NCBI GenBank assembly: GCA_016784965.1
Contig: JADHTQ010000048.1
Coordinates: forward strand, 1 to 34,144
Direction: 5' to 3'
Length of the DNA stretch: 34,144 nt
DNA from: Bacteriovoracaceae bacterium
GTDB lineage: Bacteria; Bdellovibrionota; Bacteriovoracia; Bacteriovoracales; Bacteriovoracaceae
How positions within the stretch are numbered: the stretch's first letter is position 1; each line of letters opens with the position of its first letter. The notes below the pieces were generated by a model, which saw only the letters and a program-made list of their open reading frames with translations, did no database searches and was not told the DNA's origin. Both the position numbers and the translations under genes were made by a program. Shown here piece after piece: positions 1 through 34,144 of this stretch.

Positions 1-115
1 ATACTTTTCTTTGTATAATAGGCCAACATTTATTGTTTGCAGACTGCTTAAGGAAAAATATCGTAAAAATGACCATGTCAATGACCAGGACAGGTATTTG
101 AAGATCAGATCAAGT

Positions 116-616
116 TTAGGATGAAAAATTCAGGTTAGAGATGGCCTGTAAAAAATCTAGCTCTACTTCAGAACAAGTATGTCCTTCTTTGACATAGGTA
201 TTTAGCACCCCTGAAACCTCGTCATTAAAAATAATGGGAATACAGTAGTGGCCATGGTTGTGTAAGTTGTCGTGGCCTATGGTATGCTCACCATTTATTT
301 CATTGCAAAAGACCACCTTTTTTATAAGTGCCGCTTGACCACATAAACATTGTCCAATTTTAACCTTTGCACATGTGTTCATTTGTGATCCAAAGTTAAC
401 CCAGGCCTTTAAGACTAATGTGTCCTGACCATCTTCTTTGAGAAAAATTGCACCTTTTTTTTCTATTTCTAAAAAGGATGTGTGCAAAATTTCATTCAGT
501 GCATCTTGTAGTAATTGTTCCAGAGGTAGTTTTTTAAGAGATAATTGCAAGATTGAATGCAAGACTCTGCATAGGGCATTGCGATCATGCTCGCTATCAA
601 ACTTGGAGAAAATCAT
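116..616 (-). CDS. GAF-domain sensor-like protein
   Basis: Cytoplasmic protein of 166 residues that is essentially one GAF domain. The stretch GQCLCGQAA (about residues 88-96) followed by HYCIPI and a GVLNTYV strand matches the core of GAF domains that sense small ligands or redox state. There is no transmembrane segment and no attached kinase, cyclase or HTH output domain, so any signal must be passed to a partner. Several Cys and His residues cluster in the putative ligand pocket, which would suit a redox or metal sensor, but that is inference. The start is supported by AAGGA about 9 nt upstream on the minus strand. It lies 96 bp downstream of the lipoprotein gene on the same strand and may be the last gene of the dnaE cluster. 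The family is fairly certain; the ligand and role are unknown. Confidence 0.75.
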   Translation of the reverse strand: MIFSKFDSEHDRNALCRVLHSILQLSLKKLPLEQLLQDALNEILHTSFLEIEKKGAIFLKEDGQDTLVLKAWVNFGSQMNTCAKVKIGQCLCGQAALIKKVVFCNEINGEHTIGHDNLHNHGHYCIPIIFNDEVSGVLNTYVKEGHTCSEVELDFLQAISNLNFSS

Positions 617-712
617 ATCAGCTATTCCTTATGATATTTCTTTTCATTTTAAATATTGGTATAAAGTATATCGGTATTTGAAAAAAATTCTATATAGATT
701 TTTATGAAAAGA

Positions 713-1642
713 TTAATATAATTGAACGAGGTCCCCTTCTTGGACAGATCCACCAGAGTGCAAGATAGCAATAGAGCCATTTTCTCCGAAATAATCAATA
801 ACTTCGACAGTACCTTTAATTTCACCTTTTGACATGCCAAGAAGTGCCCCAGTCTCAGGATCGTAGACTTCAGTACCTTCTGTCATAATTTTTAAAATAT
901 CCCCCACATTCATGCCACTTCTTCTACCAGCATTTAAATAAATTTTAGTTCCAATAATTTTTGCGACTCTTCCAATCCAATCGAGTCTTGATGATATCTT
1001 AATAACTTTGGGAATGGCCCGTCTGATGGCAACTTTAACTGCATACCTGAGTAAATTCCTTCGAAACACAAGTTTTGACTCCCTATCAACATTAAAAAGT
1101 CGATAAGTTGTATCGTCTGTCGCTCCATGCATTGTTTCTGAAAAAATTTCTTTATTGGAGTTAATGTTAAAAATTCTAATTTCTACTTTGGCCTCACTAA
1201 AGGATTTGGTCGTTCTAACAAGCCCTATTTCGTCAGTTTTTTCCCGGACTCTGGCCTCTACAATACGTCCAAAAATCACAAAATTAATTCCCATAATACG
1301 GGCCTGCCGAGATAGTTGAATGAGCTTTACCCCACCTCCTGCATAAATCTCCTTAGAATTGCCAAAAGACTTCTTGCCAAGAGGGTCTACAATAAACTCT
1401 CCAGTGCCGTTTATTTCATGATTCAGCTCTTCGGTTGCAACAATAGCGAGATCTTCTCCACCATATGGGGCTTCATTGAATAAATTGAGTAAGGCCACTT
1501 TTTTCTTAATACCATTGTTAAATAGCGCTTTAGCATCTGAAACTGCAAGACCTTTATGGTTTCTTTGCACCACACCTTGGGAACAAGACAAAAGGCCTAT
1601 AAGCACAGTTAAGCTACTAGTCCATAACACAACATTCTTCAT
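713..1642 (-). CDS. Lipoprotein with CsgG-like and FlgT-C-like domains
   Basis: Exported lipoprotein of about 309 residues. The N-terminus is a lipoprotein signal with lipobox LLSC, so it should be anchored in a membrane by a lipidated Cys. The middle region (KKVALLNLFNEAPYGGEDLA and the later NFVIFGRIVEARV) resembles the CsgG/FlgT middle fold. The last 90 residues, with NVGDILKI, a YDPETGALLG motif and a closing EGDLVQLY, resemble the FlgT C-terminal beta domain. FlgT/CsgG-type proteins act at the periplasmic face of flagellar or secretion machinery; that role here is inferred. I chose the second of two close ATGs because AAGGGG lies 7 nt before it. It starts 11 nt past the stop of the upstream exported-protein gene, so the two are probably co-transcribed. 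Confidence 0.75.
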   Translation of the reverse strand: MKNVVLWTSSLTVLIGLLSCSQGVVQRNHKGLAVSDAKALFNNGIKKKVALLNLFNEAPYGGEDLAIVATEELNHEINGTGEFIVDPLGKKSFGNSKEIYAGGGVKLIQLSRQARIMGINFVIFGRIVEARVREKTDEIGLVRTTKSFSEAKVEIRIFNINSNKEIFSETMHGATDDTTYRLFNVDRESKLVFRRNLLRYAVKVAIRRAIPKVIKISSRLDWIGRVAKIIGTKIYLNAGRRSGMNVGDILKIMTEGTEVYDPETGALLGMSKGEIKGTVEVIDYFGENGSIAILHSGGSVQEGDLVQLY

Positions 1643-1653
1643 ATTCATGCCCC

Positions 1654-2991
1654 TTACTTCTTAGCTGTTTTTTCCAACGAAATGGAAAAAGTGTCGGGAT
1701 TAAAGGTTAGGCGGCGACTATCATCTAGCTTCAGGCCATCTAGTGAGAGAAGAAACTTATGCAAGTCTTCGCTAGATCCCCGATATGTTAAATTTATCTT
1801 GGCCTGATTCATATTATATTTAACTACAGATGTATGACAGCGTATGTGAGCGCCTTTTGTTTGCATCAAAGTATTTAACAAGTCCGTATCATAAATGTTT
1901 TTCATATTCTCCACAAATATTTCAGTATTGGACAAATCTATTGGCAAAAGACCCAACTTTGTTTTAAGTGGCGAAAGAGCAAGCAGTGGTAGCCTATACA
2001 TTTCACTTGCAACATTGGAACTAAGTTTGTGGAGATTGAGGGTTGAGTATTTATGTACTCGAGGCTTAAAATCGTCATGAGCAACAATTTTTGAGGTTGA
2101 AAAATCTAACAGAAAAAAGCCACCGCTAATAGCAAAGTCTCGCGTTTGTAGCAATTGATTGCTGGCAAGTTTTTCAACTTTTATATCTACTTTTAACCAA
2201 AGAGTATCAACACCATTTGAGTCCTCTTCTAAGCTGTTTTGGTCATTAAAAAAGTATGACTTTTCCTGCAAGTCAGCGTAGTTTTGGGTCAGTTGTTCAA
2301 TTTTTTGATCTGTAACAATAACTTCACCGATATACATCGATAGGTTTTCTTGGGCCCATTTTTTCCAGTGCTCTTTTACAACTGATGTCAGATCCTCAGA
2401 GGCCTCAACTCCTAAATCGGTCCAGTCCATATTGTTAATCTGAAACTCTGCTTGAATGTACATTTTCGAAAAATATCTATTTTGCTCGGGACTGGCCAAT
2501 AAGCGATAGTACAGCTTATTTAACAATTTACTATCAACTTTGGCGATAATGTTGATATATCTTGAGTTTGGGTACTGCAAAGAACGCCCCATTTTTTTTA
2601 TAGAATAGGAGCTAATTACTCTTGTAATGTTTTTAAAAGTGCTTTTTAGCTTTAATTTTTTTAAGCGCAATGCTTTGTTAAATTTGACCCCATACTTTTT
2701 CCCAAATTTTTCTTCAAACCGCTCCTTCATATTAATTTCGATGGGTGCCATATATGCTTCAAAGCTTGTATCAAAATTTTGCCAAAATAATTTGTTATCA
2801 AGTCCATGCAATTTTAATTTTTTATCAATTACATTTCTAAAGGCCTTATAAAGTAGTTGCTTTTTGATAAAACTTAAAGCATCGCCTTCGACTGAAAGAA
2901 AGCGCCCCTTGCCTCTTAAAAACGAGTCTGCACCATATGTCAATCCTGGTGAGCACAACAAGATAATCATGACTAAAATCTTATGTTTCAT
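1654..2991 (-). CDS. Exported protein of unknown family (possibly FlgT-N-like)
   Basis: Protein of 445 residues with a cleavable signal peptide (hydrophobic VMIILLCSPGLTYG, then ADS). The first mature segment, with FLRGKGRF followed by a long helix ending in KAFRNVID, loosely resembles the start of FlgT N-terminal domains, where a glycine strand is followed by an 'A..A...A' helix. The rest shows alternating strands and helices and no catalytic motif that I recognise. GAGGAAG lies just before the ATG. The start codon overlaps the dnaE stop by 4 bp (ATGA), so translation is coupled to dnaE, and the CsgG/FlgT-C-like lipoprotein follows directly. It could be the other half of a split FlgT-like assembly; this is inference. 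Presence and export are fairly certain, function is not. Confidence 0.65.
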   Translation of the reverse strand: MKHKILVMIILLCSPGLTYGADSFLRGKGRFLSVEGDALSFIKKQLLYKAFRNVIDKKLKLHGLDNKLFWQNFDTSFEAYMAPIEINMKERFEEKFGKKYGVKFNKALRLKKLKLKSTFKNITRVISSYSIKKMGRSLQYPNSRYINIIAKVDSKLLNKLYYRLLASPEQNRYFSKMYIQAEFQINNMDWTDLGVEASEDLTSVVKEHWKKWAQENLSMYIGEVIVTDQKIEQLTQNYADLQEKSYFFNDQNSLEEDSNGVDTLWLKVDIKVEKLASNQLLQTRDFAISGGFFLLDFSTSKIVAHDDFKPRVHKYSTLNLHKLSSNVASEMYRLPLLALSPLKTKLGLLPIDLSNTEIFVENMKNIYDTDLLNTLMQTKGAHIRCHTSVVKYNMNQAKINLTYRGSSEDLHKFLLSLDGLKLDDSRRLTFNPDTFSISLEKTAKK

Positions 2992-5900
2992 AAAGCTTCC
3001 TCAACTTTTCCATCTATTACATATTTTACCGCATTTGCACCCCAAATATCATTAACTTTTGCTGCCATCTGGGGGGTAGGGTTTACTAAAAATTCATCTC
3101 CCAAAGGAAGGCGTGCTCTGCCACCGTCATCATTAAAGATAATATGAAGTGGAACACTGCCTCGATACATAAGTAAAAGCTGTTTAAAGCTTTTTAATCT
3201 ACTGCTACTTAACTCTTTTAGTGACAAGTTAATCCGAACGCCGGTTATGCGATCTTCTGTTTGCTCCTGCAGCTTTCCGATTTTGGAGGGGAAAAACTTG
3301 CGAGGGCTCTCGGCCAGATTTATATGGCCATGCATAATTAATGGTTCATTGGCGGCAATCATTTGTTCATACTCTTCAAAAACCTTAGGAAATATTATAC
3401 ACTCAATTTTGCCAGAAAGATCTTCTAAAGTGGCAAAACACATTTTATGGCCCTTGCGACTAATAATATTTTTTCTTGAAACTATCATACCTGCCAATAT
3501 TACATCGCGTCGATCATCCCCTAACACATCTGGAATTTCAGCAATTGTCATAGAAGATACCTGAGTGATAACATTGTTAAATACATCTAAGGGATGGCCA
3601 GAGATATAGATACCCATAAGTTCGGCCTCTAAACTTAACTTTTCCCTTTGTGCCATATCTTCTACTTTTATAATATCCAACCAATCTTGGGGATTGCTGT
3701 TGCTATCTTTTTGATTTGCATCGATGAGATCAAATAGACTTACTTGCCCTAAACTTTCTTGCTCCTGTTTTTTGGCCGCATAGGTGGTAATTAACTCCAT
3801 ATTCTCAAGTAACGTCTTTCTATTATATGTTTCACAAGAATCAAAGGCACCAACTTTAATGAGTGACTCTAAAACTCTCTTATTGACAGCGCGAAAACTA
3901 ATTCTTTCACAAAAATTGATAAAGCCAGTATAGGGCCCATTTTCCTGTCGCTGCTTGATTATTTCACTGACGGCACCTTCGCCGACATTTTTAATGGCCC
4001 CCATACCAAAGCGAATGTTTTTACCAACAACATTAAATGGCCACAGGGATTCATTGATATCTGGTGGTAACACTTCAATGTCAAATAATTTTGCATCATT
4101 TATATAAGCTGTTACTTTATCGGTGTTACTGAGTTCTGTACTAAGCAGGGCCGCAAAAAATGGTGCGGGATAATAGGCCTTTAAAAAGGCAGTTTGGTAG
4201 GCAATAAGAGCGTAAGCCACCGCATGTGACTTATTAAAACCATAGGCCGCAAAGTTGGCCATTAAGTCGTATAAATTGGCCGCCTTTTCTTCATCAAAGT
4301 TATTCTTTTTAGCACCTTCTAAAAAGATCTCGCGGTGACGTTGCATCTCTGCATCTTTTTTTTTGCCCATTGCCCTTCTGAGCATATCTGCTTGCCCTAG
4401 GCTATAGCCTGCCACAATTCGTGCTATATTCATCACTTGCTCTTGGTAGACGATTACTCCATAAGTATCTTTGAGGGTCGACTCCAGTTGAGGAAATGGA
4501 AACACAAGCTCAGATCTGCCATGCTTGACCTCAATGAAGTCATCAACCATCCCCGACTCTAAAGGACCGGGCCGATAGAGAGCGTTGATTGCTGTAATAT
4601 CTTCTAAGGTGCTGGGCATAATTCTTTTGCACAAATCAATCATACCAGAGGATTCAAGTTGAAAAACTCCAATCGTCTGTCCTTTTGAAATGAATTGATA
4701 AATGTGTGGATCTTCTAAATCGATCTCTTCTATATCAAATGAAGCATCGTGATCGCGTCTAATAAAAGAGACCGCATTGGCAATAACAGTAAGAGTTTTA
4801 AGTCCTAAAAAATCAAACTTAATAAGCCCGGTCATCTCTGAAAAATCTTTATCAAACTGACAGACTTGCTCGCCCTCTTTGCCTTTAAATAGCGGTGCAT
4901 GCTTCACTAGAGGCTCATTAGTAATGATAACTCCAGCGGCATGAATTGAAGCATGCCTTAAAAGCCCCTCAAGCCTCTTAGAAACTTTCATGATTTGCTT
5001 TATCTTGGGGTCACTTTCAATGAGTTCTCCTAGCTTCGGCTCAAGCTCCAATGCCTTATCTAGAGTCATCTTAAGTTCATCGGGGATCAACTTAGCGATC
5101 ATGTCGGCTTCTGAGTATGGTAGATCAAACACCCGACTCACGTCGCGTATAACTCCCTTTGCTAGCATCTTGCCAAAGGTGATGATTTGCCCCACCCGCT
5201 CGGCCCCATATTTTTGCGTGACATACTCAATCACTTCAGATCGCCTAGTCTGACAAAAGTCGATATCAAAGTCCGGCATGGTGACTCTTTCTGGATTGAT
5301 AAAGCGCTCAAATAGCAAGTTAAAAGGGATGGGATTGATATTGGTGATTAAAAGGGAGTAGGCCACAAGTGATCCTGCACCAGAGCCGCGCCCAGGACCT
5401 ACTGGGATATCATTTTCCTTAGACCATTTAATGAAGTCTGAAACTATTAAGAAGTAGCCGGCAAAGCCCATTTCTATGATCATTGCGATCTCTTCTTCTA
5501 GCCTCTTGTGATACATGGGTTTTATAAGTGATTCCCAATTTTGCTCTTGTTTAATCTTAGCAAAATGTGGGCCTTGAAATCGCTTTAATAGCCCCTCTTT
5601 GGAAACTCTGGCAAAATACTCATCTGTGGTTTCAGATGTATTTATTTCAAAGTCTGGAATATGATAAATCTGATTGCCCGCTTTATCCTTCCAATTAAGT
5701 TCAACATTACACTGACTGGCAATTTTTAAGGTATTGTCACAGGCCGATATGTGCTCAGAAAATGCATCTCTCATAATGTCTGGAGATTTAAAATAAAACT
5801 CATCGCTGGAGAGTTTCATGCGCTTTTCATCTTGCAGGGTTTTGCCAGTTTGGATACACAGTAACACTTCCTGAGCAGTAGCATCATCTCTGTTTAGATA

Positions 5901-6596
5901 GTGACAATCATTAGTCGCAACTAATGGCAAACCAGAGCTACTGGCATAAGAAATAATTTTTTTATTTATTTTGGCCTGTTCAGGTAAACCATTTTCTTGA
6001 ATTTCAAGATACAAGTCATCTTTAAAAATGCCGTGTAACTTGGAGATGGCCTCATGGGCCAACTTGTCCTCCCCTGTAAAAAAGTGATAACCAACATCTC
6101 CTTTTAAACAGGCAGTGGTCGCGATTAGCCCTTCACTATAGCGGGACAATACTTCGTAATCAATTCTTGGTTTATAGTAAAAGCCTTCTAAGTAGCCAAT
6201 TGAAACTAACTTACATAAATTCTGATACCCAATATTATTTTTACACAGCAAAACCAAATGATGAATTTGATGCCCCGATTCTACTTCATCTTGGCCTGCT
6301 GCCACTGCATTTTTTCTGACAACAATTTTTCGATCCAACCTAGAGCCTGTGGTCATGTAAACTTCACATCCAATGATCGGTTTAATGCCTGCATCCTTTG
6401 CTCTTGTATAAAAGTCAATCGCCCCAAACATATTACCGTGATCAGTCATGGCCACAGCAGGCATATTATATTCTTTGGCCTTTGAAAATAGATCCTGCAA
6501 GCGGATGGCACCATCTAAGAGCGAGTATTGGGTGTGCAAATGTAGATGTACAAAACTACTTGAGTCTTTGTGATCTAGTGAGCAGGGATCGGGCAT
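2988..6596 (-). CDS. dnaE: DNA polymerase III subunit alpha
   Basis: Replicative polymerase of about 1,200 residues, full length for a DnaE1-type enzyme. The N-terminal PHP domain begins with HLHLHTQYSLLDGA. The catalytic palm carries the PDFDIDF aspartates at about residue 440 and the third acidic residue in KFDFLGLKTLTV at about residue 594. A helix-hairpin-helix region follows, then an OB-fold (ILAGMIVSRKNIISRKG) near residue 1040 that contacts single-stranded DNA. It synthesises the chromosome as part of the replisome. I prefer the ATG at 6596 because GGAG stands 9 nt upstream; the in-frame ATG 15 nt earlier has no ribosome binding site. It heads a coupled cluster with the exported protein and lipoprotein downstream. 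It is divergent from the FHA gene across a 170 bp spacer holding a palindrome. Confidence 0.97.
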   Translation of the reverse strand: MPDPCSLDHKDSSSFVHLHLHTQYSLLDGAIRLQDLFSKAKEYNMPAVAMTDHGNMFGAIDFYTRAKDAGIKPIIGCEVYMTTGSRLDRKIVVRKNAVAAGQDEVESGHQIHHLVLLCKNNIGYQNLCKLVSIGYLEGFYYKPRIDYEVLSRYSEGLIATTACLKGDVGYHFFTGEDKLAHEAISKLHGIFKDDLYLEIQENGLPEQAKINKKIISYASSSGLPLVATNDCHYLNRDDATAQEVLLCIQTGKTLQDEKRMKLSSDEFYFKSPDIMRDAFSEHISACDNTLKIASQCNVELNWKDKAGNQIYHIPDFEINTSETTDEYFARVSKEGLLKRFQGPHFAKIKQEQNWESLIKPMYHKRLEEEIAMIIEMGFAGYFLIVSDFIKWSKENDIPVGPGRGSGAGSLVAYSLLITNINPIPFNLLFERFINPERVTMPDFDIDFCQTRRSEVIEYVTQKYGAERVGQIITFGKMLAKGVIRDVSRVFDLPYSEADMIAKLIPDELKMTLDKALELEPKLGELIESDPKIKQIMKVSKRLEGLLRHASIHAAGVIITNEPLVKHAPLFKGKEGEQVCQFDKDFSEMTGLIKFDFLGLKTLTVIANAVSFIRRDHDASFDIEEIDLEDPHIYQFISKGQTIGVFQLESSGMIDLCKRIMPSTLEDITAINALYRPGPLESGMVDDFIEVKHGRSELVFPFPQLESTLKDTYGVIVYQEQVMNIARIVAGYSLGQADMLRRAMGKKKDAEMQRHREIFLEGAKKNNFDEEKAANLYDLMANFAAYGFNKSHAVAYALIAYQTAFLKAYYPAPFFAALLSTELSNTDKVTAYINDAKLFDIEVLPPDINESLWPFNVVGKNIRFGMGAIKNVGEGAVSEIIKQRQENGPYTGFINFCERISFRAVNKRVLESLIKVGAFDSCETYNRKTLLENMELITTYAAKKQEQESLGQVSLFDLIDANQKDSNSNPQDWLDIIKVEDMAQREKLSLEAELMGIYISGHPLDVFNNVITQVSSMTIAEIPDVLGDDRRDVILAGMIVSRKNIISRKGHKMCFATLEDLSGKIECIIFPKVFEEYEQMIAANEPLIMHGHINLAESPRKFFPSKIGKLQEQTEDRITGVRINLSLKELSSSRLKSFKQLLLMYRGSVPLHIIFNDDGGRARLPLGDEFLVNPTPQMAAKVNDIWGANAVKYVIDGKVEEAL

Positions 6597-6688
6597 GAAT
6601 GTGGTCTCCATAAAAATATTTGTCGAAACAATACCATAACGGGATAAGTAGATAAAGATAGAAACCCTTGCCGCAATGCCTCTTTTGT

Positions 6689-6708
6689 GAAATGAACTCT
6701 TTCATTTC
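6689..6708. promoter_or_regulatory. Perfect 7-N6-7 palindrome between dnaE and the FHA gene
   Basis: The arms GAAATGA and TCATTTC are exact reverse complements separated by six bases. This is the geometry of dimeric CRP/FNR-type binding sites, although the half-site is not the CRP consensus. The right arm overlaps the proposed -35 hexamer of the plus-strand FHA gene, a position that would suit repression. No regulator can be named from the sequence. Confidence 0.45.
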
Positions 6709-6728
6709 GCATAATATAAAATTATAAT
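6700..6728 (+). promoter_or_regulatory. Sigma70-like promoter for the FHA gene
   Basis: A perfect -10 hexamer TATAAT (6723-6728) stands 17 bp after TTTCAT (6700-6705), a weak -35 matching three of six consensus positions. The expected transcription start is about 6735, some 30 bp before the chosen ATG. Confidence 0.5.
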
Positions 6729-6766
6729 AGTGTTAAACATATTCATTGCCACACAGGGAAAATCAG

Positions 6767-7900
6767 ATGGCCATTGCACTTAAGCTTAAAATAGATTTTG
6801 GAAATGATAAGACAAAAGAGATCTCATCGACTCTCAATGAGAATAAAAAATATCTCATAGGAAGAAAGGGAAGCTGGATTAAGCTATCGGATGAACAGTT
6901 ATCCAGAATCCACTGCTATATGACAGTCAAAGGGAGCGTCTTAACACTAATTGATAATAAAAGTACCAACAAAACTTATCTCAATAAGGAAGCAATTAAA
7001 AAGAAGGAATTGACAGAAGGCGACATTATTACCATTGGCAATACAACAATCCAGGTGTTGGGCATCACATTCAATGAAGAGGTTAAAAATGACGTCATAG
7101 ATCAAGAAGAAGAGGAGCTAGAAGATATTGAAGTACTTGAAGAAGATGATGATGATGATGATGATGAAGAAGATGACACAAAAACACAGAGCAAAAAAAC
7201 CAAAGTGAAATCTACACGATCAAAAAAAACAAGTCAGGAGGGTAGTGATTTACAGGTTTACCTCGGCATACCTATAAAAATGAGCAACATTATCCAGCTA
7301 TACAAGGATTTTTTTAAATCCCCTCTTAAAGTTTTTCAAAAAATTGATTACTCTCTCCCTTTGAAGCAATCCCTTATTATAATAGGTGTCACAACGCTAA
7401 TAGGTGACTTTATGGTTGCAGTTTCTAATCCATTAGAATCTATGACCTCCGCAATTTTTAGCTCGATAATGGGCGTTTTTGTTACCGTTGTTATGATGCT
7501 TTATTGGGCATACTCTTATAATGTTACAAAAAAAATAACAAAGATTAATGGTAGCACTAAACACTTTCTAGATTTCTATGCTCATATGACCATACTTATG
7601 CTACCTATAGAGTTTGCTACTGCAATCTCTTTTACTATACTCCCTATTTTTCTGGCATTGTTTATGGTTATGGGGTTAAGATTTTGGTTCTTCATTTGCT
7701 TTATTAAGGCCTTTAAACCTAAACCTCTAGTTGCTTTTGTCATAACTGTCGTCAACGCTTTTATCTTACTCCTAGTAATATCAGTAATCTCTACACCTAA
7801 GCAAAGTTCACTTCTCAAAAATATGAGAAAGGACTTAAAGCATCAACAGGTGATTATGCAAAAGGAGATAAAATCTAAGGAACTAAAAAAGAAAAATTAG
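6767..7900 (+). CDS. FHA-domain protein with Yip1-like membrane domain
   Basis: Membrane protein of 377 residues. Residues about 1-100 form an FHA phosphothreonine-binding domain: the IGRKGSW turn, SRIHC where FHA domains have S-x-x-H, and the STNKTYLN strand. A very acidic linker follows, with seven consecutive Asp from GAT repeats at 7145-7165 and then a basic KKTKVKSTRSKK stretch. The C-terminal half has about five hydrophobic helices and resembles the Yip1 family (FFKSPLKVFQKID, then paired membrane helices). The likely role is recruiting Ser/Thr-phosphorylated partners to the membrane; partner and pathway are unknown. I placed the start at ATG 6767 because AGGGA lies 7 nt upstream; an upstream TTG at 6746 is in frame but lacks a ribosome binding site. 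It converges on the antiporter gene and its TAG lies inside the shared terminator stem. Confidence 0.8.
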   Translation: MAIALKLKIDFGNDKTKEISSTLNENKKYLIGRKGSWIKLSDEQLSRIHCYMTVKGSVLTLIDNKSTNKTYLNKEAIKKKELTEGDIITIGNTTIQVLGITFNEEVKNDVIDQEEEELEDIEVLEEDDDDDDDEEDDTKTQSKKTKVKSTRSKKTSQEGSDLQVYLGIPIKMSNIIQLYKDFFKSPLKVFQKIDYSLPLKQSLIIIGVTTLIGDFMVAVSNPLESMTSAIFSSIMGVFVTVVMMLYWAYSYNVTKKITKINGSTKHFLDFYAHMTILMLPIEFATAISFTILPIFLALFMVMGLRFWFFICFIKAFKPKPLVAFVITVVNAFILLLVISVISTPKQSSLLKNMRKDLKHQQVIMQKEIKSKELKKKN

Positions 7901-7916
7901 TTGTGCTTGCACAACT
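7899..7916 (-). terminator. Intrinsic terminator for the antiporter gene
   Basis: The arms AGTTGTGC and GCACAACT form a perfect 8 bp stem with a two-base loop. Read on the minus strand the stem is followed by AATTTTTCTTTTTT, the U-rich tract of an intrinsic terminator. The stem includes bases of the stop codons of both converging genes, so it may also slow plus-strand transcription, although no T-run follows on that side. Confidence 0.75.
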
Positions 7917-10336
7917 CAACGTTTAGTGGCATTTTCTATCCGCCGCAGATTTACCACTGCTTCAAACTCCTGACGAATTGAAGGAAAATTTTTCATAACT
8001 ACTCCCAAAACTTTATCGTTAATCTCTAGCACATGGGAGTCAACAATTGCTTCCACCGTAGCAGTTCTATTTGATTTTTCGATCAAAGACATCTCTCCAA
8101 AAAAATCCCCCGTAAAGAGATTTGGTTTTTGATTGGATTGAATCGTTGATCCCGACACCTCCATTAATCCAGAGGTCACAATAAAAATGGAGTCTCCGGC
8201 ATCCCCTTCTTTAATGGCATTAGTATGAGCGCTAACTTCTACTACTTGGGCACCTGCTGCCAAGGCAGAAATGGCCTCTGTTGGCAATTTTGCAAAAATA
8301 GGTACTCGCCTGATTAAATATTCGGTAGTTGGTTTGAGATAGTACTTACTGTCTTTTAGGCCTTGTTGCAAAATCCGGTTTAGAATTTTTTTGGACTTGG
8401 CAAAGACAATCCCATCTATCACATGCTTTTTAAAATACTCATCAAGAGCAGTAGTTGCACTTACATTAAAGGTGTTAGTGATAAACATCGCTTGCATGCA
8501 AGACCCCACATCGGGATATAAGCGATAGAAATTTTTAAGTTTTTCATTAGTAGTTGTAAGCCAACTTTTTGCTACACCTTGCACTGTTTTACCATTGATG
8601 CTATCAAATGCCTTTTGGATAGCGATATTTTGATGAAACAAAATTTCTAAATCCAAACCTAATTGTTGCAACTTATTGTCTTTTCGCAAAAATGATGTGG
8701 TGTTTTGCCACCACTTTTCAATAGGCCAATGCCATCCAGTGTGTTCAAATGAATACGAATGTAAACTCTCTACCCCATCATCTTCAAAAATCTCTAGTCT
8801 ATCTTGGACCTTAACACATAGCTGTCTCCAGGCCATTTTTGTTAACACCCCTTCTTCGATCATCTTGTCATAGTAGTCTTGTTCATTGTGCAAAAGTTTA
8901 TTGAGTTCAAAGTCTACCATGGTTTCCAAGTCACTTTCATGAGTCTCACCGGCTATTTGTGACTTCACCTGGGAGGACACAGAGCGCACAATATTGTTCG
9001 ATATAACTCCCATAGCTCCTGCCACTTTTAGTGGTTTAAAGACTTCCTCTGAAATTGCTTTCATTACTCGCGAATGACTATCCTCTTGTCTTTTTGACAT
9101 TTCATCAAGTCCCAGCAAGCGGATCATAGGGCCTATGGTTAAAGCATTTATGATTAAATTCGACAACACTACAGCGGCTGCCATTGCCATAAAAACGTGT
9201 TTATAAGGAAAGCTCTCAGGAAGCATCAAGACTAGAGCAATCGCCAACCCTCCGCGCAAACCACCCCACACCATTACCACCTGATACGCAAGACTAACTG
9301 GACGACATAATCGCAATCTAACGGTGGTGGGGATAAGAGTAAAAATTGCAATTGGGCGAGATAGATAAACTATTGCAATGGTAAAGGGAATATAGCGAAA
9401 GGCCTCCTTTAAGGTCTCAAGCTGTATCGACAATCCAAGGCCCAAAAAGACGATGGTGTTTGCAGACAGTGCCAGAAATTCCCACAAGTAGTGCATACCA
9501 TGAAGGGCCTCTTTATTAAACTCTAAGCGGGCCCGGTTGCCAAGATACATACCAGTCACCACGGTGCTCATAACTCCACTCATATGAAAGACGTGATCAG
9601 ATAACAAAAAGCTAATATAGGCCGCTGACACTGTAAGGCCCAACTGTCCCGTTCCAGATTTTGTTAGATGCAAAAAAATGCTTAAAACCATAGAGACTAC
9701 TAAACCGACACAAATGCCTCCTACAAACACCACAAAAAATCTAAGAATTCCTTGATAAACAATGGAGGCAGTCTCAACTCCTGTCAATTGCCCCGTTACC
9801 ATGGTTGACATAGTGGTGGTTACAAGTATGTGAAAGATAACGATCGCAGCACCATCGTTAAACAAACTTTCTCCTTCAATCAGGGTATTTAGTCGCAAAG
9901 GGGCCCCAATTTCTTTAAATAAGGCCACGACTGCTACAGGATCAGTGGCAGAAATTAGCGCCCCAAAGACCAAAGCTGGTAACCAATCTATAGCAAATAC
10001 AACATTAAGTCCTCCGGCAACAAAGACTGTCGATAAACTAATTCCAAGAATCGCCAAAATTGTAATGGGGGCCATATTTCGTTTTAGATCATTAAACTGT
10101 ATGTGATATGCCGACTCAAAAATAAGTGGTGGCAAGAGCGCAAATAAAATGATATCGGGAAAACGGTGTGTCAATTTGCTGACGATTTCAGGATACCACT
10201 GTCTAGTGATGAGACCTGTAAAGATGCCAAAAATCACCAAAAAAACACTATGAGGAATATTCAATGCAGAGGCCAAACGTGTTGCCAAAAAACCGATTGC
10301 CAGAAGCGCCGATAAAATTAAAATTCCTGTTACCAT
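7916..10336 (-). CDS. CPA1-type Na+/H+ antiporter with C-terminal cyclic-nucleotide-binding domain
   Basis: Inner-membrane cation/proton exchanger of 806 residues. Residues about 1-415 are the transport domain with around twelve hydrophobic helices. Diagnostic motifs are SATDPVAVVALF (Asp132) and EGESLFNDGAAIVIF (Asn160-Asp161, the ion-binding pair of CPA1 exchangers), plus WGGLRGGLAIAL. About 250 cytoplasmic residues follow. The last 130 residues are a cyclic-nucleotide-binding domain: KEGDAGDSIFIVTSG and FFGEMSLIEKSNRTATVEA, which keeps the Glu and Arg of the phosphate-binding cassette, so cAMP or cGMP binding is plausible. The same architecture is known from plant SOS1 and animal sperm NHE exchangers. 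It probably regulates pH or sodium in response to a cyclic nucleotide; substrate and ligand are inferred. No clear Shine-Dalgarno precedes the start, so the first few codons are uncertain. Confidence 0.92.
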   Translation of the reverse strand: MVTGILILSALLAIGFLATRLASALNIPHSVFLVIFGIFTGLITRQWYPEIVSKLTHRFPDIILFALLPPLIFESAYHIQFNDLKRNMAPITILAILGISLSTVFVAGGLNVVFAIDWLPALVFGALISATDPVAVVALFKEIGAPLRLNTLIEGESLFNDGAAIVIFHILVTTTMSTMVTGQLTGVETASIVYQGILRFFVVFVGGICVGLVVSMVLSIFLHLTKSGTGQLGLTVSAAYISFLLSDHVFHMSGVMSTVVTGMYLGNRARLEFNKEALHGMHYLWEFLALSANTIVFLGLGLSIQLETLKEAFRYIPFTIAIVYLSRPIAIFTLIPTTVRLRLCRPVSLAYQVVMVWGGLRGGLAIALVLMLPESFPYKHVFMAMAAAVVLSNLIINALTIGPMIRLLGLDEMSKRQEDSHSRVMKAISEEVFKPLKVAGAMGVISNNIVRSVSSQVKSQIAGETHESDLETMVDFELNKLLHNEQDYYDKMIEEGVLTKMAWRQLCVKVQDRLEIFEDDGVESLHSYSFEHTGWHWPIEKWWQNTTSFLRKDNKLQQLGLDLEILFHQNIAIQKAFDSINGKTVQGVAKSWLTTTNEKLKNFYRLYPDVGSCMQAMFITNTFNVSATTALDEYFKKHVIDGIVFAKSKKILNRILQQGLKDSKYYLKPTTEYLIRRVPIFAKLPTEAISALAAGAQVVEVSAHTNAIKEGDAGDSIFIVTSGLMEVSGSTIQSNQKPNLFTGDFFGEMSLIEKSNRTATVEAIVDSHVLEINDKVLGVVMKNFPSIRQEFEAVVNLRRIENATKR

Positions 10337-10424
10337 GTTATCTAGCGTAACGGCATAAAATCACAAGAACTTAAAGGAATAAAGTTAGACTTTAAGACTA
10401 TAGTAATGAACTTTTCGCTGAATT

Positions 10425-10616
10425 TTAATACTCAAGCATCTGAGTAATTTTTACTTTTAAGAGGGCATATCCCCTACCATATGTTCTAATTGTTTTAAAA
10501 AATAATTGGTGGGCACGCTCCATGAGTTGATCACTATCTTCTAGTTTAGATATAAGCTTCAAGTAATGCGACTTCATCTTTTCAAGTTCGACTTCGCAGT
10601 GATCTATAATGTCCAT
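10425..10616 (-). CDS. Small helical protein of unknown function
   Basis: Sixty-three residues, cytoplasmic, predicted almost entirely helical with charged heptads (EVELEKMKSHYLKLISKLED), so it may form a coiled coil or helical bundle. I recognise no family. It is considered real because AGGGGAG stands just before the ATG and a good promoter lies upstream (-35 and -10 spaced 17 bp, 10658-10686). It stands alone between the antiporter start and the divergent small membrane-protein gene. Confidence 0.6.
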   Translation of the reverse strand: MDIIDHCEVELEKMKSHYLKLISKLEDSDQLMERAHQLFFKTIRTYGRGYALLKVKITQMLEY

Positions 10617-10657
10617 GGTTCTCCCCTGCTATATGTTTTTTTAGTTTTGGTATAAAA

Positions 10658-10686
10658 TTGATACATAGCAGACAGCTTAATGTCAA
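10658..10686 (-). promoter_or_regulatory. Sigma70-like promoter for the small helical protein gene
   Basis: On the minus strand a perfect -35 TTGACA (10681-10686) is followed after exactly 17 bp by TATCAA (10658-10663), which matches the -10 consensus at four of six positions. Transcription would start near 10650, about 35 bp before the start codon at 10616. Confidence 0.6.
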
Positions 10687-10830
10687 ACTGTTTTGCTCAA
10701 CAATGTGCTGATCCAAAATTATAAATAATTTAAGTAGATATTATAAACTATTGATTAGTTTAATAAAAAAAGTTAATCTCTTTAGTATTATTTTATTAAA
10801 AGTTACATATAATTAACAAGGGTGTGAATT

Positions 10831-11070
10831 ATGTTTGGAGCATTAAGGGCAATTGGAGCGCCAGAAGTTGAATTGGTCAAGGGTCCAGGAGGAAAACTTG
10901 TTGAAATTGGGGCAATGAAAGGCCCATTACCCAAAGCAGCAGCACCAAAAGCTGCAGCTGCCACTAAGGGGTTATTTGGGTTGGGTGCTTTTGGACCTTA
11001 TGTAGGGATAGCAATTTTAGTCGGAATTGGATATCTCATTTGGAAACAAACGAAGGTCAACAAATATTAA
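10831..11070 (+). CDS. Small membrane protein resembling Mms6/MamG magnetosome proteins
   Basis: Seventy-nine residues. An N-terminal soluble part is followed by an Ala/Pro/Lys-rich stretch (KAAAPKAAAATKG, about residues 37-49). Then comes GLFGLGAFGP, a single membrane helix (GIAILVGIGYLIW) and a short basic tail. The order of an Ala/Lys-rich linker, an LG-type repeat ending in aromatic-Gly-Pro, one helix and a basic end is the layout of Mms6 and MamG, whose repeat ends in GAWGP. The acidic iron-binding tail of Mms6 is absent, so MamG is the closer analogue. AAGGG stands about 9 nt before the ATG. A second small membrane ORF follows within 40 bp. The resemblance is from memory of those proteins and could be convergence of a low-complexity peptide. 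That the gene is real is more certain than its family. Confidence 0.6.
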   Translation: MFGALRAIGAPEVELVKGPGGKLVEIGAMKGPLPKAAAPKAAAATKGLFGLGAFGPYVGIAILVGIGYLIWKQTKVNKY

Positions 11071-11093
11071 GAGAGCTTATTTGGGAGAATTAA

Positions 11094-11274
11094 ATGGAAT
11101 CAGCGATTGAACAAAAGGCAAGTTGCTCTTGTAATCATTCCTTTTGTTGGGCAGATTGCTTTTTTAATATCAGCGGTACTGTGTTTGATTTTTACTTTTT
11201 TGGGAATGATCAATGCGATACTGGGCAGATATTGGGAAATGCCAATTGTTAGAAACTATACCCCAGAAATTTAA
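11094..11274 (+). pseudogene. Frameshifted DUF4870/MamF-like small membrane protein
   Basis: A good ribosome binding site (GGGAG, 6 nt spacing) points to ATG 11094, but that frame soon gives a Cys/Phe-rich peptide ending at 11252. The +1 frame from about 11107 to the TAA at 11272-11274 encodes a convincing membrane peptide of 55 residues: RQVALVIIPFVGQIAFL, a second hydrophobic helix, then GMINAILGRYWEMPIV. The latter matches the closing helix and 'G-x-Y-x-x-P' end of DUF4870 proteins, the family that includes MamF and MmsF. Skipping one base near 11121 would fuse MESAIEQKA to VALVIIPF. It may therefore be a frameshifted gene, a sequencing error near CAAAAGG, or a half-length protein starting at TTG 11107. 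The usual N-terminal half of DUF4870 is missing in every case. It lies 23 bp after the Mms6/MamG-like gene. Confidence 0.5.
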
Positions 11275-11287
11275 GTCAAGAATTTCA

Positions 11288-11518
11288 CTATCTCAACAGC
11301 TTTTTAGATTCAAACTGATTACTCTTTCTTGAGCCATTTTCGTCATATTCAAGTGACGATAAAGAAGTTAGTTTACCGTTAATCATAACTCCAATTCCAC
11401 GCATAATCTCAAACAAATCTTTATTTAATTTATAGTCCTTGCCCAAAGCATCTTCTAAAAAAGGGACGATCCTGCTCAGTGTATCGATTGTTTCTTGATC
11501 TTCCTCTTTGTGGCCCAT
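11288..11518 (-). CDS. Small acidic/charged protein of unknown function
   Basis: Seventy-six residues, cytoplasmic, no membrane segment. The N-terminal two thirds look helical (TIDTLSRIVPFLEDALGKDY) and the C-terminus is basic (KSNQFESKKLLR). No family is recognised. The start is supported by GGAGAG 6 nt upstream. It converges on the DUF4870-like ORF with a 13 bp gap and is divergent from the exported protein at 11689. I consider it a real small gene on the strength of its ribosome binding site and ordinary composition. Confidence 0.55.
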   Translation of the reverse strand: MGHKEEDQETIDTLSRIVPFLEDALGKDYKLNKDLFEIMRGIGVMINGKLTSLSSLEYDENGSRKSNQFESKKLLR

Positions 11519-11629
11519 ATTGATCTCTCCATGTGAAAATGTTATCTGATAAGTTACACTTTTGAACTATCTATTATGATACACGATTCATCTAAATCCT
11601 CAAAGATTATGAAAAAAATTCACAAGCCG

Positions 11630-11658
11630 TTGACGCATCGCACCCATCAATGTATACT
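11630..11658 (+). promoter_or_regulatory. Sigma70 promoter for the exported protein at 11689
   Basis: TTGACG (11630-11635, five of six -35 positions) and TATACT (11653-11658, five of six -10 positions) are separated by exactly 17 bp. Transcription would begin near 11665, about 24 bp before the ATG. An imperfect TATGA/TTCACA inverted repeat lies just upstream around 11608-11624. Confidence 0.75.
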
Positions 11659-11688
11659 ATTTTTTCATAACGCCAATGAGGAAGCCAT

Positions 11689-12402
11689 ATGCCCAAATTT
11701 CACTTAGTTATAATCATAGTTGTTTTTACAAACCTATATTGCCCCACATCTTTTGCTCTGCCCAACGAACTAGATCAAATCGATATGATCATCCAAATGG
11801 AAGAGGCATTTTTTAACAAAACTTCACACAATGTTCACTGCCAATGGATCGGCCGTGAGCAATGTTATGAAGGGCTTGTAAAACTAATGCAAATTGAGCA
11901 GGACTTTCCCATAGTGGGGCAAGACGTAATAATGACGAATACTTTTGACAACGTATATTTTCAAGATGTCGATATTGACCAGGACCTTTGGCTTAATACC
12001 GATATTTGGTTAGATTATAAAGCACCCCCTGCTGTGATGCTTGCTCACTTTAAAAAACTTAATGATAATTTTAAACAACTCTACGAACATAGAAAAACTA
12101 AACAAATTAACCAACGAGAGCTTCATAGCGTTGTTAAGTTATTTTACTCTACTACAGGATTTCAGATAAGCTGTGATATTTCTGTTTCAGATGGCCAGTG
12201 TTTAAAAGGCGCCAAAACCTTGCTTAAAAGTGTGCCCACCACACTTATTCAACAAAATATCAATATAACGAATCAGGTGTATGGCCTACCTTATGATAGT
12301 AGTACAATTTGTGTGAATTTTTCTGATAACCCCCAAGAGATGATAACTTATTTGGCAACTAAGCTTGGCTTGCCCCTCAGTGACTATTTAGAGCTCAGGT
12401 AA
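11689..12402 (+). CDS. Exported protein of unknown function
   Basis: Protein of 237 residues with a signal peptide (LVIIIVVFTNLYCPTSFA, cleavage before LPNE). The mature part contains five Cys (including CQWIGREQCYEG, ISCDISVSDGQC and TICVN) that could form disulfides in the periplasm or outside. It is otherwise mixed in secondary structure with no catalytic signature that I recognise. It has a strong promoter with correct 17 bp spacing, and GAGGAA stands close before the ATG. Its last 15 bp overlap the 3' end of the converging gene. The gene is well supported; the function is unknown. Confidence 0.65.
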   Translation: MPKFHLVIIIVVFTNLYCPTSFALPNELDQIDMIIQMEEAFFNKTSHNVHCQWIGREQCYEGLVKLMQIEQDFPIVGQDVIMTNTFDNVYFQDVDIDQDLWLNTDIWLDYKAPPAVMLAHFKKLNDNFKQLYEHRKTKQINQRELHSVVKLFYSTTGFQISCDISVSDGQCLKGAKTLLKSVPTTLIQQNINITNQVYGLPYDSSTICVNFSDNPQEMITYLATKLGLPLSDYLELR

Positions 12403-14439
12403 CCACTTATTATCTTGGGTCAACAGCCCTGACCAACGTGCCATCCAATACGCATAGAGATAATCGGCCCGAGGCTGCTTGACCAAGGCAGTACCTGATG
12501 CCTTGATGCTAAAGGGGCCATCTTTCCAATAAAAGTTCGTATCAAAAATCAAAGATTGAAAAAGTGGGAAGTCCTCGACGGCTTGGAAGTGATACTCAAC
12601 CGGCTGCCTTTTTTTAATCGACTTCCAAGGCAATCTAGGCCAAGCGGACAAACACCACGAAGGCCTGAGGCTAAAATCGATTGCAACATTGTAGCGATGT
12701 TGTGGAAAAGAAAAATCTCGCAAACTCCACACCGCCTGGGATAGTGTCTGATCCCAAAGCTTTCTTTTTTTCCTTCCAAATCTATGATCTCCTGCTTTAT
12801 AGGCAAATGTATAAGCGGCTATTGTAACTAAATCCCTTTTAGTTTTGGCGTAGGTATACCACTTATCTAAAAATGCCTCGCGGGCCTTCTTTAAAATATC
12901 AACTTCAGTAATCTTGCCAAATATCCTGATTTTAGAAGTTGGAAACTTATTTATCATCTCCTCAGTGGTCAAAATCAAGGTAGAAAGCCCAACCACGCCC
13001 AGGTTAATACCACTCCAGTCTGAGATTCCCCCTATATAAAAGCCCTGGGCGACTCCCAGGCGCTCTGCCACAGATTCAAGGAAGCTTTCACCATAGAGAT
13101 ATTTCTTTCGAAAAGAAGCTTCACCAGTCCAAAGTGCAGCAAGCCCATTAGCTGTCATTACATTCTGTTTTGCCTCTTTAACCACTTTGAGTTCGGGCAA
13201 AAGACGGGAGCGCTTTGCAAGAACTGAGCGTAGCTCATCGTCTTGAGGCAGTACCACAGAGGCCCAAGCAAAGGCATGAAATATCCCTTTTAACATGTCG
13301 TTGTTGCCACAGCATTTCCAACTAAAATTATTGTACTCACCTAGTCCTCGGTGCCAGGGATTTTTGTCCAGTGGATCTTTGGGATCAAAGGCCTCGATGG
13401 TGCGAGCAAATTGGTGGGGATCAGCTGTTATATCCATTAAAAGAATCATCCCCTTAAGAGTTCTTCTAAAGTTTTTAAGCGCTTGTTGATCCTTAGTTAC
13501 AAGGTAGCGCATGGCCTGAGAGCCCGCATACATTCCAGACCACAGTGCCCCGTCATTGTCGTGAATAAACGAGACAAGCTCTCCCTGCTCATCAACTCGT
13601 GCAGCTGCCAAAAGGCCTGCTTCATTAATGTGCATCTTTTGCATATCAGAGTCTGCAATATTGGCCTTTTGACTAAGACTTGGGGCATAGGCATCGCGGC
13701 GATAAAGTTCTTCAACTAAGCTGATTTCATCGATGATCTTGTTTGGAATTCGTAAAGTATCACCTTGCTGTTGGTAAAAGTCATAGTCCGTGGAGTCGGT
13801 TATGAAGTATTGCGCTTCATCTTGAAAGTCCAATCGATGGGAGTATGCTGCTACTTTGGGATCTTTTCTATACCAAGCTACAACCGTATTTACCATGAAC
13901 AGTTTTGCTATATACTGAGCAACTGATGTGGCCTCTCCTTTAGAATAGATGCGCTTTCTTTTGCTTTTCCATAAAGGATTTTGTTCAAGCTTGCGCATCT
14001 GTCCATCAAAGTGATCTACCTCAGTGTTTTTGAGTAAGTTCCAAGAAACTGTACTATCTCGTTTTAATTCAAAGGAAGCTGTAAGATTGATAGCCTCTTT
14101 GAATTGTTCTGGCGTGTGGGTCAATTCGTTGACTTTGTGGATGTAGTCGGCCTGTTTGATTTTAAAATGAGCTCTAAGGTGTGAGTTTTCAAAATGACCG
14201 CGACCACTCCAAATTTCTTGAATTTTGAAGTTTTTGTACCTGAAATCCTCATAAGTAACCACTCGTACGAGGGAAACCTCACCACTTCCTGCCTGTCGAA
14301 CTTCTAGCTCTCCGCTATAAGCTCCAAGCTCGCTATGGATACCACTAAAAGACCAGATTCCCTGAGGATTTGCCCATAGATTTGTAGTAAGAGCTAATAA
14401 TAAAGCTAAAATGATCGCTTTTTTTCTTCGATGAAACAT
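12388..14439 (-). CDS. Large exported protein, possible alpha/alpha-toroid enzyme
   Basis: Protein of 683 residues with a clear signal peptide (KKAIILALLLALTTNLWA, then NPQG). Residues about 25-150 are strand-rich and open with GIWSFSGIHSELGAYSG. From about residue 180 helices dominate. One segment (DNDGALWSGMYAGSQAMRYL, then a KNFRRTLKGMILLMDIT helix and FARTIEAF) looks like the paired helices of alpha/alpha-toroid carbohydrate-active enzymes. Adjacent Cys in KCCGNND could be a disulfide or metal site. No glycosidase catalytic pair can be assigned, so a sugar-processing role is only a suggestion. The start has AAGGAGG at good spacing. It is a single gene, convergent with the small exported protein and divergent from the TIKI-like gene. 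Confidence 0.6.
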   Translation of the reverse strand: MFHRRKKAIILALLLALTTNLWANPQGIWSFSGIHSELGAYSGELEVRQAGSGEVSLVRVVTYEDFRYKNFKIQEIWSGRGHFENSHLRAHFKIKQADYIHKVNELTHTPEQFKEAINLTASFELKRDSTVSWNLLKNTEVDHFDGQMRKLEQNPLWKSKRKRIYSKGEATSVAQYIAKLFMVNTVVAWYRKDPKVAAYSHRLDFQDEAQYFITDSTDYDFYQQQGDTLRIPNKIIDEISLVEELYRRDAYAPSLSQKANIADSDMQKMHINEAGLLAAARVDEQGELVSFIHDNDGALWSGMYAGSQAMRYLVTKDQQALKNFRRTLKGMILLMDITADPHQFARTIEAFDPKDPLDKNPWHRGLGEYNNFSWKCCGNNDMLKGIFHAFAWASVVLPQDDELRSVLAKRSRLLPELKVVKEAKQNVMTANGLAALWTGEASFRKKYLYGESFLESVAERLGVAQGFYIGGISDWSGINLGVVGLSTLILTTEEMINKFPTSKIRIFGKITEVDILKKAREAFLDKWYTYAKTKRDLVTIAAYTFAYKAGDHRFGRKKRKLWDQTLSQAVWSLRDFSFPQHRYNVAIDFSLRPSWCLSAWPRLPWKSIKKRQPVEYHFQAVEDFPLFQSLIFDTNFYWKDGPFSIKASGTALVKQPRADYLYAYWMARWSGLLTQDNKWLPEL

Positions 14440-14572
14440 GCATATCCTCCTTAAAATTTCATGACAGGCAATTGTAAAAGAAATTTATTGTTAAAAGCAT
14501 AGGCCAAACTCTAAGCAATTACAGGCTTCACTGCGCCAATAGAAATGACAAGAAAACTTATTGATTTACATG

Positions 14573-14601
14573 TTGCGAGAAATCTAACGCATGGCTATAA
14601 T
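14573..14601 (+). promoter_or_regulatory. Sigma70 promoter for the TIKI-like gene
   Basis: TTGCGA (14573-14578) and a perfect TATAAT (14596-14601) are separated by exactly 17 bp. The predicted transcription start near 14608 leaves a leader of about 38 bases containing the GAAGAAG ribosome binding site. Confidence 0.7.
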
Positions 14602-14645
14602 TCCCCATAACTGCACTGATGTAGGGATTACTGAAGAAGTGTTCA

Positions 14646-15656
14646 ATGAACAGTTACATCACGACAATTATCGCATCAGTTATTTTGCTAACTACTACGC
14701 TATCATCTAGTCGCGCTCATACAAATTGTGCGAAAGATCTGCATTTTTTTAGTAAATTGCAACGGCCAAAGCAGCTAGATTTTATAGAATTTGATTACGA
14801 GGGGATAAATTTTCGGGCCTATGGAATATTGCATGGAGTGACTGGTGGGTTGAATGCAACATATCGACGTTTTGTAAATGATAGTATTGAAGCAATAAAT
14901 GAGTCTACTGAGTCACCATTTCTCATCCTTGCTGAAAAAGGAATGAGTACTTTGTATCCAAAGGCCAAAATAGATGCAGAATTAGATGACTGGTTAGTTC
15001 TAAGACCAAGAGACGCTTTTGTTTTGGGGCTCCAATTAATGCTTGATCCACAAAGTTTACGTGTTCTCACAATAGACTTTTTTGAGGAACTCCTTCGTAA
15101 GTCAGATCCTTTTGAGCACTCGCGGCGATTTGAAGATCTTGGCGGTAGCCCTTTTGCACACGCGCTTACTCCGCAAAAACGACGAGACATCGCAGGCTTT
15201 CCTGCTCCTTTGGAAGGACTTGAAAAAGATTTAGAGCGTCTATCGGGTAAACGCACTATCTTGCCTCGGCCAAGAAAAAACATTCCACACCCTGCCTGGG
15301 CCCGTTTATTGCGCATGGAACGGGTTATGCACATACCGGCAAGGTCTTTACACATGTTAAACTTTGCGGCCCAATATGCAAAAAGCAGCAACGCGACTAA
15401 GGTTGCACTCCTAGTTGGAGAAACTCATAATTCTGACATGGCAGCTTTTGCAAAAGCAAATGCACTAGATACTCTACCTGAGCAACTGCAGGAGATGGTG
15501 AGCAAAGTCAGCGCCAGGGCGAAAAAATATGGAAAACTATCTGCCGAGGGAAAAGTAGGAATTGTTCTGTGGTCTGCACGTGGTACCTACATCACTTCTA
15601 TTTTACTTGGGAGTATCGCGGGATTGTCGTTTTGGATGGCCATTGGTTCCATGTAA
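14646..15656 (+). CDS. Exported TIKI/TraB/PrgY-like protein
   Basis: Protein of 336 residues with a signal peptide (ITTIIASVILLTTTLSSSRA). It shows a pattern like TIKI/TraB-type metal-dependent proteins: a strand then His in AYGILHGVTGG (His63), an acidic residue in FLILAEKGM (Glu97), and a helix RSLHMLNFAAQYAKSS leading to LLVGETHNSDMAAF (Glu259, His261), where those families have a 'G-x-x-H' loop. The end is a hydrophobic segment (TSILLGSIAGLSFWMAI) that could anchor the protein, leaving it membrane-attached by its C-terminus. TIKI proteins are proteases and the bacterial TraB/PrgY members affect peptide signals, but activity here is inference. It has its own promoter with 17 bp spacing and converges on the large toxin-like gene with a 22 bp gap. 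Confidence 0.5.
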   Translation: MNSYITTIIASVILLTTTLSSSRAHTNCAKDLHFFSKLQRPKQLDFIEFDYEGINFRAYGILHGVTGGLNATYRRFVNDSIEAINESTESPFLILAEKGMSTLYPKAKIDAELDDWLVLRPRDAFVLGLQLMLDPQSLRVLTIDFFEELLRKSDPFEHSRRFEDLGGSPFAHALTPQKRRDIAGFPAPLEGLEKDLERLSGKRTILPRPRKNIPHPAWARLLRMERVMHIPARSLHMLNFAAQYAKSSNATKVALLVGETHNSDMAAFAKANALDTLPEQLQEMVSKVSARAKKYGKLSAEGKVGIVLWSARGTYITSILLGSIAGLSFWMAIGSM

Positions 15657-15678
15657 TCAATCTAATAGCTTGGATAGT

Positions 15679-18600
15679 TTATTTCATTTCTCCTTGTAGT
15701 CTTTCAAAGGCCTCCATGGTCATAGAAATAGATTCACCATCGGGATCAACAAGCAAGATGACCGTGGTGGCCTCTAATACAACTCCTGTAGGATATAAAA
15801 CGCCATAGGAGCCAAGAGAAAGAACTCCCCATGCCCCCTCAGTTACCCCAAATGCATCCCATTGAGCACTGGAAAAGCCTCCTTTTTGTGCATCCACTAG
15901 ACCTTGCATTGCTCTGACAGTATTATGGTTTGGTGGACCATATGTTTGAGTTAACTCTTTTGCCAATTCTTTAACACTAAACTTTTTGTATAGACCTGTG
16001 GCCCCTTTGGGCATTGAAACAACATCTCCAGCGCTTAATGCTAATCTAGCATCATGAGTACAGGCCTTGGATGCCCCTCCCAATTTTGCCACTCGATCAA
16101 TTTCTTCCAATTGTTTTGGAGTAACATCGATTACATAATGAGAACCGGCCCTTACCTGATCAGTTTCTTTTAGTTTGCGAATTGAATGAAAGGACCCTCC
16201 ATCATACTGATATGGTTTGCCATCTTTGTAATATCTCGTAGTCAAATGGCCTCGATCATGGCTAAACTCGACTACTACAGATTTGCCTCTTTTTTCTTCG
16301 GGTATAATATCTGATAATTTCATCGTACGATGAAACTCTGAAGAACTCTCAATTGTTACACAATGGGCCTTGTTAGCACTAGCAATTGTTGGGTCTGTGC
16401 ACCTGTGTGATAAAGTTTCCATGAATCCTTTACAACCAGACTTACGAGTAAACTTACTAGTGCAGGTTTTAAATAACTTCTCATTTCCCGGTTCAACTAG
16501 ACTTGAGGTGGGTGGTGGAAGGTCATCTGCTCTCTTTGCCAACTTACCTGCTCTTTTTCCATCAACAAGAGCTCCTGCAATATCATCGGCACTGCTTGCC
16601 AACTTAGAAACCTTGGCCGCTTTCATTGCCATGCCAGCACCAACCACATCTGCAGCAGTTCCCGCTGCCGCCCACTTAATGCTACTATCGAGCTCTTCTT
16701 GGCACTTATCTCCAGTAACAGATGATGCCATTGCCTGTTCCATGGTTGAGGTCATGTAGCCACTTACTCTGTTTTGATTACACTCTTTGTTTTTCTCCCA
16801 GATCTCATAACCGGTCATAGCGGCTCCAGTAGAGCCTACAGCAGCGATGCCGACAGGACCAGTCATAGCAACTGCAGCTCCGGCAAGCAGAAGTTGGCCA
16901 CCAGTTTTGATGGCCCCTGTAAGCTTTTTATCAGCGCCAACTCGACCTGACATATAACAGTTTGCAGCTGCCAAAACAGGATCGTCTGGATCATCTCCTG
17001 GCCTTAGTCTGGTTGGATCAAGTTTAGAAATGAGTGAGGTATCATCTAGGTAACCGTCAATTTTAGCTGGATCAGTAGTATTTTTGACACCTTGACACTC
17101 AGCAATTTCTGCTTGAAGTTCTTCTCGGGCCTGATTGTGACTATATAGACCGAGATTTCGATGTGTCTGTCTATCATTGTTTAACAAGTTGGAACCTTTA
17201 TGAGCGTAGGTGTCTGCCCTTCTCAACATATTGCCAAGCTTTGGGTCTTGAGCAATCATTCTGTGTTGATCCCTCACTCTGTCCTTTAGATGGTTCTCAA
17301 ATGCGGCCCGACCGGCACTGCCTGCACCATGTTTGTCTCTGATTTTGCAAGCTTCGGCCACAGCGGGACTACCATAAGCGGCACTATTTCCTGCACCTCG
17401 AGCACATACCGCCCAGTTATGGGTAGTGGCCTCTTCCATCGCCTTATTGTCTGCAATATATTGCTGAAGCTGCTCAAACTGTTTGACCTCGGCTTGCGTA
17501 GGCATCGGATAGCTGCCCTTATCTACAGCAGGGAAACGTTTATCCATAAAGGTCTGGGCAGTTTTAATGCGCTCATCACAAAGCTGTTGCATTCTTTTCC
17601 ACTCACGGGCCTTCATTTCATGTGCCGATACCCCGCTTGCATTTGCTCCCACTTGGTCACTTTGACTTCTGCCACCCCCGGTCTGGTCAGAAGTAGCACT
17701 CTTTTTTTCAAAATCAGACAACATTGCGTCTGTGTCTTTTGTATCTTGGTTGGCAAGAATCTCATCAATATCACTTTGCATCTTATCGATATGTTTTGAC
17801 TTTTGTTGATCAACTCCTTGAGTCCCCTTAGACTGTTTGGCAAACGCACTCCACATTGCTTGTCTCCCAATGGGGTGTACAAGCAGAGCGTCTATCACCG
17901 CAGTAGCTTTGTTTTGTGCAACATTAACCTGTTGTTCTTCCTCTGCAGTCATACCCATGGGGCCACTTCCAATGGCCTCTTTTACAGAGTCTGGTATCCA
18001 TTTAGAATTTGAAACTGCCTCTTGAGCTTGTTGTGTCTTCGTTTTTTTTCTTTTTTGAGCTTTTTGCGAAAGTTTGCCCGTTGGTGCCAAAGACTGATGA
18101 TTGAATTGACTTATGTATTGAAGGGACTTCTCAATATCTTTAAATGTCTTTTTATATTTTTTTACCAGTGCTTTACATGAGCTACTATCTTTATATCCCT
18201 TGGAAAGAACCTTTTTGTGACTTTTAACAATTTTATCCCAGTTTCTAATTTTTCTATTTGAGGGTTTTGCTTTAGCATTACCCCCATAGAGTTTTTTCAT
18301 ATAGTAGTCGTACATCTGCTTGGTAGTCTTTTTCTTTTTCTTCTCACCACCGTCTTGCTGCGATTGCTCCTCATTGATGGCGCCATCGCCACCAGAAGCT
18401 CCTTGACTTTTGCCAGTGCTACCTTCTTTTTTAGCTCCACTACTACCTTTGGCCGCTCCAGAAGAATCAGAAGCATCTGCTGCCCCAATTTCACCGAGGG
18501 ATTCAATTTCACTTTCTATTGCTTTTGTCGGATCTTTTTTTGTAACGTCATTAATGAGCTTTTCTTCAAGTTTGGTGACAAGCTTCAACGCCCAGTCAAG

Positions 18601-19206
18601 ATTTTTATTAGATACTTTGGGGTTAATTTTGGACTTTTTGAAAGAGCACTCTGGGAGTTTGTCAGCAATTTTTTGATGTTTTTTTACCCTTTGCTCAAGC
18701 CCCATTTTTAAAAAGTCACACCCTTGGGTCCCCTTTTTACAGGTACCTCCACTAATAAGACCAGCTCTTTTTTCGGCATATTCTAAAGCAGCAATTGAGG
18801 CCATGGCATATTGTTTGGCCAAATTACTTAAGGCCCCCGAGGTGGCATCTACACTATTTTCTACATTTTGCAGTTGTCTTTTTTGCGCCTCTGTCGCTAC
18901 ACCTATTTTGTCTTGAGCAGCACACATCTGCCCTTGCAGTACACTAGTTGCCCTTCCCCTATGATCCCAGCTAGTGTCTTCTAACCTCAAGTAGATTTGG
19001 GATGCCCATGCTGCATTTTTAATATCTTTAATACGTTGACATTTTGGATGTATGCGCGCGACAGTTAGGGCAATACCTAAAGCAGATGTATTTTTTATTC
19101 TCGTTTGCTCTCCCAGAGGTTTGCTGTCTTTTTCCTTAGAACTTGCAGGAAGAATTAAAGACAGACAAATTATTAGCACGTGAATTTTACTCAATATATG
19201 TGTCAT
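15679..19206 (-). CDS. Large exported protein with polymorphic-toxin-like layout
   Basis: About 1,175 residues with a signal peptide (ILSKIHVLIICLSLILPASS). In order: a Cys-containing helical region, a Gly/Ser/Ala/Lys linker (about 240-295), long charged helices rich in Gln/Lys, a Gly/Ala hydrophobic segment (GGQLLLAGAAVAMTGPVGIA, about 765-805), a module ATAADVVGAGMAMKAAKVSKLA (about 845-885) typical of the pre-toxin region of polymorphic toxins, and a distinct C-terminal domain. That last domain has SHDRGHLTTRYY (near 980) and KACTHDARLAL (near 1050). A His before a Cys that heads a helix is the order in permuted papain-like/LRAT-type folds, so a hydrolase tip is possible but unproven. The second in-frame ATG is used because AGG stands 7 nt before it. 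The upstream gene overlaps it, so the two are co-translated. No immunity gene follows. Confidence 0.6.
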   Translation of the reverse strand: MTHILSKIHVLIICLSLILPASSKEKDSKPLGEQTRIKNTSALGIALTVARIHPKCQRIKDIKNAAWASQIYLRLEDTSWDHRGRATSVLQGQMCAAQDKIGVATEAQKRQLQNVENSVDATSGALSNLAKQYAMASIAALEYAEKRAGLISGGTCKKGTQGCDFLKMGLEQRVKKHQKIADKLPECSFKKSKINPKVSNKNLDWALKLVTKLEEKLINDVTKKDPTKAIESEIESLGEIGAADASDSSGAAKGSSGAKKEGSTGKSQGASGGDGAINEEQSQQDGGEKKKKKTTKQMYDYYMKKLYGGNAKAKPSNRKIRNWDKIVKSHKKVLSKGYKDSSSCKALVKKYKKTFKDIEKSLQYISQFNHQSLAPTGKLSQKAQKRKKTKTQQAQEAVSNSKWIPDSVKEAIGSGPMGMTAEEEQQVNVAQNKATAVIDALLVHPIGRQAMWSAFAKQSKGTQGVDQQKSKHIDKMQSDIDEILANQDTKDTDAMLSDFEKKSATSDQTGGGRSQSDQVGANASGVSAHEMKAREWKRMQQLCDERIKTAQTFMDKRFPAVDKGSYPMPTQAEVKQFEQLQQYIADNKAMEEATTHNWAVCARGAGNSAAYGSPAVAEACKIRDKHGAGSAGRAAFENHLKDRVRDQHRMIAQDPKLGNMLRRADTYAHKGSNLLNNDRQTHRNLGLYSHNQAREELQAEIAECQGVKNTTDPAKIDGYLDDTSLISKLDPTRLRPGDDPDDPVLAAANCYMSGRVGADKKLTGAIKTGGQLLLAGAAVAMTGPVGIAAVGSTGAAMTGYEIWEKNKECNQNRVSGYMTSTMEQAMASSVTGDKCQEELDSSIKWAAAGTAADVVGAGMAMKAAKVSKLASSADDIAGALVDGKRAGKLAKRADDLPPPTSSLVEPGNEKLFKTCTSKFTRKSGCKGFMETLSHRCTDPTIASANKAHCVTIESSSEFHRTMKLSDIIPEEKRGKSVVVEFSHDRGHLTTRYYKDGKPYQYDGGSFHSIRKLKETDQVRAGSHYVIDVTPKQLEEIDRVAKLGGASKACTHDARLALSAGDVVSMPKGATGLYKKFSVKELAKELTQTYGPPNHNTVRAMQGLVDAQKGGFSSAQWDAFGVTEGAWGVLSLGSYGVLYPTGVVLEATTVILLVDPDGESISMTMEAFERLQGEMK

Positions 19207-19972
19207 CTTGGAACCTACCATTTACAATTTTTTTTAAATAACGAGATGATATTATTTTCCAAATGCTTCTATCAGTGTTTTTTTCAATTGCCACATCTGC
19301 ATATTTAAATCTAGTTTTTCTTGTACTTACATTTGCTACTTTTGTTTTGACTAACTCCTCACTCTGCTTTATCTCTTGTTGAGGCATTTCAAATTCTGTC
19401 GTTTCCTCTAAAACAGGCTCATTGTTTAATCTGCCACTAATTACTTGATTGAACTTTTTGGTTGAAAATGCTGGCGGCGCTTTGGGCCTACTTTTACCCA
19501 TAATAAACTCTATGGCCGCCTCTAATAGACCTGGCCTTTTTTGTTTTTTTAATGCTCTCAATTTATTTCTTTTAACCAATTTTTTGGCCAAAGGTAGTTC
19601 ATCTTTATCAAAGGAGCGCAAGATACTTGTTTCTAACATTTTGAAGTTAATGGGTCTTTTGCCCGCCCTTTTTCTTTTTTGGTTATAACTTCTTTGTCCC
19701 CTTTGTATAAACTTCATTTGCAGATCGTACATTTTATCAGAGCCTTCCAGTGACGAAACATCAGTATGGGGAAAATTGTTTTTTTTTGCTTCCTTTACAA
19801 TCAAATTATCCAACTGTTGACTTAAAAATTTGGCCTTTTTGCAATTTTGACTTACTCGTTTATTTTTAGTCTTACAATCTAGATAAGGATGATCAAGCAT
19901 GTGGCTTGCCAAACCAGTATCGCTAAAAATTATAAAACTAGCGAATACATAAAAATGTGAGTATTTTGTCAC
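19187..19972 (-). CDS. Exported basic protein paired with the large toxin-like gene
   Basis: About 262 residues. I place the start at GTG 19972 because GGAG stands 8 nt upstream and the protein then begins directly with a signal peptide (KYSHFYVFASFIIFSDTGLA). An ATG 60 bp earlier is in frame but would add 20 residues partly encoded by a tandem DNA repeat and would bury the signal sequence. The mature protein is strongly basic (KRKRAGKRPINF, KKLVKRNKLRALKKQKR) with two Cys near the N-terminus, and mostly helical. No family is recognised. Its 3' end overlaps the large exported protein gene by about 20-35 bp, so the two are probably co-expressed and may act together, for example as partner or chaperone. 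Confidence 0.55.
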   Translation of the reverse strand: MTKYSHFYVFASFIIFSDTGLASHMLDHPYLDCKTKNKRVSQNCKKAKFLSQQLDNLIVKEAKKNNFPHTDVSSLEGSDKMYDLQMKFIQRGQRSYNQKRKRAGKRPINFKMLETSILRSFDKDELPLAKKLVKRNKLRALKKQKRPGLLEAAIEFIMGKSRPKAPPAFSTKKFNQVISGRLNNEPVLEETTEFEMPQQEIKQSEELVKTKVANVSTRKTRFKYADVAIEKNTDRSIWKIISSRYLKKIVNGRFQDDTYIE

Positions 19973-20011
19973 AAGTTTTTCTCCATCGTGCATTTGTAAC
20001 TTTAATATCGG

Positions 20012-20080
20012 GTTATTAGTCAAAATTTTCAATAGTTTCCTAGTTATTAGTCAAAATTTTCAATAGTTTCCTAGTTATTA
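20012..20080. repeat. 31-bp tandem repeat, about 2.2 copies
   Basis: The unit starting GTTATTAGTCAAAATTTTC and ending CAATAGTTTCCTA occurs at 20012-20042 and again, without any mismatch, at 20043-20073, with the first seven bases of a third copy to 20080. It lies immediately upstream of the basic exported protein gene. The exactness suggests a recent duplication. It could alter promoter spacing of the two-gene unit. Confidence 0.95.
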
Positions 20081-20226
20081 TTATAACTTAACTCCGGTTT
20101 ATAGGAGCAAAAAAATACAGTACTAGAGATTGATACTAGATATGTATTTGAAATTGTGTGCTTGAAGAGATACTGGCTTTTTATTTGAAATGGCAGCAAT
20201 TATTGGCAATCAAACAAGAGTTAGAG

Positions 20227-22095
20227 CTAATTTTTAAACCACACCCTATTTTCACGAACCAGCAATTCATTTAGGTAGATATAATCGATGTGAGACCTCA
20301 TTTTTGACAACAAATCATGATTTTTAAACGTATCAATCATATTATTTTTTTCCATAGGATCTTCAGACAAATCATAAAGGCGTTCGCGCTTAGTTTTTTG
20401 ACGAAAAACATACTTATAAGGAGGTACAATTGAAATGAAATATCTTCCGCCATATGGTTGCACCATCAAAATTGGTTTTGTGATTGGTTTAAATAAATGC
20501 TCCCCAATAAAGTGAGTTTTTGCACTTATACCCACAAAGTTTAACAAGGTTGGTGCTATATCCACTTGAGAGTGGTATTCATCCACTACTGTAGCCGCTT
20601 TGATCGACTTATTTTTTTTCCAAATGAAAACAAAAGGTGTTTTAAACACTTCTTCATTGTATGCCAAAAAGGTACTATAAGATCCGTGCTCTCCGGCAGG
20701 ACAACCATGATCTCCGGTTACAATTATGATGGAATTTTCTAAGTACTTGCGCTTTGACAACTCTTTAAAGAATGTTTTTAAATATTCATCAGTAACTCTT
20801 ATAGAGTTTGCCATAAATTGTCGTTTAGTAGACTGATTCGGGTATAAGTACCTCTCATTTTGGGGAACCTCGTTAAAGGGGCCATGATTTGAAATAGTAG
20901 TTAAAGCTCCAAAAAATTTAGCTGATTTGTTCTTTTTATGCAATTTATCTACATATTGAAAAAACTTTTCATAAAAAAGAGAGTCCGGTATTCCCCATCC
21001 CCATTTTAACTTCTTTTCCTGGGCCGAAATAAATTCTGAACTCATGCCTTTTGCATGCTTAAATCCATTTTTTGCTACAAACTCATAGGTATTATCAAAA
21101 TGAATATTTTCAAATGCTTTAAAAAATAAAGTTTCATACCCATTACTTTGCAAAATCTGTGGCAAACAATTTAGATTAATATGAGAAAAGTTGGTAAAAA
21201 CTTTTTGCCTTGTAAGTGGTAATATAGAACAAAGAATAGAAAGCTGCCCTTTGGATGTTTGCATAGAGTGGCCATAAAAATTTTTAAAAAACACCCCCTG
21301 CTTCATCAAGGAATTATAAAATGGAGTGTACTCCTTGCCTTCTTTATTTTTACTATTTACAAAAAAAGCATTAAAAGACTCTACCATTATAATAAAAATG
21401 TGAGGTCTATCTTCACTTTGATAACTGGAGTTAACCTCATCTCTCACATAAGGAAAAGGCCTTCTGGCAAGCTGTTGTAGATGCGGGTTACTGGTTTGAA
21501 TGTAGTGTGACTGGATTGTTTTTAAAAACATTCCAATCTCATCATATACAACTGGTAAAATATAGATAGATACACAGTAGGTTAAGATAAATATAACAGA
21601 TGCATAGAACCTGTGTTTAATATGCCCAAACTGAGAAAATTTTCTATATCGCACCTCTAAAAAGACAAATAAAATAAACAGTCCTAAGGTGATATATAGA
21701 TCTTTAGGCTTAAAAAGGGCCAAAATTACTTGAAAGCTCTCTTTTTGGGCAATTAGACCAAAATTGTCAGAGAGTATTGAAAAATCAACATTCCAAGCAG
21801 TTCTTAAGTGATAGTGACCGGCCAAAACGTAATAAACAAGCAGCAGTATTGTGGTCGCCGATTGCAATAGGCGCTTTCCACAAAAAATTAGCTCAAACAT
21901 CCGAAATAAAACAAACAAGCAAACGTACCCAGCAGCAATAAGTACTATAGCGGTAAGATCCAGTTCAAGCTCATCAACGCTCTCTTTTAAATGAAATCTG
22001 AGCAAAAAGAAGGTATAAAAAAACCATATTAATTTAATTGGAAATGTTATTTTTAATAGAGGTGATTCTTTGAACCACAATTTAACTGTATTCAT
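20227..22095 (-). CDS. LtaS-like membrane sulfatase/phosphoglycerol transferase
   Basis: Protein of 622 residues: five N-terminal membrane helices (to about residue 185), then a large extracytoplasmic catalytic domain of the alkaline phosphatase/sulfatase superfamily. The metal and nucleophile residues of the LtaS branch are visible: IIMVESFN (Glu239), HSMQTSKGQ (Thr280 as nucleophile), TISNHGPF (His404) and IVTGDHG (Asp462, His463). LtaS and its Gram-negative relatives (OpgB, EptA-like) move phosphoglycerol or similar head groups onto envelope glycans; the acceptor here cannot be told. AGGAAG precedes the start at good spacing. It is a single gene in a run of minus-strand exported-protein genes. 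The family is certain, the substrate is not. Confidence 0.9.
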   Translation of the reverse strand: MNTVKLWFKESPLLKITFPIKLIWFFYTFFLLRFHLKESVDELELDLTAIVLIAAGYVCLFVLFRMFELIFCGKRLLQSATTILLLVYYVLAGHYHLRTAWNVDFSILSDNFGLIAQKESFQVILALFKPKDLYITLGLFILFVFLEVRYRKFSQFGHIKHRFYASVIFILTYCVSIYILPVVYDEIGMFLKTIQSHYIQTSNPHLQQLARRPFPYVRDEVNSSYQSEDRPHIFIIMVESFNAFFVNSKNKEGKEYTPFYNSLMKQGVFFKNFYGHSMQTSKGQLSILCSILPLTRQKVFTNFSHINLNCLPQILQSNGYETLFFKAFENIHFDNTYEFVAKNGFKHAKGMSSEFISAQEKKLKWGWGIPDSLFYEKFFQYVDKLHKKNKSAKFFGALTTISNHGPFNEVPQNERYLYPNQSTKRQFMANSIRVTDEYLKTFFKELSKRKYLENSIIIVTGDHGCPAGEHGSYSTFLAYNEEVFKTPFVFIWKKNKSIKAATVVDEYHSQVDIAPTLLNFVGISAKTHFIGEHLFKPITKPILMVQPYGGRYFISIVPPYKYVFRQKTKRERLYDLSEDPMEKNNMIDTFKNHDLLSKMRSHIDYIYLNELLVRENRVWFKN

Positions 22096-22188
22096 CAGTT
22101 CTTCCTAATGTTTGCTGGCAAGCAAGCTTATCATTAGTTACAAGAATTGAAAAACGTGATTCATTATGAGGAGTTGATTTGTCGTTAA

Positions 22189-22683
22189 TTAGTCACAAAG
22201 ACCAGTGCGCTCATTATAGCCGGTAGTCTCTGAGCAGTCACATAAAAGAGGATTTCCCCACTCATTGGTGGCCTTGGTACAAAAATTTGATAATTTGAGT
22301 GGATATGCATCTAGACCATTTTGAAATACGGCCTTGCCACCTGCTATCACCTCAATTGGAAGCTCCACATGGACCCCATATTCTTCCACCATATCAAACT
22401 CTAATGTTTGCTTAAACAACATGCGACAATCACCAGCAAAATCGTTAGTTTCGATAACAAATGGTTGTATAGATTTATTTAAACTAAGAGATTGTGACTG
22501 CTTTTGTGCCTTAATGCCAAAATCTAGTTCGTGACAGCCCCCATAGACAACTTCTATCGAAAATATACCGTCATTGTAGTCTGCTTTGTCATAGTGAACG
22601 AGCGTAGAGACAGGAATATTGGCAAGTGTTGCACTTACAGAGCATATAAGTGCTGTGATTAATACAATTAGTTTTGCTTTCAT
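22189..22683 (-). CDS. Small Cys-containing exported protein
   Basis: Protein of 164 residues with a signal peptide (KLIVLITALICSVSATLA, then NIPV). The mature chain is strand-rich and contains six Cys, four of them in the last 30 residues (NFCTKATNEWG, LLCDCSETTGYNERTGLCD). Those could form a small disulfide-bonded knot. No family is recognised. The ribosome binding site AGGAGG with 6 nt spacing is one of the best in the window, so expression may be strong. Confidence 0.6.
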   Translation of the reverse strand: MKAKLIVLITALICSVSATLANIPVSTLVHYDKADYNDGIFSIEVVYGGCHELDFGIKAQKQSQSLSLNKSIQPFVIETNDFAGDCRMLFKQTLEFDMVEEYGVHVELPIEVIAGGKAVFQNGLDAYPLKLSNFCTKATNEWGNPLLCDCSETTGYNERTGLCD

Positions 22684-22827
22684 AAATAACCTCCTATCAA
22701 ACTTTAAAAAAAAGTGATTTAAATTTTCAAGAGATTAATAGGCCCATATATGGAAAAAGAGAAATTATTTGTTGTGATTTAAATGAGAAGTTTTACTACT
22801 TAAAAGTTTATTCAGTGTGCATAGAGA

Positions 22828-23982
22828 TTAAAGCTGCGATGAAGCATGTTCACAGGTTTTTGAATACTCTCTTATAATCTTCCAACCATCACTTTCTAAA
22901 ATCAAAGAGACTGTTTTATCGCTTTGATCCTGGTAATTATTGGCGCTGTAGAACTGATGAAAATTTGTCAATACATGCTTATCATCAATAAATTCTAAAG
23001 AAACGTTTTTAAGTTTTACGCGTATTTTTGAAGCCCTGCTAATTACTCGTCGCCTGCTGCTCTCCCAAGCTTCTTTGTCAGCATACCTGCTTGGGACCTT
23101 AAATTTATCAGAATAAGACGAAATATAATTGTCAAGATTCTGTGAAGACCATGCTAGAGACCATTTGCCGAGGGCCAACCTAACTTGGGCCATAATACGC
23201 TCAATTTTTGGATTTTTTTGCTCATTTTGAGGTGTAAAAGTCACGGTCTTGTATTTTGGACCCGTTTGGTCGGGCTTAGGCGATTCTGTTGACATTTTGT
23301 TGTAGACAGAAAGTGACTGTTCAACGTCATTAATGAGGCCCACTGAACTAACGGCATTTTCAGAGTTCAATTTTACCTTCAACAATTTTTTCCACGTTTC
23401 TGGTACAAATTTGACGAGATATTTGCGCTTAAATTGGTGCGAATTTGTGGTTTTTTTAAGTGCTGCAAGTGAGCTTTGGTACTCACCTAAAAGCGCGTCA
23501 ATATTTTGCAATTTCTTCAAAGATACAAGTTTTAGGTCCTGTATCTTTTCATTTTCTAAAAATAACTTAATTTGCTCTCTTAGTGCCCTAATACTGTCGG
23601 TATTGACGGCAATTTTTGCCAAGAGTTTTTCTTCAACTTTAGATACAACACTTTTGCTCGGAATTAGGCCCAAAAAGTGCGAAATTTTAGCAAATTCAAG
23701 GTTATAAGTTCTCTTGTCTACCACGTTGTTAAAACTTGGCTTAGATTTTTTTATCAGATTTTTGAATTTTTTGAGCCAATTTATGTGCTCATTTCTGGCG
23801 TAAATTGAGAGTCTTTCAATACGGGTTTGCATGCGCTTAATGCTAAGTTGTCTATTTTGTCCATTTTTTAAAAACCTAACTTCCCCGCTTTCTATGCCCA
23901 CCACAGCGTGTATTTGGAAGGAAAATACCGCTTCGCACAGATAAAAAAAGGTCAAAAATAGCTTAAAAGGTTCCATTTTCAT
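22828..23982 (-). CDS. Exported protein with C-terminal NTF2-like domain
   Basis: Protein of 384 residues with an N-terminal hydrophobic export signal (FKLFLTFFYLCEAVFSFQIHA). Residues about 60-220 are helical and Lys/Leu-rich with coiled-coil character. The last 110 residues (LGKWSLAWSSQNLDNYISSY, AWESSRRRVISRA, then FHQFYSANNYQDQSDK and DGWKIIREY) match the NTF2-like fold found at the C-terminus of YafK-type L,D-transpeptidases. The transpeptidase catalytic domain is absent: I see no His...Ser-x-Gly-Cys motif. It may act as a binding or scaffold protein at the cell wall; that is inference. The start lacks a clear Shine-Dalgarno and a second ATG lies two codons in. Confidence 0.6.
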   Translation of the reverse strand: MKMEPFKLFLTFFYLCEAVFSFQIHAVVGIESGEVRFLKNGQNRQLSIKRMQTRIERLSIYARNEHINWLKKFKNLIKKSKPSFNNVVDKRTYNLEFAKISHFLGLIPSKSVVSKVEEKLLAKIAVNTDSIRALREQIKLFLENEKIQDLKLVSLKKLQNIDALLGEYQSSLAALKKTTNSHQFKRKYLVKFVPETWKKLLKVKLNSENAVSSVGLINDVEQSLSVYNKMSTESPKPDQTGPKYKTVTFTPQNEQKNPKIERIMAQVRLALGKWSLAWSSQNLDNYISSYSDKFKVPSRYADKEAWESSRRRVISRASKIRVKLKNVSLEFIDDKHVLTNFHQFYSANNYQDQSDKTVSLILESDGWKIIREYSKTCEHASSQL

Positions 23983-24164
23983 AGCATTATTTGATATTTA
24001 AGCAAAGTTAGACTGGCAAGTCAATCAAACGAAGCCAAATAAGGCCATTTAAATAAAGCTTGTATTATTAAATAGTTATGATTATAATTATTCATATAAT
24101 ATAAATTATACGAATATATTTAAACAAATTATGTCGTATGTAAAAAAATAGGCCATTTACACAG

Positions 24165-25166
24165 GTGAAAACGCAACATTTAACTTGGACCCAAGAATAT
24201 CTACAAAATTGTCGGCAGATGAACAAATCAACTTTAACTATAAAAAATTATCGCGCAGATTTATTTAAATTTATCAACTGGTTTGAGCTCACACACAATG
24301 CCACAATTGACAAGGCCAATGGGAATACAGTCACAGAATACAAATCATTTTTAACAACAGGTGGCACCGTTTTTAAAAAAAATGGAACACTGAAAATTTG
24401 CCTTTTTTTCCTCAAAAAAAACTTCCTTAAAATTTGGGGATTTTTGCTCAAAAAACCGCTAAATTTTGATCAAAATCCAAGGCCTGTGATGTTGCAAAAG
24501 CCTCTGTCTGTAAGCTCCAGAAGACGTCACCTTTCATCTGTTAAAAATTATTTTGAATACTTAAAGCAGGTCAATGAAGACAAAAGTGGCCTTTTTTTAA
24601 AAAATCCAGTTAAAACCAAATTACACGCAATCAAATTAAAAGATATCGACGTACAAAGCACCCGTCTTTTAACAGCAGATGATTGGAGTAAAATTTCAGA
24701 GTCAGTGTATCGCTTGCGCCTTAAGCTTATTGTAAATCTGCTATATTGGGGAGGACTTAGAATTTCTGAGCTTGCAAATTTAAAAACTTCCAACTTTGAT
24801 GAATTAAACCAAACGATCACTTTTGCCAGAAAAGGTGGATATATCCACGTTTTAAAGGTTCAAAAGGCACGCAAAATTTTCACATTGTTTAAGGCCTTTA
24901 TCGCTACAAAAAACAACTCCGATGTGTACTTATTTGCCTACAAAGAGAATAAACCTCCGTCTGATCGAGCACTTTATAATATAATAATGAAGATACTAAC
25001 AAGAGCTAACTGTTCAAAAGGCCTATCCCCACATAGCTTCAGGAAGGCCTGTGCCACTAATTTGTATCGAAAAACTAAAGACTTGTTGCTTGTCAGAGAT
25101 TACCTAAACCATCACGACGCTAAAATTACCCAAAGTTACATTGATATTAGGGTAGATAGTTCTTAA
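24165..25166 (+). CDS. Tyrosine recombinase (XerC/XerD-like) with an insert
   Basis: Site-specific recombinase of 333 residues. The catalytic set is complete: Arg in WGGLRISEL, Lys in ARKGGYIH, His-x-x-Arg in SPHSFRKACATNLY, His in LNHHDAKITQSYI and the nucleophile Tyr in the same helix. The N-terminal SAM-like domain (TLTIKNYRADLFKFINWF) is interrupted at about residues 66-108 by an insert rich in Lys, Phe and Leu, containing an imperfect 12-residue repeat (LKICLFFLKKNF then LKIWGFLLKKPL). The start is a GTG with no strong ribosome binding site. It may be a chromosome dimer-resolving Xer or the integrase of a small element; no attachment site or second recombinase is seen here. It is followed after 50 bp by the cyclic-nucleotide-binding-fold gene. 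Confidence 0.85.
   Translation: MKTQHLTWTQEYLQNCRQMNKSTLTIKNYRADLFKFINWFELTHNATIDKANGNTVTEYKSFLTTGGTVFKKNGTLKICLFFLKKNFLKIWGFLLKKPLNFDQNPRPVMLQKPLSVSSRRRHLSSVKNYFEYLKQVNEDKSGLFLKNPVKTKLHAIKLKDIDVQSTRLLTADDWSKISESVYRLRLKLIVNLLYWGGLRISELANLKTSNFDELNQTITFARKGGYIHVLKVQKARKIFTLFKAFIATKNNSDVYLFAYKENKPPSDRALYNIIMKILTRANCSKGLSPHSFRKACATNLYRKTKDLLLVRDYLNHHDAKITQSYIDIRVDSS
24393..24464 (+). repeat. Imperfect 36-bp tandem repeat inside the recombinase gene
   Basis: Two adjacent units both begin AAAATTTG (24393 and 24429) and share a T-run, then CTC and an A-run. About 24 of 36 positions match. The period is a multiple of three, so the reading frame is kept and the protein shows a 12-residue imperfect repeat. 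Confidence 0.65.
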
Positions 25167-25216
25167 AATTATTAGTAGACTGTATTATAGGGCCTAATAA
25201 ACAGGAATTATTTTTT

Positions 25217-25681
25217 ATGGCAGAAAAAAACACGGTTTCAACTTTTGGTGAAGGCCAATTTCTTTTTAAACAGGGCGACCAAGGGGGCGAGCTCTACGTC
25301 ATTAAGTCTGGTGAGGTAGAATTAACAGTCATCGATATCCACTCAGGGGAGCAAGTGATCGTTGCCGTCGTGACAGCACCGACAGTTTTAGGCACTATGA
25401 CCTTTTTAGAAGGAGACAAGCGGTCGGCCACTGCCAGGGCAAAATCTACCGTTACCTGCACCGTTGTCAATCAGGAGCAAAGACAAGAGTTACTAAAACA
25501 GACTCCTCCTTGGTTAAAATCGCTTTTAAAAGACATGTCTTCTAATCTACGAGCTTTAAATTCAAAATACTCAAAACTTACAAAAGAGTACGAAGCACTC
25601 AAACAAGAACACGAAACGCTACAAAAAAGAGTAGAATATCAAAGAAAATATTTAGAACAATCAACTGCATCCAATAAGTAA
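25217..25681 (+). CDS. Cyclic-nucleotide-binding-fold protein with coiled-coil tail
   Basis: Protein of 154 residues. Residues about 1-105 form a cNMP-binding beta roll (GEGQFLFKQGDQGGELYVIKSG, GTMTFLEGDKRSATARA). The phosphate-binding cassette has the Arg but the usual Glu of G-E-(L/M) is Thr, so nucleotide binding may be lost or altered. Residues about 115-150 form a coiled coil (SKLTKEYEALKQEHETLQKR). There is no DNA-binding HTH, so it is not a CRP-type transcription factor by itself. AGGAA precedes the ATG. It is followed after 15 bp by the HicB-like gene, so the two form an operon. Confidence 0.85.
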   Translation: MAEKNTVSTFGEGQFLFKQGDQGGELYVIKSGEVELTVIDIHSGEQVIVAVVTAPTVLGTMTFLEGDKRSATARAKSTVTCTVVNQEQRQELLKQTPPWLKSLLKDMSSNLRALNSKYSKLTKEYEALKQEHETLQKRVEYQRKYLEQSTASNK

Positions 25682-25696
25682 GCTAGGAGGGGCAAA

Positions 25697-26080
25697 ATGC
25701 TAAAATATAAAGGAATATTAGGCAGAGTTACTTATGACGATGATAAAGAAACGTTTTATGGCAAACTCGTGGGTATCGCAGATAACATTACCTTTGAAAC
25801 AATCGATATTGGCGACATTGAGTATGAGTTTCAAGTTGCAGTAAACGACTACCTCGAAGCATGTCAATCAAGAGGCATTAACCCAAATGTAGACCTCTCA
25901 AGTGAAATCATGATTAATATTGGGCAACAGAGACACCGAGATATTTTAAAAATTACAAAATTAAAAGATATTGAGCTAAGTGAGTGGCTGCTTGAGGCCA
26001 TTGATGAGAAGCTAAAGCGCGACGCCTATGATGTTGTGGACTCATCAAAAATCGACAAAAGTGCACTTAATTTCTCCTAA
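25697..26080 (+). CDS. HicB-like protein without an adjacent HicA
   Basis: Protein of 127 residues. The N-terminal part (YKGILGRVTYDDDKETFYGKLVGI, then ITFETIDIGDIEYEFQVAVNDYLEAC) matches HicB antitoxins, whose partially degraded RNase-H-like fold is followed by a small DNA-binding region. The C-terminal part (KDIELSEWLLEAIDEKLKRD) would form the ribbon-helix-helix or dimerisation helices. No HicA toxin (about 60 residues with a conserved His) is encoded on either side, so this is an orphan HicB or a family member with another role, for instance as a transcription regulator. AGGAGG precedes the start. Family assignment is fairly strong. Confidence 0.8.
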   Translation: MLKYKGILGRVTYDDDKETFYGKLVGIADNITFETIDIGDIEYEFQVAVNDYLEACQSRGINPNVDLSSEIMINIGQQRHRDILKITKLKDIELSEWLLEAIDEKLKRDAYDVVDSSKIDKSALNFS

Positions 26081-26157
26081 CTTATAATGATACATTTTCA
26101 TAATTTCCTTAGTTAAATAGTCTCTTAACCTTTTAACTATAGGCACTTAGGTCCCCG

Positions 26158-26177
26158 TTTGTGAAAAAAATCACAAA
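26158..26177. promoter_or_regulatory. Perfect CRP-consensus palindrome upstream of the M4 protease
   Basis: The arms TTTGTGA and TCACAAA flank six A residues, containing the exact CRP core TGTGA-N6-TCACA. A possible promoter follows, with TTGCCA at 26184 and an AT-rich -10 region around 26205-26212. The site lies in the 163 bp between the hicB-like gene and the protease start. A CRP-family activator is the likely ligand; the regulator gene is not in this window. Confidence 0.65.
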
Positions 26178-26243
26178 AAAAGTTTGCCATAACAAAATTG
26201 CTTTGATAAATTTTTGGGCAAGTTTTTAACAAAAAGGAATTGT

Positions 26244-28160
26244 ATGAAAAAACGCTTTGTCTCTGTCCTCGTAACCCCCCTTGTTCTTTTAACATTTTTT
26301 GCTTTTATCTCTTTTGACACTACTAAATCTTCACCAAACAAAATTAATTCTTCGGATCAATTAAATGTTGATTTAAAAAGTAGTTCTGCAAAAACACCTT
26401 TGACGCATGGAGCCCATGTCAAAGCAAGCTTAAAAAAATCTAAGACTGATTTCAAAGATTTCAATGCATCTGATAATTTATTTTTAATTAATAAAGAATA
26501 TTTAGACCAAAATGTTGCGGTCAATGACCAGCATTCTGCCGCCCAATATATAACAAATTATCTACAGGCCAAATTTCCTAAAACTTTTAACATTTCGGGG
26601 TCTTTTTTAAGTCACGAAAAAAATAAAGTTGATCAATTGGGCAATCAAGTATTTCGCTTTGGACAAGTCTACCAAGGTGTGCCTGTATTTGCTCATCAAA
26701 TAGCATTGCAAGTAAATAAACTTGGAAAACCATCTCTGCTCTACGGAGTTGTCACTCCAAACATAAACGTTGCAACAACACCAAAGTTGCAAGCAAGCGA
26801 GATCGTCGAAAAGTTTGCCTCAAACCGTCAAATTAATATAGAAAACATTGAAGTTTATAAAGCACCTAAGCTTCAGATCTACGTCGATAAAAACAACAAA
26901 TCATCTTTGGTATATAACTCAGTCATGAGATTTCATAAATCAAATAAGGGTATGGATGTTCAAGAAGTGTTCATATCAGCAAATACCGGTGAACTCGTAA
27001 GTTCCATCAGTCGAGTGCACAGCTCAATGGAGCCCGATATATATGACTACCAAGGTGGATGTGTTTCTAACGAAATGATGGGTAGATTATCTAGGTCTCC
27101 ACAAAGTAGTATGATTCAAGAGGAAATCCTAAGCGAATTAACTCAAAATCAAGCATTAGATGACGAGGGTGACTCTGCCGCAACTGCTGCTTATGAAAAC
27201 TATAGGATGACATATTGGTTTTTTAAGCACATGTTTGGCAGAGACTCGTATGACAATCGCGGTACAAAATTGCCCGTTGTCATCCATATCAGTGTAGAAA
27301 AGTCAAATGGGCCAAACGCCCATCCCCCAAGTAGGATGCCACCAAGAAGAAGGCCTAGAGGTCCAATGGGACCACAAAGAGGACCCATGTATGGCCCAGG
27401 ACCTTATGGCAGGCCCCCAATGGCAGGTCCTAGAATGATGAATACATATCCTTCACGCTGCTCTAAAAACCAGATTATGTTTATTCCCGACCTCGTTCTT
27501 TTATTGTTCGGAGATGGCGATGGCAACAAGATGAGATACCCCGTTAAATCTTTAGATATTTTCTCTCACGAATTCACCCATAGCATTACATGGTTTGAGT
27601 CGGCCCTCGTGTACAGAGATGCATCTGGTGCCATTAATGAGTCGCTTTCAGATATTTTTTCGGCCGGTGCTGAGGCATTTGCTGACTCCGGCGGTGGTGA
27701 AGACGGCTTACCTGAGGGTGGCCTGGTAGCTAATTCTAAAACTTGGGTTCTTGGAGAAGACACGATTGATAGCTCTATGCTTAGGCACATGAACAATCCA
27801 ACCCAAGATCGCCAAAGTGCAGATGACTACCGACAAGCAAGAATGGGAAGAGAAGATAACGGCCACGTTCATTCTAACTCTGGCATCATGAACTTGTCTT
27901 TTTACCTTCTGTCTGAAGGTGGCGCACATCCTCGCAATAATACAGATGTCGAAGTAAATGGAATTGGCATCGAAAAAGCACTACAAATATATTATCATTC
28001 CTCCACGAATCTCTTCATAAAGCACACAAACTTTGTAATGGCGCGTGATCTCCTGGCGCGCTCTGCAGAGGATCTCTATGGGCACTGCTCAGAAGAGTGG
28101 ATTGCTGTGCACAAATCGTTTGATGCTGTAAACGTTCCAGGTGACTGGTACTGCCAATAG
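26244..28160 (+). CDS. M4 (thermolysin-like) zinc metalloprotease
   Basis: Exported protease of 638 residues with a signal peptide (RFVSVLVTPLVLLTFFAFIS). A propeptide with FTP/PepSY character (DQLGNQVFRFGQVYQGVPVF) precedes the catalytic domain. Zinc ligands and catalytic residues are His442-Glu443-x-x-His446 in SHEFTHS, Glu466 in GAINESLSD and His543 in GHVHSNSG. Between the first strand of the domain and FGDGDG an insert rich in Pro, Arg, Gly and Met (about residues 355-405) is unlike ordinary M4 enzymes. The ATG at 26244 has AAAGGAA before it; an upstream in-frame TTG at 26214 is unlikely. A perfect CRP-consensus palindrome lies upstream. It probably degrades extracellular or prey proteins; the target is inferred. 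Confidence 0.92.
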   Translation: MKKRFVSVLVTPLVLLTFFAFISFDTTKSSPNKINSSDQLNVDLKSSSAKTPLTHGAHVKASLKKSKTDFKDFNASDNLFLINKEYLDQNVAVNDQHSAAQYITNYLQAKFPKTFNISGSFLSHEKNKVDQLGNQVFRFGQVYQGVPVFAHQIALQVNKLGKPSLLYGVVTPNINVATTPKLQASEIVEKFASNRQINIENIEVYKAPKLQIYVDKNNKSSLVYNSVMRFHKSNKGMDVQEVFISANTGELVSSISRVHSSMEPDIYDYQGGCVSNEMMGRLSRSPQSSMIQEEILSELTQNQALDDEGDSAATAAYENYRMTYWFFKHMFGRDSYDNRGTKLPVVIHISVEKSNGPNAHPPSRMPPRRRPRGPMGPQRGPMYGPGPYGRPPMAGPRMMNTYPSRCSKNQIMFIPDLVLLLFGDGDGNKMRYPVKSLDIFSHEFTHSITWFESALVYRDASGAINESLSDIFSAGAEAFADSGGGEDGLPEGGLVANSKTWVLGEDTIDSSMLRHMNNPTQDRQSADDYRQARMGREDNGHVHSNSGIMNLSFYLLSEGGAHPRNNTDVEVNGIGIEKALQIYYHSSTNLFIKHTNFVMARDLLARSAEDLYGHCSEEWIAVHKSFDAVNVPGDWYCQ

Positions 28161-28170
28161 GCGGTACCAG
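28145..28170 (+). terminator. Stem-loop at the end of the M4 protease gene
   Basis: CTGGTACTGCC and GGCGGTACCAG pair over 11 bp, one of them a G-T wobble, around the loop AATA. The loop contains the first two bases of the TAG stop codon. The sequence after it is C/T-rich and not a clean T-run, so termination may be partial or the stem may protect the mRNA end. Confidence 0.55.
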
Positions 28171-28220
28171 CTCCCTCCTTAACAGTCCCCTTAATCCATT
28201 AAAGTTGCTATTTAGCAGTT

Positions 28221-28240
28221 ATTTTGTTAAATTACAAAAT
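28221..28240. promoter_or_regulatory. Perfect 7-N6-7 palindrome upstream of the aconitase gene
   Basis: The arms ATTTTGT and ACAAAAT are exact reverse complements separated by six bases, 38 bp before the aconitase start. A second small inverted repeat, TGCTA-TT-TAGCA, precedes it. A dimeric regulator of the TCA-cycle cluster could bind here; which one is unknown. Confidence 0.45.
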
Positions 28241-28277
28241 CTTACACGGTAACTATCCAGAATAAGGGGATAATTCA

Positions 28278-30545
28278 ATGGACATTGATACTACAAAGCA
28301 ACTTTTAGACGCTGTTTACGCACGTAGTCGCAAAAATTTAAAACTAGTGCGGGAAAAACTTGGCAAACCATTAACTCTAGCTGAAAAAATATTACTTTCT
28401 CATTTAGATAATCCACAGAAGCAGGAATTAGAAAGAGGAAAATCATTTTTACTACTTAGGCCTGACAGAGTCGCCATGCAAGATGTGACTGGGCAAATGG
28501 CACTTTTGCAATTTATGACAACTGGGAAGCAAAGCACTGCCGTCCCGACCACAGTTCACTGCGATCATCAATTAATCGGCCAATTTGGTGCAGACAAAGA
28601 TCTGGCATTATCAAATAAAGACAACTTAGAAGTTTATGATTTTTTAAGATCGGCAACTAGTAAATATGGTATTGGTTTTTGGGGACCAGGTGCCGGTATT
28701 ATCCATCAGGTAGTACTTGAAAACTATGCATTTCCAGGTGGCTTGATGATTGGAACTGACTCTCATACACCAAATGCAGGCGGCATCGGCATGATTGCTT
28801 GTGGTGTTGGAGGAATGGATGCAGTCGACGTTATGGCCGGTATGCCTTGGGAGTTAAAATTTCCAAAAGTGCTCGGCGTGAAACTAACTGGAGAGTTAAA
28901 GGGGTGGACTGCACCCAAAGATGTTATCTTAAAACTTCTGGGCATTTTAACCGTCAAAGGCGGCACAAATAAAATAATTGAATACTTTGGTGAAGGAACA
29001 AAATCCATAAGCTGTACTGGAAAAGCAACCATAACAAACATGGGTGCAGAGCTTGGGGCCACCACTTCAGTATTTCCTTTTGATCAATCAATGCAAAACT
29101 ACTTAAGATCTACTGCTCGAGAAGATCTACTTGAGTCCATAACTAAAAACGCTGACCTCTTTTGTGCAGACAGTGAAGTATGTGACAACCCTGACAAGTA
29201 CTATGATGAAGTAATTGAGATTGACCTGTCGACTCTTGAGCCCCACGTAGTTGGACCCCATACTCCGGATTTGGCAAGACCAATCAGTCAATTAAAAGAG
29301 GAAGCCAAACAAAAAGGATTTGCTTTAAATTTAACAGCTGCCTTAATTGGCAGTTGTACTAACTCATCATATGAGGATTTAGGCAGAGCTGCAGATATTG
29401 CCCAGCAGGCCCTCGACAATAATATAAAACTAAAGTCTCTTTTGGCCGTCTCCCCTGGTAGCGACCAAGTCTATGCCACCATCGAAAAAGAAGGCTGGGT
29501 TGAAACATTTGAAAAACTAGGTGGTATCTTTTATACCAATTCTTGTGGGCCATGTATTGGTCAATGGAAGCGAAATGATATTACAAAGGGCGAGAAAAAC
29601 TCAATTATTACCAGTTTCAATAGAAACTTTAAGGCCCGAAATGATGGCAGCCCCAATACTGAAGCTTTCATTGCAGGACCAGAGCTTGTGCTGGCCATGG
29701 GACTTAGTGGTCGTTTAGATTTTGATCCTACCAAAGATGAGTTGACTACTGAAGATGGAAAGAGTGTAGTGCTTAGACCACCTGTTCGAGGTGCGGCCCT
29801 TCCTGAAAATGGTTTTGTCAAAACCGGCAGAGGCTATGAAGCTCCTCCAAGCGATGGTAGCAATATCACAGTCAAGGTAGATCGGGGCTCAGATAGACTT
29901 CAGTTAATCGATCCATTCGCCCCTTGGGATGGCAAAGATTTTGAAAAATTGCCAGTTTTACTAAAGGCCAAAGGCAAGTGCACAACAGACCATATCTCCC
30001 CTGCTGGCCCCTGGCTAAAATACCGAGGCCACCTTGATAAAATAAGTGATAATATGTTTTTAGGTGCCAATAATACATTTTGTGAGACTCCAGGCGAGGC
30101 AATTAATCAACTTACAGGCAAGCAGGACAAAATTCCAGTTGTCGCCAGAAACTATAAAAGTCAATCCAAGCGCTGGGTTGCAGTTGGAGATGATAACTAT
30201 GGAGAGGGCTCAAGTAGAGAGCACGCTGCCATGTCTCCTCGCTACTTAGGAGCTGCTGCGGTAATTGTTAGAAGCTTTGCAAGAATTCACGAGACTAATC
30301 TCAAAAAACAAGGAGTGCTTCCACTGGTCTTCACCAAACCTGAAGACTACGATTTAATAGACAAAATGGACACTGTATCGATTATAAATTTAGATAGTCT
30401 TAAACCAAACACAGACCTTACAGCAATAATTAATCATGCAGATGGCAGCAGTCATCAAATTGCTCTCACTCATACTTTAAATAATGAGCAGTGTGAGTGG
30501 TTTAAGGCGGGATCTGCACTAAGTATGTTAAAAAATAAATCTTAA
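28278..30545 (+). CDS. acn: Aconitate hydratase, mitochondrial type
   Basis: TCA-cycle enzyme of 755 residues that interconverts citrate and isocitrate in the cytoplasm. The three [4Fe-4S] ligands are visible: Cys in LIGSCTNSSYEDL and two in TNSCGPCIGQW. Substrate-site segments include TTVHCDHQLI, GTDSHTPNAGG and GEGSSREHAA. The length and sequence match the mitochondrial type of aconitase rather than bacterial AcnA (about 890) or AcnB (about 865). The ribosome binding site AAGGGGA has 7 nt spacing. sucC follows after 29 bp, so acn, sucC, sucD and the CoA-binding gene form a TCA-cycle operon, with a candidate operator 38 bp upstream. Confidence 0.96.
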   Translation: MDIDTTKQLLDAVYARSRKNLKLVREKLGKPLTLAEKILLSHLDNPQKQELERGKSFLLLRPDRVAMQDVTGQMALLQFMTTGKQSTAVPTTVHCDHQLIGQFGADKDLALSNKDNLEVYDFLRSATSKYGIGFWGPGAGIIHQVVLENYAFPGGLMIGTDSHTPNAGGIGMIACGVGGMDAVDVMAGMPWELKFPKVLGVKLTGELKGWTAPKDVILKLLGILTVKGGTNKIIEYFGEGTKSISCTGKATITNMGAELGATTSVFPFDQSMQNYLRSTAREDLLESITKNADLFCADSEVCDNPDKYYDEVIEIDLSTLEPHVVGPHTPDLARPISQLKEEAKQKGFALNLTAALIGSCTNSSYEDLGRAADIAQQALDNNIKLKSLLAVSPGSDQVYATIEKEGWVETFEKLGGIFYTNSCGPCIGQWKRNDITKGEKNSIITSFNRNFKARNDGSPNTEAFIAGPELVLAMGLSGRLDFDPTKDELTTEDGKSVVLRPPVRGAALPENGFVKTGRGYEAPPSDGSNITVKVDRGSDRLQLIDPFAPWDGKDFEKLPVLLKAKGKCTTDHISPAGPWLKYRGHLDKISDNMFLGANNTFCETPGEAINQLTGKQDKIPVVARNYKSQSKRWVAVGDDNYGEGSSREHAAMSPRYLGAAAVIVRSFARIHETNLKKQGVLPLVFTKPEDYDLIDKMDTVSIINLDSLKPNTDLTAIINHADGSSHQIALTHTLNNEQCEWFKAGSALSMLKNKS

Positions 30546-30574
30546 AAAACTATAAACAGGCCACGGAGGACAAC

Positions 30575-31741
30575 ATGAATATCCATGAGTATCAAGCAAA
30601 ACAACTGTTTAAAAGTTACGGCATCAATGTTCCAAATGGGCAGATGGCAACAACTAAACAAGAAGCAGTCAACATTTACACCCAGTTAAATGTAGAATCA
30701 GTAGTCGTAAAAGCACAGGCCCACACTGGCGGTCGCGGAAAAGCAGGAGGCGTTAAGCTAGTTAGCTCTGCATCTGCCGTAGAAGAGGCGTCTGATCAAA
30801 TTTTAGGGATGACTCTTGTCACCAAGCAGACAGGTGCCGAGGGAAAACTTATTGAAAAAGTTTTAGTCGAAGAGACCAGTCAAATTGAGCGAGAGATATA
30901 TCTATCTTTACTAGTTGATCGAGAAACGGCAAACGTTGTCTGTGTTGCCAGCAAAGAAGGTGGAACCGAAATTGAAGAGCTCGCAGAGCACTCCCCTGAA
31001 AAAATTGCCAAAGAGTATATCTCAATCCACACCGGCATTAGATCTTTTCACATCAACGCTCTTGCCAAACAGCTCGAAATTCCAAAACCTTTGATGAAAG
31101 AATTTCGCTCATTTTGTCAAAACTTATATTACCTATTTATAACTCATGACTGTTCCATGGTGGAAATTAACCCACTGGTTATCACAAAAGATCAACACAT
31201 AATTGCTCTTGATGGAAAAGTAGGCTTTGATGATAATGCTCTTTATCGCCACAGTGAAATCCAAAAACTTAGAGATGAAAAAGAAGAAGATCCACGTGAA
31301 GCACAAGCTGCCCAAGAAGGCTTTAGCTACGTCAGCTTAGATGGCAACATCGGCTGCATGGTTAACGGTGCAGGCCTTGCCATGGGAACCATGGACATGA
31401 TTAAATCATTTGGTGGAGAGCCTGCAAACTTCTTAGATGTTGGTGGAAGTGCCGATGCCCAAAAGGTTGCATCTGCTTTTAAGTTGATCTTATCTGATGA
31501 AAGTGTAAAAGCAGTACTTGTCAACATCTTTGGTGGAATTATGAAGTGTGACGTAATTGCCGAAGGTCTAATTACTGCAGTTAAAGAGCTCAATGTCTCA
31601 ATCCCATTAGTTGTTCGCCTTGAGGGCACCAATGTGGAAATTGGTAAAAAAATACTAGAGAACTCGGGGCTTAAAATACAGGCAGCATCTACATTTGCAA
31701 AAGCTGCAAGACAAGTAGTTCAACTGGCAAACCAAGCTTAA
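30575..31741 (+). CDS. sucC: Succinyl-CoA synthetase subunit beta
   Basis: ADP-forming succinate-CoA ligase beta subunit of 388 residues, the usual length. It begins NIHEYQAKQLFKSYG and contains the ATP-grasp elements GGRGKAGGVKL, EINPLV and DGKVGFDDNALYRH. The C-terminal ligase domain has FLDVGGSADAQKV. With SucD it converts succinyl-CoA to succinate while forming ATP. GGAGG precedes the ATG. It lies between acn and sucD in the same direction with short gaps. Confidence 0.97.
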   Translation: MNIHEYQAKQLFKSYGINVPNGQMATTKQEAVNIYTQLNVESVVVKAQAHTGGRGKAGGVKLVSSASAVEEASDQILGMTLVTKQTGAEGKLIEKVLVEETSQIEREIYLSLLVDRETANVVCVASKEGGTEIEELAEHSPEKIAKEYISIHTGIRSFHINALAKQLEIPKPLMKEFRSFCQNLYYLFITHDCSMVEINPLVITKDQHIIALDGKVGFDDNALYRHSEIQKLRDEKEEDPREAQAAQEGFSYVSLDGNIGCMVNGAGLAMGTMDMIKSFGGEPANFLDVGGSADAQKVASAFKLILSDESVKAVLVNIFGGIMKCDVIAEGLITAVKELNVSIPLVVRLEGTNVEIGKKILENSGLKIQAASTFAKAARQVVQLANQA

Positions 31742-31777
31742 AAAGAAGACTTAAAAAAAAAGAAGAAGGAGGCATAC

Positions 31778-32650
31778 ATGGCCATTTTATTAGATAATAA
31801 TTCAAAAGTACTAATCCAAGGAATCACAGGAAAGCATGGCCTTTTTCATGCAAAAGGATGTGCAGAATATGGCACAAATATCGTCGGAGGCGTAACTCCA
31901 GGCAAAGGTGGAACATTTGTAGAAGACTTTGCTGTATTTGACTCAGTCGCAGAGGGAAAGCAAAAAACCGGTGCCAACGTCAGCTGCATATTTGTACCCG
32001 CCCCATTTTGTTATGATGCTTTAATCGAAGCAATTGACGCTGAGATGGAGCTTGTCATCTGTATCACCGAAGGTGTACCTGTCCTCGACATGGTAAAAGT
32101 AAAAAACTATTTAAAAGGTAAAAAGACCAAACTCATAGGCCCAAACTGCCCAGGAATTATCTCACCAGGTATGGGCAAAGTAGGCATTATGCCCGGCTAT
32201 ATCCATAAGCAAGGAAATGTCGGCATCATCTCTAGAAGTGGAACCCTTACCTACGAAGCAGTTCATCAAGTAGGTGCCGCTGGCTTTGGCCAATCAACTT
32301 GTATCGGTATCGGCGGCGACCCTGTGCGAGGCCTTGGATTTATTGAGTGTTTGGAGTTATTTAACGATGACCCAGACACAGATGCGATCGTTTTAATCGG
32401 CGAAATCGGTGGCAATGATGAAGAGCAAGCGGCCCAATGGATTAAGAAAAATTGCAAGAAAAAAGTTGTAAGCTTTTTTGCTGGAAGAACGGCGCCCAAA
32501 GGAAAAAGAATGGGCCACGCCGGTGCAATTATTTCCGGAAAAGGCGGCACTGCTGAAAGCAAGATTGAAGCGATGAAAGAAGCCGGAGTACCAGTTGCAG
32601 ATCGTGCCAGTGATATTGGTAAAACACTTCTTGAGGCCATGAATGGTTAA
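31778..32650 (+). CDS. sucD: Succinyl-CoA synthetase subunit alpha
   Basis: Alpha subunit of 290 residues, the family's usual length. The N-terminal CoA-binding domain reads [15 protein letters not shown] and [10 protein letters not shown]. The phosphorylated His lies in [18 protein letters not shown], and [11 protein letters not shown] is also present. It forms the phosphohistidine intermediate and binds CoA, pairing with the beta subunit encoded just upstream (36 bp gap). AAGGAGG precedes the start codon. Confidence 0.97.
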
Positions 32651-32688
32651 TAACATAAACTTAACATGTGAACAACGGATCTTTAAAT

Positions 32689-33069
32689 ATGCTTACAGAT
32701 AAAAAGGTCAACATTGCCATATTGGGTATTTCGGACAATCCATCCAGATACAGCTTTATGGCAATGAAAAAATTATTGGATAACGGCTACAACAATATCG
32801 TTGGAATTTCACCAAAGATGCCGCAACTTTCAGATATTAAAGTTGTGGGCAATCTGCGTGATCTAACCGAGTCAATCCATACTTTAACTGTTTATGTTGG
32901 CAGCAAAAGGCTTGACTGCATGATAGATGATATCATTAAGCTTGGGCCCACAAGAATAATTTTAAATCCTGGTACTGAAAATGAGGACTTAGAAGTTAAG
33001 GCCCAGAAGGCCGGGATTGAAATTTTCAGGGCCTGCACCCTAGTCCTCCTCTCAACCGACCAATTTTAA
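32689..33069 (+). CDS. CoA-binding domain protein (YccU-like)
   Basis: Small protein of about 126 residues consisting of one CoA-binding Rossmann domain: VNIAILGISDNPSRYSFMAM at the N-terminus, and ILNPGTENEDLEVKAQKAGIEIF with ACTLVLL at the end. It resembles the CoA-binding half of SucD and E. coli YccU. Such proteins probably bind acyl-CoA or sense its level; no reaction can be given. I chose ATG 32689, with GGA 9 nt before it, over the in-frame GTG 21 nt upstream. It lies 38 bp after sucD and is probably the last gene of the TCA cluster. Confidence 0.8.
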   Translation: MLTDKKVNIAILGISDNPSRYSFMAMKKLLDNGYNNIVGISPKMPQLSDIKVVGNLRDLTESIHTLTVYVGSKRLDCMIDDIIKLGPTRIILNPGTENEDLEVKAQKAGIEIFRACTLVLLSTDQF

Positions 33070-33204
33070 TTGTGCGGCCGAAAGTGTGGGATCATTTTTT
33101 AAGTTCTAGAGTGTAAAAAATTGAACTGTCATTTAAGGGTGTCGCAATAATATTCATATGTTAGAAAGCGATATATTAGACACTAAAATGCAGCCTACTT
33201 GGGT

Positions 33205-34144
33205 ATGACACCCAGAAGAGATATAAACAGAGAAATTCAAAGGCAACATCGCTACGTGCCACCCTACTGCCCAAATCAGCATTGTGAGCTTCATATTAAA
33301 AATGCAGACCATGGCAATTTCTTTCACTGCCATGGCTGGAAGACTATCAAGCGGTTCCCCTATAAAACCAGGCGCTACAAATGCACTCGATGTGATAAGA
33401 CCTTTTCATATACTTTCTTTAAACTCGATTATTGTGAGAAAAAGTGGGGGCTAAATCAGCAGATTTTTGAGTTTAATCGGGTGGGAGTATCTAAGCGGGA
33501 GTGTGGAAGAATGCTTGGTGTTAGTGAGCATCTAATTCGTGGCAGAGTCGAGAAGATGGCACGCTTTGCCCTTTTAAAGCATGCTCAGCTCATTCAGCAG
33601 TTGGAGATTGAAGAACCGATCGTTTATGATGGTCTGGAAAATTTTTCATATTCACAATATGACCCAAACAACATCAATCACGCCATAGGCAAGGATTCTC
33701 TATTTACCTATGATTTCAACTTTGCTCCTATTAATCGCAATGGAAGGATGTCGCCACGTCAAAAGGAAGTTAAATTATGGCTAGAGAAGTCATATGGGAA
33801 ATATCCGCCTAGAGCGATTAGAACAAGCACTGAAAGGATCTTTAAACGCTTATTAAAAAAAGCTGGTGAGAATTCACTAATAATTTATAGCGACAACCAC
33901 TTTCAATACCGCAGGGTGGTTGAGCGTGATATGAGGGATATGCCCATTGTCCATATCACAATTCCAGCAAAAATCTATCGGAACTATCGCAACAAGCTCT
34001 TTGCTGTCAATAATTTCGATATGCAAATTAGACACAATAGTGCTGCCTTTAAAAGGGAAACCATCGCTTTTAGCAAACATACTGTTGCCATGGTAGATCA
34101 ATGCATACTCTTTATGGCCTTCAAAAACTATATGCGCAGTAAGT
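33205..34144 (+). CDS. IS1-like transposase, cut by the window end
   Basis: Open frame of 313 codons with no stop before the window ends. The N-terminus has an InsA-like zinc region: CPNQHCELH and HCHGWK, then RRYKCTRCDKTFSYTFF. A helix-turn-helix (VSKRECGRMLGVSEHLIRGRV) follows. The DDE catalytic core fits Asp142 in IVYDGLENF, Asp230 in IIYSDNHF and Glu285 in FKRETIAFSKH; the last is preceded by RHN, as in IS1 InsB. Unlike IS1, it appears as a single frame rather than two overlapping ones. It moves an insertion sequence by cut-and-paste or copy-in. The left end of the element should lie between 33070 and 33205; the other end is outside. An inverted repeat GGGTGTC/GACACCC (33137, 33207) flanks the promoter region. 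Confidence 0.8.
   Translation, partial: MTPRRDINREIQRQHRYVPPYCPNQHCELHIKNADHGNFFHCHGWKTIKRFPYKTRRYKCTRCDKTFSYTFFKLDYCEKKWGLNQQIFEFNRVGVSKRECGRMLGVSEHLIRGRVEKMARFALLKHAQLIQQLEIEEPIVYDGLENFSYSQYDPNNINHAIGKDSLFTYDFNFAPINRNGRMSPRQKEVKLWLEKSYGKYPPRAIRTSTERIFKRLLKKAGENSLIIYSDNHFQYRRVVERDMRDMPIVHITIPAKIYRNYRNKLFAVNNFDMQIRHNSAAFKRETIAFSKHTVAMVDQCILFMAFKNYMRSK

Follow-up and report, generated by a model that had tools for sequence, protein, structure and literature searches.

The locus at positions 10831–11274 of the window (the whole 34,144-nt stretch of Bacteriovoracaceae DNA analysed here, contig JADHTQ010000048.1) very probably holds, judging from sequence comparisons, two accessory magnetosome-membrane genes paired as in mms6-mmsF and mamG-mamF, in a Bdellovibrionota-type host that carries its magnetosome cluster on another contig. 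The host genome (G000) is a draft in 126 contigs. An earlier sequence-only reading had pointed to two small adjacent ORFs on the plus strand. Both are real, as indicated by their coordinates, by the AAGGG and ATG of the first ORF, by scores beyond chance and by the repetition of the pair in SI034_bin15 (JABGUH01; G039), a genome of the same family and a different genus. The likeness to mms6-mmsF and mamG-mamF is upheld by intermediate sequences from G039, by synteny with Alphaproteobacteria and by a magnetosome cluster on contig C81 of G000.

ORF1 (10831–11070, plus strand) is an intact, Mms6/MamG-like gene of 79 aa with an ATG start and, 8 nt 5' of it, a sequence resembling a ribosome-binding site (AAGGG, 10818–10822). 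The features originally described are all present: the linker rich in Ala and Lys, the GLFGLGAFGP stretch, a single hydrophobic helix and the basic tail. The N-terminal motif, EVELVKGPGGKLVE (10864–10905), is otherwise present only in two G039 proteins. The alignments identified GLFGLGAFGP (10969–10998) as a shortened Gly-Leu segment with a GP end, followed by a single predicted membrane helix, YVGIAILVGIGYLIW (10999–11043, by inspection), which aligns with the helix region of Mms6, MamG and MamD, and by the C-terminal tail KQTKVNKY (11044–11067). ORF1 therefore has a reduced form of the Gly-Leu repeat, GP end and single helix typical of the Mms6/MamG/MamD family. The acidic magnetite-interacting tail of Mms6 proper is absent (KQTKVNKY versus acidic Mms6 tails), as the first reading had stated for the iron-binding tail.

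The profile search proposed in that reading gave weak results: ORF1 had no Pfam or NCBIfam match at E ≤ 10, and ORF2 matched DUF4870 at E 0.038. A genome-wide search with a Mms6/MamG/MamD domain profile built without G000 sequences also missed ORF1 at E ≤ 1. Under the refuting condition set in that reading, direct family searches of this kind would not have sufficed by themselves, and relatives were therefore examined. With a domain HMM from Alphaproteobacteria, again without G000, ORF1 scored 12.5 bits, a value equalled or exceeded by 5 of 20,000 shuffled sequences; with the G039 domain HMM it scored 19.5 bits, above all 20,000. Against the G039 paralogues C37a and C18a, the scores were 27.8 and 28.7 bits (highest of 20,000 ORF1 shuffles, 15.9), with 48% and 44% identity over the aligned columns, and the alignment spans the E(V/I)EL(V/I)KGPGG(K/R)L(V/I)E motif and the Gly-Leu-GP-helix segment. 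A model of the N-terminal motif, trained on ORF1 and the G039 copies themselves, gave 35.6 bits for ORF1, 37.6–39.6 for the G039 copies and 8.5 for the next ORF. The G039 homologues of ORF1 match MamD (1.3e-8), Mms6 (1.4e-5) and MamG (8e-5). ORF1 thus appears to belong to the Mms6/MamG/MamD Gly-Leu family through these intermediates, although no family model matched it significantly when searched directly; this placement follows from the G039 homologues and synteny, as its own match to the Mms6 model is weak.

Among 97 genomes (the window's own and its relatives), both genes were found only in G039 (ORF1, E 1e-4; ORF2, E 2.9e-13). On its contig C37, a 131-aa Mms6-like gene is followed, after about 65 bp, by a complete 104-aa MmsF-like gene, in the order seen in the window. 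The pair is therefore kept together in a related genome, as had been asked of it, and this support from outside the window's genome comes from one genome, G039. The sequence-only reading had also allowed for chance. The weak direct profile scores of ORF1 fit a chance likeness of two short hydrophobic, low-complexity ORFs, but this is extremely improbable given the outcome of the ORF1 shuffles (27.8–28.7 bits against 15.9), the 43% identity of ORF2 to the G039 MmsF-like protein (E 2.9e-13) and the identical order of the two genes in G039.

G039 has six Mms6-domain genes, scattered across four contigs. A full-length MamD on C19 (L014:10973-11995; 207.8 bits, above the NCBIfam curated cut-off) has no adjoining mam genes that we could see, and on C18 a BufA2-type bufferin metallophore gene and the two genes following it (L007:7256-9238) adjoin two Mms6-domain genes. 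In the window, dnaE and the two genes following it (713–6611) are syntenic with G039 C42, two of the three at 62–64% identity; given this synteny, the contig does not look like an obvious contaminant. On C42, a few kb separate dnaE from a Mms6-domain gene (L016:9571-9972), which is on its other side.

ORF2 (11107–11274, plus strand) has a TTG start and encodes 55 aa with two hydrophobic stretches and a C-terminus ending in GMINAILGRYWEMPIVRNYTPEI. Its conserved segment (11122–11274, stop codon at 11272–11274) aligns, through to the terminal GRYWEMP, with residues 54–103 of the 104-residue MmsF-like protein of G039 at 42–43% identity over 49–50 residues (E 2.9e-13 per genome). The two-helix peptide described earlier does have its two hydrophobic stretches, but it represents no more than the second half of a protein of the MamF/MmsF type, and its own frame has neither an ATG nor an obvious ribosome-binding site. 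This frame is that of ORF1 and is open upstream as far as the ORF1 stop (67 open codons). Relative to the complete three-helix MmsF/MamF protein with its FHA(K/R)QG loop, ORF2 lacks the first half, comprising the first helix and the loop. The match to DUF4870 covers the last part of the profile at 14.6 bits, which is not low for half a protein, because true MmsF and MamF themselves remain under the cut-off (13.9 and 19.1 bits). A DUF4870 search across G000 gave no matches, and even genuine MmsF and MamF, used as queries, drew no MamF/MmsF model from NCBIfam. Changes in the MmsF segment are distributed 20/11/29 over codon positions 1, 2 and 3, a pattern that fits a protein-coding past.

About 170 bp of the G039 gene are absent from the window's mmsF. 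The N-terminal half of MmsF was not found in any frame of positions 10601–11700, nor elsewhere in G000; this genome, 97.5% complete, yielded no second MmsF. A GGGAG sequence (11083–11087) and an ATG (11094), together spanning 11083–11096 on the plus strand, probably correspond to the former mmsF start, in a frame other than that of the mmsF-like segment. Programmed frameshifting from this ATG into ORF2 was considered and rejected: no classic slip site was seen, and the missing first half would not be restored. By these comparisons ORF2 is a truncated gene, either in reality or through assembly. It is unlikely that the truncation arose in assembly or sequencing and that living cells carry an entire mmsF. 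The draft state of the genome (126 contigs) and the good start site 28 nt ahead of the surviving segment speak for an artefact, but some 170 bp would have to be lost inside a contig with good flanking sequence on both sides, and the N-terminal half did not turn up elsewhere in G000. We favour a real truncation, in which a deletion of about 170 bp within the gene would have taken the first half of mmsF, and with it, we infer, MmsF function; ORF2 would be the remainder, a two-helix piece that may or may not be produced.

The suggestion that the locus is a remnant is thus borne out for ORF2, which has lost its first half; for ORF1 there is no demonstration of it. It is possible, although rather doubtful, that both genes are dying relics, with mmsF cut by the deletion, ORF1 drifting as an orphan and the pair now idle. 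The out-of-frame start and missing first half of ORF2, the lack of a second MmsF and the separation of the pair from the cluster would be expected under such decay, and ORF1 is shorter than its G039 homologues, with a worn-down Gly-Leu repeat. However, the frame of ORF1 is unbroken, its ribosome-binding site and conserved N-terminal motif are still there, 67 open codons remain in ORF2, and substitutions in the ORF1 motif avoid codon position 2 (2 of 13 against C37a and 2 of 18 against C18a), a pattern that also reflects the time preceding any decay.

The G000 contig C81 carries magnetochrome MCR domains above cut-off and matches to MamI (3.5e-19), MamA (2e-35), MamQ (8e-19), MamB (5e-38), MamM (8e-61), MamN (6e-91) and the permease part of a MamO-like protein; its MCR/PDZ and protease proteins match MamE/MamO, and FeoB-like genes also lie around the MCR domains (by inspection). 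The cluster is collinear with that of G039, mostly at 50–80% identity. By gene content, with this mamAB-type cluster, G000 is magnetotactic. The cluster spans L030:14304-18500 and L031:1-18701 (about 112300–135100 of C81); one of its proteins combines magnetochrome repeats and PDZ (L031:527-2170), protease and PDZ occur as separate proteins instead of one MamE, and two FeoB-like genes and a Fur-like gene lie beside it. A 126-aa Gly/Ala-rich protein at the cluster edge (L030:14304-14684, minus strand) was considered as a second paralogue of ORF1, as its N-terminus, VETEVIRGIGGKVVAVE, resembles that of ORF1; it was rejected (4.2 bits with the N-terminal motif model, rank 510 against 20,000 shuffles), and its high score with a phylum-wide profile is circular, since the sequence was in that profile. 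It has a single helix, a Mms6-like architecture and no significant match, and is a candidate only.

The G039 pair directly adjoins an actin-like block (C37, L006:9330-19923), which is collinear with a counterpart on G000 contig C102 (L110:4860-17134). The block comprises a Clp-like AAA protein, three actin-like proteins, one of which matches MamK (2e-10), a MinD-like protein and a large coiled-coil/response-regulator protein; it resembles the actin/coiled-coil (mad) sets of deep-branching magnetotactic bacteria (PMC12748827, PMC13200544). A C-terminal tail, KPKxRxNYxExRxKxxQKKVxF, is shared by otherwise unlike proteins, one of them with a Mms6 Gly-Leu/helix domain. It occurs in G039 (4 copies), G000 (8.8e-10), G338 (8e-4) and, weakly, G019, all cluster-bearing (L006:12642-13169, L015:1221-2246, L007:9895-10299, G000 C102:42572-42691, G338 C61:11833-11952 and G019 C31:44829-44963). 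This tail may be an address or tether tag joining magnetosomes to actin-like filaments.

Defining cluster-bearing genomes as those with three MamI-like places with best E < 1e-10, we found 8 among 369 genomes of the phylum. An ORF1-type gene is present in two of these eight (G000 and G039) and in none of the other 361; the phylum-wide profile (A3) included ORF1, so its G000 hits are circular. Convincing MmsF-type matches were likewise restricted to G000 and G039 in the 369 genomes, with weak partial matches in three others. The co-occurrence of pair and cluster gave a Fisher p = 4e-4, uncorrected for shared ancestry. In named genomes, a scan with an MmsF-like alignment recovered G039 and eight magnetotactic Alphaproteobacteria only (36–39% identity); this alignment held one MmsF sequence, so its patterns are biased towards MmsF, and the tblastn confirmation used the G039 protein. 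The sequence-only reading had also raised a non-magnetic membrane organelle or envelope system. The position of the pair outside the cluster and the lack of an acidic iron-binding tail in ORF1 could suit such a role, but it is made very unlikely by the restriction of the pair to cluster-bearing genomes, by the MamK-family match in the block adjoining the G039 pair and by the MmsF-like relatives, all of which are from magnetotactic bacteria.

Mms6 (L066–L069) or MamG (L071, L072) lies directly upstream of MmsF/MamF in the alphaproteobacterial loci checked, so that a gene of this kind immediately precedes mmsF/mamF there, in G039 and in the window. ORF1 resembles Mms6 of the Magnetospirillum/Paramagnetospirillum mms6-mmsF operon in lying just 5' of mmsF and in having an N-terminal domain, a Gly-Leu segment with a GP end, one helix and a short tail. 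However, it lacks the acidic magnetite-interacting tail, has a reduced Gly-Leu repeat, lies outside the magnetosome cluster and bears a KGPGG N-terminal motif not seen in the alphaproteobacterial proteins. With MamG of the mamGFDC operon it shares small size, the Gly-Leu-GP-helix domain, basic residues in the tail and a mamF-type neighbour, but its N-terminus is different and neither mamD nor mamC is alongside in the window. ORF2, in turn, corresponds to the residue 54–103 part of MmsF/MamF, the DUF4870-like three-helix magnetosome protein, without the first helix and FHARQG loop.

In AMB-1, Mms6 is built from four parts: the N-terminal domain, the Gly-Leu repeat, the helix and a magnetite-interacting acidic region. 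Membrane localisation depends on the Gly-Leu region, conditional localisation is set by the N-terminal domain, which can confer it on MmsF as well, and the protein localises without needing its acidic region (PMC11332177). Of these four, ORF1 retains the first three, each altered, and has no counterpart of the fourth. By analogy, ORF1 is probably a small magnetosome-membrane protein, laid out as a KGPGG motif and Ala/Pro/Lys linker, a short Gly-Leu segment that would aid membrane insertion, a helix and a basic tail. The Gly-Leu/helix part would put the protein into the magnetosome membrane, and the N-terminus would control the timing of its entry, as in the Mms6 domain experiments (PMC11332177). 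Because the acidic region is absent, the tail would not bind iron, and ORF1 would act as a membrane packing or scaffold partner, MamG-like, rather than an iron-binding crystal nucleator. The chances that it has a role in crystal growth are, on this analogy, about even.

Outside Proteobacteria, mms6/mmsF have been reported only from Nitrospinota and SAR324 (PMC7602337). Bergot et al. mention, in the main text of PMC13200544, that two genera of Bacteriovoracia, sampled in Saanich Inlet and the Black Sea, have clusters (G039 probably belongs to the Saanich Inlet genus), and their survey of magnetotactic Bdellovibrionota sought 22 mam/mad genes. G000 resembles the clusters described there in carrying a mamAB-type cluster, on C81, with actin-like genes at another place; unlike G000, these clusters are presented in that main text with no mention of mms-type genes. 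In the main texts of the open-access literature, a gene pair of the mms6-mmsF kind is unreported in Bdellovibrionota; also new, within the same scope, are the position off the cluster, the form with a KGPGG motif and no acidic tail, and the truncated mmsF.

Annotating clusters alone misses genes outside them. We tentatively suggest that part of the Bdellovibrionota may have a module of its own for crystal control, made of genes of the mms6/mamD/mmsF kind scattered outside the mamAB cluster and built in part on Mms6-like proteins that lack the acidic tail and carry a new N-terminal motif, and that this module may be being lost in the window's lineage; such bacteria should then grow crystals unlike the bullet-shaped crystals of other Bdellovibrionota. 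For the question of what sets crystal shape, the six Mms6-domain proteins and MmsF of G039, set beside the broken-mmsF pair of G000, offer a natural comparison among related magnetotactic genomes: those that keep the module, those in which it is decaying, and the six other cluster-bearing genomes, which apparently lack it.
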